Both the position numbers and the translations under genes were made by a program. 64,000 nucleotides of DNA from Streptomyces rapamycinicus NRRL 5491. GTDB lineage: Bacteria > Actinomycetota > Actinomycetes > Streptomycetales > Streptomycetaceae. Of the stretch, positions 1-64,000 are shown piece after piece. Under the pieces are notes generated by a model. The model saw only the letters and a list, made by a program, of their open reading frames with translations. It did not search any database and was not told the origin of the DNA. Location: positions 7,502,001 to 7,566,000 of the forward strand of contig NZ_CP085193.1 in the NCBI RefSeq assembly GCF_024298965.1, given 5' to 3'. How positions within the stretch are numbered: position 1 is the stretch's first letter; every line of letters starts with the position of its first letter.

Positions 1-10
1 AAGAACCCAC

Positions 11-1171
11 GTGACACGCAAGACAGTGCGGATCGCCATGAACGGTGTGACCGGCCGGATGGGCTACCGCCAGCACCTCGTCCGCTCTCTCCTCGCCCTT
101 CGCGAACAGGGCGGCCTGGACCTCGGCGACGGCACCGTGCTGTGGCCCGAGCCGCTGCTCGTCGGCCGCCGGGAGCACGCGCTCAAGGAGATCGCCGAGC
201 ACCACGGCCTCGACCCGGTCGCGGACGTCTCGACCGACCTGGACGCCGTGCTCGCGGACGACGGCGTCGACATCTACTTCGACGCGCAGGTCACCGCCGC
301 CCGCGAGGAGGCCATCAAGAAGGCCATCGCGGCGGGCAAGCACATCTACACCGAGAAGCCGACCGCCACCGGTCTGGAGGGCGCCCTGGAGCTGGCCCGG
401 CTGGCCCAGGCGGCGGGCGTCAAGCACGGGGTCGTCCAGGACAAGATCTTCCTGCCGGGGCTGCTGAAGCTGAAGCGCCTCATCGACGGCGGCTTCTTCG
501 GCAGAATCCTTTCCGTGCGCGGGGAGTTCGGCTACTGGGTCTTCGAGGGCGACTGGCAGGCCGCCCAGCGGCCCTCCTGGAACTACCGCGCCGAGGACGG
601 CGGCGGCATCGTCTCCGACATGTTCCCGCACTGGGAGTATGTGCTGCACGAGCTGTTCGGCCCCGTGCGCACCGTCCAGGCGCAGGCCGCCACCCACATC
701 CCGACCCGCTGGGACGAGCGCGGCAAGCCGTACGAGGCCACCGCCGACGACTCTGCCTACGGCGTCTTCCAGCTCGAGGGCGGCGTCATCGCCCAGATCA
801 ACTCCTCCTGGGCGGTCCGGGTGAACCGCGACGAGCTGGTGGAGTTCCAGGTCGACGGCACCGAGGGCTCGGCCGTCGCGGGCCTGCGCAACTGCCGCGT
901 CCAGCACCGCTCGCACACCCCCAAGCCGGTCTGGAACCCCGATCTGCCCGCCACCGAGGCGTTCCGCGACCAGTGGCAGCAGGTGCCGGACAACGAGGAG
1001 TTCGACAACGGCTTCAAGGCACAGTGGGAGCTCTTCCTGCGCCATGTCGCGCTCGACGAGCCCTGGCGCTGGGACCTGGTGGCCGGGGCGCGCGGCGTCC
1101 AGCTCGCCGAACTGGGCCTGAAGTCGTCGGCGGAGGGCCGCCGTCTCGACGTGCCGGAGCTGAGCCTGTGA
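11..1171 (+). CDS. Gfo/Idh/MocA family oxidoreductase
   Basis: NAD(P)-dependent dehydrogenase of the sugar/cyclitol oxidoreductase family, cytoplasmic, 386 aa. The N-terminal Rossmann fold is visible (VRIAMNGVTGRMGYRQHL, a G-x-x-G-x-x-G type loop), as is the family EKP motif at about residues 115-117 (IYTEKPTA); the rest is the alpha/beta dimerisation and substrate domain. GTG at 11 is taken as the start because MTRKTVRIAMNG is a natural N-terminus; only 10 bases lie upstream, so the RBS and any earlier gene cannot be judged. It heads an operon with a DUF993 protein and a TIM-barrel isomerase, which suggests oxidation of a sugar or cyclitol at one carbon, followed by isomerisation and aldol cleavage. 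The substrate is not deducible. Its TGA overlaps a downstream GTG (GTGA), the start of the tandem repeat described separately. Confidence 0.85.
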   Translation: MTRKTVRIAMNGVTGRMGYRQHLVRSLLALREQGGLDLGDGTVLWPEPLLVGRREHALKEIAEHHGLDPVADVSTDLDAVLADDGVDIYFDAQVTAAREEAIKKAIAAGKHIYTEKPTATGLEGALELARLAQAAGVKHGVVQDKIFLPGLLKLKRLIDGGFFGRILSVRGEFGYWVFEGDWQAAQRPSWNYRAEDGGGIVSDMFPHWEYVLHELFGPVRTVQAQAATHIPTRWDERGKPYEATADDSAYGVFQLEGGVIAQINSSWAVRVNRDELVEFQVDGTEGSAVAGLRNCRVQHRSHTPKPVWNPDLPATEAFRDQWQQVPDNEEFDNGFKAQWELFLRHVALDEPWRWDLVAGARGVQLAELGLKSSAEGRRLDVPELSL

Positions 1172-1209
1172 CCATCCACCGCCTGGACGTACCGGAGCCG
1201 AGCCTGTGA
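1168..1209 (+). CDS. 13-aa mini-ORF, copy 1
   Basis: GTG at 1168 opens VTIHRLDVPEPSL and then TGA. The GTG overlaps the TGA of the oxidoreductase and the TGA overlaps the GTG of copy 2. LDVPEPSL resembles the oxidoreductase C-terminus LDVPELSL, and VTIH is the N-terminus of the DUF993 protein, so the peptide is a by-product of the duplication. Translation by coupled reinitiation is possible but unproven. Confidence 0.35.
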   Translation: MTIHRLDVPEPSL

Positions 1210-1247
1210 CCATCCACCGCCTGGACGTACCGGAGCCGAGCCTGTGA
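1206..1247 (+). CDS. 13-aa mini-ORF, copy 2
   Basis: An exact copy of the preceding mini-ORF (VTIHRLDVPEPSL), again GTG-started. Its TGA overlaps the GTG of the DUF993 gene at 1244. The two copies lengthen the coupled junction from one GTGA to three. A role as a passive bridge for reinitiating ribosomes is an inference. Confidence 0.35.
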   Translation: MTIHRLDVPEPSL

Positions 1248-2413
1248 CCATCCACCTTCCCGCGCCGGGCGGTACGACCCGCGCCTACGAACCCCGCACC
1301 GAACCGCTGTCACCGACCCCCGGCGCCCCCTTCACCTCCCGCGTCGTCTTCTCGGCCGCCCATGTGGTGGCCGACCCGTACGCCGATGTGACCCCCGACA
1401 GCCCGGCCGCCGTGGACTGGGACGCCACCCTGGCCTTCCGCCGCCACCTGTGGTCCCACGGGCTGGGCGTGGCCGAGGCCATGGACACCGCCCAGCGCGG
1501 TATGGGCCTGGACTGGGCGGGCGCCGCCGAGCTGATCCGCCGCTCGGCGGCCGAGGCGAAGGCGGCCGGCGGCCGGATCGCCTGCGGCGTCGGCACCGAC
1601 CAGCTGGCCGCCACCGAGATCGGCTATCCGTACGGCCTGGACGAGGTCCGGGCCGCGTACGAGGAGCAGCTGGCCGTCTGCGAGGAATCCGGCGCCCAGG
1701 CCATCCTGATGGCCTCGCGCGCCCTGTGCGCCGTGGCCAAGGGCCCCGAGGACTACCTCGAGGTCTACGGCCATCTGCTGCGCCAGTCCGCCGAGCCGGT
1801 GATCCTGCACTGGCTCGGCCCGATGTTCGACCCGGCCCTGGAGGGCTACTGGGGCAGCACCGACCTGGACGCGGCCACCCGTACCTTCCTCGACGTCATC
1901 GCCGCCCACCCCGACAAGATCGACGGCATCAAGGTCTCCCTGCTGGACGCACAGCGCGAGATCGACCTGCGGCGCAAACTGCCGGACGGCGTGCGCTGCT
2001 ACACGGGTGACGACTTCAACTACCCCGAGCTGATCGCGGGCGACGACCGGGGCTTCAGCCACGCCCTGCTCGGCATCTTCGACCCGCTGGGCCCGCTGGC
2101 GGCGGAGGCCGTGCGCAGGCTCGACACCGGCGATGCGGGGGCCTTCCGCGCCCTGCTGGACCCCACCGTGGAACTCTCCCGCCACCTCTTCCAGACCCCG
2201 ACCCGCTACTACAAGACGGGTGTGGTGCTGCTGGCCTGGCTGGCGGGCCACCAGTCGCACTTCACCATGGTCGGCGGCCTCCAGTCGGCCCGCTCGCTGC
2301 CGCATCTGGCGCGGGCGTACGAATTGGCGGACGGGCTGGGCCTGTTCCCGGACCCGGCGCTGGCGGAGTCCCGGATGAAACACCTGCTGTCCGTGTACGG
2401 AGTCACCCAATGA
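1244..2413 (+). CDS. DUF993 family dihydrodipicolinate synthase-like protein
   Basis: A 389-aa cytoplasmic protein that I recognise as the DUF993/dihydrodipicolinate-synthase-like TIM-barrel family found in actinobacterial sugar operons. Features in line with that are the segment IDGIKVSLLDAQREIDLR, with a lysine in the position expected for a Schiff-base aldolase, and the acidic-aromatic pattern YTGDDFNYPELIAGDD. An aldolase or lyase step on a keto-sugar produced by the upstream dehydrogenase is an inference. The GTG start lies in the last copy of the 38-bp repeat; the sequence diverges from the mini-ORFs after VTIH. The gene ends with ATGA, overlapping the next gene by 4 bases, so the three genes are probably co-translated. 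No chemistry has been assigned to this exact protein here. Confidence 0.8.
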   Translation: MTIHLPAPGGTTRAYEPRTEPLSPTPGAPFTSRVVFSAAHVVADPYADVTPDSPAAVDWDATLAFRRHLWSHGLGVAEAMDTAQRGMGLDWAGAAELIRRSAAEAKAAGGRIACGVGTDQLAATEIGYPYGLDEVRAAYEEQLAVCEESGAQAILMASRALCAVAKGPEDYLEVYGHLLRQSAEPVILHWLGPMFDPALEGYWGSTDLDAATRTFLDVIAAHPDKIDGIKVSLLDAQREIDLRRKLPDGVRCYTGDDFNYPELIAGDDRGFSHALLGIFDPLGPLAAEAVRRLDTGDAGAFRALLDPTVELSRHLFQTPTRYYKTGVVLLAWLAGHQSHFTMVGGLQSARSLPHLARAYELADGLGLFPDPALAESRMKHLLSVYGVTQ

Positions 2414-3243
2414 GCCCCGCTGCGCCCCGCCTGAGCCTCAACCAGGAAACGATCAAGCAGTGGTCGCTGCCCGAGCTGGCGGAGGGCTGCGCCAAGGCGG
2501 GCGTCACGGGCGTGGGCCTGTGGCGCGAGCCGGTCCAGAAGTACGGCGTGGACGCCGCGGCTCGCCTCGTCCGCGACGCGGGCCTGACCGTCACCAGCCT
2601 GTGCCGGGGCGGCTTCTTCACCGCGAGCGAGCCCGAGGCGCGCGCCGCGGCCCTGGCCGACAACCGCCGGGCCATCGACGAGGCCGCCACCCTGGGCACC
2701 GACACCCTGGTCCTGGTCTCCGGCGGCCTCCCGGCCGGCAGCCGGGACCTCTTCGCCGCCCGCGAGCGCATCGCCGACGCGCTGGCGGAGCTCGCCCCGT
2801 ACGCCGCCGACCACGGCGTCCGCCTGGCCATCGAGCCCCTGCACCCCATGTACGCGTCCGACCGCTGCGTGGTCTCCACCCTCGCCCAGGCCCTGGACCT
2901 TGCGACGCGCTTCCCGGCGGAGCAGGTGGGCGTGGTCGTGGACACGTACCACCTGTGGTGGGACGACACCGTCGCGGACCAGATCGCCCGCGCGGGCGCG
3001 GGCGGCCGCATCGCCGCCTTCCAGCTCGCCGACTGGATCACCCCACTCCCGGAGGGCGTCCTGCTGGGCCGGGGCCAACTCGGCGACGGCTCGGTGGACT
3101 TCCGCTGGTTCCGCGAGCGGGTCGACGCGGCGGGCTACACCGGCCCGATCGAGGTGGAGATCTTCAACCCGGACCTGTGGGCCCGGGACGGCGCGGAGGT
3201 CCTGACGGAGATCGCCGACCGCTACCGGACGCTGGTGCTGTAA
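2410..3243 (+). CDS. sugar phosphate isomerase/epimerase (AP_endonuc_2 TIM barrel)
   Basis: A 277-aa TIM-barrel protein of the xylose-isomerase-like/AP-endonuclease-2 fold that includes IolE, IolI and related cyclitol enzymes. The metal-binding pattern of the fold can be followed: LAIEPLHPMY (metal Glu, His), VVVDTYHLWWDD (Asp, His), FQLADWITP and IEVEIFNPDLW (final Glu). It probably isomerises, epimerises or dehydrates the keto-sugar made by the oxidoreductase two genes upstream. ATG at 2410 overlaps the previous stop (ATGA). It is the last gene of the operon; within about 80 bases downstream an IS remnant begins. It is too divergent to name as a specific Iol enzyme. Confidence 0.8.
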   Translation: MSPAAPRLSLNQETIKQWSLPELAEGCAKAGVTGVGLWREPVQKYGVDAAARLVRDAGLTVTSLCRGGFFTASEPEARAAALADNRRAIDEAATLGTDTLVLVSGGLPAGSRDLFAARERIADALAELAPYAADHGVRLAIEPLHPMYASDRCVVSTLAQALDLATRFPAEQVGVVVDTYHLWWDDTVADQIARAGAGGRIAAFQLADWITPLPEGVLLGRGQLGDGSVDFRWFRERVDAAGYTGPIEVEIFNPDLWARDGAEVLTEIADRYRTLVL

Positions 3244-3312
3244 CGACTGCTTCGGAGTGTGTTGGGCAGCGTTGCGTCCAGGCAGCCGAACCCACCCCGG
3301 CGCGGGGAGTCC

Positions 3313-3590
3313 TGAGAGGGTGTTGAAACGCCATTTCAGTTGGCGTGAGCTTGCGTCAGTCTGGAGTGATGACTGCCGCGCTTGTCGAGCGGATGGCGCC
3401 GGAAGACCTGTGGACGTTGTTCCAGCGGGTGGTGCCGCCGGCGCCGGTCCGCCCGCAGGGTGGAGGGCATCGTCGGCGGGGGGACCGCGAGGTGCTGGCC
3501 GCGATCATTTTCGTGGCCACCTCGGGCTGTACCTGGAACCACCTGCCACCAGGCTTCGGCCTGTCGGGCGTGACGGCCTTTCGTCCCGCG
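3313..3590 (+). pseudogene. IS5-family transposase, N-terminal fragment
   Basis: ATG at 3369 begins MTAALVERMAPEDLWTLFQR. It continues through EVLAAIIFVATSGCTWNHLP, the N-terminal DUF4096-type domain of IS5-family transposases common in Streptomyces. Similarity stops after about 70 codons, near FGLSGVTAF, and the frame runs on into sequence antisense to the next gene. The DDE catalytic domain is absent, so the element is dead. The sequence GAGAGGGTGTTGAAACG from 3314 may be the left terminal repeat, but no matching right end was found. It marks the edge of an inserted or rearranged segment between the sugar operon and the SDR/LysR pair. Confidence 0.7.
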
Positions 3591-3626
3591 GAGCGGGTCT
3601 GCAGACTCCGGCGTTGTCAGGGTGTG

Positions 3627-4433
3627 TCAGCTTCGCAGGCCGCCAGAGGCGGTGAGGCGCTCTCCGGTGACCCATGCGGCGTCGTCGGAGGCGAAGAAGA
3701 CCGCCGCCCGCGCCAGATCCTTGGGCTGACCGATACGGCCCAGGGGGGTGCGCCCGATCATGTCCGTCTCGGCGTCACTGCCGATGAAGCCGGCCGCGTG
3801 GATGCCTTCCGTCTCCACACCGCCAGGGGCCAGGGTGTTCACTCGGATCCCGCGAGGGCCGAGTTCGGCGGCCAGGACTCGCGTCAAGGCATCGACGGCG
3901 CCCTTCGTCGCGGCGTACACCGACATCCCCGGCACCGCGCGGGCGCTGTCCAGCGATCCGATGTTGATGACCGATCCGCCGTCGGACCCGAAGTACTTGA
4001 GGGCTTCCTGGATCGTGCGGATCGGTCCGGTCACGTTGACGGAAAGCTGACGGTCGATCTCCTGCTGCGTGACGGTCTCCAGCGGCTGTGCGTGATAGAC
4101 ACCGGCATTGTTGACGAGGATGTCGAACCGGCCGTACGCGTCTACGGTCCTGGCGAAGAGGCGCTCAACATCCCCAGGCACCGACACGTCGCCCTGCACG
4201 GCGATCGCGGTCCCTCCTCGCGCCTGGATGTCCTGCACCACCCGCTCGGCGCCGGCGGCACTGGAGGCGTAGTTGACCACGACCGACGCTCCGGCCGCAG
4301 CGAATTCCCGCGCGATGCCCGCCCCGATGCCCTTGGAAGCACCCGTCACGAGCGCGACCTTTCCCGCCAGTCTCGAATCGGCGTTCTTCGGCGATACTCC
4401 GTCGCCGCGGCCAACACCTGTCTGATTTGCCAT
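3627..4433 (-). CDS. SDR family oxidoreductase
   Basis: A classical short-chain dehydrogenase/reductase, 268 aa, NAD(P)H-dependent and cytoplasmic. Motifs in order: cofactor loop VALVTGASKGIGAGIA (TGxxxGxG), NNAG (DILVNNAG), the catalytic Ser in INIGSLDS, the YxxxK pair (SVYAATKGAVDAL), and RVNTLAPGGVET after the active site. The reading frame stays open upstream to 4661, but the start was set at ATG 4433 (MANQTGVG): SDRs of this class have about 20 residues before the glycine loop, and the upstream extension is low-complexity. It diverges from a LysR regulator that probably controls it. Substrate unknown; such pairs often reduce quinones or small carbonyls. Confidence 0.85.
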   Translation of the reverse strand: MANQTGVGRGDGVSPKNADSRLAGKVALVTGASKGIGAGIAREFAAAGASVVVNYASSAAGAERVVQDIQARGGTAIAVQGDVSVPGDVERLFARTVDAYGRFDILVNNAGVYHAQPLETVTQQEIDRQLSVNVTGPIRTIQEALKYFGSDGGSVINIGSLDSARAVPGMSVYAATKGAVDALTRVLAAELGPRGIRVNTLAPGGVETEGIHAAGFIGSDAETDMIGRTPLGRIGQPKDLARAAVFFASDDAAWVTGERLTASGGLRS

Positions 4434-4650
4434 GATTGCCACTCCCATCCATGTTGGTGAGCGTCCGGGTGACGCGGGCCTCCGGGGCAACCGCCCGGGA
4501 TCGGGGCGATGTGTTGTCGAACAGAACCCGCAGGGCGGCCTCGCCGCCACGGGCCTCTCACAGGCACGTCCGTACCGGCTCCCGCCCTGATGGCCGCCGC
4601 TTTCGGCGGCGGCGATCGACCGGACATGCACCACGGTAGGATCCGCGAGA

Positions 4651-4699
4651 CATAGAGACAAATAGTGTCACTGCATAGTTGAGATTGGCGTTGCCTATG
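4651..4699. promoter_or_regulatory. candidate LysR operator region in the SDR/LysR divergent spacer
   Basis: The spacer next to the LysR start holds a 13-bp palindrome, GACA-AATAG-TGTC (4657-4669). It also holds an inverted pair CATAG (4674-4678) and CTATG (4695-4699), with a further CATAG at 4651. Dyad symmetry close to its own gene fits LysR autoregulation and control of the divergent SDR. The assignment rests on position and symmetry alone. Confidence 0.4.
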
Positions 4700-4719
4700 T
4701 CGCCGGAAAGTGGAAGCGG

Positions 4720-5628
4720 ATGAACCTGCGGCAATACGAATACGCTCTGGCTGTGGCCGAAGAAGGCTCCATGACAGCGGCTGCTGAGCGTCTGCGCGTC
4801 ACGCAGCCGTCCTTGTCGCAGCAGATCGGCGCTCTGGAAAAGCATCTCGGTGTGCAGCTGTTCACTCGGACATCGGGCGGGGTCACAGTGACCATGGCCG
4901 GACGCGCCTTCCTCGCCGAGGCAGAGATCGCGACCACCGCGTCCCGCAGAGCCGTCCTGGCTGCCCGTGCCGCCTCCGGGGAACTGGCCGGTGAACTCAT
5001 CATCGCCGTCCACATGGGCCTGGGAGCACGACAGCTCCCTCTGGCACTGGGCCGGCTCCGCCACCGCCACCCGAAACTCCAGGTCATTCTCCACGAGGAG
5101 CCCGATCCAGCGGATATGGAACGGCTGGCCCGCCAGGGAACGCTCGACATGGTCCTCGTCCACCGCATCCCCACCGGCTGCACATTCGACATCCATCCCC
5201 TGGGCGAGGAGACCTACGTCGCCGTCCTGCCCGAGGGACACCCGCTCCTCGCCGGCGACAGGGCCCTGCGCATGGCAGACCTTGCGACACAGGGATGGGT
5301 GCGCTTCCGCCGCGCCAGCCTGCTCGACGAATACCTCGCCCGCCTGCTCGCCGACGCGGGCATCAGCCCGCCCACGGTGGCCCGAGCGTCACAGATCTCC
5401 ACCGCCGTGCGACTGGCAGCCCAGGGCTTGGGCGTCACCGTGGTTCCGGCATCGGCCGTGCCCGAAAGCTTCGAACAGCTAGCCCGCCCGTTCCTGCCTT
5501 CCCTGACCGAACCCGTCATCGTCGGTACACGCCGCCACCCAGGTTCGGCGGAGGCAGCCGTGCTCGACCACCTCCGTCAGCAGAACTGGTGCGGCACCAG
5601 CCTCCTCGCCCCGCATACCGCCCTCTGA
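4720..5628 (+). CDS. LysR family transcriptional regulator
   Basis: A 302-aa DNA-binding regulator. The N-terminal winged helix-turn-helix spans about residues 1-60 and carries the typical LysR pattern (ALAVAEEGSMTAAAERLRV, then QPSLSQQIGALEKHLGVQLF). A LysR substrate-binding domain follows, with the first subdomain beginning near GELAGELIIAVHMG. The co-inducer is unknown. It is divergent from the SDR gene, 286 bp apart, the usual arrangement for a LysR activator and its target. The ATG start gives the canonical MNLRQYEYALAVAEE N-terminus. Confidence 0.9.
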   Translation: MNLRQYEYALAVAEEGSMTAAAERLRVTQPSLSQQIGALEKHLGVQLFTRTSGGVTVTMAGRAFLAEAEIATTASRRAVLAARAASGELAGELIIAVHMGLGARQLPLALGRLRHRHPKLQVILHEEPDPADMERLARQGTLDMVLVHRIPTGCTFDIHPLGEETYVAVLPEGHPLLAGDRALRMADLATQGWVRFRRASLLDEYLARLLADAGISPPTVARASQISTAVRLAAQGLGVTVVPASAVPESFEQLARPFLPSLTEPVIVGTRRHPGSAEAAVLDHLRQQNWCGTSLLAPHTAL

Positions 5629-5638
5629 GCTAAGGGCC

Positions 5639-5835
5639 TCACTGGTCGTCGGCCGCGCGCTTGTCCCGGAGGGGCCGCAGGCGGCCGTCGTCGTCGAAGG
5701 CGATCTGCGCGTTGTCCGGGACCCGGGCGACGACCTCCCGGTAGGTGCCCTCCAGCAGCGCGGCCGGATGCCCGCCCGCCTCCCTGGGCAGGTTCAGCGG
5801 GGCAAGCACGGTCGGCCTTGTCTGCTGCCACGCCT
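5639..5835 (-). other. unrecognised coding fragment
   Basis: A minus-strand frame ending with TGA at 5639-5641 reads like protein (VLAPLNLPREAGGHPAALLE and, at its end, IAFDDDGRLRPLRDKRAADD). It has normal Streptomyces third-position composition for about 60 codons and no convincing start. It looks like the C-terminal remnant of a lost gene in the degraded segment between the LysR gene and the graspetide cluster. I do not recognise the family. Confidence 0.25.
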
Positions 5836-5999
5836 GGCCGGCCAGCAGCCACTCCCAGGACTACGACTACCGGCACTTTCATCACCGCGATCCTCAGTGG
5901 GCCCAGGTGGCGTTCGCGATCTGCCTGAGCGCCCTTGTCGCATGCTGCGTGAGCGGTACGCACGCGTCGACGCGGCAGCTCGACGCGGCGCCGCCTGCC

Positions 6000-6335
6000 G
6001 GGGGTGCCCCTCGGCGCCGAGGGCCTGCGCGAGCGCGATCCGGGATGGCAGGCCGCGGGCAAGGGCGTCATAGCGCGGCAGGCGCTGAAGTCGCGTCGGG
6101 AGGCGTCGACCGCCGCGAGGACCGTGGACGGGGTGGGGTCCGTGCCGAGTATGGGGCTGTTCTGCCGATGCAGCAGCAGGTCCTCCAGACCCGAAAGGAT
6201 CGGCCGCGCCGGAGGCTGGGCGGCGGCCGGGACGGGCCCCAAGACCGCACTGGAGGTCGCCCTGGCCAGACCGGTCAGGAGTATGCGGCGTCGCACTGGG
6301 TCGTCCTCCAGTCGTGACAGCGAGATGGCGGTGTA
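6000..6335 (-). pseudogene. frameshifted C-terminal relic of an XRE-type regulator
   Basis: Read on the minus strand from about 6330, the sequence encodes AISLSRLEDDPVRRRILLTG and then RPILSGLEDLLLHRQNSPIL. This is the region after the HTH in a Streptomyces family of helix-turn-helix regulators. At about 6073-6078 the run GCGCGG appears to carry two extra bases: before it the frame reads RRDFSACR, and the expected continuation YDALARGLPSRIALAQAL lies in another frame. The N-terminal HTH is missing and the C-terminus decays after about 6000. This is a dead gene. It is not part of the intact XRE gene at 9755. Confidence 0.55.
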
Positions 6336-6354
6336 GCCGACGGCCGGGAACACC

Positions 6355-6390
6355 GGGCCCCCTCCCACCGGGAGGAGGCCCTTTCGTGCT
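6355..6390. terminator. hairpin 3' of the graspetide methyltransferase
   Basis: The arms GGGCCCCCTCCC and GGGAGGAGGCCC, with a 3-4 base loop, form a GC-rich stem just downstream of the minus-strand methyltransferase stop. A short T run (CCCTTTCG) follows on the plus strand. It is a likely transcription stop insulating the cluster from the degraded region. Confidence 0.45.
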
Positions 6391-6407
6391 CTGGCTGCGC
6401 GCCTCAC

Positions 6408-7553
6408 TCACACAGGCAGCTTCCATGAGGGGCCCCGGGGTGTTTCGTACCAGAGGCGATGCTCTTCGTCCGAGACCGTCAGGCCGAAGCGATCCCATTT
6501 CGGCATGTCGTGATCGACGAACCACCCCCACCACCCCTCGACGGTGTCCCAGACGCCGCGGTCACCTGTCTCGCGGAACTGCGTCTGTTCGCCGACGAAG
6601 ATGCCCTCAGCCCACGCCCCGTCAGGCATCACCAGGCGACGCATGGTGTGCCCCTCTTCGTCAGTGCCGTACTGGAGCACCACCCCGGGCAGCGCGGACG
6701 CCAGCAGGAAGGTGAAGTGGTAGCTGTCGAAGGCGGTGACCGGTACGCGGGATTTCCCGTGTGCCTCCACCGGTCCCGATGCAAGCGGTGGGGGAGGGGC
6801 CGGCGCCGCCGTACGCGCCGCCATGAAGGACCCGCCGCCCGCCTGGAAGCGCCCCTCCAGACTCCCGTCCGGCATGCGGTCGAGGACGGCCAGACCCCCG
6901 CTCAGCGGCGGGAAGAGGTTCACGACGAGTCGTCCCCCGGGAGCGACCGCAGACCTCAATGTCTCGGTGATCCGCGGGAGGGCACACGTAATGATCACCT
7001 TGTCGAACGACTCCGGCGGCCAAGCCCAGTCCCTCACGTCCACGGTGAGCACGTTCGGTGTGATGCCGATGGCCTCCAGATTGAGCAGGGCTTCGGACGT
7101 CACATCCGGGTCAATGTCCGCTGTTACGAGTTGGTCAGCGCTGTCCAGGCGGTGAGCGATGAGGGCGGTTTGGTAGCCGGTGCCAGTGCCCCCATCGAGG
7201 ACCCGGTCTCCAGGCCGCACGTCAAGGGCCTCCAGCATCCGGGCCGTGAGGCTCGGCTGCGTGCTGGATGAGGTGGGGACGCCGGTGAACAGTCCATCCG
7301 CGGACTTCATCGTCTCCGGGTCGAGGCGGGTGACGAGTGTGGCGTTGGTGTAGATGGGGTTGAGCCAGTCTCCGCCGTCCGAGGCGTCGAGCGGTTTCCA
7401 TCGAGTTGGCACACCCCCCTGATTCTGGAAATAGCGTGGGACGAAGACGTGCCGGGGCACCTCCTCGAACGCCTGCTTCCAGTGAGGTGAGACCAGGTCG
7501 TCCGAGCCCTCCAGGATGCTTGCCAGATTCTCAGCGAGCGGTTTCCAGTTCAC
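6408..7553 (-). CDS. ATP-grasp RiPP maturase-associated PCMT-type methyltransferase
   Basis: A 381-aa protein with a protein-L-isoaspartate O-methyltransferase (PCMT) domain, followed by a C-terminal extension of about 150 aa. SAM motif I is clear (VLDGGTGTGYQTALIAHRL), and the PCMT-like front reads AFEEVPRHVFVPRYF. I recognise it as the methyltransferase that accompanies ATP-grasp ligases and GRASP-target precursors in Streptomyces graspetide clusters. Characterised relatives methylate an Asp carboxylate of the macrocyclic peptide, which then closes to an aspartimide (established for the family). The start was set at GTG 7553 (MNWKPLAENL): it overlaps the ligase stop as GTGA and removes an implausible upstream extension. 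It is the last gene of the cluster and is followed by a hairpin. Confidence 0.85.
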   Translation of the reverse strand: MNWKPLAENLASILEGSDDLVSPHWKQAFEEVPRHVFVPRYFQNQGGVPTRWKPLDASDGGDWLNPIYTNATLVTRLDPETMKSADGLFTGVPTSSSTQPSLTARMLEALDVRPGDRVLDGGTGTGYQTALIAHRLDSADQLVTADIDPDVTSEALLNLEAIGITPNVLTVDVRDWAWPPESFDKVIITCALPRITETLRSAVAPGGRLVVNLFPPLSGGLAVLDRMPDGSLEGRFQAGGGSFMAARTAAPAPPPPLASGPVEAHGKSRVPVTAFDSYHFTFLLASALPGVVLQYGTDEEGHTMRRLVMPDGAWAEGIFVGEQTQFRETGDRGVWDTVEGWWGWFVDHDMPKWDRFGLTVSDEEHRLWYETPRGPSWKLPV

Positions 7554-8503
7554 TGGTGACACCAGTTCTCCAGGGTGTGAGCGATCGAAGCGGCTAGGGG
7601 GATTTCCGGACTGTTGAGCCATGCCCACTGGCCCGAGGGGTTCGCCTCCAGGAACTTCCACTGACCGTTCGGCTGCACGATGAAGTCCATGGCAGCGTAG
7701 GTGAGGGCCAGTCGAGCCATGTATCCGCGCACCCCGTTGACCACATCGGTCGGCGTCTCGATCGGCTCGTACTCAAGCGCGTCGTAGTCGGACCGCCAAT
7801 CCGTACGGGCGGCCTCGCTGTGGGCCTTGATCTTCACGCTGTGGCAGAAGTCGCCCACGACGATCAAGCGCACTTCGTACTGCTTGGGGACACGCTCTTG
7901 GAACAGGTGCGCAGTGAGCTCCACGCCGCCGAGGGCGTCAAGGTCGACCTCGCGCGTATACATGGTCTCCGCGCCCTGGGAGTGGGCAACGTGCGGCGTC
8001 CCCAACGGCTTGGTGATCAGTGGGACTTCGATGTGTTTCGCGAAGGCCCGTACCTCATTGGCGGAGTTCGTGATCAGAGTGCGGGGAGTGGCGAGCCCCA
8101 TGGAGTGTGCGGTGCGGAGCTGCTGGGGTTTGAACTCCGCGGCGGAGGCTCTGGACGGGTGGTTCATCCACCGGGCGGCGAGGCTCATGAGTACGCCGCC
8201 GAGGCCGATGCGGGCAGCGCCCCGCGCCCAGTGGGCGTCCGACTCCGACAGTTCGGGGAACCGGAACAGACTCGGCCGGTTCCAGTAGATCGCCTTGACG
8301 TCGGCCAGTGCGACGCTTCTGTGCTTGTTGGAGAGCGTGCCGGCCCACTGCCCGTCAACGTTGCCTGTCTGTAACTCCAGTTCGTGAGGGAAGTCAGCGG
8401 TATCCATGCGGAACACGGGGATATCGGAGGAGGACAGCCCCTCCACGACGAGATCCGTTCCCGCCTCGAAGGGGCCATCCACGACCAGGACGGTGTTGGT
8501 CAC
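7550..8503 (-). CDS. graspetide ATP-grasp ligase
   Basis: A 317-aa ATP-grasp enzyme of the MvdC/MvdD-like RiPP maturase group. It activates Asp/Glu side chains of the precursor as acyl phosphates and joins them to Ser/Thr hydroxyls (esters) or Lys amines (amides), forming macrocycles. Visible features are the N-terminal pre-ATP-grasp domain (VLVVDGPFEAGTDLVVEGL), a motif typical of the group (AIYWNRPSLFRFP), nucleotide-binding strands (VPLITKPLG, LFQERVPKQYEVRLIVV), and the metal-binding C-terminal motif FLEANPSGQWAW. GTG at 8503 overlaps the precursor stop (GTGA), and its own TGA overlaps the methyltransferase GTG, so precursor, ligase and methyltransferase form a translationally coupled trio. 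Confidence 0.88.
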   Translation of the reverse strand: MTNTVLVVDGPFEAGTDLVVEGLSSSDIPVFRMDTADFPHELELQTGNVDGQWAGTLSNKHRSVALADVKAIYWNRPSLFRFPELSESDAHWARGAARIGLGGVLMSLAARWMNHPSRASAAEFKPQQLRTAHSMGLATPRTLITNSANEVRAFAKHIEVPLITKPLGTPHVAHSQGAETMYTREVDLDALGGVELTAHLFQERVPKQYEVRLIVVGDFCHSVKIKAHSEAARTDWRSDYDALEYEPIETPTDVVNGVRGYMARLALTYAAMDFIVQPNGQWKFLEANPSGQWAWLNSPEIPLAASIAHTLENWCHQ

Positions 8504-8781
8504 TCAAACGCTCCGGGGTCTCCGCCCTCATCACTCGGTGGTGGGTTCTTGATGTCGCCGTCCTGGTTGGTCTTCTGGGACGTGGCCATGGTCGTCAGCG
8601 GAGTGCCGTCCTCGAACCTGGCCGTCTGGCTGACGGGGTCATAGACCGGGCGAGGCTGCGGAACTGCGGCCGAGCGAGCGGGCCGGAAGCGCGCTCCGGC
8701 TAACGCGTACGGGCGGATGCTGCCCGGCGCGAGGCTCACGGGGGCACTGGTCTGAAGGGGAAGGGGCGCAACCAGTTGCAT
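8500..8781 (-). CDS. graspetide precursor peptide (GRASP-target RiPP)
   Basis: A 93-aa precursor for the adjacent ATP-grasp ligase. The start was set at ATG 8779-8781 because a good RBS (GAGAGG) sits 6 bases upstream. The leader is Pro/Ala-rich (MQLVAPLPLQTSAPVSLAPG), with a middle recognition-like segment (RPVYDPVSQTARFEDGTPL). The C-terminal core from about residue 63 is packed with candidate donors and acceptors: Thr63, Thr64, Thr67, Ser68 and Thr71 before Asp74, Asp76, Asp84, Glu85, Asp88 and Glu93, with a PPP turn at 80-82. Lys70 and Lys78 could give amide links. Asp74-Gly75 is a plausible aspartimide site for the methyltransferase. The ring pattern cannot be read from sequence. Confidence 0.85.
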   Translation of the reverse strand: MQLVAPLPLQTSAPVSLAPGSIRPYALAGARFRPARSAAVPQPRPVYDPVSQTARFEDGTPLTTMATSQKTNQDGDIKNPPPSDEGGDPGAFE

Positions 8782-8851
8782 GTTTTTCCTCTCACTCGAT
8801 GGATGGGGAATCACCGCTCTGGCACTGTGCACTTCAGCGCCGGAGAGGGAG

Positions 8852-9040
8852 TCAATTGGTGGGCCACGGGCTGCAGGATCGAGCCAGCCGTGCAGCCTCC
8901 TCGTAGGCGTGCAGCAGCCGCTCCCCGGTCTCACATCCGGCGCCGGGCGTGCGGCAGGCCATGCACCCCGCGGCGTGGTTGATGGCCGCGCGCCACGCCT
9001 CGTTGGCGAACGGGTCCTTGATCTGCTCGACGGCCGTCAT
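8852..9040 (-). CDS. small hypothetical protein with cysteine cluster
   Basis: A 62-aa protein ([20 protein letters not shown]) with three cysteines in [12 protein letters not shown] and one near the C-terminus, probably soluble. Its ATG overlaps the TGA of the 202-aa gene upstream (ATGA), so the two are co-translated. It lies 70 bp before the graspetide precursor on the same strand and may share its transcript. The Cys pattern could bind a metal, but no family is recognised. Confidence 0.6.
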
Positions 9041-9645
9041 CGGGCCCGCCCCTTGTGCTGGTCCGTGGCCGCGCTGGTGAGGGTCCGCGGGCGGCGGCCG
9101 TTCCTCGGGTAGCCGGTGGCGTGGGTGGGGCAGGCGTAGGTGACCTTGCCGACGTCGCTCCCCGTGTCCTCCACGTCGACCGGGATGGGCTCGTCGGTGG
9201 GCAGCTTGCAGTGGTAGCAGAGTTGGCGTCCCTCGGGCCTGCGTCCGTACTCGGCCCGGTCGGCCTCGGCCAGCGCCTCCCACAGGCGCCAGGCGTCGGT
9301 GAGGTAGCGGTCGGCCGAGAGGGGCACGCGCCAGTGGGTGCGGGGGCCCTTCGTCCAGGAGGCGGGCGGTGCGCCGAGGTAGGTGCTCTCGTCGGTCAGC
9401 TCGGTGAGGACGCGGACTTGCCGCAGGTGCCAGCTCGTTGCGGTGCCGACGGAGACGAGCCAGTAGAGGGGGCCGTGCTTGTCCTGGATGACGGCGCCGG
9501 TCTCGTCGCCGAGCAGTTGCAGGGCGCGCTCGCCGATGGTCGGGGCTGCGCGCACGGCGTCCCACCATCTACCTGCGGGTAACGCCTCGATATCCTGATT
9601 GTTCGGCGGTGTCCAGGGCAGCGCTGGCTGTGGATCAGCGATCAC
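9037..9645 (-). CDS. hypothetical protein with zinc-ribbon-like C-terminus
   Basis: A 202-aa protein of unknown function. The N-terminal two thirds is an alpha/beta segment with WYxLV-like strands ([20 protein letters not shown]). The C-terminal part has CYHC followed about 30 residues later by CPTH, spacing that could hold one zinc ion. GTG at 9645 has a GAGGAG RBS 7 bases upstream. It lies between the XRE regulator and the graspetide genes, with a palindrome and a perfect inverted repeat just before it. Proteins like this are frequently seen next to XRE regulators in Streptomyces (recollection, not checked). Co-operation with the graspetide genes is only suggested by position. Confidence 0.6.
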
Positions 9646-9695
9646 GACACGGCTCCTCGTGGCCGATTTGTATCCGTGTCGTGACGCTAAGTGTG

Positions 9696-9709
9696 GTGAC
9701 CGGGGTCAC
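9696..9709. promoter_or_regulatory. palindrome GTGACC-GG-GGTCAC, candidate XRE operator
   Basis: A 6-2-6 palindrome about 50 bp upstream of the GTG at 9645, where a -35 region would lie. It sits directly beside a longer inverted repeat and close to the XRE gene. It is a candidate operator through which the XRE regulator could control the minus-strand genes down to the graspetide trio. No experimental support is available from sequence. Confidence 0.4.
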
Positions 9710-9752
9710 TCAATGGCACTTCCAACGGGCCGCCGACGGAAGTGCCATTGAG
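9709..9752. terminator. 15-bp perfect inverted repeat after the XRE gene
   Basis: CTCAATGGCACTTCC (9709-9723) and its exact reverse complement (9738-9752) flank a 14-base loop, two bases beyond the stop of the XRE regulator. It could end regulator transcription. It lacks a T tract and is not especially GC-rich, so an operator or RNA-structure role before the 9645 gene is equally possible. Confidence 0.5.
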
Positions 9753-9754
9753 CG

Positions 9755-10948
9755 TTACAACGGCAGACTGACCTCGTCCGCCAGCGTCCGCATCTCCGGC
9801 GTCAACGTCCGCCGCTTCTCCACCACATCGCCGAGGATGCCGCGCGCGTATCGCTGACTGGCCAGCCACTCCGGCGCGGTGGCGCGCACGCTGGTCAGTA
9901 CGTCTACAGCCTCCGGGTACTGCCGCATCATGGTGTGAGCCTTCGCGACGTCCAGCCGGTGCCGGTGGTACTCGGTGCTCACCGCCAGACCGCCGGGTTT
10001 CCTGGCCGTGGCCCGGCCGGGCCGCTTCGGCTTGGCTGCGCGGAGCACCTTGTCCGGCTCGTCCAGCACGATGTGCCTCTCGCACGCCTTATAGCGCACG
10101 GTGGTCGGGCCCCAGGTCGTCAGGCGCTCAGTGCCGCGGGGCAACTCACGCCCCAGCAGGACGGAGACCGACTGGGCGAGGCGCATCATGTCGTCCGCCT
10201 CCCCCCGCCGGTTGTCGCGCAGAGCGGCGGCTGAAGACTGCATCAGCAGCCAGCCCCACGCCGTCAACTCCTCCGGCGTCGCTCGGGACACTCGCGGCTC
10301 CACATCGTCCGCCCACTTGGTGGCCATTTCCCGGGACGCTGCCAACTTGCCTTGCCGGACGAGGAGCCAGCTCCAAGTAGCGATGATCCCCGCCGCGCGC
10401 AGCCGGTCCGGTGCGTCATCCAGGGCGCGGCGCAGCGCGGTCTCCGCGGCACCGTACTGGCGGACCTGGGTCAGCACCGATCCGGCGATCTGTAGCAGAT
10501 GGGAGCGCACGTCCCGCGCCTCGGCGGAGTCGCCGAGCGCGTCAGCATCCGCCAGAAGCGGGGCAAGGAGCCCGGTCAACTCACCGAGCCGGTTGTCGAA
10601 GTAGGCCGAGCGCACCTCGGGGAGCATCGCACGCACGCCCTCCACCGTCGGGGCCTCGCCTGTGCGGACCGGCGCGACCTGAACAGCCTGCCTCAGCGGG
10701 CGCCAGGGCTCGGCGGCCTCGCCGGCGGGCTCCTCGTCGTCGCGCTCCAGGAGGTAACTCGTGGGGACGCGCAGTGTGGAGGCCAGCGTGTGGGCGGTCT
10801 CCATGCGCGTGTCGGTGATCTCTCCCTGTTCCAGCTTCCGGATCAGCGAGAGCGATACGCCTGATGCTGTGGCCAGTTCCCTCTGCGTCAGACCGCGCCG
10901 CTTGCGGATCTTGCGGAGGCTGGAGCCAATGCCTGTGTCCTCGTGCAT
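9755..10948 (-). CDS. XRE family regulator with TPR-like C-terminal domain
   Basis: A 397-aa regulator. The N-terminal XRE helix-turn-helix (about residues 8-65) reads LRKIRKRRGLTQRELATASG followed by SLSLIRKLEQGEI. The C-terminal ~300 residues are helical and repeat-like (AAETALRRALDDAPDRLRAA and similar), as in Streptomyces HTH proteins with a tetratricopeptide-like sensor domain. The start was set at ATG 10948 (MHEDTGIGSSLRKIR), which gives a normal HTH N-terminus; the open frame extends upstream to 11089. It is transcribed toward the two hypothetical genes and the graspetide trio, and divergently from the SLOG-fold gene. It is the most obvious candidate local regulator. Confidence 0.85.
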   Translation of the reverse strand: MHEDTGIGSSLRKIRKRRGLTQRELATASGVSLSLIRKLEQGEITDTRMETAHTLASTLRVPTSYLLERDDEEPAGEAAEPWRPLRQAVQVAPVRTGEAPTVEGVRAMLPEVRSAYFDNRLGELTGLLAPLLADADALGDSAEARDVRSHLLQIAGSVLTQVRQYGAAETALRRALDDAPDRLRAAGIIATWSWLLVRQGKLAASREMATKWADDVEPRVSRATPEELTAWGWLLMQSSAAALRDNRRGEADDMMRLAQSVSVLLGRELPRGTERLTTWGPTTVRYKACERHIVLDEPDKVLRAAKPKRPGRATARKPGGLAVSTEYHRHRLDVAKAHTMMRQYPEAVDVLTSVRATAPEWLASQRYARGILGDVVEKRRTLTPEMRTLADEVSLPL

Positions 10949-11225
10949 ACTGAACTCCGTTCTGAACTCGACACTCAGACGGTACTCCCGGCCCGAACGG
11001 GATTGCAGCGATCGGCCCCTGACCACAGGTTGGGGGCCTTCGTGTTGGTGCGTTCGCTCTGGCCGGGCGGGCACTTGAGACAGGGGCACGGTATCGGTCA
11101 GGCCGGATCATCGAGCGCGCTCGTGCGGTCCGGCGGTCCTACACTTCGACGACTCCACCCAGGGTTGTCCGCGAGTTCGACGACCGACTGCGAGGCATCT
11201 ACCTATGATCACGAAGGAGCGGCCC

Positions 11226-11699
11226 ATGCGCCTCGGCATCACCGGCCACCGCGGTCTTCCCCCGGAGACGGAGCGATTGGTCCGCCGGGCCCTTCAAGAG
11301 GAAGTCGCGCGCTACGGACCTGATCTGATCGGGGTCTCGTGTATCGCCGACGGCCCGGACGCCTGGTTCGCTGAGCTGGTGCTGGAGGCTGGTGGTCGCC
11401 TGGAGGTGGTGGTCCCTGCGGAGAAGTACCGCGAGGGCCTGCCGGAGGAGCACCACCAGACCTATGACCGTCTCATCCAACAGGCCGCCGACATCCACCG
11501 CACGGGCATGGCGGAGTCGGACTCCCAGGCGCACATGGCCGGAAGCGAGATTCTGGTGGGCGTGGTGGATGAGCTGGTCGCCGTTTGGGACGGGCAACCG
11601 GCCCGTGGGTACGGCGGCACGGCCGATGTCGTGGCCTACGCCGAGCGCACCGGTGTCCGGTCTCGGGTGATCTGGCCGGAGGGTGCTACCCGCGACTGA
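11226..11699 (+). CDS. SLOG/LOG-like nucleotide-binding fold protein
   Basis: A 157-aa Rossmannoid protein. MRLGITGHRGLP at the start and GYGGTADVVAYAERTG near the end (a GGTxxxV-type loop) match the SLOG superfamily, whose members bind nucleotides or nucleotide-derived ligands. The middle has conserved-looking ADGPDAWFAELVLE. An in-frame ATG at 11205 exists, but AAGGAG lies between it and ATG 11226 at ideal spacing, so 11226 is the likelier start. It is divergent from the XRE gene across a 277-bp spacer in which no clear site was seen. Function unknown; a ligand-sensing role tied to the XRE neighbourhood is speculative. Confidence 0.65.
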   Translation: MRLGITGHRGLPPETERLVRRALQEEVARYGPDLIGVSCIADGPDAWFAELVLEAGGRLEVVVPAEKYREGLPEEHHQTYDRLIQQAADIHRTGMAESDSQAHMAGSEILVGVVDELVAVWDGQPARGYGGTADVVAYAERTGVRSRVIWPEGATRD

Positions 11700-11741
11700 C
11701 CGAGAGCGCGGCGTATCACCCAGCGCGTGCGGGGCGGCCGG

Positions 11742-12101
11742 TCAGTGCTGGGTGGCCGTGGAGGTCGCGGGCGGGGTTTCGGGGGGTGAGGTCGGGGAGG
11801 GCTTGGCCGTGGGCGAGCCGTTGGAGGACGGGACCGAGGTGGCCGGAGGGGAGGTGCGGGGGTCCCGTGCGGGTGGTGCCGGATGCGGGCGATCCGGGGA
11901 GCCGGACAGCAGCAGGAAGGCCACGGCCGCCGCTGCCGCCACCGTCACCGCGACGGCGGACACGACCCGCCGGATCCGCCGCGCGCCCCAGGCCGGGCCG
12001 GTGGGAGGCCGGTACGGGGACAGATCGTGGGCGTCGATGAGCCGCGCACGGGCGTCGAGCGCGGCGCGCAGCCGTTCCTCGGTGGGGGAGGGAGTGCTCA
12101 T
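11742..12101 (-). CDS. single-pass membrane protein, likely sigma-factor partner
   Basis: A 119-aa protein: cytoplasmic N-terminus of about 45 residues (TEERLRAALDARARLIDAHD), one hydrophobic segment (about 46-68, VVSAVAVTVAAAAAVAFLLL), then a Pro/Ser/Thr-rich extracytoplasmic tail. Its ATG overlaps the TGA of the ECF sigma factor (ATGA), the usual place for an anti-sigma factor. It lacks a recognisable zinc-binding HxxxCxxC motif, so an anti-sigma role is inferred only from topology and position. Confidence 0.65.
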   Translation of the reverse strand: MSTPSPTEERLRAALDARARLIDAHDLSPYRPPTGPAWGARRIRRVVSAVAVTVAAAAAVAFLLLSGSPDRPHPAPPARDPRTSPPATSVPSSNGSPTAKPSPTSPPETPPATSTATQH

Positions 12102-12730
12102 CGGGCCGCCTCCAGCAGCTTCTCCAGGGTGACGAGCGCACGGCTCGCGGTCGACTTCACGGTGCCTCGGGAGACGCCCAGCGCCTCGGCTATCTGGGCC
12201 TCGGTCAGCTCCGACCAGTAGCGCAGAACCAGCACCTCGCGCTGGCGCGGGGTGAGTTCCGCGAGCGCGTCGAGGACCTGCCGGTGCTCCTCGGCGAGCA
12301 GCAGCGGCTCGTCCACGGGTGCCCCCGGCCCCTGGTACGGCGGGGTGTACGCGCGTGCCGTACGCCGTCGGCGCAGCACCGAGCGGGCGGCGTTGACCAC
12401 GGCGGTGTGCAGATAGGCGTGGGCGTCCTGGAGACTGTCCAGCTTTGAGCCGTGGCGGCGGCAGACGGCGGCGAAGGCGTCCTGGACGACATCCTCGGCG
12501 GTGTGCAGGTCGTCCACCAGGAAGACCGCCAGCCGGATCATGTCCAGCCGCCGGGCCTGGTAGAGATCGGCCAGCGTGGGGCCGGGCTCCCTGCCGCCCC
12601 GGCCGCCCACCGGCCGCAGCGCCCGTAGCCGACGCCCGGCACGCGGTGTCTCCGCCGGCGGTGTCGAGGCGGTCGTCCGGGCACGGCGGAGCAGCCGGGC
12701 CCACCAGGGCCGGACAAGAGTGAGCTGCAT
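12098..12730 (-). CDS. ECF sigma factor (SigE-type)
   Basis: A 210-aa RNA polymerase sigma factor. Region 2 is seen in DMIRLAVFLVDDLHTAEDVV and QDAFAAVCRRHGSKL. Region 4 is seen in LTPRQREVLVLRYWSELTEA, then QIAEALGVSRGTVKSTASRA, an HTH for the -35 element. An Arg-rich N-terminal extension of about 50 residues precedes region 2, so the true start could be internal, but ATG 12730 has an upstream AGG. It is co-translated with the single-pass membrane protein downstream and follows the PT-repeat protein gene on the same strand. The stimulus is unknown. Confidence 0.88.
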   Translation of the reverse strand: MQLTLVRPWWARLLRRARTTASTPPAETPRAGRRLRALRPVGGRGGREPGPTLADLYQARRLDMIRLAVFLVDDLHTAEDVVQDAFAAVCRRHGSKLDSLQDAHAYLHTAVVNAARSVLRRRRTARAYTPPYQGPGAPVDEPLLLAEEHRQVLDALAELTPRQREVLVLRYWSELTEAQIAEALGVSRGTVKSTASRALVTLEKLLEAAR

Positions 12731-12799
12731 CGTCCTCGTTCACCTCATCGGTGCGGCGGGACCGGCTCCGGATCCGGTCCCGCCCCACCCCTGGTCGGG

Positions 12800-13168
12800 C
12801 TAGCGGCTGGCCTTGGTGGGCGCGGGCTCGGTGGGCTCGGGCGCCGTGGTGGGCGGCAGCGTGGGCGCGGGCTTCGTGGGCTCGGGCTTGCTGGTCGGCG
12901 GCTTGGTGGGCTCGGGCTTGCTGGTGGGCGGCTTGGTGGGCTCGGGCTTGCTGGTCGGCGGCTTGGTGGGCTCGGGCTTGCTGGTGGGCGGCTTGGTCGG
13001 CTCCGGCTTCGAGGTCGCCGCCGGGACCGGCTTGGCCGGGCGGGAGTGGTCGGAGGTGGCCGCCTGGGCGGCGATGCCCCCGCCCACGATCAGGGCGACT
13101 CCGGCGGCCGACCCCACGATCCAGGGGCGCAGACGGCGGTTCGGCTTCTTGGCGCGGACGTGCTGCAT
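12800..13168 (-). CDS. membrane-anchored PT/K-rich repeat protein
   Basis: A 122-aa protein with a short basic N-terminus (MQHVRAKKPNRRLRPW) and a hydrophobic signal or anchor segment (about 17-36, IVGSAAGVALIVGGGIAA). The remainder is low-complexity, with five near-identical decapeptides of the type SKPEPTKPPT and then a PAPTLPPTTAPEPTEPAPTK tail. Such Pro/Thr/Lys-rich tails extend through or along the cell wall. It lies 69 bp upstream of the ECF sigma gene, so co-expression is likely. The repeat-rich DNA is prone to length change. Confidence 0.65.
   Translation of the reverse strand: MQHVRAKKPNRRLRPWIVGSAAGVALIVGGGIAAQAATSDHSRPAKPVPAATSKPEPTKPPTSKPEPTKPPTSKPEPTKPPTSKPEPTKPPTSKPEPTKPAPTLPPTTAPEPTEPAPTKASR
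12880..13015. repeat. 30-bp coding tandem repeat
   Basis: About four and a half copies of a 30-bp unit (GGCTTGGTGGGCTCGGGCTT as its most constant part on the plus strand), differing at one or two positions. They encode the SKPEPTKPPT decapeptides. Spacing is constant with no unique spacers, so this is not CRISPR. Confidence 0.85.
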
Positions 13169-13486
13169 ACGGAACGACTCCCGAAAGAATTGAGCGAACG
13201 CTGATGGGCGAGGCGCGCGCCGAGGATCCGAGGGCCACGAGGACCTGAGGACCCGTTCCGGAGCCCGCCTTCAACCCACCAGACGTGCGGCCCCACCCGA
13301 GGTTGTCGCGCCCCGGAAAAATCTTCGCGGTTGACCGTGCAACCGTTCCGGCCCTTGGCGGGTCGTACCTGGCGTCGGGCTTCCTGGGGGGATCCGGGGG
13401 GGATTCGAGAGGAAGCCCTAGGAGGGGAAAACGAGGGGCCCGGACCACGGCCGGGCCCCTCGAAATATCACACCCTCGTCACACCC
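13169..13486. other. 318-bp spacer
   Basis: No gene is seen here. It holds the promoter side of the PT-repeat gene (13169 on) and, at 13432-13462, the terminator of the rbs operon. The middle contains runs of G (CCTGGGGGGATCCGGGGGGG near 13384) without a recognised motif. Confidence 0.6.
13428..13462 (-). terminator. rbs operon terminator
   Basis: The perfect 12-bp arms CGAGGGGCCCGG (13432-13443) and CCGGGCCCCTCG (13451-13462) have a 7-base loop. On the minus strand they are followed by TTTTCCCC. It lies 25 bases past the rbsD stop, the classic position and form of a factor-independent terminator. Confidence 0.75.
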
Positions 13487-13882
13487 TCAGAACGGCACCC
13501 CGCACCGCAGCAGCACATTCGCGTACGGCCGCGCCTCGCCGGTGCGCACCACCAGCCGTGCCCCCGCCGTCAGCGTCTTCAGCTCCTCGTGCGGGACCAG
13601 ATCCAGCGCGGGAGCCGGGAAGAGGCGGCTGAGCAGGGCGGTCGCTCCGGGGTTGTGGTCGCTCACCTCCCGCGCCGCCGTGGCCCGTTCGACCACCAGC
13701 TCGTCCAGCAGCCCGGTGAGCACCCGCTCGAAGGACGGCACCCCGGCCGTGAAGGCGAGGTCCACCACGAACGGCCCGTCCGGTATCGGCAGGCCCGCGT
13801 CGCACACCATCACCGTGTCGGTGTGGCCCAACAGGGCGATGCCCGCGCTCAGCTGACGGTTGAGGATCCCGGACCGCTTCAC
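13487..13882 (-). CDS. rbsD: D-ribose pyranase
   Basis: A 131-aa protein interconverting beta-pyran and beta-furan forms of ribose so that ribokinase receives the furanose. Family signatures: N-terminal MKRSGILNRQLSAGIALLGH with the catalytic His, VCDAGLPIP in the middle, and the C-terminal TGEARPYANVLLRCGVPF. The GTG start overlaps the ribokinase stop (GTGA). It is the last gene of the lacI-rbsA-rbsCB-rbsK-rbsD operon. Confidence 0.93.
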   Translation of the reverse strand: MKRSGILNRQLSAGIALLGHTDTVMVCDAGLPIPDGPFVVDLAFTAGVPSFERVLTGLLDELVVERATAAREVSDHNPGATALLSRLFPAPALDLVPHEELKTLTAGARLVVRTGEARPYANVLLRCGVPF

Positions 13883-14805
13883 AGGGCAGCCACCTCCTCG
13901 GCGCTCGGGAAGGACGCCTGCGCCCCGGCCCGGGTCACCGCGGCCGCGCCCACGCGCACCGCGAACCGCACCGCCGTCACCAGGTCGTCGTCGGCGCCGA
14001 GGCGCCAGGCGAGCGCGCCGGTGAAGGCGTCCCCGGCGCCCGTGGTGTCCACGGCCGTCACCGCGGGACTGGGCACGAGCACCGTACGGTCGCCGTCGGC
14101 GACCAGCGCGCCCTCGCCGCCCAGGGTCACCACGACCGAGCGCGGACCGCGCGAGAGCAGGGCGTCGGCCCACTCCTCGGGGTCGTCGGAGGAGCCCACC
14201 TGGTCGTCGCTGAGCAGGAACCGCGCCTCGTGCTCGTTGACCACCAGCGGATCACAGGCGGCCAGCACATCGTTGGGCAGCGGCGCGACCGGCGAGGGGT
14301 TGAGCACCACCCGCGGGCCGGGGCGGCCGCCGAAGCCCGCGGCCGCCGTACGGACCACCTCGGCGACCGACTCCAGGGGAATCTCCAGCTGCACCGAGAC
14401 CACCCGCGCCGCGGCCAGCAGGCGTAGCGAGGCCTGGATGTCGCCGGGGGTCAGCCGGGCGTTGGCCCCTTGGGAGACCACGATGCTGTTGTCCCCCGAG
14501 GGGTCCACCGTGATGAGCGCGACCCCGGTGGGCGCGCCGCCGACGAGCACGCCCACGGTGTCGACCCCGGCCGACCGCTGCGAGTCCAGCAGCAGCCGGC
14601 CGTAGTCGTCGTCGCCGACCCGGGCCAGCAGGGCCGTCCGGGCCCCCAGCCGGGCGGCGGCGACGGCCTGGTTGGCGCCCTTGCCGCCCGGGTGGACCAC
14701 CAGGTCGGACCCGAGGACCGTTTCACCGGCCCCGGGGCGGCGGTCGACTCCGATCACCAGATCGGCGTTGGCCGACCCCACGACCAGCAGGTCGTAGTCG
14801 TGCAT
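13879..14805 (-). CDS. rbsK: ribokinase
   Basis: A 308-aa PfkB-family kinase making ribose 5-phosphate. N-terminal GSANADLVIGVDRRPGAGET and the PfkB-1 signature (HPGGKGANQAVAAARLG) are present, as is the C-terminal PfkB-2 signature AVDTTGAGDAFTGALAW, which carries the catalytic Asp. The start was set at ATG 14805 because AAAGGA lies 7 bases before it; the GTG two codons upstream is too close to that RBS. It is 19 bp after the transporter fusion gene and overlaps rbsD by GTGA. Confidence 0.93.
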   Translation of the reverse strand: MHDYDLLVVGSANADLVIGVDRRPGAGETVLGSDLVVHPGGKGANQAVAAARLGARTALLARVGDDDYGRLLLDSQRSAGVDTVGVLVGGAPTGVALITVDPSGDNSIVVSQGANARLTPGDIQASLRLLAAARVVSVQLEIPLESVAEVVRTAAAGFGGRPGPRVVLNPSPVAPLPNDVLAACDPLVVNEHEARFLLSDDQVGSSDDPEEWADALLSRGPRSVVVTLGGEGALVADGDRTVLVPSPAVTAVDTTGAGDAFTGALAWRLGADDDLVTAVRFAVRVGAAAVTRAGAQASFPSAEEVAAL

Positions 14806-14824
14806 CCGCACGTCCTTTCGTTTG

Positions 14825-16774
14825 TCACTTCGCAGTGACGACCTTCACCGGCACCTTCACCGTGCCGTCGATCTTCTGCCCCTTGGCGGCCTTGACGGCG
14901 TTCTCCACCACCATCCGGCCCAACTCCTTCGGCTGCTGGGCGACGGTCGCGGCGAGGCTGCCGTTCTCGACGGCCTTGAGCCCGTCCGGGGTGCCGTCGA
15001 AGCCGACGACGGCGACGGACTTGCCCGCCTTGGACCCGAGCGCCTTGACCGCGCCGAGCGCCATCTCGTCGTTCTCGGCGAAGATCCCGTCGATGCCCGG
15101 GTGGCCCTGGAGCAGATTGGTGGTCACATCCAGTCCCTTGGCCCGGTCGAAGTCGGCGGTCTGCTTGCCGACGACCTTGATGTCCGGGTACGCCTTGAGT
15201 CCCTCCGCGAAGCCCTTACCGCGCTCACGCGAGGCCGAGGTGCCGGGGGTGCCCTGCAGCACCAGGATCGTGCCCTTCTTTCCGAGCCGCTCGGCGAGCG
15301 TCTTCGCGGCCAGCTTGCCGCCCGTGATGTTGTCGGAGGCCACCAGGGTCGCGATCTTCGCCTTGTTGACACCGCGGTCGGCGGCGAGCACCGGGATGCC
15401 CGCCTTGTCGGCGGCCCGGACGGACGGGCCCGCGGCATCGGAGTCGACCGGGTTGATGATGATCGACTTCATGTTCTGGCTGGTGAAGTTCTGGATCTGA
15501 TTGGCCTGCTGGGAGGCGTCGTTCTGGGCGTCGGTGACCGTAAGGCTGATCCCGGCGCGCTTGGCCTCCTCCTGGGCGCCCGCCTTCAGCTGCACGAAGA
15601 AGGGGTTGTTGAGGGTGGAGACCGACAGACCGACCTTGGTGTCCGCGCCCCCGGAGGAGCCGGAGCGCCAGACGGAGGCGCCGAAGGCGATGGCGGCGAC
15701 GACCACGGCGGCCAGCGCGAACTTGCCCGCGTTGACGGCCTTCTTACGGCCGCCACCGGACGGTCCGCCCGCCGCGGCCCCGGGCGCGCCCGGTCCGGCC
15801 CCGGCGCGCCGGCGCACCGTGTCCAGCAGCACCGCGAGCGCGATGACGACACCGATGACGACCTGCTGCCAGAAGGCGGACACCTCCAGCAGGTTGAGCC
15901 CGTTGCGCAGCACGGCGAGGATCAGCGCGCCGATGAGCGTGCCGGACGCCTTGCCGACGCCACCGGACAGGCTCGCGCCGCCGATGACCACCGCGGCTAT
16001 CGCGTCGAGCTCGTAGCCGACCGCCGCCTGGGGCTGCGCGGAGGACAGCCGGGAGGCGAGCACGATGCCCGCGACGGCCGCGAAACCGCCGGAGAGCGCG
16101 TAGATGACCAGCTTCTGGCGGGTCACCCGGATCCCGGAGAGCCGGGCCGCCTCCTCGTTGCCGCCGATCGCGTACATCGCCCGGCCCGGGTACGTACGGC
16201 CCAGCACACCCGCGGTGATCAGGCCCATCACGACCATCACGATCACCGGCACGGGCAGCCAGCCGCCGAGGGTGTCGCCGAGGCCGGACACCGAGTCGGG
16301 CACGGCTATCGGGCTGCCCTGGGAGATCACCAGGGCCAGACCGCGGCCGATCGACAGCATCGCGAGCGTGGCGATGAACGGCGGCAGCTTCCCGAAGGCG
16401 ACCAGCGCACCGCTGACCAGACCGCAGGCGACACCGGTGGTGAGCGCCAGGAGCGCCGCGAACCACACCGGCAGCCCCTGTGAGCTGGCGGACCAGGCGA
16501 GCACGGTGGCGGACAGCGCGGCCACCGAGCCGACCGACAGGTCGATGCCCGCGGCGACGATGACGAACGTGACGCCGAAGGCGAGGATCGCGGTGACCGC
16601 CGCCTGGACGCCGACGTTGAGGAGATTGTCGGTGGTGAGGAAGTCGCCGGACAGCAGCGCCATGGCGGCCAACAGCAGCACCAGGGCGCTCAGGGCGCCG
16701 TTGTCGAGCAGCACGCGGCGCAGCGCCGGCGAGCCCCCGGGGTTCTTCGTGCCCTTGAGCGTGTCAGTGGCCAC
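14825..16774 (-). CDS. fused ribose-type ABC permease and substrate-binding protein
   Basis: A 649-aa fusion. Residues 1 to about 320 form an RbsC-type permease with multiple membrane segments and the signature region around AAGIDLSVGSVAALSA and EEAARLSGIRV. After a Gly/Pro-rich linker (about 325-350) there is one more hydrophobic segment (KFALAAVVVAAIAFGASVW). An RbsB-type periplasmic-binding domain follows (from about 380: KVGLSVSTLNNPFFVQLKAG; SIIINPVDSDA; VVGFDGTPDGLKAVENG). The binding domain is thus tethered outside by its own anchor instead of being a lipoprotein. This fusion is known in Streptomyces ribose operons. GTG start; it overlaps the ATPase gene by 11 bp. Confidence 0.92.
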   Translation of the reverse strand: MATDTLKGTKNPGGSPALRRVLLDNGALSALVLLLAAMALLSGDFLTTDNLLNVGVQAAVTAILAFGVTFVIVAAGIDLSVGSVAALSATVLAWSASSQGLPVWFAALLALTTGVACGLVSGALVAFGKLPPFIATLAMLSIGRGLALVISQGSPIAVPDSVSGLGDTLGGWLPVPVIVMVVMGLITAGVLGRTYPGRAMYAIGGNEEAARLSGIRVTRQKLVIYALSGGFAAVAGIVLASRLSSAQPQAAVGYELDAIAAVVIGGASLSGGVGKASGTLIGALILAVLRNGLNLLEVSAFWQQVVIGVVIALAVLLDTVRRRAGAGPGAPGAAAGGPSGGGRKKAVNAGKFALAAVVVAAIAFGASVWRSGSSGGADTKVGLSVSTLNNPFFVQLKAGAQEEAKRAGISLTVTDAQNDASQQANQIQNFTSQNMKSIIINPVDSDAAGPSVRAADKAGIPVLAADRGVNKAKIATLVASDNITGGKLAAKTLAERLGKKGTILVLQGTPGTSASRERGKGFAEGLKAYPDIKVVGKQTADFDRAKGLDVTTNLLQGHPGIDGIFAENDEMALGAVKALGSKAGKSVAVVGFDGTPDGLKAVENGSLAATVAQQPKELGRMVVENAVKAAKGQKIDGTVKVPVKVVTAK

Positions 16775-18332
16775 GGGAGCCCTCCTTTTCCTTGCCGCCG
16801 ACTCCTTCGTCGGCGTCCTTGACGTCCTTCACTGCCAGGGCCATCACGGCGTCCTGGGTCGCTTCCCGCGCGGTCAGCTCGCCCGCGATCCGGCCCTGGG
16901 CCATGACCAGGACCCGGTCGCTCATCCCCAGCACCTCGGGCAGATCGCTGGAGATCATCAGCACGGCGTGGCCGGACGCGGTGAGTTCGTTGATGAGCTG
17001 GTAGATCTCGACCTTGGCGCCCACGTCGATCCCGCGGGTCGGCTCGTCGAGGATCAGCACCTTGCTGTCGGCGAGCAGCCACTTGCCGATGACGACCTTC
17101 TGCTGGTTGCCGCCGGAGAGGGTGCGCACCCGCTGGTCGAGACCGGCCATCCGGACGGCCAGCCGCTCGGCGACACCGGCCGCCGAGCGCCGCTGGGCGG
17201 CCCGGTCGACCAGTCCGGCGCGGGTGGCGGCGCGCAGCGTGACCAGGCCCAGGTTCTCCTGCACGGAGCCGTCCAGGACCAGGCCCTGGCCCTTGCGGTC
17301 CTCGGGGACGAGGCCGATCCCGGCCCGCATGGCGGCCACCACGTCATGGCCGGGCAGCGGGCGGCCGAGCACCTCGACGGAGCCCGAGTCGTACGGGTCG
17401 GCGCCGAACAGCGCCCGGACGACCTCCGTACGGCCCGCGCCGACCAGTCCGGCCAGGCCCACCACCTCCCCGGCCCGCACCTCGAAGCCGATGTCCTGGA
17501 AGCTGCCGTTCCGGGTGAGTCCCCGGACCTTCAGCAGGGGCTCACCGGCGTCCCCGCGCTCGCGCGGGTACTGCTGCTCGATGGAGCGGCCCACCATCAG
17601 CCGCACCAGTTCGTCCTGGTCGGTGCTCGCCGGGACCTGGGTGACGCTGCTGCCGTCGCGCAGCACGGTGACGCGGTCGCCCAGGGCGGCGATCTCCTCC
17701 AGGTGGTGGGTGATGAAGACGACGCCGACACCGTCCGCGCGCAGGGTGCGCACGATCCGGAAGAGCTTGTCGACCTCCTCGGTGGTGAGCACGGCGGTCG
17801 GCTCGTCCATGATCAGGACGCGGGCCTCCAGGCTCAGCGCCTTGGCGATCTCCACCATCTGCAGCCGGGCGATGCCGAGGTCGCGGACGCGGGTCCGGGG
17901 CGAGACGTCCACCCCGACGCGGGCCAGCAGCTCGGCGGCCCGCGCGTCCATGGCCTTGCGGTCGATCATGCCGAAGCGGCGCGGCTGGCGGCCCAGGAAG
18001 ATGTTCTCGGCCACGGTGAGGTCCGGGACGAGGTTGAACTCCTGGTAGATGGTGGCGATCCCGAGCCGCTCGGCGTCCTGCGCGCTGTTGATCCGCACCG
18101 GCTCGCCGTCGACCAGGATCCGCCCGCCGTCGGGGCGGTGGGCGCCGGAGACCATCTTGATCAGCGTGGACTTGCCCGCGCCGTTCTCGCCCAGGAGGAC
18201 ATGTACTTCGCCCCGGCGCAGATCGAAGTCCACCCCGTCCAGCGCGATCACCCCGGGGAAGGTCTTACGGACCCCCTCCATGCGCAGCAGCTCCGCCCCG
18301 CCGGGGGAGGACCGCTCGGACTCGGCACTCAT
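16764..18332 (-). CDS. rbsA: sugar ABC transporter ATP-binding protein (RbsA-type)
   Basis: A 522-aa ATPase with two tandem nucleotide-binding domains, as in RbsA. In the first: Walker A GENGAGKST, Q-loop and LIMDEPTAVL as Walker B. In the second: QRVRTLSGGNQQKVVIGKW signature and LILDEPTRGIDVG as Walker B. The second domain's Walker A is degenerate (GLAGLVGAGRTEV), normal for the family. It energises the adjacent permease/binding fusion. ATG 18332 overlaps the LacI stop (ATGA). Confidence 0.93.
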   Translation of the reverse strand: MSAESERSSPGGAELLRMEGVRKTFPGVIALDGVDFDLRRGEVHVLLGENGAGKSTLIKMVSGAHRPDGGRILVDGEPVRINSAQDAERLGIATIYQEFNLVPDLTVAENIFLGRQPRRFGMIDRKAMDARAAELLARVGVDVSPRTRVRDLGIARLQMVEIAKALSLEARVLIMDEPTAVLTTEEVDKLFRIVRTLRADGVGVVFITHHLEEIAALGDRVTVLRDGSSVTQVPASTDQDELVRLMVGRSIEQQYPRERGDAGEPLLKVRGLTRNGSFQDIGFEVRAGEVVGLAGLVGAGRTEVVRALFGADPYDSGSVEVLGRPLPGHDVVAAMRAGIGLVPEDRKGQGLVLDGSVQENLGLVTLRAATRAGLVDRAAQRRSAAGVAERLAVRMAGLDQRVRTLSGGNQQKVVIGKWLLADSKVLILDEPTRGIDVGAKVEIYQLINELTASGHAVLMISSDLPEVLGMSDRVLVMAQGRIAGELTAREATQDAVMALAVKDVKDADEGVGGKEKEGSRGH

Positions 18333-19345
18333 GGTTTGCTCCCTTCGGGCTCGCCGCACGAGCGGCGGGTGACCAGACGGGCGGACAGGGTCACCGACTC
18401 GGCGGGCCGCCCCTCGACGAGACCGATCAGCGCCGTCACGGCGGCACGGCCGAGGGCCCCGGTCGGCTGGGCGATGGCGGTGATCGGCGGATCGGTGTGG
18501 ACGAACCAGGGGATGTCGTCGAACGCGGCGAGCGCCACGTCGTCCGGCACCCGCAGGCCCCGGGCGCGGATCTCGTCCATCGCGCCGAGCGCCATCAGGT
18601 TGTCCGCGGCGAAGATCGCGTCCGGGGGGTGCGGAAGATCGAGGAAGCGGGCGGTCACCCGGCGGCCGCTGTCCGCCTGGAAATCGCCCTGGCCGATGTG
18701 GTCCTCGTGCAGCTCCAGGCCGAACTCGCGCAGCGCGGAGCGGAAGGCGTCCACCCGCTCGCGGCCGGTCGTGGTGGCCGCGGGGCCCGCGATGATGGCG
18801 ACCCGGCGGTGGCCGAGGGCGCACAGATGCGCCACCAGGGCGCGGATGGCTCCCCGCCCGTCGGTGCGGATCACCGGCACCCGGTCCAGGCCCTCGCCCT
18901 CGATCCAGCGGTCGACGAAGACCATGGGGGTGCCGGCGCGGGCGGCGGCCAGCATCATCGGGGAGCCGCCGTCGGTGGGGCTGACCAGCAGTCCGTCTAT
19001 GCGGCGGTCCATGAGGGTACGCACATGGTGGTCCTGGAGGTCGGGCCGCTCGTCGGCGTTGCCGATGACCACGCTGTAGTCCAGCTCGCGGGCGGCGTCC
19101 TCGACCGAACGGGCCAGCTCGGTGAAGAAGGGATTCAGCACATCGCTGATGACCAGGCCCAGGGTCCGGGTCTGATCGGTGCGCAGCGAGCGGGCCACCG
19201 CGTTGGGGCGATAGCCGAGGTCGGCGACCGCGGCGAGCACCCGTTCGCGGGTGTCCGCGCGGACGGAGGGGTGGTCATTGAGCACCCGTGAGACCGTCGC
19301 CACGGAGACCCCGGCACACCGCGCCACGTCTTTGATGGCCGGCAT
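18329..19345 (-). CDS. LacI family transcriptional regulator of the ribose operon
   Basis: A 338-aa repressor. The N-terminal HTH has the LacI hallmark (AIKDVARCAGVSVATVSRVL, then NDHPSVRADTRERVLAAV). A periplasmic-binding-like effector domain follows (TLGLVISDVLNPFFTELARS ... FAADNLMALGAMDEIRARGL). ATG 19345 has a strong AAGGAGG upstream. As the first gene of the ribose operon it probably represses itself and the downstream transport and kinase genes; a double operator lies 15-50 bp upstream of its start. Ribose or ribose 5-phosphate is the likely effector (inference). Confidence 0.92.
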   Translation of the reverse strand: MPAIKDVARCAGVSVATVSRVLNDHPSVRADTRERVLAAVADLGYRPNAVARSLRTDQTRTLGLVISDVLNPFFTELARSVEDAARELDYSVVIGNADERPDLQDHHVRTLMDRRIDGLLVSPTDGGSPMMLAAARAGTPMVFVDRWIEGEGLDRVPVIRTDGRGAIRALVAHLCALGHRRVAIIAGPAATTTGRERVDAFRSALREFGLELHEDHIGQGDFQADSGRRVTARFLDLPHPPDAIFAADNLMALGAMDEIRARGLRVPDDVALAAFDDIPWFVHTDPPITAIAQPTGALGRAAVTALIGLVEGRPAESVTLSARLVTRRSCGEPEGSKP

Positions 19346-19359
19346 CGTCCACCTCCTTG

Positions 19360-19394
19360 TGGAATCGATTACATGAGATTGGAATCGATTACAT
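19360..19394. promoter_or_regulatory. double LacI-type operator
   Basis: Two identical copies of TGGAATCGATTACAT (19360-19374 and 19380-19394) are spaced 20 bp apart, two helical turns. Each contains the palindromic core AATCGATT typical of LacI-family half-site pairs. They sit immediately upstream of the lacI/rbs operon RBS, so repressor dimers would bind the same DNA face and block the promoter. Confidence 0.8.
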
Positions 19395-19554
19395 GGAAGG
19401 AGGCAAGGGGTCGGCCCCCGGTGAAACCGGATCGTGATGTTCCGCGACCGGACACCGTGGTATTCCGCGACCGGACACCCGCCCTCGTTCCTTCCCCGCA
19501 GGCGTTGTCCACAGGCCCGAACCGTCTGTCGGCTCCCGGCGGTACGGTCGGGGC

Positions 19555-21798
19555 ATGCTCAAACTCGCGGTGGTGGAAGGGGTCCTGGAGCGGATCACCT
19601 ACGCCAATGAGGAGAACGGCTACACGGTCGCGCGGGTCGACACCGGCCGTGGCTCCGGCGATCTGCTCACCGTCGTCGGCTCGCTGCTGGGCGCCCAGCC
19701 GGGCGAGTCGCTGCGGATGGAGGGCCGCTGGGGTTCCCATCCGCAATATGGCAAACAGTTCACGGTCGAGAACTACCAGACCGTCCTCCCCGCCACCGTC
19801 CAGGGCATCCGGCGCTATCTCGGCTCCGGGCTGATCAAGGGCATCGGCCCCCGGATCGCCGACCGGATCACCGAGCACTTCGGCGTCGACACCCTCGACG
19901 TCATCGAACAGGAGCCCAAGCGGCTGGTCGAGGTCCCCGGCCTCGGCCCCAAGCGCACCAAGATGATCGCCGCCGCCTGGGAGGAGCAGAAGGCCATCAA
20001 GGAGGTGATGGTCTTCCTCCAGGGGGTCGGCGTCTCCACCTCCATCGCGGTGCGGATCTACAAGAAGTACGGCGACGCCTCGATTTCGGTCGTGAAGAAC
20101 GAGCCGTACCGGCTGGCGGCCGACGTCTGGGGCATCGGCTTCCTCACCGCCGACAAGATCGCCCAGTCGGTCGGCATCCCCCATGACAGCCCCGACCGGG
20201 TGAAGGCCGGCCTGCAGTACGCGCTGTCCCAGTCCGCCGACCAGGGCCACTGCTATCTCCCCGAGGAGCAACTCATCGCGGACGCGGTCAAGTTGCTCCA
20301 GGTGGACACCGGCCTGGTCATCGACTGCCTGGGCGAGCTCGCAGCCGAGGACGAGGGCGTGGTGCGCGAGCCGGTCCCGGGCCCGGCGGACGGCGAGCAG
20401 GTCTCCGCCGTCTATCTGGTGCCCTTCCACCGCGCCGAGATCTCCCTCGCGGGCCAGGTGCTGCGGCTGCTGCGCACCGAGGAGGACCGGATGCCCGCCT
20501 TCCGGGGCGTGGACTGGGACAAGGCCCTGAGCTGGCTGGCCGGCCGCACCGGCGCCGACCTGGCGCCCGAGCAGAGCGAGGCGGTGCGGCTCGCGCTGAC
20601 CGAGAAGGTCGCGGTGCTCACCGGCGGGCCGGGCTGCGGCAAGTCATTCACCGTGCGGTCCGTGGTGGAGCTGGCCCGCGCCAAGAAGGCCAAGGTGGTG
20701 CTCGCGGCGCCCACCGGCCGGGCCGCCAAGCGGCTGTCCGAGCTGACCGGCGCCGAGGCCTCCACCGTCCACCGCCTGCTGGAGCTCAAGCCCGGCGGGG
20801 ACGCGGCGTACGACAGGGACCGCCCCCTCGACGCGGACCTGGTGGTGGTCGACGAGGCGTCCATGCTCGATCTGCTGCTGGCCAACAAGCTGGTCAAGGC
20901 CGTCCCGCCCGGTGCCCATCTGCTCTTCGTCGGCGATGTGGACCAGCTGCCGAGCGTGGGCGCCGGGGAGGTGCTGCGCGATCTGCTGTCCCCCGGCAGC
21001 CCCGTCCCCGCGGTGCGGCTGACCCGGATCTTCCGCCAGGCCCAGCAGTCCGGGGTCGTCACCAACGCCCACCGGATCAACGAGGGGGTGCCGCCGGTCA
21101 CCCAGGGCCTGTCCGACTTCTTCCTCTTCGTCGAGGACGACACCGAGGAGGCCGGGCGGCTCACGGTCGATGTCGCGGCCCGCCGCATCCCCGCGAAGTT
21201 CGGCCTCGACCCCCGCCGTGACGTGCAGGTTCTGGCCCCGATGCACCGCGGCCCGGCGGGCGCCGGCACGCTCAACGGACTGCTTCAGCAGGCCATCACC
21301 CCGGCCCGCCCGGACCTCCCGGAGCGCCGCCTCGGCGGCCGGGTCTTCCGCGTCGGCGACAAGGTGACCCAGATCCGCAACAATTATGAGAAAGGGGCCA
21401 ACGGGGTCTTCAACGGCACGGTTGGCGTCGTCACCTCACTCGACACCGATGAGCAGCGGCTGACCGTGCGGACGGACGAGGACGAGGAGGTACCGTACGA
21501 CTTCGACGAGCTGGACGAGCTGGCTCATGCCTATGCGGTGACCATCCACCGGTCACAGGGCAGTGAGTACCCGGCCGTCGTGATCCCGGTGACCACCGGG
21601 GCCTGGATGATGCTGCAGCGCAACCTCCTGTACACGGCCGTGACCCGTGCCAAGCGCCTTGTGGTGCTGGTCGGCTCGCGCCGCGCGCTGGGGCAGGCGG
21701 TGCGCACCGTCTCGGCGGGCAGGCGCTGCACCGCGCTGGATCACCGACTCGGCGGCGATGTGACAGTCGAGCGTGTCAGATGGGTTTCCGAACGATGA
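19555..21798 (+). CDS. RecD2-like ATP-dependent DNA helicase (SF1)
   Basis: A 747-aa DNA helicase. The N-terminal region has an OB-like segment and tandem helix-hairpin-helix motifs (IKGIGPRIADRITEHFG, LVEVPGLGPKRTKMIAAAW). The SF1 motor follows: Walker A GGPGCGKS (about 358-365), GRAAKRL, Walker B VVVDEASM (about 431), DVDQLPSVG, RIFRQA, and the C-terminal UvrD-like box AYAVTIHRSQGSEYPAVV with YTAVTRAK. It acts in recombination or replication repair as a 5'-3' helicase (family knowledge). Monocistronic; 152 bp before citrate synthase. The start ATG follows GGTACGGTCGGGGC, with only a weak RBS. Confidence 0.9.
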   Translation: MLKLAVVEGVLERITYANEENGYTVARVDTGRGSGDLLTVVGSLLGAQPGESLRMEGRWGSHPQYGKQFTVENYQTVLPATVQGIRRYLGSGLIKGIGPRIADRITEHFGVDTLDVIEQEPKRLVEVPGLGPKRTKMIAAAWEEQKAIKEVMVFLQGVGVSTSIAVRIYKKYGDASISVVKNEPYRLAADVWGIGFLTADKIAQSVGIPHDSPDRVKAGLQYALSQSADQGHCYLPEEQLIADAVKLLQVDTGLVIDCLGELAAEDEGVVREPVPGPADGEQVSAVYLVPFHRAEISLAGQVLRLLRTEEDRMPAFRGVDWDKALSWLAGRTGADLAPEQSEAVRLALTEKVAVLTGGPGCGKSFTVRSVVELARAKKAKVVLAAPTGRAAKRLSELTGAEASTVHRLLELKPGGDAAYDRDRPLDADLVVVDEASMLDLLLANKLVKAVPPGAHLLFVGDVDQLPSVGAGEVLRDLLSPGSPVPAVRLTRIFRQAQQSGVVTNAHRINEGVPPVTQGLSDFFLFVEDDTEEAGRLTVDVAARRIPAKFGLDPRRDVQVLAPMHRGPAGAGTLNGLLQQAITPARPDLPERRLGGRVFRVGDKVTQIRNNYEKGANGVFNGTVGVVTSLDTDEQRLTVRTDEDEEVPYDFDELDELAHAYAVTIHRSQGSEYPAVVIPVTTGAWMMLQRNLLYTAVTRAKRLVVLVGSRRALGQAVRTVSAGRRCTALDHRLGGDVTVERVRWVSER

Positions 21799-21949
21799 CG
21801 AACGGGGCAGGATGGCCGTGAAGGCGGCACTGAGTGCCGCCAAAAGGCTCTTCGGCCGACCCCGAGTGCACGTTCGCTACCCGAGTAGGGGAAGGTGGGG
21901 GGAGTCAGGGCACCTCGAAGAAGAGAACCAGACGTCGGTGAGGGATGAC

Positions 21950-23239
21950 GTGAGCGACAACTCTGTAGTACTGCGGTACGGGGACGGCGAGTACACCTAC
22001 CCGGTGGTCGACAGCACCGTCGGCGACAAGGGCTTCGACATCGGAAAGCTGCGCGCCCAGACCGGTCTGGTGACCCTGGACTCCGGTTACGGCAACACCG
22101 CCGCGTACAAATCCGCGATCACCTATCTGGACGGTGAGCAGGGCATCCTGCGCTATCGCGGCTACCCCATCGAGCAGCTGGCGGAGCGCGCCTCCTTCCT
22201 GGAGACGGCCTTCCTGCTGATCAACGGGGAGCTGCCGACCGTCGATGAACTGGCGGCCTTCCGTGAGGACATCACCCGCCACACGCTGTTGCACGAGGAC
22301 GTCAAGCGGTTCTACGACGGCTTCCCGCGTGACGCCCATCCGATGGCGATGCTGTCCTCCGTGGTCAGCGCGCTGTCGACCTTCTACCAGGACAGCCACA
22401 ACCCCTTCGACGAGAAGCAGCGCAACCTCTCGACGACCCGGCTGCTGGCCAAGCTGCCGACCATTGCCGCTTACGCGTACAAGAAGTCGGTCGGCCACCC
22501 CTTTGTCTACCCGCGTAATGACCTCGGCTATGTCGAGAACTTCCTCCGGATGACCTTCTCGGTCCCCGCCCAGGAGTACGACCTCGACCCGACCGTGGTC
22601 TCCGCGCTCGACAAGCTGCTGATTCTGCACGCCGACCACGAGCAGAACTGTTCGACCTCCACGGTCCGGCTGGTCGGTTCCTCGCAGGCCAATATGTTCG
22701 CCTCCATCTCGGCGGGCATCAACGCCCTGTGGGGCCCCCTGCACGGCGGCGCCAACCAGTCCGTGCTGGAGATGCTCGAGGGCATCCAGGCTTCGGGCGG
22801 CGACGTCGACACCTTCATCCGCAAGGTGAAGAACAAGGAAGACGGCGTGAAGCTCATGGGCTTCGGGCACCGCGTCTACAAGAACTTCGACCCCCGGGCG
22901 AAGATCATCAAGTCGGCGGCGCACGATGTCCTCTCCGCGCTCGGCAAGTCCGACGAGCTGCTCGACATCGCGCTCAAGCTGGAGGAGCACGCGCTCGCGG
23001 ACGACTACTTCGTGGAGCGCAAGCTCTACCCGAACGTGGACTTCTACACCGGTCTGATCTACCGGGCGATGGGCTTCCCGACCGAGATGTTCACCGTGCT
23101 GTTCGCGCTCGGCCGGCTGCCGGGCTGGATCGCCCAGTGGCACGAGATGATCAAAGAGCCGGGCTCCCGCATCGGCCGCCCCCGCCAGATCTACACGGGT
23201 GTGGTCCAGCGCGACTTCATCCCGGTCGAGGAGCGCTAG
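21950..23239 (+). CDS. citrate synthase
   Basis: A 429-aa type II (hexameric-type) citrate synthase, first step of the TCA cycle. Diagnostic segments are the N-terminal LRAQTGLVTLDSGYGNTAAY, catalytic His in LILHADHEQNCSTSTVR, His in GPLHGGANQSVLEML, and GFGHRVYKNFDPRAK with the catalytic Asp region. The start was set at GTG 21950 (MSDNSVVLRYGDGEYTYP), the N-terminus expected for Streptomyces CitA; the frame is open upstream to 21773 but that part reads as non-coding. The gene is followed by an unusual tandem-repeat region. Confidence 0.93.
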   Translation: MSDNSVVLRYGDGEYTYPVVDSTVGDKGFDIGKLRAQTGLVTLDSGYGNTAAYKSAITYLDGEQGILRYRGYPIEQLAERASFLETAFLLINGELPTVDELAAFREDITRHTLLHEDVKRFYDGFPRDAHPMAMLSSVVSALSTFYQDSHNPFDEKQRNLSTTRLLAKLPTIAAYAYKKSVGHPFVYPRNDLGYVENFLRMTFSVPAQEYDLDPTVVSALDKLLILHADHEQNCSTSTVRLVGSSQANMFASISAGINALWGPLHGGANQSVLEMLEGIQASGGDVDTFIRKVKNKEDGVKLMGFGHRVYKNFDPRAKIIKSAAHDVLSALGKSDELLDIALKLEEHALADDYFVERKLYPNVDFYTGLIYRAMGFPTEMFTVLFALGRLPGWIAQWHEMIKEPGSRIGRPRQIYTGVVQRDFIPVEER

Positions 23240-23245
23240 AGCAAA

Positions 23246-23490
23246 TTCGCGTCTCCGGGTGCCTCCGTCCCCCTTGGGCCGGGGGCACTTCGCGTTATAT
23301 GGATGCTTGGTCCCGGTCGGGTGCCCGCCCCACGGAAGGGCCGAGCACCTTCGCGCATGTGGGTGCTCGGTCCCGGTCGGGTGCCCCTCTCAGGGGGCCG
23401 GGCGCGTTCGCGTATGTGGGTGCTTGGTACCCCGGTCGGGTGCCCCTCTCAGAGAGCCGGGCACTTTCGCGTATCCGGCCCATGGGGCTG
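23246..23490. repeat. degenerate ~60-bp tandem repeat after citrate synthase
   Basis: Five units start with TTCGCG (23246, 23289, 23350, 23407, 23466). The inner three share GGGTGCTTGGTCCCGGTCGG and a GTGCCCCTCTC-GGGCCGGGC hairpin-like tail; spacing is 43, 61, 57 and 59 bp. The variable length, not a multiple of 3, argues against coding. Confidence 0.7.
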
Positions 23491-23662
23491 ACCGGCGAGT
23501 GAGCCGAAGGGGCGCGTCGCTGTCGTAAGGGAGAGCGCGCGGAGGCCCCTGAGGAACGAAGGGGCCGAGCACGGTCGACCGTCGACAGGGGGTACCTCCC
23601 AGCGGTAGCTGGGGGAGACTTATGCGCCCCGGAGGCGAACCGAGCCTCAAAAAGATAGCGAG

Positions 23663-23707
23663 AAGCGCCCCGCTGCCGATCCCCCCACGGGTCGGAGCGG
23701 GGCGCTT
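23663..23707. terminator. strong hairpin, probable bidirectional terminator
   Basis: The perfect 12-bp arms AAGCGCCCCGCT (23663-23674) and AGCGGGGCGCTT (23696-23707) have a structured 21-base loop that can itself pair (CCGAT/GTCGG). It lies between convergent genes and probably ends citrate synthase read-through. Confidence 0.55.
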
Positions 23708-23975
23708 CCCTTGCCCCGGAGCGGATTCCCCCCACGGGATCCGGCCGGGTGTCTCTATGGGCCCTTGCGGGCCGTTTGGCGACGCGATCTGCCGGGACGC
23801 GTACCTACGGGAGGGCCGCTCAAAGCTCCCCGAGTACGTCGTCCCGGCTACGCGTAGCAGGATCCGTCCCCCAAGACGTATCCCCACCGTCCCATTAGAC
23901 TCGCGACCCCCCGCAATGGTTACGTTGGGTTGCCTGTGATCTGCGTCTCTTGTCATAAGGGCCATAAAAGGGCAA

Positions 23976-24001
23976 GAGCCTCGATTTGAAGATCGAGGCT
24001 C
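23976..24001 (-). terminator. terminator of the copper ATPase operon
   Basis: GAGCCTCGAT (23976-23985) and ATCGAGGCTC (23992-24001) form a perfect 10-bp stem with a 6-base loop. On the minus strand TTGCCCTTTTATGG follows. It lies 42 bases past the ATPase stop. Confidence 0.7.
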
Positions 24002-24042
24002 CGCCGTATGGGTGTTGTGCGGCTTATGGGGACTTGGTGAAT

Positions 24043-26352
24043 CTATGTGGACGCTGTGAAGGTCCGCAGTCGCAGACTGTTCGTCACCACGAACACTGAC
24101 GAGAACGCCATCGCGGCTCCCGCGATCATCGGGTTCAGCAGTCCGGCCGCCGCGAGCGGCAGCGCGGCGACGTTGTAGCCGAAGGCCCAGAAGAGATTGC
24201 CCTTGATGGTGCCGAGGGTCCTGCGCGCCAGCCGGATCGCGTCCCCCGCCACTCGCAGATCGCCCCGGACCAGGGTCAGGTCCCCGGATTCGATGGCCGC
24301 GTCCGTGCCCGTGCCCATCGCGAGTCCCAGGTCGGCGGTGGCGAGGGCGGCCGCGTCATTGACCCCGTCGCCCACCATGGCGACCGTACGGCCCTCGTCC
24401 TGCAGCCGCTTCACCACGTCCACCTTGTCCTGCGGCAGTACCTCGGCGATGACGTCGTCGATGCCGACCTCGCGGGCCACCGCCTCGGCGACCAGCCGGT
24501 TGTCGCCGGTCAGCAGGATCGGGGTGAGGCCGAGCGCCCGCAGCTGGGCGACCGCCTCGGCGCTGGTCTCCTTGACGGCGTCGGCCACCAGGAGGACGCC
24601 GCGCGCCTCGCCGTCCCAGGCCACCGCGACCGCTGTCTGCCCCTCGGACTCGGCCGCCGCCTTGGCGGCCGCCAAGGCGGCGGGCAGTTCGATGGCCCAG
24701 GCGCCCAGCAGCTTCTCGCGGCCGACCAGCACCGCGTGGCCGTCCACCGTGCCCTGGACGCCGAGGCCGGGCTCGGAGCGGAAGTCCGCGGGCGCCGGGA
24801 GGTCGCCGATCCGCTCGGCCGCGCCGTCCGCGATGGCCCGCGCGATCGGGTGCTCCGAGGCGTGTTCCAGGGCGCCCGCGAGCCGTAGCAGCTCCCGCTC
24901 GTCCACGCCGGGCGCCGTGACGGCCCCGCGCAGCCGCATCTGCCCGGCCGTCACCGTGCCGGTCTTGTCCAGGACGACGGTGTCCACCCGGCGCGTGGAC
25001 TCCAGCACCTCGGGCCCCTTGATCAGGATGCCCAGCTGGGCGCCGCGGCCGGTGCCGACCATGAGCGCGGTCGGGGTGGCCAGGCCCAGGGCGCAGGGGC
25101 AGGCGATGATCAGGACGGCGACGGCCGCGGTGAAGGCGGCGGCCGGGTCGCCCGTGGCGAGCAGCCAGCCCAGCAGGGTGCCGACGGCGATCAGCAGCAC
25201 GACCGGTACGAAGATCCCCGAGACCTTGTCGGCGAGCCGCTGCACCTCGGCCTTGCCGTTCTGCGCGTCCTCGACCAGCTTGGCCATGCGGGACAGCTGG
25301 GTGTCCGTGCCGACCCGGGTGGCCTTGACCACGATCCGGCCCGACGCGTTGACGGTCGCGCCCGCCACCGCGTCGCCGACCCCCACGTCCACCGGCACCG
25401 ACTCGCCGGTCAGCATCGAGGCGTCCACGGCGGAGGAGCCCTCGACCACCGTGCCGTCGGTGGCGATCTTCTCGCCGGGGCGCACCACGAAGCGGTCGCC
25501 GACGGTCAGCTCACCGACGGGGATCCGTACTTCCACGCCTCCGTGCAGCACGGCCACGTCCTTGGCGCCGAGCTCCAGCAGCGCGCGCAGCGCGGCGCCC
25601 GCCCGCCGCTTGGACTTGGCCTCCAGATGGCGGCCGAGCAGGATCAGCGCGGTCACCCCGGCCGCCGCCTCCAGGTAGATCGAGGACGATCCGTCGGTGC
25701 GGGAGACGGTGAGGTCGAAGCCGTGCCGCATACCGGGCATGCCCGCGTGGCCGAAGAACAGCGCCCACGCGGACCAGCCGAGGGCCGCCAGGGTGCCGAT
25801 GGAGACGAGGGTGTCCATGGTGGCCGCGCCGTGCCGGGCGTTCGTCCAGGCGGCCTTGTGGAAGGGCGCGCCGCCCCAGACGACGACCGGCGCGGCGAGG
25901 GTGAGCGAGAGCCACTGCCAGTTGTCGAACTGCAGGGACGGCACCATCGCCAGCACCACGACGGGCAGGGACAGTGCGAGGGAGACGAGCATGCGGTGGC
26001 GCAGGGAGTCCGGTGCGGCCTCGCCGCGCGGGTCGGCCTCCGGTGCGGCGGCGTCCCCGGGGGCGCGGGGCTCGGGCACGGCGGGGCGCGGTTCCTCGGC
26101 GGTGTACCCGGTCTTGACGACGGTGGCGATCAGGTCGGCGACCTCGATCCCTTCGCCGTAGGACACCTTGGCCTTCTCGGTGGCGAAGTTCACCGTGGCG
26201 GTGACGCCGTCGAGGCGGTTGAGCTTCTTCTCGACACGGGCGGCGCAGGACGCACAGGTCATCCCGCCGATGGCGAGTTCGACCTGCGAGGGCCCGCCGG
26301 TCGTCGCCGTGGTGTCGGCGGCGGGCCCGGCGGGGGGTGCCGTGCTGGTCAT
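24043..26352 (-). CDS. copA: copper-translocating P1B-type ATPase
   Basis: A 769-aa membrane pump exporting Cu(I) with ATP. An N-terminal heavy-metal-associated domain ([16 protein letters not shown], about 29-44) is followed by eight predicted membrane segments. Membrane metal site: [17 protein letters not shown] (CPC near 418); later helices carry [19 protein letters not shown] and AMAFSSVFV, the YN and MxxS pattern of copper-type P1B-1 pumps. Phosphorylation site DKTGTVTAG (about 462), actuator LTGESVPV, and hinge [12 protein letters not shown] (about 660). It follows the copper chaperone gene on the same strand behind a CsoR-type operator, so copper induction is expected. Confidence 0.93.
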
Positions 26353-26439
26353 GTCTGGTCTCCTGGGAGGAGGGCCGGGCCGTGCGGCGACTGTATGAGC
26401 AGGGCGGCACGGTCCGGCGGGGGTTTGGTGGGGGCTCGC

Positions 26440-26664
26440 TCAGGCCCGGCCGGCGAGCTCGTAGCCCGCCTCGTCCACGGCGGCGCGGACGCTCTCGTCG
26501 TCCAGCGGGGCGGCCGAGACCACGGTGACCTGGCCGGTGGACGCCACGGCCTTGACGGAGGTGACGCCGTCGAGGGCGCCGATCTCCTCGTTGACGGCGC
26601 CTTCGCAGTGGCCGCAGGTCATACCGGTCACCTTGTAGACGGTGGTGACTGCCTCGGAGCTCAT
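26440..26664 (-). CDS. copZ: copper chaperone (CopZ-like HMA protein)
   Basis: A 74-aa single heavy-metal-associated domain with the Cu-binding motif GMTCGHCEGAV (residues 14-24) and the ferredoxin-like fold pattern (VTSVKAVASTGQVTVVSAAP ... AVDEAGYELAG). It delivers Cu(I) to the adjacent ATPase. First gene of the copper operon; the ATPase starts 87 bp downstream. The promoter region carries the CsoR-type palindrome. Confidence 0.93.
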   Translation of the reverse strand: MSSEAVTTVYKVTGMTCGHCEGAVNEEIGALDGVTSVKAVASTGQVTVVSAAPLDDESVRAAVDEAGYELAGRA

Positions 26665-26750
26665 GGGGGTTCTCCTGTGTGGGGTGAACGTGACGGTCGG
26701 TGCGCAGGAGGCACCGGAATGCCTCAGCGTCTCCTGGCAATCCCCACTCT

Positions 26751-26767
26751 ATACCCCTAGGGGGTAT
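26751..26767. promoter_or_regulatory. CsoR-type copper operator
   Basis: ATACCCCTAGGGGGTAT is a near-perfect palindrome of the form TACCCC-GGGGTA, the well-known recognition sequence of CsoR copper-sensing repressors. It lies about 90 bp upstream of copZ and would repress the copZ-copA operon until Cu(I) binds CsoR. The csoR gene itself is not in the window. Confidence 0.85.
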
Positions 26768-26875
26768 GGATGGAAGCCGGTGGTGCGCCGGTCGGTGACC
26801 GGTGCGGCGCGCCCGCGCACACCCCTCCGCGGCCCGGGGCGGGGGAGGGGTGGGTGACGAGGTGTGGTGCGGGGG

Positions 26876-27535
26876 TCAGGGCCGGGCGGGGGCTCCCTCG
26901 GTGCCGAGCACCGGGGCGAGATAGCCGTACAGGGCGGTCTTCAACTCCGCTACGTACGCCTCCCGTTCCGCGCCCTCATGGCCGAGGATCAGCCCCAGTC
27001 CGGCCTTGAACAGGGCGAACGCCATGTTCGCGGTGTGGGTGCGGCGCTCGGGGGAGAGGTCGGGGCTGCGGACGCCGATCAGCTCGTTGATGCGGTCCTG
27101 GATCGAGTCGTGCAGGGCGGCGTGCTCCTCGAGGAAGTGGCCCGGCGCGTCGGAGGACTGGAGCAGGGTCAGGAAGGCGGGGTTCGCACAGTTGAACTCG
27201 ATCATCGGATCGAGGACCGCGTCGAGCAGTTCGCGCAGCGGCAGCGCGGCGTTCTGCAGGGTGAAGACCACCCCGTGGGTCTCCAGCATCCGGCGGTTGA
27301 GGCGCTCGCCGAGCTCGACGGCGATGGCCTCCTTGTTCGGGAAGAACTGGTACAGCGTGCCGGGGGAGACCCCGGCCTCGCGGGCGATGGCGTTGGTGCT
27401 CGCGGAGGTGTAGCCGGCGCGGCAGAAGACGCTGGCGGCGGCGTCGAGCAGCTGCTGGATCCGGCGCTCGCCGCGCGCCTGTCTGCGGCGCGGCTTCGCC
27501 GTCTCATCGGGCTGGTCCGCCTTGCTCTCGCTCAC
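26876..27535 (-). CDS. TetR family transcriptional regulator
   Basis: A 219-aa repressor. The N-terminal TetR HTH reads ERRIQQLLDAAASVFCRAGY, then TSASTNAIAREAGVSPGTLY and QFFPNKEAIAVELGERL; the C-terminal ligand domain is helical. GTG 27535 (MSESKADQPDETAKPRRRQ) was chosen; the frame is open a further 18 codons, but those overlap the operator. It is divergent from an MMPL exporter, with two identical-type palindromes between them, so it almost certainly controls that exporter and itself. The ligand is unknown and is probably a substrate of the pump. Confidence 0.9.
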   Translation of the reverse strand: MSESKADQPDETAKPRRRQARGERRIQQLLDAAASVFCRAGYTSASTNAIAREAGVSPGTLYQFFPNKEAIAVELGERLNRRMLETHGVVFTLQNAALPLRELLDAVLDPMIEFNCANPAFLTLLQSSDAPGHFLEEHAALHDSIQDRINELIGVRSPDLSPERRTHTANMAFALFKAGLGLILGHEGAEREAYVAELKTALYGYLAPVLGTEGAPARP

Positions 27536-27567
27536 CTGTTTTCCCCGGCTCTCCGTGTTCGATTGAC

Positions 27568-27620
27568 AAACACGAGCGCCCGCTCGCATTCTTGAGAAAC
27601 GCGAGCGGTCGCTCGTGTTT
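27568..27620. promoter_or_regulatory. paired TetR operators
   Basis: Two 14-bp palindromes, CGAGCG-CC-CGCTCG (27573-27586) and CGAGCG-GT-CGCTCG (27602-27615), lie 29 bp apart between the TetR and MMPL genes. They are embedded in a larger inverted repeat with 20-bp arms (27568-27587 and 27601-27620) and a single mismatch. Symmetry and position strongly suggest the TetR binding sites, covering both divergent promoters. Confidence 0.8.
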
Positions 27621-27702
27621 ACCGCCCATGGTAATCAGCGACCCGTGCTGCCTACGGACATTTGGTGGCGGCATGGGGCACAGGTGAAGGGGACACCGCG
27701 CC

Positions 27703-30069
27703 ATGACCGATGTCAACCGCCCACCCGAGGACCGGATCGGAGGGTGGACCCGCCTGGTCACGGCGCGTCCTCGGCTGTCCCTGCTGATCGCTTTGATCTT
27801 CACCGCGCTGGCCGTCGTAGCCGGGAGCGGGGTCGCCGACCGGATGGGAAGCGGCGGCTGGGAGGACCCCGCGTCCGAGTCCGCGTATGCCACCAAGGCG
27901 CTCGAGAAGCGCTTCCCCGCCTCCCAGCCCAATCTGATCCTGCTCGTCGACAGCGGTAAGAAGACCGTGGACGATCCGGCCGTCGCCGCCGAGGCCCGGT
28001 CGCTGGCCAAGAAGCTCTCGGACGAGAAGGCGGTCACCGGGGTCACCTCGTACTGGACCACCGGCGCGCCCTCGCTTCGCGCCCGGGACCGGGGCGAGGC
28101 GATCATCGCCGCGCGGGTCCTGGGCGATGAGTCGGCGGCGGGCAAGGCGCTGGAGCGCATAGCGCCCCACTACCGGGGCGCCCACGGCCCGGTCGAGGTG
28201 CGGGTCGGCGGGATGGTCGCGGTCCGCCATGAGCTGCAGTCCACCATCCAGGAGGATCTGCTGCGGGCGGAGATGATCGCCCTGCCCATCACCCTGGTGC
28301 TGCTCGTGATGGTCTTCGGCAGCGCCGTGGCCGCCCTGCTGCCGCTGGGCGTCGGCATCATCGCGATCCTCGGCACCGACGCGGTGCTGCGCGGGCTCAC
28401 CGAGTTCACCGATGTCTCGGTCTTCGCGCAGAACCTGACCACCGCGCTCGGCCTCGGACTCGCCATCGACTATGCCCTGTTCATCGTGCGCCGCTTCCGC
28501 GAGGAGCTGGGCCGGGGCGCGGAGAAGCTGCCCGCCGTCGCGGCCACGCTGCGCACCGCCGGGCGCACCGTGCTCTTCTCGGCGCTGACCGTCGCCGCCT
28601 CGCTCGCCGCCATGCTGGTCTTCCCGCAGTACTTCCTGCGCTCCTTCGCCTATGCGGGGATCGCGGTGGTGCTGATCGCCGCCACCGCGGCCCTGGTGGT
28701 CCTGCCCGCGGCGCTCATCCTCCTGGGCGACCGGGTCAACGCACTGGATCTCACCCGGCTGCTGCGCCGCCGCCGCCCGGCCCGTGGCGGTGAGCCAGGA
28801 GCGGGCTGGGCGCGGCTCGCGCGGCTGGTGATGCGGCGCGCCCCGGTGTTCGCGCTGGCCACCGTCGCCGGTCTGGTCGCGCTGGGACTGCCGTTCCTGA
28901 GGGTGGAGTTCGGCACCGCGGACGACCGCCAGCTGCCGTCGAGCGCCGAGTCCCATGTGGTGCAGCAGCACATCCGGGAGGGGTTCCCCGGCGGTCCCGG
29001 GGGCGCGGTGGAGGTCCTCGCCGAGGGCCGCGGCACCACCGGCACCAAGGCCCTCGCCGACTACAGCGCCAAGGTCTCCGCCCTCCCCCAGGTGCTGCGG
29101 GTGGACAGCCCGGCGGGCCGGTTCGCCGACGGGCGGCGGGTGGCCGAGCCGGGGCCGGCGGAGGCGGCGCGGCTGTCCGATGGCTCGGCGGAGATCACCG
29201 TGCAGCCCAAGGGCGAGGCCGTGGACACCGCCAGCCAGGATCTGGTGCGGACGATCCGCGCCCAGGAGCCGTCGTTCACCACCTCGGCGACCGGCACCGC
29301 CGCCGTCCTGGTGGACACCAAGGACTCCATAGCCGACCGGCTGCCCTGGGCCGCGGCCATCATCGTCGCCGTCACCCTGCTGCTGGTCTTCCTGCTCACC
29401 GGAAGCGTGCTGATACCGATTCAGGCCGTGCTGCTCAACGCGCTCAGTCTGACGGCGATGTTCGGCGCGGTGGTGTGGGTCTTCCAGGACGGGCATCTGT
29501 CCGGTCCGCTGTCCTTCACCACCTCCGGCGATATCGAGACCACCCTGCCCGTCCTGATGTTCTGCGTCGCCTTCGGGCTCTCAATGGACTACGGGGTTTT
29601 CCTGCTCTCCCGGATCAAGGAGGAGTACGACCGCACCGGGGACCATCAGGCGGCGGTGGAGTTCGGGCTGCGGCGCACCGGCGGCCTGATCACGGCGGCG
29701 GCACTGATCCTCGCCGTGGTGATGGTGGGCATCGGCACCTCGCGGGTCACCAACACCAAGATGCTGGGGCTGGGTATCGCCCTGGCCGTGCTGATGGACG
29801 CGATGGTGGTGCGCGGGCTGCTGGTGCCGGCGGTGATGAAGCTGACCGGCCGGGCCACCTGGTGGGCCCCGGGCCCGCTGCGCCGGCTGCACACCCGGTT
29901 CGGGCTGAGCGAGGGGGAGTCCACGGATGCCGCCACCGGCGGCAATGCCGACGATCGCCAGTACGGCGTCAAGGGCGGACCTCACGGTGAGGTCGGGGCA
30001 CATGGTGAGGACGGGGTTCAGGGAGAGGGGGAGGAGGCGCCGCGGGACCGGGTGAGCACGGGCCGCTGA
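27703..30069 (+). CDS. MMPL/RND family exporter
   Basis: A 788-aa integral membrane transporter. It has two repeats, each with a first helix, a large extracytoplasmic loop and a cluster of helices: N-terminal RLSLLIALIFTALAVVAGSG and the GLGLAIDYALFIVRRFREEL segment; in the second half, FGLSMDYGVFLLSRIKEEYD. The paired D-Y motifs are those of proton-driven MMPL proteins. The C-terminal tail is Gly/Glu-rich and soluble. It probably exports a lipid-like or hydrophobic compound; substrate unknown. The divergent TetR gene and two palindromes indicate ligand-induced expression. Confidence 0.9.
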   Translation: MTDVNRPPEDRIGGWTRLVTARPRLSLLIALIFTALAVVAGSGVADRMGSGGWEDPASESAYATKALEKRFPASQPNLILLVDSGKKTVDDPAVAAEARSLAKKLSDEKAVTGVTSYWTTGAPSLRARDRGEAIIAARVLGDESAAGKALERIAPHYRGAHGPVEVRVGGMVAVRHELQSTIQEDLLRAEMIALPITLVLLVMVFGSAVAALLPLGVGIIAILGTDAVLRGLTEFTDVSVFAQNLTTALGLGLAIDYALFIVRRFREELGRGAEKLPAVAATLRTAGRTVLFSALTVAASLAAMLVFPQYFLRSFAYAGIAVVLIAATAALVVLPAALILLGDRVNALDLTRLLRRRRPARGGEPGAGWARLARLVMRRAPVFALATVAGLVALGLPFLRVEFGTADDRQLPSSAESHVVQQHIREGFPGGPGGAVEVLAEGRGTTGTKALADYSAKVSALPQVLRVDSPAGRFADGRRVAEPGPAEAARLSDGSAEITVQPKGEAVDTASQDLVRTIRAQEPSFTTSATGTAAVLVDTKDSIADRLPWAAAIIVAVTLLLVFLLTGSVLIPIQAVLLNALSLTAMFGAVVWVFQDGHLSGPLSFTTSGDIETTLPVLMFCVAFGLSMDYGVFLLSRIKEEYDRTGDHQAAVEFGLRRTGGLITAAALILAVVMVGIGTSRVTNTKMLGLGIALAVLMDAMVVRGLLVPAVMKLTGRATWWAPGPLRRLHTRFGLSEGESTDAATGGNADDRQYGVKGGPHGEVGAHGEDGVQGEGEEAPRDRVSTGR

Positions 30070-30095
30070 CGGCTCACGCGGGTGTGACGGCACCG

Positions 30096-30305
30096 CTAGT
30101 CCTTGCCGTCACGCCGGGCGCGACGGTTGCCGGGTCTGCGGACCACCCAGGAGCGGATCGTATCCGCGTACCAATACGGTTTGCCGCCCTCCACATGATC
30201 GGGGGGCGGCAGCAGACCGTGCTTGCGATAGGACCGTACGGTGTCGGTCTGCACACCGATATGCGCGGCGATCTCCTTGTACGACCACAGCCTCCGGTCG
30301 GTCAT
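30096..30305 (-). CDS. small MerR/excisionase-like HTH protein
   Basis: A 69-aa DNA-binding protein. WSYKEIAAHIGVQTDTVRSY followed by RKHGLLPPPDHVEGGKPYWY is the helix-turn-helix plus wing of the HTH_17/AlpA type, with a basic C-terminal tail (RRPGNRRARRDGKD). ATG 30305. It is convergent with the MMPL gene, 26 bp apart. No phage or integrase genes are nearby, so it is probably a small chromosomal regulator rather than an excisionase. Target unknown. Confidence 0.7.
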   Translation of the reverse strand: MTDRRLWSYKEIAAHIGVQTDTVRSYRKHGLLPPPDHVEGGKPYWYADTIRSWVVRRPGNRRARRDGKD

Positions 30306-30523
30306 CTCTTATGCCCTTCCGCAGGGCGTCGCGGTCACGGCCCGGTGGGGCCGTCGGGGGAGCCACGGCGCGCCTGCTCACATTCCATCAGCCTGTGCCC
30401 GGTCAACGACGCTGAGTGAAGGGCGGCCCGGGGCTGTTGAACATCTGTGACGGAGGCGTGTGGAGATGTGACCGCTGTGACACACGGGTGACGCAGCGGA
30501 CGAGACTCGGACGTCATGACCAC

Positions 30524-30557
30524 AGCGGGCCGGCCGTGAGGTCACGGCCGGCCCGCT
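30524..30557 (-). terminator. hairpin after the inositol dehydrogenase gene
   Basis: The perfect 16-bp arms AGCGGGCCGGCCGTGA (30524-30539) and TCACGGCCGGCCCGCT (30542-30557) are separated by GG, 22 bases past the stop of the minus-strand iolG-like gene. There is no T run, as often in Streptomyces terminators. Confidence 0.65.
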
Positions 30558-30579
30558 GGGTGTGAGCTGGAGGCGGGTG

Positions 30580-31599
30580 TCAGCTGTAGAGGGCGGGGCG
30601 CTCGATCATCTCGACGGCGGTGCGCTGCCCCGTGGCCTGGGCCCGGACCCCCGCCTCGCTGACGGCGGTCGCGGCATAGCCGTCCCAGGTGCTGGGGCCC
30701 TCGACCTCCCCGCGCCGGGTGGCGTTGACCCAGCTCTGCACCTCGCGGTCGTACGCCTCCTCGAAGCGGGCCACGAAGTCGGGGGCGATCTCCCCGCCCC
30801 AGGTGCCGGGCCGGTTGACCAGCATCCCGTGGGCATCGCCGACGCGGGCGGTGCCACGTTCGCACACCGCCTCCGCCTGCACCTGGTAGCCGAAGCCGCA
30901 GGTGGCGAAGATCTCCACATTGACGATCGCCCCGCCGGTGGTCTCGAAGACCACCAGTTGGGGGTCGCTGAGCGGCTCGGGCGACAGCGAGCTGGGGGTC
31001 GGCTTGAGCACGGTGACCGCGGCGATCTCCTGCTCCAGCAGCCAGCGCGACTGGTCCATCTCATGCACCACCGAGTCTGTGATCATCATCTCGTTGGTGA
31101 AGTACGAGTGCACCGAGGCATTGCGGTGGCGGCAGTGCAGCAGCAGCGGGCGGCCCAGCTCGCCCCCTGCCAGCAGCGCCTTGAGCTTCATGAACTCGGT
31201 GTCGTAGCGGCGCATGAAGCCCACCTGCACCCGGCGGTGGCCCAGCCGCTGTTCGGCCTCCAGCACCCGCAGCGCCGACGCGGAGTCCGGGGTGAGCGGC
31301 TTCTCGCACAGCACCGGCAGATCGCGTTCGAACGCGCTGAGCAGCGCGGCCTCGTGCGCGGGCCCCGGCGAGGCGATCAGCACCGCGTCCACGCCGGGCG
31401 CGGCCATCGCGGCGGCCGGGTCGGTGAACGCCTGACAGCCGTCGGCGGTGTCGGCGACCGCCTTGGCCCGCGCCTCGTCGATGTCGACCACGGCGGCCAC
31501 CCGGGCGCCGCTGATCACGTCGTTGATGCGGCGGACATGGTCGGCGCCCATCTTGCCGGTCCCGATGACGGCGACCCCGAGCGTTCCCTGCTGGGTCAT
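30580..31599 (-). CDS. iolG: inositol 2-dehydrogenase (Gfo/Idh/MocA)
   Basis: A 339-aa NAD-dependent dehydrogenase oxidising myo-inositol to 2-keto-myo-inositol (scyllo-inosose), the entry step of the pathway. Rossmann motif [20 protein letters not shown] at the N-terminus, [11 protein letters not shown] with the EKP motif, and the family's substrate-domain pattern [17 protein letters not shown] with the catalytic His. ATG 31599 gives the expected [13 protein letters not shown]. It is the distal gene of the minus arm of the inositol locus, after the IolE-like gene with a repeat-bearing 118-bp spacer. Assignment as IolG rests on family and on the complete iol set around it. Confidence 0.85.
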
Positions 31600-31637
31600 A
31601 GACTGCTCTCTCTTCTCTCTCTGCTCTCTGGACGGTT

Positions 31638-31703
31638 CGAAAGCCCGTGGGGGCGAAGGCCCGTACTGGGCGAAAACCCGTACTGGGCGAGGGCCCCTGG
31701 GGG
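31638..31703. repeat. 16-17 bp tandem repeat between iolE-like and iolG
   Basis: Four units begin CGAAAGCCCGTGGGGG (31638), CGAAGGCCCGTACTGGG (31654), CGAAAACCCGTACTGGG (31671) and CGAGGGCCCCTGGGGG (31688), with a partial fifth at 31704. They fill most of the spacer between two co-directional genes. Function is unknown; it may be an RNA-stability or slippage element. Confidence 0.75.
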
Positions 31704-31717
31704 CGAAAAGGGAGGGG

Positions 31718-32638
31718 TCAGGCGCCGCAGGAGCGCAGGAAGCGCCGGGTGCGCTCGGCGATGGGGAAGGGCTGGCCGGGCGGGCAGGGGTACATGTCCT
31801 GCTCGACGATGGCGAACAGATCCACATTCAGGTTCTGGGCCGCGGTCAGGACGGGGCCCAGCTCCGGGACGCCGTTGGGCGGTTCGCACATCACACCGCG
31901 CTGGACGGCGGAGCCGAACGGCACCTGGTTCTTGACCACATCGGCGAGGATCTCCGGGTCGACCTGCTTGAGGTGGAGATAGCCGATGCGCTCGCCGTAG
32001 GTCTCGATCAGCTTGACGCTGTCGCCGCCGCAGTAGGCGTAGTGGCCGGTGTCCAGGCAGAGGTTGACCAGGCCCGCGTCGGTGGCGTCCAGGAAGCGGG
32101 CCACGTTCTCCTCGGTGTCGATATGGGTGTCGGCATGCGGGTGGACGACGATGTCCAGCCCGAAGCGCTCCCGCACCTCACGGCCGAGCCGCTCCATCCC
32201 GGTGGACAGATGGCGCCACTGCTCCGCGGTGAGGGTCGGGGGCTCGATCAGCTCGGCGGTCTTGTCGTCCCGCCAGAAGGAGGGGATGACGACGAGATGC
32301 TTGGCGTTCATCGCCCGGGTCAGCTCGGCGACCTGGGAGACATGCTCCCAGGTGGCGTCCCAGACCTCGGGGCCGCGGTGCAGCGAGGTGAAGACGGTGC
32401 CCGCGGAGACCGTGAGACCGCGCCGGCCGGTCTCCTCGGTGAGCCGGACCGGGTCCGTGGGCAGATAGCCGTACGGACCCAGCTCGATCCACTCGTAACC
32501 GGCCTCCGTGACCTCGTCGAGGAAGCGCTGCCAGGGGACCTGCTGATCGTCGTCGGGGAACCACACCCCCCAGGAGTCGGGGGCCGAGCCGACCCGGATG
32601 CGGTCCAGGGCGGGTACGGGGGAGGCGTCGGCAGTCAT
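31718..32638 (-). CDS. inosose dehydratase-like TIM-barrel enzyme
   Basis: A 306-aa AP_endonuc_2-fold enzyme that fits the IolE step (2-keto-myo-inositol dehydration) or the related IolI isomerase. N-terminal [17 protein letters not shown] with the SWG signature, then [16 protein letters not shown] (metal Glu), [16 protein letters not shown] (His), [14 protein letters not shown] (Asp, His) and [15 protein letters not shown]. IolE proteins are typically about 300 aa and begin like this, so IolE is preferred. ATG 32638; about 78 bp upstream is a copy of the motif seen in the transporter promoter. It lies between the importer genes and iolG. Confidence 0.82.
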
Positions 32639-32715
32639 GGCAGAGGGTCTCCTCGGTGTGCTGGGGTGCCCGCGTCGTGCTGTTTTGGGCAGCTTCACCG
32701 TCCGGGCGGGTGGCC

Positions 32716-32735
32716 GTCAAGGTTTCGTCAGGACA
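32716..32735. promoter_or_regulatory. inositol-regulon motif, copy upstream of the IolE-like gene
   Basis: GTCAAGGTTTCGTCAGGACA matches 16 of 20 positions of GTCAAGACTTTGTCATGACA at 35855-35874. It has the same orientation and a similar distance (about 80-90 bp) to its minus-strand gene. It is likely an operator shared by the inositol promoters. Confidence 0.55.
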
Positions 32736-32793
32736 TTCGGACGTCTTGTCAGCGAAAGGCGTCGGAAGGATGGCGTCCGTCAGGTGGTGTCCG

Positions 32794-33669
<876 letters not shown>

Positions 33670-33674
33670 TCCGA

Positions 33675-34745
33675 TCACCTCCTGGCGGCCTGACGGCGCA
33701 CCCACAGATTGACGAGGGTCGCGAGCAGCAGCATCACGCCGACGAAGAACTTGAACCAGTCGGGGTTCCAGTTGGCGTAGACGATGCCCTGGTTGACCAT
33801 GCCGAAGATGAAGGCGCCGAGGACCGCGCCGATCGCTGAGCCATAGCCGCCGGTGAGCAGGCAGCCGCCGATCACGGCCGCGATGATGTAGTAGAACTCG
33901 TTGCCCACGCCCTCGCCGGCCTGCACGGTGTTGTACTCGAAGAGCAGATGCATGCCCACGAACCAGGCCGCGAAGCCCACCGTCATAAAGAGGGCGATCT
34001 TGGTGAGGTTCACGGGGACGCCCACGGCCCGCGCGCTCTCCTTCGAGCCACCGGCCGCGAAGATCCAGTTGCCGAACTTGGTGCGCAGCAGCACCCAGGT
34101 GGCGATGGCGGCGAAGACCAGCCACCACAGCACGGTGATCTTCACATCGACGCCGAAGACGTCGATCTCGGAGGCGAAGAGAGATTTGGCCTGGTCGAAG
34201 CCGTCCATGTCGCTGATGGAGTCGGTGGCGACATTGGTGGTCAGCAGCTTGGTGATGGCCAGGTTGGCGCCCTGGAGCATCAGGAAGCTGGCGAGGGTGA
34301 CCAGGAAGCTGGGCAGCCCGGTCTTGATCAGCAGCAGTCCGTTGATCAGCCCCACGGTGAGCGAGACCAGCAGGGCGACGAGCACCCCCACCCAGACATT
34401 GGTGGTGAGCTGGAAGCTGAGCATGCTCGCGGCCAGCGCCGAGGAGGTGACGGCGACTCCGGCCGACAGGTCGAACTCACCGCCGATCATCAGCAGGGAG
34501 ACGGCCAGCGCCATGATGCCCATGGTGGACGCCTGGTAGAGGACGGTGGCGAAGGAGTCGGCCTGCCGGAAGGTGGGGGCGACGGCGAAGAAGAAGAGGT
34601 AGACGCCGACGGCCGCGACCAGCGCCCCGATCTCGGGGCGGGCCAGCGCCCGCCGGGCCAGCGAGCGCTCGGCGGTGCGGCTCTTGGGCGGGACCGCGGG
34701 GGAGGCGGGCGGGGTGGCGGCCGCCGGGGTGGCGGTATGGGTCAT
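33675..34745 (-). CDS. sugar/inositol ABC transporter permease
   Basis: A 356-aa RbsC/FrcC-type permease with a Pro/Ala-rich cytoplasmic N-terminus and about ten hydrophobic segments. The family region GGEFDLSAGVAVTSSALAAS and the coupling stretch GGSKESARAVGVPVNLTK are present. It forms the membrane channel of the importer with the ATPase 5 bp downstream and the lipoprotein gene ending 7 bp upstream, a tight three-gene operon. Substrate inferred as myo-inositol from neighbours. Confidence 0.9.
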   Translation of the reverse strand: MTHTATPAAATPPASPAVPPKSRTAERSLARRALARPEIGALVAAVGVYLFFFAVAPTFRQADSFATVLYQASTMGIMALAVSLLMIGGEFDLSAGVAVTSSALAASMLSFQLTTNVWVGVLVALLVSLTVGLINGLLLIKTGLPSFLVTLASFLMLQGANLAITKLLTTNVATDSISDMDGFDQAKSLFASEIDVFGVDVKITVLWWLVFAAIATWVLLRTKFGNWIFAAGGSKESARAVGVPVNLTKIALFMTVGFAAWFVGMHLLFEYNTVQAGEGVGNEFYYIIAAVIGGCLLTGGYGSAIGAVLGAFIFGMVNQGIVYANWNPDWFKFFVGVMLLLATLVNLWVRRQAARR

Positions 34746-34752
34746 GACCGGA

Positions 34753-35763
34753 TCACCGCGTTCCCTTCTGGGCGAACTTGGCGATGGTGTCCACGTTGTC
34801 CTTGGTGACGAACGCGGGCCCGGTAAGCACGGGCTGCTCGCCGCCGCCGCTGAAGTTGCCGTTGTTCTTGTAGAGCCACAGGGAGTCGATGGACAGATAG
34901 CCCTGGAGGTACGGCTGCTGGTCGACGGCGAACTGGACGTCGCCGCTCTGCACGGCCGAGACCAGGTCCTTGTTGAGGTCGAAGGTGGCGACCTTGGCCT
35001 TGTCGCCGGCGTCCTTCGCGGACTGCACGGCGGTCAGGGCGAACGGGGCGCCCAGGGTGACGACATAGTCGATGCTCGAATCCTGCTTGAGCTTCGCGGA
35101 AATCGTCGACTTGACCGACGGCATGTCGGTTCCGTTGACGTAGAGGACATCGGTCTTGCCCTTGAAGGTCTTCTTCACGCCCGCGCAGCGGGCCTCGAGG
35201 GCGACATGGCCCTGCTCCTGGATCACACAGATGTCGTGCTTGGCGCCGATCTCGTTGAGATGCTTGCCGAACGCCTGGCCCGCGATGTTCTCGTCCTGGC
35301 CGAAGTACTCCAGCAGGCTCATGTCCTTCCACTGGTCGAGCCCGGCGTTGAAGGCGACGACCGGGATCCCGGCCTTCTTCGCCTTGGCTATCGCGCCCTT
35401 CATGGCGTCGGGCTTGGCGAGGGTGACGGCGATGCCGTCGACCTTCTGGTTGATGGCGTTCTGGATCAGGTTGGCCTGGTCGGCTCCGTTGGGGTTGCTG
35501 GAGTAGACGAGGTCGACGTTGTCCTTGGCCGCCGCGGCCTTGGCGCCCTTGCGCACCGTGTCCCAGAAGGTGTCGCCCGGGGCGGCGTGGGTGATCATCG
35601 CGATCCTCATCCGCGGGGTGTCGGCCTTACCGGCCGCGAGGCCGGCGTCGGCTTCCTGGGCCTTCTTGCCACCCTGACTGCTGCAGCCCGCCGCCAGGAG
35701 GGCGGCTGCGGTGGCGAGTGCGGCGAGGCCCGCTCTGCGGTGTCGATTGAGTCTGAGGTCCAT
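34753..35763 (-). CDS. sugar/inositol ABC transporter substrate-binding lipoprotein
   Basis: A 336-aa extracellular binding protein (RbsB/Peripla_BP_4 type). Signal peptide RRAGLAALATAAALLAAGC with a lipobox ending at Cys27, so it is lipid-anchored. The mature domain begins near RIAMITHAAPGDTFWDTVRK; ligand-pocket segments are DGIAVTLAKPD and PVVAFNAGLDQ. The start was set at ATG 35763: AGAGG is well spaced for it but too near for the upstream GTG. First gene of the minus arm; its promoter lies in the shared divergent region with the 19-bp inverted repeat. Ligand probably myo-inositol. Confidence 0.9.
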   Translation of the reverse strand: MDLRLNRHRRAGLAALATAAALLAAGCSSQGGKKAQEADAGLAAGKADTPRMRIAMITHAAPGDTFWDTVRKGAKAAAAKDNVDLVYSSNPNGADQANLIQNAINQKVDGIAVTLAKPDAMKGAIAKAKKAGIPVVAFNAGLDQWKDMSLLEYFGQDENIAGQAFGKHLNEIGAKHDICVIQEQGHVALEARCAGVKKTFKGKTDVLYVNGTDMPSVKSTISAKLKQDSSIDYVVTLGAPFALTAVQSAKDAGDKAKVATFDLNKDLVSAVQSGDVQFAVDQQPYLQGYLSIDSLWLYKNNGNFSGGGEQPVLTGPAFVTKDNVDTIAKFAQKGTR

Positions 35764-35849
35764 CCGTTCCAGCACCTCTCAAAAGCTCAAAGCCAGGTCC
35801 GTCGAATCAGCACGGCCGTTGCAGAACGGGAGCCTCTCCCCGTGGATGG

Positions 35850-35962
35850 CCACTGTCAAGACTTTGTCATGACAACATTTCATCCGGACGTAACGGGGCG
35901 ATAACGCGACCCATGGGCCCGGATGATTACGTCCGTATGTAAGGACAAAGTCTTGACAGTGG
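35850..35962. promoter_or_regulatory. divergent inositol control region with 19-bp inverted repeat
   Basis: CCACTGTCAAGACTTTGTC (35850-35868) recurs as its exact reverse complement GACAAAGTCTTGACAGTGG (35944-35962), one copy facing each divergent operon. Each arm contains TTGACA, usable as a -35 for its own side. The left arm overlaps a 12-bp palindrome, TTGTCATGACAA (35864-35875). The AGTCTTGACA core resembles the C. glutamicum IolR motif as I recall it. Both operons are thus probably co-regulated by one repressor not encoded in the window. Confidence 0.75.
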
Positions 35963-36053
35963 GCGGGGCACACGTCTAGACCTGAAGGGCCGGGGTGGAT
36001 CCCGGAGTTCTGAGTACCAGACCCTGAGCTGCGTCTTTCCCGAAGGGGCAGGC

Positions 36054-37001
36054 ATGAGTGAGCCGCACGACCTGATCACGATGGGCCGCATCGGAGTGGA
36101 CCTCTATCCACTGCAGACCGGTGTGCCACTGCCGCAGGTTGAATCGTTCGGAAAGTTCCTCGGCGGCTCGGCGACCAATGTCGCGGTCTCCGCGGCCCGC
36201 CTCGGCCACCGCTCCGCGGTGATCAGCCGCACCGGGGCGGATCCGTTCGGCGACTACATCCACCAGGAGCTGCGGGCCTTCGGGGTGGACGACCGCTTCG
36301 TCACCCCCGTCGAGGAGTACCCCACCCCGATCACCTTCTGCGAGATCTTCCCGCCGGACGACTTCCCGCTGTACTTCTACCGCCGTCCCAAGGCGCCCGA
36401 TCTGGAGATCCACTCCGCTGAGCTGGACCTCGACGCCATCCGCGCCGCCCGGATCTTCTGGATGACCGGCACCGGGCTCAGCGAGGAGCCCAGCCGCACC
36501 AGCACCCTCGCCGCGCTCGCCGCCCGCGCCAGGAGCGGCACCACCGTCTTCGACCTCGACTGGCGGCCGATGTTCTGGGCCGATCCGGAGACCGCCCGAC
36601 CCTTCTACGCCGAGGCGCTGCGCCACGCCACCGTCGCCGTCGGCAACGTCGACGAGTGCGAGATCGCCACGGGCGCGCGCGAGCCCAAGGCATGCGCGCA
36701 GGCGCTGCTGGACGCGGGCGTGGAGATCGCCGTCGTCAAACAGGGCCCGCGCGGGGTGCTCGCCGTGCACCGCGACGGCACCACCGCGGAGGTCCCGCCG
36801 GTCCCGGTCGAGGTGGTGAACGGGCTCGGCGCGGGTGACGCGTTCGGTGGCGCCCTGTGCCACGGGCTGCTCTCGGGCTGGCCCCTGGAGCGCGTGATGC
36901 GGTACGCCAACGCGGCGGGCGCCATCGTCGCGTCCCGCCTCGCCTGCTCCTCCGCGATGCCCACCACGGCGGAGGTCGAGGCTCTGCTGGCCGGGGACTG
37001 A
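36054..37001 (+). CDS. iolC: 5-dehydro-2-deoxygluconokinase
   Basis: A 315-aa PfkB-family kinase phosphorylating 2-deoxy-5-keto-gluconate. IolC-type N-terminus LITMGRIGVDLYPLQTGVPL, sugar-binding FGKFLGGSATNVAVSAARLG, then FYRRPKAPDLEI, and the C-terminal catalytic motif VNGLGAGDAFGGALCHGLL with the base Asp. ATG 36054 follows AAGGGGCAGGC. First gene of the plus arm; iol genes of later and earlier steps follow. Regulated from the divergent inverted-repeat region. Confidence 0.93.
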   Translation: MSEPHDLITMGRIGVDLYPLQTGVPLPQVESFGKFLGGSATNVAVSAARLGHRSAVISRTGADPFGDYIHQELRAFGVDDRFVTPVEEYPTPITFCEIFPPDDFPLYFYRRPKAPDLEIHSAELDLDAIRAARIFWMTGTGLSEEPSRTSTLAALAARARSGTTVFDLDWRPMFWADPETARPFYAEALRHATVAVGNVDECEIATGAREPKACAQALLDAGVEIAVVKQGPRGVLAVHRDGTTAEVPPVPVEVVNGLGAGDAFGGALCHGLLSGWPLERVMRYANAAGAIVASRLACSSAMPTTAEVEALLAGD

Positions 37002-37089
37002 CCCCGGCGCCAGGCCCTCCCCCTCGTCCGGTCATGCGGTCCCCGCGCCCCGTGTGCCCTTCATGAATCGCGAATGCGAGGAAAATCCC

Positions 37090-37977
37090 TTGAGTATCAG
37101 CGTTTCCGACCTTGTGACGGTGCGCAGCCGCCACCCGGAGGCCATCGCCGAGGCGGCCGCCCGCCGGGTCCGCCGCCCCCTCATCGGTGACAGCGGCCGT
37201 CTGATGATCGTGGCCGCCGATCACCCGGCGCGCGGCGCCCTCGCCGTCGGCGGCCACAAGCTGGCCATGGCCAACCGGGTCGAACTGCTGGAGCGGCTGT
37301 GCGTGGCGCTGTCCCGGCCCGGGGTCGACGGGGTGCTCGCCACCGCCGACATCCTCGAGGACCTGCTGCTGCTCGGCGCCCTCGACGGCAAGGTCGTCAT
37401 GGGCTCGATGAACCGCGGCGGCCTCGCCGGGGCCTCGTTCGAGCTCGACGACCGGTTCACCGGACACCGCCCCCAGGACATCGAGCGCCTCCGCTTCGAC
37501 GCCGGCAAGCTGCTGCTGCGCATCGACTACGAGGACGCCGGTTCGCTGACCACCATGGTCACCACGGCCCGCGCCATCGACGACATGGCGGAGCGGCGGC
37601 TGCCCGTCTTCGTCGAGCCGTTCATCTCCCGGCGGACGGGCGGAAAGGTCGTCAACGACCTGTCCGCCGAGGCCGTCACCAAGTCCATAGCCATCGCCTC
37701 CGGCCTCGCCGGAACCTCCGCCTACACCTGGCTGAAGGTGCCCGTCACCGACGACGCCGACGAGATGGCGGCGGTGATGGAGACGAGCACTCTTCCGGCG
37801 GTGTTGCTCGGCGGCGACGTGGGCAAGTCTCCGCAGGACCAGGAGGAGGCGTACGAGAAGTGGCGCAAGGCGCTGGGCCTGCCCACCGTGCAGGGGCTGG
37901 TCGTCGGCCGCTCCCTGCTCTATCCGGCGGAGGGCAGTGTCGAGACCGCCGTGGACACCGCCGTCGGACTGCTGTGA
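37090..37977 (+). CDS. Cgl0159-family TIM-barrel aldolase (IolJ-like)
   Basis: A 295-aa class I aldolase-like (beta/alpha)8 protein of the DeoC/LacD type, known from actinobacterial iol operons (Cgl0159 family). Segments: RLMIVAADHPARGALAVGG (N-terminal catalytic strand), DGVLATADILEDLLLLGAL, LLRIDYEDAGSLTTM, SAYTWLKVPVTDD with the likely Schiff-base Lys, and LLGGDVGKSPQ. It probably cleaves 2-deoxy-5-keto-gluconate 6-phosphate to DHAP and malonate semialdehyde, the only iol step otherwise missing here (inference). TTG 37090 (MSISVSDLVTVRSRHPEA) with GAGGAAAA upstream was preferred over upstream starts at 37054-37072. Confidence 0.8.
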   Translation: MSISVSDLVTVRSRHPEAIAEAAARRVRRPLIGDSGRLMIVAADHPARGALAVGGHKLAMANRVELLERLCVALSRPGVDGVLATADILEDLLLLGALDGKVVMGSMNRGGLAGASFELDDRFTGHRPQDIERLRFDAGKLLLRIDYEDAGSLTTMVTTARAIDDMAERRLPVFVEPFISRRTGGKVVNDLSAEAVTKSIAIASGLAGTSAYTWLKVPVTDDADEMAAVMETSTLPAVLLGGDVGKSPQDQEEAYEKWRKALGLPTVQGLVVGRSLLYPAEGSVETAVDTAVGLL

Positions 37978-38006
37978 CGCTGTAAGAAAGGCAGAGACTT
38001 CACGCC

Positions 38007-38912
38007 ATGACCACCACCGATCCGTTCCCCGGCTTCCATGTGCAGGCCGGCAAGGCGGCCGACGGCCCCTACGCCGTGGACATCGACCCCGAGCGGGCCG
38101 GCTGGGGCCACTCCAGCCTGCGGATCCTCGATCTGCCGCCCGGCGGTTCGCACTCGCTGGCCACCGGGGACAGCGAGTGGATCGTGCTGCCGCTGAGCGG
38201 CGGCTGCACCGTGATCGCCGAGGGCGAGACATTCGAACTGCTCGGCCGGGAGAGCGTGTTCAGCGGGGTGAGCGACTTCGTCTATCTGCCGCGCGACTCC
38301 CACGCCCAGATCGCCAGCGGCGCGGGCGGCCGCTTCGCGCTCACCGGCGCCCGCTGCGAGCGCCGGCTGCCCGCGCGCTACGGACCGGCCTCCGCCGTCC
38401 CCGTCGAACTGCGCGGCAGCGGCAACTGCTCGCGCCAGGTCAACAACTTCGCCGCCGCAAGCGTCTTCGAGTGCGACAAGCTCATCGCCGTCGAGGTGCT
38501 CACCCCGGGCGGCAACTGGTCCTCGTACCCGCCGCACAAGCACGACCAGTGCCGCCCCGGTGAGGAGAGCGAGCTGGAGGAGATCTACTACTTCGAGATC
38601 GCCGAGGCCCACGGCAACGAGGGCGTCGGCTATCAGCGGGTCTCGCCGTCCGGCCACGGCCGCGGCACCGATGTGCTCGCCGAGGTCCGCTCCGGTGACA
38701 CCGTCCTGATCCCCGACGGCTGGCACGGCCCCTCCATCGCCGCCCCCGGGCATGACATGTACTACCTCAACGTCATGGCGGGACCGGAGGCGGAGCGCGC
38801 CTGGCTCATCTGCGACCACCCCGACCACGCCTGGATCCGCTCCACCTGGCCGGACCAGCCCGTCGACCCCCGTCTGCCCCTCTACCAAGCACCCGCTGGA
38901 GAACCACGATGA
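38007..38912 (+). CDS. iolB: 5-deoxy-glucuronate isomerase
   Basis: A 301-aa cupin-type isomerase converting 5-deoxy-glucuronate to 2-deoxy-5-keto-gluconate. IolB signatures: GHSSLRILDLPPGGSHSLAT in the first cupin, LTPGGNWSSYPPHKHD with metal His residues, EEIYYFEIAEAHGNEGVGYQ, and LIPDGWHGPSIAAPGHDMYY. ATG 38007 has AAGAAAGG upstream. It overlaps iolD by ATGA, so iolB and iolD are co-translated. Confidence 0.95.
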   Translation: MTTTDPFPGFHVQAGKAADGPYAVDIDPERAGWGHSSLRILDLPPGGSHSLATGDSEWIVLPLSGGCTVIAEGETFELLGRESVFSGVSDFVYLPRDSHAQIASGAGGRFALTGARCERRLPARYGPASAVPVELRGSGNCSRQVNNFAAASVFECDKLIAVEVLTPGGNWSSYPPHKHDQCRPGEESELEEIYYFEIAEAHGNEGVGYQRVSPSGHGRGTDVLAEVRSGDTVLIPDGWHGPSIAAPGHDMYYLNVMAGPEAERAWLICDHPDHAWIRSTWPDQPVDPRLPLYQAPAGEPR

Positions 38913-40795
38913 ACGCTTCGGCAGTGCGCCGCCTCACCGTCGCCCAGGCACTGGTGGAGTTCCTGGCCCACCAGTACACCGAGCGGGACGGGCAGCGGCA
39001 TCGCCTGATCAACGCCACCTGGGGGATCTTCGGCCATGGCAATGTGGCCGGGCTCGGCCAGGCGCTGCTGGAGTCCGGGCCGGACACCATGCCGTACCTC
39101 CAGGGCCGTAACGAACAGGCGATGGTGCACGCCGCGGTCGGCTACGCCCGGCAGAACAACCGGCTCGCCGCCCAGGCCGTCACCACCTCCATCGGCCCCG
39201 GCGCCACCAACCTGGTCACCGGTGCCGCGCTCGCGACCGTCAACCGGCTGCCGGTGCTGCTGCTGCCCGGCGACACCTTCGCCACCCGGCCCGCCGACCC
39301 GGTGCTCCAGCAGCTCGAAGTGGGTTACGCGGGCGACATCTCGGTGAACGACGCGCTGCGCCCGGTCTCCCGCTACTTCGACCGGGTGGTGCGCCCCGAG
39401 GCGCTGATCCCGGCCGCGCTCCAGGCCATGCGGGTGCTGGCGGACCCGGCCGAGACCGGCGCCGTCACGCTGGCCCTGCCGCAGGACGTCCAGGCCGAGG
39501 CGTTCGACTGGCCCGAGGAGTTCTTCGCCGACCGGGTGTGGCACGTGCGCCGCCCCGTCCCCGAGGCGGCCGAGGTGGCCGCCGCCGCGCGGACCATCCG
39601 CGCCGCCCGCCGGCCGCTGATCGTCGCGGGCGGCGGGGTCCACCACAGCGAGGCCGAGGACAGCCTGCGCGCCCTCGTGGACGCGACCGGCATCCCGGTG
39701 GCCTCCACCCAGGCGGGCAAGGGCTCGCTGCGCTACGACCACCCGGCCGACATCGGCGGCATCGGCCACACCGGCACCGCCGTCGCGGACGACCTCGCCC
39801 GCACCGCCGACCTGGTCATCGGCGTGGGCACCCGCTACAGCGACTTCACCACCGCCTCCGCGACCCTGTTCGCGGACCCGGCCGTCCGCTTCCTCAACCT
39901 CAACTTCACGCCGTTCGACGCCCATAAGCTCGGTGCCACCACCGTGGTCGCCGACGCCCGCGCCGCGCTCGAAGCGCTCACCGCCGAGCTGACGGGCCAT
40001 CGCGTCGACGAGACGTACGAGGCCGAGTACCGCACCGGGAAGACCGCGTGGGAGCGCCGGGTGGACGCCGCGTACGCCGCCGGGGACGAGACCGCCCGCC
40101 CGTCCCAGACCCAGGTCCTGGGCGCGCTGGACGCGGTCGTCGGGGACGAGGACGTGGTGATCAACGCGGCGGGCTCGCTGCCGGGCGACCTCCACAAGCT
40201 GTGGCGCGCCCGCTCCCCGCGCCAGTACCACCTCGAATACGGCTACTCCTGCATGGGATACGAGATCCCCGGCGCCATCGGCGTACGGCTCGCGGCGCCC
40301 GGCACCCCGGTCTGGGCGCTGGTCGGCGACGGTACGTATCTGATGATGCCCACCGAGATCGTCACCGCGGTCCAGGAGGGCATCAACATCAACGTCGTGC
40401 TGCTCCAGAACCACGGCTACGCCTCGATCGGCGGTCTGTCGGAGACCACCGGCGCCGAGCGCTTCGGCACCGCCTACCGCTTCCGGGCGGCCGACGGGCA
40501 GTACACCGGCGATCCGCTCCCGGTCGACCTGGCCGCCAACGCCGCCTCGCTGGGCATGGACGTGCTGCGCGCGGAGAGCGTGGGCGGGCTGCGGGAGGCG
40601 CTCGCCGAGGCCCGCGCCTCGGACCGGCCCACATGTGTCTATGTGGAGACCGAAACGGCCGACACAGTGTCCGGCGCACCCGAGGCACAGGCGTGGTGGG
40701 ATGTGCCTGTCGCCCAGACCGCGACCCGTCCGGCCGCCGTGAAGGCCCGCGAGGACTACGACCGGCAGGCCGCCGCACGCCGCCGCCACCTCTGA
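38909..40795 (+). CDS. iolD: 3D-(3,5/4)-trihydroxycyclohexane-1,2-dione acylhydrolase
   Basis: A 628-aa thiamine-diphosphate-dependent hydrolase opening the cyclohexane ring of the inositol intermediate. N-terminal pyrimidine domain LRRLTVAQALVEFLAHQYTE and the catalytic Glu region GRNEQAMVHAAVGYARQ; central domain IVAGGGVHHSEAED; C-terminal pyrophosphate motif GDGTYLMMPTEIVTAVQEG continuing to the paired Asn about 27 residues on (VLLQN). ATG overlaps the iolB stop. Confidence 0.95.
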   Translation: MNASAVRRLTVAQALVEFLAHQYTERDGQRHRLINATWGIFGHGNVAGLGQALLESGPDTMPYLQGRNEQAMVHAAVGYARQNNRLAAQAVTTSIGPGATNLVTGAALATVNRLPVLLLPGDTFATRPADPVLQQLEVGYAGDISVNDALRPVSRYFDRVVRPEALIPAALQAMRVLADPAETGAVTLALPQDVQAEAFDWPEEFFADRVWHVRRPVPEAAEVAAAARTIRAARRPLIVAGGGVHHSEAEDSLRALVDATGIPVASTQAGKGSLRYDHPADIGGIGHTGTAVADDLARTADLVIGVGTRYSDFTTASATLFADPAVRFLNLNFTPFDAHKLGATTVVADARAALEALTAELTGHRVDETYEAEYRTGKTAWERRVDAAYAAGDETARPSQTQVLGALDAVVGDEDVVINAAGSLPGDLHKLWRARSPRQYHLEYGYSCMGYEIPGAIGVRLAAPGTPVWALVGDGTYLMMPTEIVTAVQEGININVVLLQNHGYASIGGLSETTGAERFGTAYRFRAADGQYTGDPLPVDLAANAASLGMDVLRAESVGGLREALAEARASDRPTCVYVETETADTVSGAPEAQAWWDVPVAQTATRPAAVKAREDYDRQAAARRRHL

Positions 40796-40823
40796 CGTTT
40801 TTCTAGAGAAAGGCTCCGCACCC

Positions 40824-42320
<1,497 letters not shown>

Positions 42321-42363
42321 GGTGTATGTGACGTGTGATGCGCACGTCTGAGTGGTTTCCCCG

Positions 42364-42395
42364 CCCCCTGCCGGACCCGGTCCGGCAGGGGGTTT
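42364..42395 (+). terminator. inositol operon terminator
   Basis: The 14-bp perfect arms CCCCCTGCCGGACC (42364-42377) and GGTCCGGCAGGGGG (42379-42392) are followed by TTT. It lies 43 bases after the iolA stop and is a typical rho-independent stop for the plus arm. Confidence 0.85.
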
Positions 42396-42564
42396 CGCCG
42401 TTGTGAGGTGCGGGGATCCTGCGGGGATCCCAGGGGCCGCATGCGAAGTTCTCATGTCCCAGGGACAGTTGAGCAACCATTCGAGGGGCTGAAGGGTCTT
42501 CTTGTGTGCTCGCCCGGCTAAGGGGCGAATCATCAGCGCAAGACCATACACAGGGGGATTTTCC

Positions 42565-43029
42565 ATGCTTGATTCCATTCGTGCGCTTCGTTCCCGAGCC
42601 GCGGTGGCCGGCGGCTGTGTGGCCGCGCTCGGCCTCGGATTCGCCCTGGCCGCCGGGTCGCCCGCCTCGGCCACCGAGCGGACCGACCCGAACGGCCGCT
42701 ACACCGCCGAGGAGATCCACCACTTCCTGGAGGGCTTCTACGGAAACCACGGCCCGCGCCCCTGGGAGCGGGAGCACCTGGTCTCGGACCAGCTCAAGGA
42801 GGAGGCCGCCCAGACGCCCGACTACGACCTGCTGCTGTGCGCGCAGAACGAGCCGCAGGACATCGAGGTCGGCGAGGTGACCACGGCCCAGTCGGCGCGG
42901 GTCGGCTGGGCGACCATCACCACCCACTGGGGCCAGGCACCGACGACCCGGTCCTTCACCGCGTATGTGGACCTCGACGCCAGCCGGCCGATCCAGCTCC
43001 TCCAGGTGGACTGCGCGCCCGGGGACTGA
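42565..43029 (+). CDS. small secreted protein, unknown function
   Basis: A 154-aa protein with a Sec-type signal peptide: basic start LDSIRALRSRAAV, hydrophobic core AGGCVAALGLGFALAAG, and likely cleavage after SPASA near residue 38. The mature part is acidic, contains two cysteines (LLLCAQNEP and VDCAPGD) and reads YTAEEIHHFLEGFYGNHGP. The start was set at ATG 42565 because CAGGGGGA precedes it at good spacing and it gives a clean signal peptide. Not in an obvious operon. I do not recognise a characterised family. Confidence 0.75.
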   Translation: MLDSIRALRSRAAVAGGCVAALGLGFALAAGSPASATERTDPNGRYTAEEIHHFLEGFYGNHGPRPWEREHLVSDQLKEEAAQTPDYDLLLCAQNEPQDIEVGEVTTAQSARVGWATITTHWGQAPTTRSFTAYVDLDASRPIQLLQVDCAPGD

Positions 43030-43111
43030 CCCCCGCCAGGGGCCGTGCCTGGGAGAACCGGACCGGAACGGCTGGTTCAGTTCTCCCGGGGCCACCCCGT
43101 AGTCTCGCCGC

Positions 43112-45226
43112 ATGACCTGGTCGCACGCGCTGAAGGAGACCGCCCGGACGGGCCTCGCGATCGAGCGCACCAGGACCGAACCACTGGTCGCGGTCCGCGG
43201 CGCGTGCGGGGTCGCGCTCGTCGTCGGGGTGGCGCTGTGGCTGGGCTCGCCGACACTGGCCGTCTCGGCGGCCTTCGGCGCCTTCTCCGCCGGGATCGCC
43301 ACCTTCCAGCGCAGCTGGCGCCCCCGCCCCTGGCTGGCGCTGGCCGCCGCGAGCGGTCTCGCGGTGAGCACCTTCCTCGGCTATCTGGCCGCCGCCCACA
43401 CCCTCACCTTCGTCCTGATGCTCGCCGTATGGACGCTGATGACGGGCATGTCGTGGGCGGTCGGCCCGGTTTCCGGGCTGGTCTCCACCCAGATGGTGGC
43501 CGTCATGCTGATCACGGTCACCCTCCCGACCTCGGTCACGGGCGCCCTCGGGCACGCCCTGCTGGTCGGGCTCGGCGGTGTGGTGCAGGCCGCGCTGATC
43601 GTGCTCTTTCCGGTGCGGCCGTGGGGTGTGCAGCGCGACGCCCTCGCCGACGCGCTCGCCGCCGTGGCCGACTACGCCCGCAGGCTGCGCCACGAGCCGG
43701 TGGCGCCCTTCGACCCCAAGCCGCTGATGGACGCCCGCGGCGCCGCCGCCGTGACGCCCCGTCAGGCCCGGCGGCGGCCCCGGCAGCTCAGCGGCTACCG
43801 GCTGCTGGCCGAGCGGATCCGCCCGGTGCTCGCCTCGCTCGCCGACCCGGTGGTCGGCGCCCCCGAGGAGGGGCCCGAGCGGGACCGGGTGCGGGAACTG
43901 CTGGCCGCCACGGCCACCGTGCTGGACGCGGTGGCCCACGCCATCCGCCACGGCACACCGGTGCGGGTGCCCTCCGGGGCCATGGCCGTCCTGCGGATGC
44001 CGGCGGACGGACCCAAGCTGACCGGTGCCGCCCGCCGTGCCGCGCTGCGGCTCTTCTCACTGGTGGCGGACGTGGTGGAGGCGTCCGACGAGCCGGTGGA
44101 GGAGGTGTCCGCCGAGGGCCGGACGGTGCACCGCTTCCTGCCCCGCCCCGGTATCGGGGGCACCGCCGCCATGGCGCTGCGCGCCGTCCGCCGCGAGACC
44201 CGCTGGTCCTCGCCGGTGCTGCGCCACGCGGTGCGGCTGTGCGCGGTGAGCGTCAGCGGCTATCTGCTGAGCACGACGCTGCCGCTGGGCCACTCCTACT
44301 GGGCGCCGCTGACCTCCACGATGGTCCTGCGGCCGGACTTCGCCCAGACCTACTCCCGCGGTGTCGCCCGCTTCCTGGGCACCCTGGCCGGGGTGCTGGT
44401 CGGCGGCGGGGTGGTGGCGCTGGTCCACCCCGGTTCGTATCTGAGCGCCGGGCTGGCCGTGCTGTCCGTCCTGTCGATGTATCTGCTGCTGCGCACCGGC
44501 TTCATCGTGACCTCCGCGTGCGTGAGCGCGTACGTGGTCTTCCTTCTCAGCATCGCGGGCGAGGCATGGCATCAGACCGTGCAGGCACGGGTGGCGCTGA
44601 CGCTGCTCGGCGGGGTCCTGGCGATGGTCGCGTACGCGGTCTTCCCCGCCTGGGAGACACCGCGGCTGCGGGACCGGCTCGCGGACTGGCTGGCCGCCAA
44701 CGGCGCGTTCGCCACCGCCGTCTTCGACGCCTACGCCCGGCCCGCCGACCGCCGTCCCCGCCAGGTGCGGGACGCCCTGCTGGACGCCCGCGCGGTGCGG
44801 GCGGCCTGGGAACAGAGTGAGACCCAGGCGCACCGCGAACCGGTGCGCCACCGCGGGCTGTCGCGGCCCGCGGCGCGGGCCGCGCAGACGGCGCTGTCCA
44901 CGATGGGCCGGGTCGCCATGTTGCTGGAGGCGCATCTGCCGGAGCGGGACGCGCCGCCGTCGGAGGAGGCCGGGGATTTCGCCGAGGCGCTGCGGCAGGC
45001 GCTGCCGGAGGCGGTGAAGGCGGTACGGGAGCGGCGGCCGCTCAACTGGTCGCCGGTGCACCGGTCGCTGGAGCGTTGGCGGCAGCGGTCCGGGGACCGT
45101 CCGGGGGTGGCGCTGCGCGACGCGGAGCAACTCGTCGACGCCCTGGACGATCTGGTGGAGGCGCTCAACAAGAGCGCACGACAGTCACGCACGCCCCGTG
45201 ACCCCAGTCAAGAAGAATCCCCCTAG
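43112..45226 (+). CDS. FUSC family integral membrane protein
   Basis: A 704-aa membrane protein with two blocks of hydrophobic helices (about residues 25-175 and 375-510), each followed by a soluble helical region. This is the FUSC/aromatic-acid-exporter-like organisation. The second block contains SYWAPLTSTMVLRPDFAQTY, a sequence pattern typical of the FUSC domain, and GTLAGVLVGGGVVALV. It probably exports an aromatic or organic anion; substrate unknown. ATG 43112. Next to the polyketide cluster edge, but no sequence evidence ties it to that pathway. Confidence 0.85.
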   Translation: MTWSHALKETARTGLAIERTRTEPLVAVRGACGVALVVGVALWLGSPTLAVSAAFGAFSAGIATFQRSWRPRPWLALAAASGLAVSTFLGYLAAAHTLTFVLMLAVWTLMTGMSWAVGPVSGLVSTQMVAVMLITVTLPTSVTGALGHALLVGLGGVVQAALIVLFPVRPWGVQRDALADALAAVADYARRLRHEPVAPFDPKPLMDARGAAAVTPRQARRRPRQLSGYRLLAERIRPVLASLADPVVGAPEEGPERDRVRELLAATATVLDAVAHAIRHGTPVRVPSGAMAVLRMPADGPKLTGAARRAALRLFSLVADVVEASDEPVEEVSAEGRTVHRFLPRPGIGGTAAMALRAVRRETRWSSPVLRHAVRLCAVSVSGYLLSTTLPLGHSYWAPLTSTMVLRPDFAQTYSRGVARFLGTLAGVLVGGGVVALVHPGSYLSAGLAVLSVLSMYLLLRTGFIVTSACVSAYVVFLLSIAGEAWHQTVQARVALTLLGGVLAMVAYAVFPAWETPRLRDRLADWLAANGAFATAVFDAYARPADRRPRQVRDALLDARAVRAAWEQSETQAHREPVRHRGLSRPAARAAQTALSTMGRVAMLLEAHLPERDAPPSEEAGDFAEALRQALPEAVKAVRERRPLNWSPVHRSLERWRQRSGDRPGVALRDAEQLVDALDDLVEALNKSARQSRTPRDPSQEESP

Positions 45227-45234
45227 ACTAGGGG
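45220..45234. promoter_or_regulatory. perfect palindrome CCCCTAG-A-CTAGGGG
   Basis: A 15-bp perfect palindrome about 130 bp upstream of the thioesterase gene, at the end of the FUSC gene. Related TAGGGG half-sites recur before the PKS gene (54014-54036). It is a candidate binding site for the LAL regulator encoded downstream. Confidence 0.45.
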
Positions 45235-45366
45235 TGCCCCCTACATCATTGGGCGTGTTAATCATGAAGGGGCGGTGCTTGCCGACGTGTCCTCGGGCGC
45301 GTGCCGGGTACGCTCTGCCGTCTGTCCCCCACATATTGCTTGACGAGCGAAAGACTTTCCCTACGC

Positions 45367-46128
45367 ATGGGTGCACAGCGAGAAGACAGCGTCTGGATAC
45401 GACGATTCCATCCGGTGCCCGAGAGTCGCGCCCGTCTGGTCTGTCTGCCCCACGCCGGGGGTTCGGCGTCGTTCTTCTTCCCGATGTCCCAAACGCTTTC
45501 GTCGTCCGCCGATGTCCTGTGCGTGCAGTATCCGGGGCGTCAGGACCGGCGGCAGGACCCGCTGATCGAGAACATCGACGAGTACGCCGACGCCATCGCC
45601 GCGGAGTTGAAGCCCTGGCTCGATCTCCCGGTCGTCTTCTTCGGGCACAGCATGGGCGCCGTTCTCGCGTTCGAGGTGGCCCGCCGGCTGGAGGAGGCCG
45701 ACCCGGAGTTCTCCGCGCTCGCCCTCTTCGCCTCGGGCCGCCGGGCGCCGTCCCGTTACCGCGACGAGAATGTGCACCGGCGCGATGACGACGGCGTCGT
45801 ACGCGAGATGAAGCTGCTGAGCGGCACCGATTCCCGCGTCCTCGGAAATGAGGAGATCCTGCGCATGGCGATGCCGGCGATTCGCGGTGACTACAAGGCG
45901 ATCGAGACCTACCGCTCGCTGCCCGGTGCCGCCGTCCGTTCGCCGATCACCGTGCTGACCGGCGACAACGACCCCAGGACCAGCCTGGAGGAGGCCGAGG
46001 CGTGGCGGTCGCACACCACCGGCGCGTGTCACATCCGGGTGTTCCCCGGTGGTCACTTCTTCTTGGCCGGGCAGCAAGGGCCGATTATGAGTCTCGTCGC
46101 GGAGGCGCTTTCGGGGTCGAGACCCTGA
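45367..46128 (+). CDS. type II thioesterase
   Basis: A 253-aa alpha/beta hydrolase of the editing thioesterase type that accompanies PKS and NRPS genes and frees carrier proteins blocked by wrong acyl groups. Motifs: RLVCLPHAGGSASFFFPMS near the N-terminus, nucleophile Ser95 in FFGHSMGAVLAFEVARRL, later Asp in TVLTGDNDPRTS, and catalytic His in VFPGGHFFLAG. ATG 45367 (MGAQREDSVWIRRFHP) chosen. It is the first gene of the polyketide-linked region and precedes the LAL regulator on the same strand. Confidence 0.92.
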   Translation: MGAQREDSVWIRRFHPVPESRARLVCLPHAGGSASFFFPMSQTLSSSADVLCVQYPGRQDRRQDPLIENIDEYADAIAAELKPWLDLPVVFFGHSMGAVLAFEVARRLEEADPEFSALALFASGRRAPSRYRDENVHRRDDDGVVREMKLLSGTDSRVLGNEEILRMAMPAIRGDYKAIETYRSLPGAAVRSPITVLTGDNDPRTSLEEAEAWRSHTTGACHIRVFPGGHFFLAGQQGPIMSLVAEALSGSRP

Positions 46129-46240
46129 GCCGGCCGCCTCAGGAACTTGCCCGACGCTCCGGAAAACACCACTCGTCATGCTCGATGCCCCCGGCGGTCC
46201 GCTGGGGGCATCAGGTGGCTTCATCGGGGGATGAATTTCT

Positions 46241-49045
46241 TTGCCTGCGAACCTCTTCGAATGGGAGAACCACCTCTCCGCGCTGCGTGAGATGCTGCGC
46301 GGCGCGACGCAGGGCCGGGGCCGGCTGGCTCTTGTCAGCGGTGCGGTGGCCAGTGGCAAGACCACACTGCTGAACACTTTTGCCGAACAGGCCATCGAAA
46401 GTGGTGCGTTGCTCCTGGAAGCGACCGGTTCGCGGGCCGAGCGGGACCTTCCCTTCGGAATTGTCCGAAAGATTTTCGATAACGGTGCGATGCCCGCCGA
46501 TGTGCGATCCGAAGTGATCGCGCTACTTGACGGAAACACACTGGAATCCACCGACGCGGGGCGCATGCACGTCATGTCCCAGATTTCCTCGGCGCTGCTG
46601 CGAATGGTCGACGATCGCACACTTGTCGTCCTTGTCGACGATGTGCACTGCGGCGACGACCAGTCCCTGCAATTCCTGCTCCACCTGGCCCGCCGGGTGC
46701 GGCAGGCGAAGGTTCTCATCGTCCTCACCGAATCCCCCCGGCTTCGCCAGGAACAGTTCACCTTCCACGCCGAGCTGCTCCGCCAGCCCAACTGTGTGCG
46801 CATGCGGCTGCACATGCTCACCGAGTCGGGCGTCGCCGAGGCGCTGTCCGGCACCCTGTCCGCCACCGTCGCCGCCCGCCTCGCCCCCGAATGCCACCGC
46901 GTCTCCGGCGGCAACCCACTGCTGCTGCGCGCCCTGCTGGAGGACTGGCGGACCGTCGGCGAGCACGGCGAGGCCCAGCAGCGCCCGGTGCCCGGCGAGG
47001 CGTTCGCCCACGCCGTCCTCGGCTGTCTGCACCGCGGCGAGCCCGAGGTGCTGCGGATCGCCCGCGGGGTCGCCGTCCTCGGCGACGCCCGCTCCCCACG
47101 GCTGCTCGGCCAGCTCCTCGACCTCAGCGCCAGCACGGTCCAGCAGGGCGCCCAGGATCTGCACCAGTGCGCCATCCTCGAGCACAACGCCTTCCGCGAC
47201 GAGGTGGCCCGTACCGCGGTGCTCGACGCGACCCCCGCCACCGCCCGCGGCGCACTGCACACCCGCGCCGCCCGGCTGCTGCACGCCGACGGCGCCTCCG
47301 CGCTCGACGTGGCCCGCCAACTGGTCTCCGCCCGGCAGGACGCCGAGCGCTGGGCCGTCCCCGTGCTGCGCGAGGCCGCCGAATTCGCCCTGGTCGAGGA
47401 GGAGTTGGAGTTCGCGCTCCGCTGCCTCGAATGCGCCCACCACGCCTGCGCGCCCGGCCCCGAGCGTACCGCGCTCAAGGCCCGGCTGGTCAGCATCGCC
47501 TGGCGGATCGGCCCGGCCGCCGCCGAGAGCCATCTGCCGGAGCTCACCGAGGGCGCCGAGCGGGGCCGGCTCGCCCCGCGCGACGTCGCCCCGATCACCT
47601 CCTACCTCGCCTGGTCGGGACGGCTGGACGCGGCGACCGGCGCCGTCTCCGCGCTGGCCCGCTCGGCCGCCACCGGCGACGACCCCGCGATGACCGCCGC
47701 CGTCTCCGCCTCCGCCCAGTGGCTGACCATGCTCAGCCCCCCGCTGCGCGACCGTCTCCCCACCGTCGGGACCGGCGCCACCGGCGCCACCGCCGGAGCC
47801 CCGCGCGACCTGGCCGACCTGGCCCACGCCCACGCCGCCGCCACCATGTCCGCCGTGCTCACCGAGGGCCAGGCCGACCGGGCCGTCATCGAGGCCGAGC
47901 GGGTGCTGCAGCGCTACCACCTGAGCGACAGCACCCTCCAGCCGCTGGTCGTCGCGCTGATGGCACTCGTGCTGGCCGGCCGGCTCGACCTCGCCCTGTC
48001 CTGGTGCGAGCGGCTGCAGGGCGAATGCTCCGCCCGCCGCGTGCCCACCTGGCAGGCGCTGCTGTCCGCCGTACGGGCCGAAATCGCGCTCCGCCAGGGC
48101 GATCTGCAGGTCGCCGCGCACCAGGCGCGCACCGCGATGTCGCGCATCTCGGTCCAGGGCTGGGGCCTCGGCATCGGACTGCTGCTGTCCACCCTGATCC
48201 AGGCCGAGACCGGGATGGGCCACTACGACGAGGCCATGGCGCTGCTCGAACAGCCCCTGCCCGAGGAGCTCTTCCAGACCCTCCCCGGGCTGTTCTACCT
48301 GCGCGCCAGAGGCCGCTGCCATCTGGCCACCGGCCGCTACCACGCCGCGCTCGGCGACTTCACGGCCGCCGGTGAGCTGATGGGCGCCTGGCGGACGGAC
48401 ATCCCCCTGCTGACCCCCTGGCGGCTGGACGCCGCCGAGACCTGGCTGGCCCTCGGCGACCCCGGGCGCGCCCGCGCGCTGGCCGAGGAGCAGCTGCGGC
48501 AGGGCCCGGAGGACGCCCGGCTGCGCGGCGCCCTGCTGGTCGTCCTGGCCCGCACCGACGAGCTCAAGCGCCGGGTGCCCCGGCTCAAGGAGGCCGTGGA
48601 GATCCTGGAGGGTGGCGAGGACCGCGTCCAGCTGGCCGTCGCGCTCGGTGAACTCGGCCGCGCCTACCGCTCGCTGGGCGACTTCAACCGGGGCCGGGTG
48701 CTCGTCCGCAAGGCCTGGCACGTGGCCAAGACCTGCGGCGCCGATCCGCTCTGCCGTGAGCTGATGCCCCGGCACGCGGACCCCGGCGAGCTCGCCGCGG
48801 CCACCGCCCAGCCGGGCCAGGGGACCGAGGCGCAGCGCGATGTGGAGGCGCTGACCGAGGCGGAGGTGCGGATCGCGGTGCTGGCCGCGCACGGCAACAC
48901 CAACCGGGAGATCGCCTCCAAGCTGTTCGTCACCGTCAGCACGGTGGAGCAGCACCTGACCCGCATCTACCGCAAGCTGAACGTCAAGCGCCGCCGCGAC
49001 CTCCCCGCGAAGCTCTCCGACAGCAGCCTCACGGGGACGGTGTGA
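46241..49045 (+). CDS. LAL-type LuxR family regulator
   Basis: A 934-aa large ATP-binding regulator of the LuxR family, typical of polyketide clusters. N-terminal ATPase with Walker A LVSGAVASGKTTLL (about 31-44) and Walker B LVVLVDDVHCGDDQSLQFLL (about 125-144); a long helical TPR-like middle; C-terminal LuxR HTH LTEAEVRIAVLAAHGNTNRE then IASKLFVTVSTVEQHLTRIY. TTG 46241 (MPANLFEWENHLSALREM) was chosen because it matches the usual LAL N-terminus. Probably a pathway-specific activator of the thioesterase and PKS genes. It contains no TTA codon in the parts I checked. Convergent with the response regulator, 6 bp apart. Confidence 0.9.
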   Translation: MPANLFEWENHLSALREMLRGATQGRGRLALVSGAVASGKTTLLNTFAEQAIESGALLLEATGSRAERDLPFGIVRKIFDNGAMPADVRSEVIALLDGNTLESTDAGRMHVMSQISSALLRMVDDRTLVVLVDDVHCGDDQSLQFLLHLARRVRQAKVLIVLTESPRLRQEQFTFHAELLRQPNCVRMRLHMLTESGVAEALSGTLSATVAARLAPECHRVSGGNPLLLRALLEDWRTVGEHGEAQQRPVPGEAFAHAVLGCLHRGEPEVLRIARGVAVLGDARSPRLLGQLLDLSASTVQQGAQDLHQCAILEHNAFRDEVARTAVLDATPATARGALHTRAARLLHADGASALDVARQLVSARQDAERWAVPVLREAAEFALVEEELEFALRCLECAHHACAPGPERTALKARLVSIAWRIGPAAAESHLPELTEGAERGRLAPRDVAPITSYLAWSGRLDAATGAVSALARSAATGDDPAMTAAVSASAQWLTMLSPPLRDRLPTVGTGATGATAGAPRDLADLAHAHAAATMSAVLTEGQADRAVIEAERVLQRYHLSDSTLQPLVVALMALVLAGRLDLALSWCERLQGECSARRVPTWQALLSAVRAEIALRQGDLQVAAHQARTAMSRISVQGWGLGIGLLLSTLIQAETGMGHYDEAMALLEQPLPEELFQTLPGLFYLRARGRCHLATGRYHAALGDFTAAGELMGAWRTDIPLLTPWRLDAAETWLALGDPGRARALAEEQLRQGPEDARLRGALLVVLARTDELKRRVPRLKEAVEILEGGEDRVQLAVALGELGRAYRSLGDFNRGRVLVRKAWHVAKTCGADPLCRELMPRHADPGELAAATAQPGQGTEAQRDVEALTEAEVRIAVLAAHGNTNREIASKLFVTVSTVEQHLTRIYRKLNVKRRRDLPAKLSDSSLTGTV

Positions 49046-49051
49046 GCGCCC

Positions 49052-49699
49052 TCAGTTCAACAAGCCAAGCTCCAAGGCCTTCATCACCGCGGCCGTGCGG
49101 TCGGAGACACCGAGCTTCCGGTACGAGCGCAGCAGATGCGTCTTGACCGTGGCCTCGCTGACGAACAGCTCGGCGCCGATCTCGGCGTTGGTCAGCCCCC
49201 GGCCGACCAGCCGCAGCACCTCGCGCTCACGGCCGGAGAGCGGGGACGGCTCGGGGGCCCGGGTGCGGAAGAGCTTGCCCGCGAGGGACGGGGTGAGCAC
49301 GGTCTCGCCACGCGCCGCGGTCTGCACCGCGTCGATCAGCTCCTGGCGTGAACTGCCCTTCAGCAGATAGCCCGCGGCGCCCGCCTCCACCGCGCGCAGG
49401 ATGTCGGAGTCGTCCTCGTACGTGGTCACGATGACCACCTTGCAGCCCGGCACCTGGCGCAGGATCTGCCCGGTGGCCTCGACCCCGTCCATTCCGCCCA
49501 TGCGCAGATCCAGCAGGGTGATGTCCGGCCGCAGCGCGACCGCCTGGACCACCGCCTCCTCACCGGAACCGGCCTGCCCGACCACCGTGATCCCCTCGGC
49601 GGACTCCAGCATGGCGCTCAGCCCCTCCCGCACCACGGGATGGTCGTCGGCCAGCAGGACCCTGATCGGGCTCGGCCCGCCCGGCGTACCCTCAGCCAT
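49052..49699 (-). CDS. NarL/FixJ-type response regulator
   Basis: A 215-aa two-component response regulator. Receiver domain IRVLLADDHPVVREGLSAML with acidic pair Asp18/Asp19, phospho-acceptor Asp64 in ITLLDLRMGGMDG, and Lys in GYLLKGSSRQELIDAV. C-terminal LuxR HTH LSGREREVLRLVGRGLTNAE then IGAELFVSEATVKTHLLRSY. Its start overlaps the end of the sensor kinase gene by 8 bp, so the two are a cognate, co-translated pair. Target genes unknown. Confidence 0.92.
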   Translation of the reverse strand: MAEGTPGGPSPIRVLLADDHPVVREGLSAMLESAEGITVVGQAGSGEEAVVQAVALRPDITLLDLRMGGMDGVEATGQILRQVPGCKVVIVTTYEDDSDILRAVEAGAAGYLLKGSSRQELIDAVQTAARGETVLTPSLAGKLFRTRAPEPSPLSGREREVLRLVGRGLTNAEIGAELFVSEATVKTHLLRSYRKLGVSDRTAAVMKALELGLLN

Positions 49700-50936
49700 T
49701 CACTGTCTCCCCGGCCGGCGCCGTCATCGGCACGCTCACCTCCACGGTGGTGCCCCGTCCGGGGCCGCTGGTGATGGACGCCACCCCGTCGATCTCCTCC
49801 ACCCGGGCCTGCATACCGCGCAGCCCGTAGCCTTCCTGGGTGCCGTCCGGGGTGAACCCCTCGCCGTCGTCGCGGACCAGCAGCCGGACCCCGCCCTGGT
49901 CGAAGACCACGATCACATCGACCGTACGGGCCTGTTCGGCGTGCTTGCGCACATTGGCGATGGCCTCCTGCACCGTACGCAGCAGCACCACGCTCACCGC
50001 CATCGGCAGCGACCTCTCCTCGCCCATCACCGAACACCGCACCTCCAGGCCGGTCTCGGCGATCAGCCCGTCCGCCTGCCGCCGCACCGCCTGGGAGAGC
50101 GAACCGCCGCGCAGCGCCGGCGGGGTGAGGGCGGCCACGAAGCCACGGGCCTCGGCGAGCGACTCCTTGGCCACCCGCCCGGCCAGCGACAGATGGCTCA
50201 CCGCCTGGTCCGGGGTCTCGCGCACCTCCGACTCGGCCGCCTGCACCAGGCTGATGATGCTGGTCAGGCCCTGCGCCAGGGTGTCGTGGATCTCCCGGGC
50301 CAGCCGCTCGCGCTCGGCCGAGATACCGGCCTCGTGGGAGAGCCGGGCCACCCGCTCCTGGCTGCGCCGCAACTCCTCGATGAGCAGCCCGCGCTCCTTG
50401 CTCTGCCGCACCACCCGCTTGATCCACATCCCCAGCAGCACCGACAGCGCGATGCTCAGCAGCGAGATGGGCAGAACGCCCAGGACGCTCAGCCCCAGGT
50501 CCTCGCCGGTGAACGCCACCACCAGCACGGGGCAGAGATTGGCCACCGTGGCCAGCACCACCGCCGAGACCATCGGCAGGCTCATGATCAGCATCGGGAT
50601 GACGGCGAACAGCGCGAACGCGCCGATGAGGTTGAACGCCGTGGTGAGACAGAACAGCGTCACCAGGCCGGCCGCGAAGACCAGGTTGCGCGGGCCGTAG
50701 GTGTCCTCGATCATCAGCGTCCGGCCGACCGCCGCGTACCAGGGCACGGTCAGGGTCAGCGCGGCGATCGGGATGGAGTGGTTGACCTGCGAGCCGCCGG
50801 AGAGGAAGAGCAGGACCGCCGTAACGAGATAGGAGACGGCGAAGAAGCCGTCCCACAGGCCGAACCAGCGGGTGCCGGACTCGGGACCGTAGTACGCCCC
50901 GGTCTGCGAGCCGTCCCCCGGAGAGTGATTGCGCAC
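49692..50936 (-). CDS. sensor histidine kinase (HisKA_3 type)
   Basis: A 414-aa membrane kinase. About five or six N-terminal hydrophobic segments (for example GFFAVSYLVTAVLLFLSGG, VLATVANLCPVLVVAF) form the sensor. A cytoplasmic dimerisation helix carries the phospho-accepting His in ERERLAREIHDTLAQGLTSI (about residue 215). The C-terminal HATPase has VRKHAEQARTVDV (N-box region) and VRDDGEGFTPDG (G1), then YGLRGMQARVEEIDG. NarL-family partner of the response regulator downstream. The signal is not known. Confidence 0.9.
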   Translation of the reverse strand: MRNHSPGDGSQTGAYYGPESGTRWFGLWDGFFAVSYLVTAVLLFLSGGSQVNHSIPIAALTLTVPWYAAVGRTLMIEDTYGPRNLVFAAGLVTLFCLTTAFNLIGAFALFAVIPMLIMSLPMVSAVVLATVANLCPVLVVAFTGEDLGLSVLGVLPISLLSIALSVLLGMWIKRVVRQSKERGLLIEELRRSQERVARLSHEAGISAERERLAREIHDTLAQGLTSIISLVQAAESEVRETPDQAVSHLSLAGRVAKESLAEARGFVAALTPPALRGGSLSQAVRRQADGLIAETGLEVRCSVMGEERSLPMAVSVVLLRTVQEAIANVRKHAEQARTVDVIVVFDQGGVRLLVRDDGEGFTPDGTQEGYGLRGMQARVEEIDGVASITSGPGRGTTVEVSVPMTAPAGETVNG

Positions 50937-51103
50937 GGCTCAGTACTACCACGCGTGTCCACCGTGTCCACCGGACGGTTGACAGCCAGAACCCACCGTT
51001 CAGTCGTCTCGCGGTGGCGCGCCCGCTTCTAGCGTTGAGCTAGGTGAGGCGGAGAACCGTCACACCGAACGCACATCCCCGTTTGGCTTGGAGAACGTCG
51101 CAT

Positions 51104-51670
51104 ATGCCACAGATGAGCCAGTTCCTGTCCGCACTGATCGCCAGTGGCACGATCCTGATCATCATCCTGGCGACCGACATCGGCCGCCGCCGCATCACCA
51201 CGATGCGGATGGTGCGCTCGGTCATCGCCGTGGCCGTGGTCATCGCGATCTTCGTCGAGTCCTTCCCGACCAAGGGCAATGACATTTCCCTGCAGCTCGT
51301 GGGCGTCGGCACCGGAGTCATCTGCGGCCTGATCGCCGGAGTGCTGCTGCCCGCCTACAAGGACGCCACGTCCGGTGAGCTCTACACCATCGGTGGCATC
51401 GGCTACGCCCTGGTGTGGATCGTCCTCTCCGGCGGACGCATCCTCTTCGCCTACGGCGCCGAGCACTGGTTCACCATGGACCTGGTCAAGTTCTCCATCG
51501 ACTACAAGATCAGCGGCCAGGACACCTACGCCAACGCCTTCGTCTTCATGTCGCTGGCCATGGTGCTGACCCGAACCGCCGTACTGCTGGCCAAGATGCG
51601 CAAGCTGAAGGACCAGCACACCGGAAGCGGTCAGCTGCCGCAGCAGACCGCCACCGGTGCGTCGGTCTGA
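51104..51670 (+). CDS. hypothetical membrane protein
   Basis: A 188-aa protein with four hydrophobic segments: ALIASGTILIIILATDIG, SVIAVAVVIAIFVESF, LVGVGTGVICGLIAGVLLPA and GYALVWIVLSGGRILFAY. A short helix (ANAFVFMSLAMVLTRTAVLL) and a polar tail follow. Start set at ATG 51104, with GGAG ten bases before; ATG 51113 is an alternative. Upstream of the PH-domain genes and downstream of the divergent kinase. No family assigned with confidence. Confidence 0.65.
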   Translation: MPQMSQFLSALIASGTILIIILATDIGRRRITTMRMVRSVIAVAVVIAIFVESFPTKGNDISLQLVGVGTGVICGLIAGVLLPAYKDATSGELYTIGGIGYALVWIVLSGGRILFAYGAEHWFTMDLVKFSIDYKISGQDTYANAFVFMSLAMVLTRTAVLLAKMRKLKDQHTGSGQLPQQTATGASV

Positions 51671-51748
51671 GCCGCCTGATTTCATAGTCCACCAACCCCC
51701 GCCGGGCCCCGCCCCGGCACCCGTCAGACGCAAGAGCAGGGTGAAGCA

Positions 51749-52249
51749 GTGGAACGCCATGACAACCTGAGGCTCCGACCGCCTCGGCACCGGGTCGACC
51801 GCCGTGCGATCGGCTGGTGGACGCTGCAGTCCGCACTCTTCGCCCTGCCCCTGCCGCTCGTCTTCGGGATCCTGTGGGCCTCCATTCCCCCCACGCGTGA
51901 GTTCTTCATGTGGGCCACGCTGATCTCGCTGGTCCCCGGGCTGCTCTACATGGCCGTCATGCCGGCCTGGCGCTACCGGGTCCACCGCTGGGAGGCCACC
52001 GACGAGGCGGTCTACGCGGCCTCCGGCTGGCTCTGGCAGCAGTGGCGGGTCGTGCCGCTGTCCCGGGTCCAGACGGTGGACACCCTGCGCGGCCCGCTGC
52101 AGCAGATGTTCGGGCTGTCCGGCGTCACCGTGACCACCGCCTCCGCCGCGGGCGCGGTGAAGATCAAGGGCATCGACCACAAGCTCGCCGCGGACCTGGT
52201 GGAGTACCTGGCCAAGTCCACCCAGGCCGTGCCGGGAGACGCCACATGA
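51749..52249 (+). CDS. bacterial PH domain (bPH2) membrane protein, short partner
   Basis: A 166-aa protein with two hydrophobic N-terminal segments (WWTLQSALFALPLPLVFGIL and FMWATLISLVPGLLYMAVM). A YdbS-like bacterial PH domain follows (WRYRVHRWEATDEAVYAASG, VVPLSRVQTVDTLRGPLQQM, FGLSGVTVTTASAAGAVKIK). GTG start; GAAGC-type RBS. It overlaps the next gene by ATGA, the common YdbS/YdbT pair arrangement. Members sit at the membrane and affect envelope traits; exact role unknown. Confidence 0.85.
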   Translation: MERHDNLRLRPPRHRVDRRAIGWWTLQSALFALPLPLVFGILWASIPPTREFFMWATLISLVPGLLYMAVMPAWRYRVHRWEATDEAVYAASGWLWQQWRVVPLSRVQTVDTLRGPLQQMFGLSGVTVTTASAAGAVKIKGIDHKLAADLVEYLAKSTQAVPGDAT

Positions 52250-53793
52250 GCTCCGAGACCACCGTGCGGTCGGCCTCCCACGCGGCCGGCCGCGACTGGG
52301 GGCGGCTCAACGGGCGGCTGCTCCTGGTCAACCTCTCCATCCTCGCCGCGCCGGTGGCCATGTTCCTGGCCAGCCTCGCGGTCACCGGAGGCGACACCAA
52401 CCTCCAGGTCATCATCACCCTCGGCTCGCTGTTCGTGACCTTCCTGGTCATCAGCGGCATCGGGCTGATGCGGCTGTTCACCACCCGCTACCGGCTCACC
52501 GAGGACCGCTTCGAGCTCCACACCGGACTGCTCTTCCGCAGCGAGCGCTCGGTCCCGATCGGCCGCATCCGCGGTGTCGACGTCACCGCCAACCCGGTCC
52601 ACCGGATCTTCGGTCTCACCACGCTGCGCATCGACAGCGGGGACCAGAGCGACGCCGCCGCGCGCAGGCTCGCCCTCGACGGCATCACCAAGGCCGAGGC
52701 CGTGGAGCTGCGCCGGCAGATCATCGCCCTGCGCGACGCGGGCCGGGCCCGGCCGGTGGCCGACAGCGACGGTGTGCTCAGCCGGCTGGACTGGTCCTGG
52801 CTGCGCTACGGCCCGCTGACCGTATGGGGCGTGGGCGGTGTCTTCATCGCCGCCGCCAGTACCTACCGCACCCTGAGCGAGCTCCAGGTGAACCCGCTGG
52901 ACCTCGGTGTCGTCAAGGACCTCGAGGACCGATTCGGCACCATTCCGCTCTGGTACGGAATCCTGCTGGCCGCCGTCGTCATCGCCGTCCTCGGCATGAT
53001 CGGCTCCACCGCCACCTACATCGAGAACTGGGCCGGTTACGAACTGCGCCGCGAGGACGGCGGAATCCTCCGCATCCGCCGCGGACTGCTGGCCACCCGG
53101 TCCGTGAGCATCGAGGAGCGCCATCTGCGCGGCCTCGAACTCGTCGAGCCCGTCCCGCTGCGCTGGGCCAAGGGCGCCAAGCTCAACGCCGTCGCCAGCG
53201 GCCTGGGCAACCAGGAGGACAACCGCAGGCGCCGCGGACTGACCCCGCCCACCCCGCGCGAAGAGGCCATGCGGGTCGCCGCCCAGGCGCTGCCGACCGG
53301 CCCCGGGCTGATCGAGCGCAAGGGGCTCCTCCCGCACCCCAAGGCGGCCCTGCGGCGCCGGATCAACCGCGCCCTCATGTGGTCGGTCCTGATCGCGGCC
53401 GTACCCGTAGGCCTGGGCCTGTGGCTGGGCCGGTGGCTCGTCATCACCGGCGTGATCACCGGTGTGGTGCTGGTGCCGGCCCTGGTGGCGTTCGCCTTCA
53501 GCGCCTACCACAGCCTCGGCCACGGGTTGCGCGACCGCTATCTGGCCGCGTGCTCCGGCGCGTTCGCCCGCCGCACCGTCGCCCTCCAGCGCGACGGGAT
53601 CATCGGCTGGAAGCTCACCCGGACGCCCTTCCAGCGCCGGGCCGGGCTGATCACCCTCGGCGCCACCACCGCCGCGGGCGAGGGCGTCTACCACGTGCAC
53701 GACCTGACCGAAGGCCAGGGAATCGCCCTCGCCGAGTCCGCGGTACCGGGGCTGCTGGCCCCGTTCATCGAGAGAGCCCCCGACCGCGGCTGA
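52246..53793 (+). CDS. bacterial PH domain (bPH2) membrane protein, long partner
   Basis: A 515-aa YdbT-like protein carrying successive bPH2 modules between membrane helices. First module: TTRYRLTEDRFELHTGLLFR, SVPIGRIRGVDVTANPVHRI, FGLTTLRIDSGDQSD. Second: YELRREDGGILRIRRGLLAT and ERHLRGLELVEPVPLRWAKG. A third follows the last helices (GAFARRTVALQRDGIIGWKL). Start ATG 52246 is fixed by the ATGA overlap with the short partner. A strong terminator lies 30 bases past the stop. Confidence 0.87.
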   Translation: MSSETTVRSASHAAGRDWGRLNGRLLLVNLSILAAPVAMFLASLAVTGGDTNLQVIITLGSLFVTFLVISGIGLMRLFTTRYRLTEDRFELHTGLLFRSERSVPIGRIRGVDVTANPVHRIFGLTTLRIDSGDQSDAAARRLALDGITKAEAVELRRQIIALRDAGRARPVADSDGVLSRLDWSWLRYGPLTVWGVGGVFIAAASTYRTLSELQVNPLDLGVVKDLEDRFGTIPLWYGILLAAVVIAVLGMIGSTATYIENWAGYELRREDGGILRIRRGLLATRSVSIEERHLRGLELVEPVPLRWAKGAKLNAVASGLGNQEDNRRRRGLTPPTPREEAMRVAAQALPTGPGLIERKGLLPHPKAALRRRINRALMWSVLIAAVPVGLGLWLGRWLVITGVITGVVLVPALVAFAFSAYHSLGHGLRDRYLAACSGAFARRTVALQRDGIIGWKLTRTPFQRRAGLITLGATTAAGEGVYHVHDLTEGQGIALAESAVPGLLAPFIERAPDRG

Positions 53794-53822
53794 CCACCCC
53801 GAGACCAACTGGCGATCCCCCG

Positions 53823-53863
53823 AGAGGTGGAGGGGCGGACCGAAAGGCCGCCCCTCCACCTCT
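53823..53863 (+). terminator. strong hairpin before the PKS gene
   Basis: The perfect 16-bp arms AGAGGTGGAGGGGCGG (53823-53838) and CCGCCCCTCCACCTCT (53848-53863) have a 9-base loop. It lies 29 bases after the PH-domain gene. It isolates that operon from the PKS promoter region, which is unusually A/T-rich from 53876. Confidence 0.8.
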
Positions 53864-53989
53864 GAACCCCTTCAGCTCTCAAAAAATTGAATACTGGGCG
53901 CATTATTTGCTCGAGATCCTTGTCGCCACCGGAATTCTCATGCACTCTGGTGAATTAACGGTGGCCATTGCGCGATGCCCCTCGGATAC

Positions 53990-54036
53990 GGGACCCCAAA
54001 GGGATGATAGGGGTCCATAGGGGGTTTGAAGGGGTT
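53990..54036. promoter_or_regulatory. inverted and direct GGGG motifs upstream of the PKS
   Basis: GGACCCC (about 53991) pairs with GGGGTCC 13 bases later. ATAGGGG occurs twice in close succession (GATAGGGGTCCATAGGGGG). These resemble the CTAGGGG half-sites of the palindrome at 45220 and may be where the LAL activator binds. Weak evidence. Confidence 0.35.
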
Positions 54037-54082
54037 TCTGGTCGCCCTGCCCTGTGTAAAGCTGACGTACGGTCTTGGTGTT

Positions 54083-64000
<9,918 letters not shown>

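Follow-up and report, generated by a model that had tools for sequence, protein, structure and literature searches.

On the minus strand of the window, the 64,000-nucleotide stretch of the Streptomyces rapamycinicus NRRL 5491 genome (12.47 Mb, one contig) analysed here, a precursor peptide gene, an ATP-grasp ligase gene and a methyltransferase gene follow one another from position 8781 down to 6408. Family models and comparison with published systems make it close to certain that these genes form a group 13 graspetide ('graspimiditide') operon. Its product would probably carry two nested esters, T71-D84 and T67-D88, with D74 converted to an aspartimide and then to isoaspartate. The cluster adds one member to a class of natural products that is already well described, and is not a new kind.

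Operon, family assignment and genomic surroundings

All three open reading frames are intact: the precursor (8500..8781, 93 aa), the ligase (7550..8503, 317 aa, GTG start) and the PCMT-type O-methyltransferase (6408..7553, 381 aa, GTG start). An earlier note on this DNA had proposed this order with a GTGA overlap at each junction, and the ORF coordinates and junction letters agree. The 4-bp overlaps, TCAC on the plus strand, join the precursor stop to the ligase start (8500-8503) and the ligase stop to the methyltransferase start (7550-7553). Longer alternative starts from the ORF finder (144 aa for the precursor, 417 aa for the methyltransferase) were rejected because the homology of close relatives begins at residue 1 of the shorter forms. 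Ribosome sites precede the first two genes, and GAGAGG lies upstream of the precursor ATG. Searches of relatives' loci with the window proteins (tblastn) found the three genes together again in other genomes.

The precursor matches the NCBIfam GRASP-target model TIGR04186 (GRASP_targ) at 35.1 bits, above the cut-off of 25 (E=1e-08), so that the check suggested in the earlier note leaves its claim standing; the score against PF14408 (Actino_peptide) is 20.3 bits, under that model's cut-off of 25. The ligase passes TIGR04187 (GRASP_SAV_5884, NCBIfam) with 356.5 bits against a cut-off of 350 (E=1.2e-106) and matches solved structures, PDB 9bou, 5ig9, AMdnB and CdnC among others. Its nearest named relatives are from Streptomyces antioxidans (94% identity), S. 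iranensis (90%) and S. endocoffeicus (87%, best segment). Residues K125, K165, R212, D273, E286 and N288, which we take to be ATP, metal or substrate ligands of the ATP-grasp fold, are invariant in eight aligned ligases. For the methyltransferase the best NCBIfam match is TIGR04188 (methyltr_grsp; 272.6 bits, E=5.9e-81), short of the cut-off of 380; this says little, because none of the eight relatives' methyltransferases tested and none of the 15 matches in the same genome passes that cut-off either. Against the general PCMT model PF01135 the score is 68.4 bits, above the cut-off of 20.3.

Graspetides with a PIMT homologue are described as group 13 of 24 groups (PMC13001092), and in published group 13 clusters a loop Asp-Gly is reported to be converted to an aspartimide or isoaspartate (PMC13001092; PMC10787088). 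Together with the family models, these published systems bear out the graspetide class proposed in the earlier note and support its prediction that the PCMT partner would form an aspartimide or isoaspartate. The window combines a GRASP-target precursor, a SAV_5884-type ligase and a PIMT/PCMT-type methyltransferase in one cluster with the core features of the group, a conserved Thr arm, a long loop containing Asp and an Asp arm, of which D88 is conserved only in the close group of precursors described below. An imiditide or pamtide, with aspartimide as the only modification, is ruled out by the intact ATP-grasp ligase between precursor and methyltransferase.

GC3 values of the three genes (6408-8781) are 0.78, 0.84 and 0.81, against mostly 0.85-0.98 for the other ORFs listed; the list was filtered to ORFs with GC3 above 0.82, so this difference is no more than a weak sign that the genes were acquired horizontally. 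An IS4/5-type transposase fragment (PF13340, DUF4096) lies at about 3400-3600 on the plus strand.

Upstream of the operon, on the same minus strand, lie two small genes joined by an ATGA overlap (8852-9040, 62 aa; 9037-9645, 202 aa), neither of which gave a match in a Pfam search, and a helix-turn-helix gene (PF01381; 9755-11089) whose product is possibly a regulator of the operon. Relatives of the 202-aa gene adjoin other graspetide loci (L002, identical to L042, L004, L047, L060, L064 and L067). Both small genes were considered as cluster partners. The same genome contains 11 matches to the 202-aa gene, of which three lie no more than 2 kb from a TIGR04188-type match, so this gene is not specific to the cluster.

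Three further loci of this genome carry related genes. A second full ligase, at C1:11602498, is accompanied by a precursor with another core, GTTTSTAGSKTHFDD. A broken group 13 cluster at C1:8164500-8173000 (L039, L084; C1:8168467) retains a ligase fragment and a methyltransferase in two pieces, and adjoins a relative of the 202-aa gene. The third, L081:4736-6330 (within C1:3229000-3240000), encodes a TIGR04188-like methyltransferase that overlaps by 4 bp a preceding ORF whose terminal stretch is rich in Gly and Pro and contains Asp-Gly pairs; the ligase search of the genome found no SAV_5884-type ligase there, and the locus is possibly pamtide-like.

Relatives and conserved positions of the core

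Ligase matches at E<=1e-60 occurred in 90 of 392 Streptomyces genomes, the window's own being among the 392. The conservation sample comprised 39 loci, 9 of the 36 from a ligase search of named genomes and 30 of the matches from the 392-genome search. The 27 loci omitted from the former were 18 with a TTSTAGS[AKQ]THFDD-type core, one in which none was seen (L036) and eight not meeting the core pattern. Precursors were selected by the leader motif RP[WFY]xL and by position only, never by core; 24 of the 39 loci qualified, giving 22 distinct precursors including that of the window (L001 and L041 are identical in DNA, as are L002 and L042). This sample replaces an earlier conservation table, built from 24 of 38 loci picked by core pattern, in which the invariant columns were so by construction.

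Fifteen loci failed the leader criterion. L050 among them has the same core type as the window, six (L003, L005, L006, L007, L030, L065) have AASSTATNND-type cores, five (L059, L063, L066, L068, L069) have other cores, and three (L028, L043, L049) showed no precursor. These loci thus mostly have different cores, and we count them against the best explanation. The methyltransferase was matched in 37 of 65 ligase loci, two of the 65 being duplicates (tblastn of the window proteins); the 28 loci without a match are the 27 distant loci of the named-genome search and L059. Within a sample of 61 relatives' genomes, a match to the precursor at E<=1e-5 occurred in two, the window's own and one other, so near relatives of precisely this peptide are uncommon among those genomes.

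Column counts and composition support a core region at residues 63-93 (8503..8595, minus strand, as are all positions below). Here the earlier note had counted two Lys, six Asp/Glu and the D74-G75 pair correctly, but the Ser/Thr residues number six rather than five (T63, T64, T67, S68, T71, S83); a second Asp-Gly pair, D58-G59, lies just ahead of the core as delimited in that note. Four residues are invariant in all 22 distinct precursors: T67 (8581..8583), T71 (8569..8571), D74, which with G75 occupies 8557..8562, and D84 (8530..8532). G75, E85, G86 and each of prolines 80-82 are kept in 21 of 22, and N79 in 20. The remaining alcohols vary (T63 is Thr in 13 of the 22, T64 in 3; S68 is Ser in 6, S83 in 5), as do the lysines (K70 is Lys in 6 of 22, K78 in 5). 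From these counts the window core has two reliably conserved alcohols and one conserved acid, D84, beside which stand E85, almost as conserved, and a further acid downstream.

The downstream acid separates the precursors. A close group formed by the window, L001, L002, L004, L044 and L045 has a tail of the form DPGxxE, with D88 (8518..8520), E93 and S68 each kept in all six distinct precursors. Fifteen group B cores are without this tail and without S68; they carry a C-terminal Asp five residues past D84, which the aligner set opposite E93, not D88. L067 has the same leader type with a different core, D-S instead of D-G and a C-terminal Asp instead of D88.

In the leader, RPYAL (residues 23-27; 8701..8715) is possibly a recognition element for the ligase, by analogy to ThfA, in which RPFG is reported to serve as the recognition sequence (PMC13003496). 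Conservation of this motif among the relatives is by construction, because RP[YWF]xL was used to select them. Searched on its own against solved structures, the core gave no match, and a text search with core and leader strings, a method blind to sequences printed in figures and with a large-scale graspimiditide survey outside its scope, found no literature match.

Ring topology and alternative products

The earlier note had suggested that the ring topology may be new; this was not supported, as both the identity and the spacing of the conserved residues agree with fuscimiditide, a stem-loop with two esters. It had also left open an ester or an amide macrocycle. An ester fits the conserved Thr and Asp positions, and an amide is unlikely because the two Lys, like most Ser/Thr, are not conserved. 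We regard the inner ring (T71 to D84) as likely and the outer one (T67 to D88) as less certain; the outer acid counts against the latter, since this acid is not fixed across relatives (D88 in the close group, the C-terminal Asp in group B).

The chemistry of the pathway can be outlined from homologues. The ligase would bind the leader at or near RPYAL and phosphorylate the side chain of D84, then that of D88. Attack by the T71 and T67 hydroxyls would give two nested esters, the inner one (T71-D84) closing round a 12-residue loop and the outer one (T67-D88) enclosing it. For SsfA, the methyltransferase is reported to act on the fully cyclised peptide and to take one loop Asp through a methyl ester and an aspartimide to isoaspartate (PMC10787088). 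Correspondingly, D74 in the loop of the already cyclised window peptide would be methylated, and its methyl ester would collapse to an aspartimide, hydrolysing mainly to isoaspartate. A protease outside the three genes would remove the leader.

It is unlikely, in our assessment, that the product has three rings, two Thr-Asp esters plus one from E93 or the C-terminal carboxylate to S68, T63 or T64. Such a ring is suggested by E93 and S68, both kept in all six distinct close-group precursors, and a side-to-C-terminus ester has been suggested for SsfA (PMC10787088). Among the candidate alcohols, however, T63 is replaced by Val in L045, and three of the six close-group cores have Ala in place of T64, yet E93 is kept there; moreover, the 15 group B cores have neither the tail nor S68. 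Because E93 is kept throughout the close group and the second acid D88 occurs only there, a third ring confined to that group is conceivable; that the group makes such an E93 or C-terminal-carboxylate ring, giving a tricyclic or side-to-end topology, we hold to be distinctly unlikely. If true, this would be a topology whose connectivity has not been solved in any graspimiditide among the published descriptions covered here.

We think it quite improbable that the operon is decaying and yields little or no product. Related clusters do show damage: the L004 ligase is without about 379 bp and, after a frame shift, reaches a stop after 176 codons; L043 is without about the first quarter of its ligase and has no precursor within 1.5 kb upstream; and the second cluster in the same genome, L039, is broken. 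Because the clusters of L004 and L043 are damaged, the operon may be dispensable. The window genes, by contrast, are all intact with ribosome sites ahead of the first two, and synonymous codon changes outnumber nonsynonymous ones, unscaled to sites, in 11 of 12 comparisons of genes or gene pieces with L001, L002, L004 and L043. Only one part of the broken L004 ligase goes the other way (5 synonymous, 9 nonsynonymous). For the precursor, the synonymous/nonsynonymous counts against L001, L002 and L004 are 18/10, 14/7 and 12/7, again unscaled to sites, and the only nonsynonymous changes inside the core are T64A, K78N and F92I.

A lactam from K70 or K78 is barely credible: two Lys lie in the core and lactams occur in microviridins, but the two positions are Lys in only 6 and 5 of 22 precursors, and K78 is Asn in L001 and L004, two close relatives with precursors that share 88% and 91% identity with that of the window. 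The four characterised graspimiditides, moreover, are described as using Thr-Asp esters (PMC13001092).

Comparison with known graspimiditides

Group 13 is large in published counts, with 1326 clusters in one study and 1432 in another, and 962 sorted elsewhere into eight core clusters; four products are listed as characterised (PMC13001092). The same source describes the link of aspartimidylated peptides to biological function as still open (PMC13001092), and the cluster alone leaves that question unchanged. What the window adds is a graspimiditide whose loop has 12 residues and whose C-terminal tail is distinct. The comparison of conserved columns also replaces a vague claim about topology with a testable prediction of two esters at named residues.

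By its published description, fuscimiditide of Thermobifida fusca (ThfA/ThfB/ThfM) resembles the window cluster in its genes, a precursor, a single ATP-grasp enzyme and a PIMT-type partner, and in the spacing T-x3-T, long loop, D-x3-D (PMC12291112). Its inner ester joins Thr7 to Asp18 and its outer ester Thr3 to Asp22 around a 10-residue loop (PMC12291112). The window core differs in its stem residues and in its loop of 12 residues, a length within the 10-12 residues given for graspimiditides (PMC12291112). Amycolimiditide, albusimiditide and SsfA(BM) are of the same class, each described as a stem-loop with a methylated Asp-Gly in the loop (PMC13001092). As described, amycolimiditide has four esters and SsfA five postulated (PMC10787088; PMC13003496), whereas only two alcohol positions are invariant among the relatives of the window core.

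Nearest in core pattern are the uncharacterised Streptomyces cores of the form TxxxTxxDGxxx[NS]PPPxDEG (L044-L048, L050-L058, L060-L062 and L064), which share with the window the loop length, the Asp-Gly pair and the inner stem. L044 and L045 also have the window's type of tail; the other cores terminate in [PA]KD, and most of them have His and Pro at the positions of S68 and K70.
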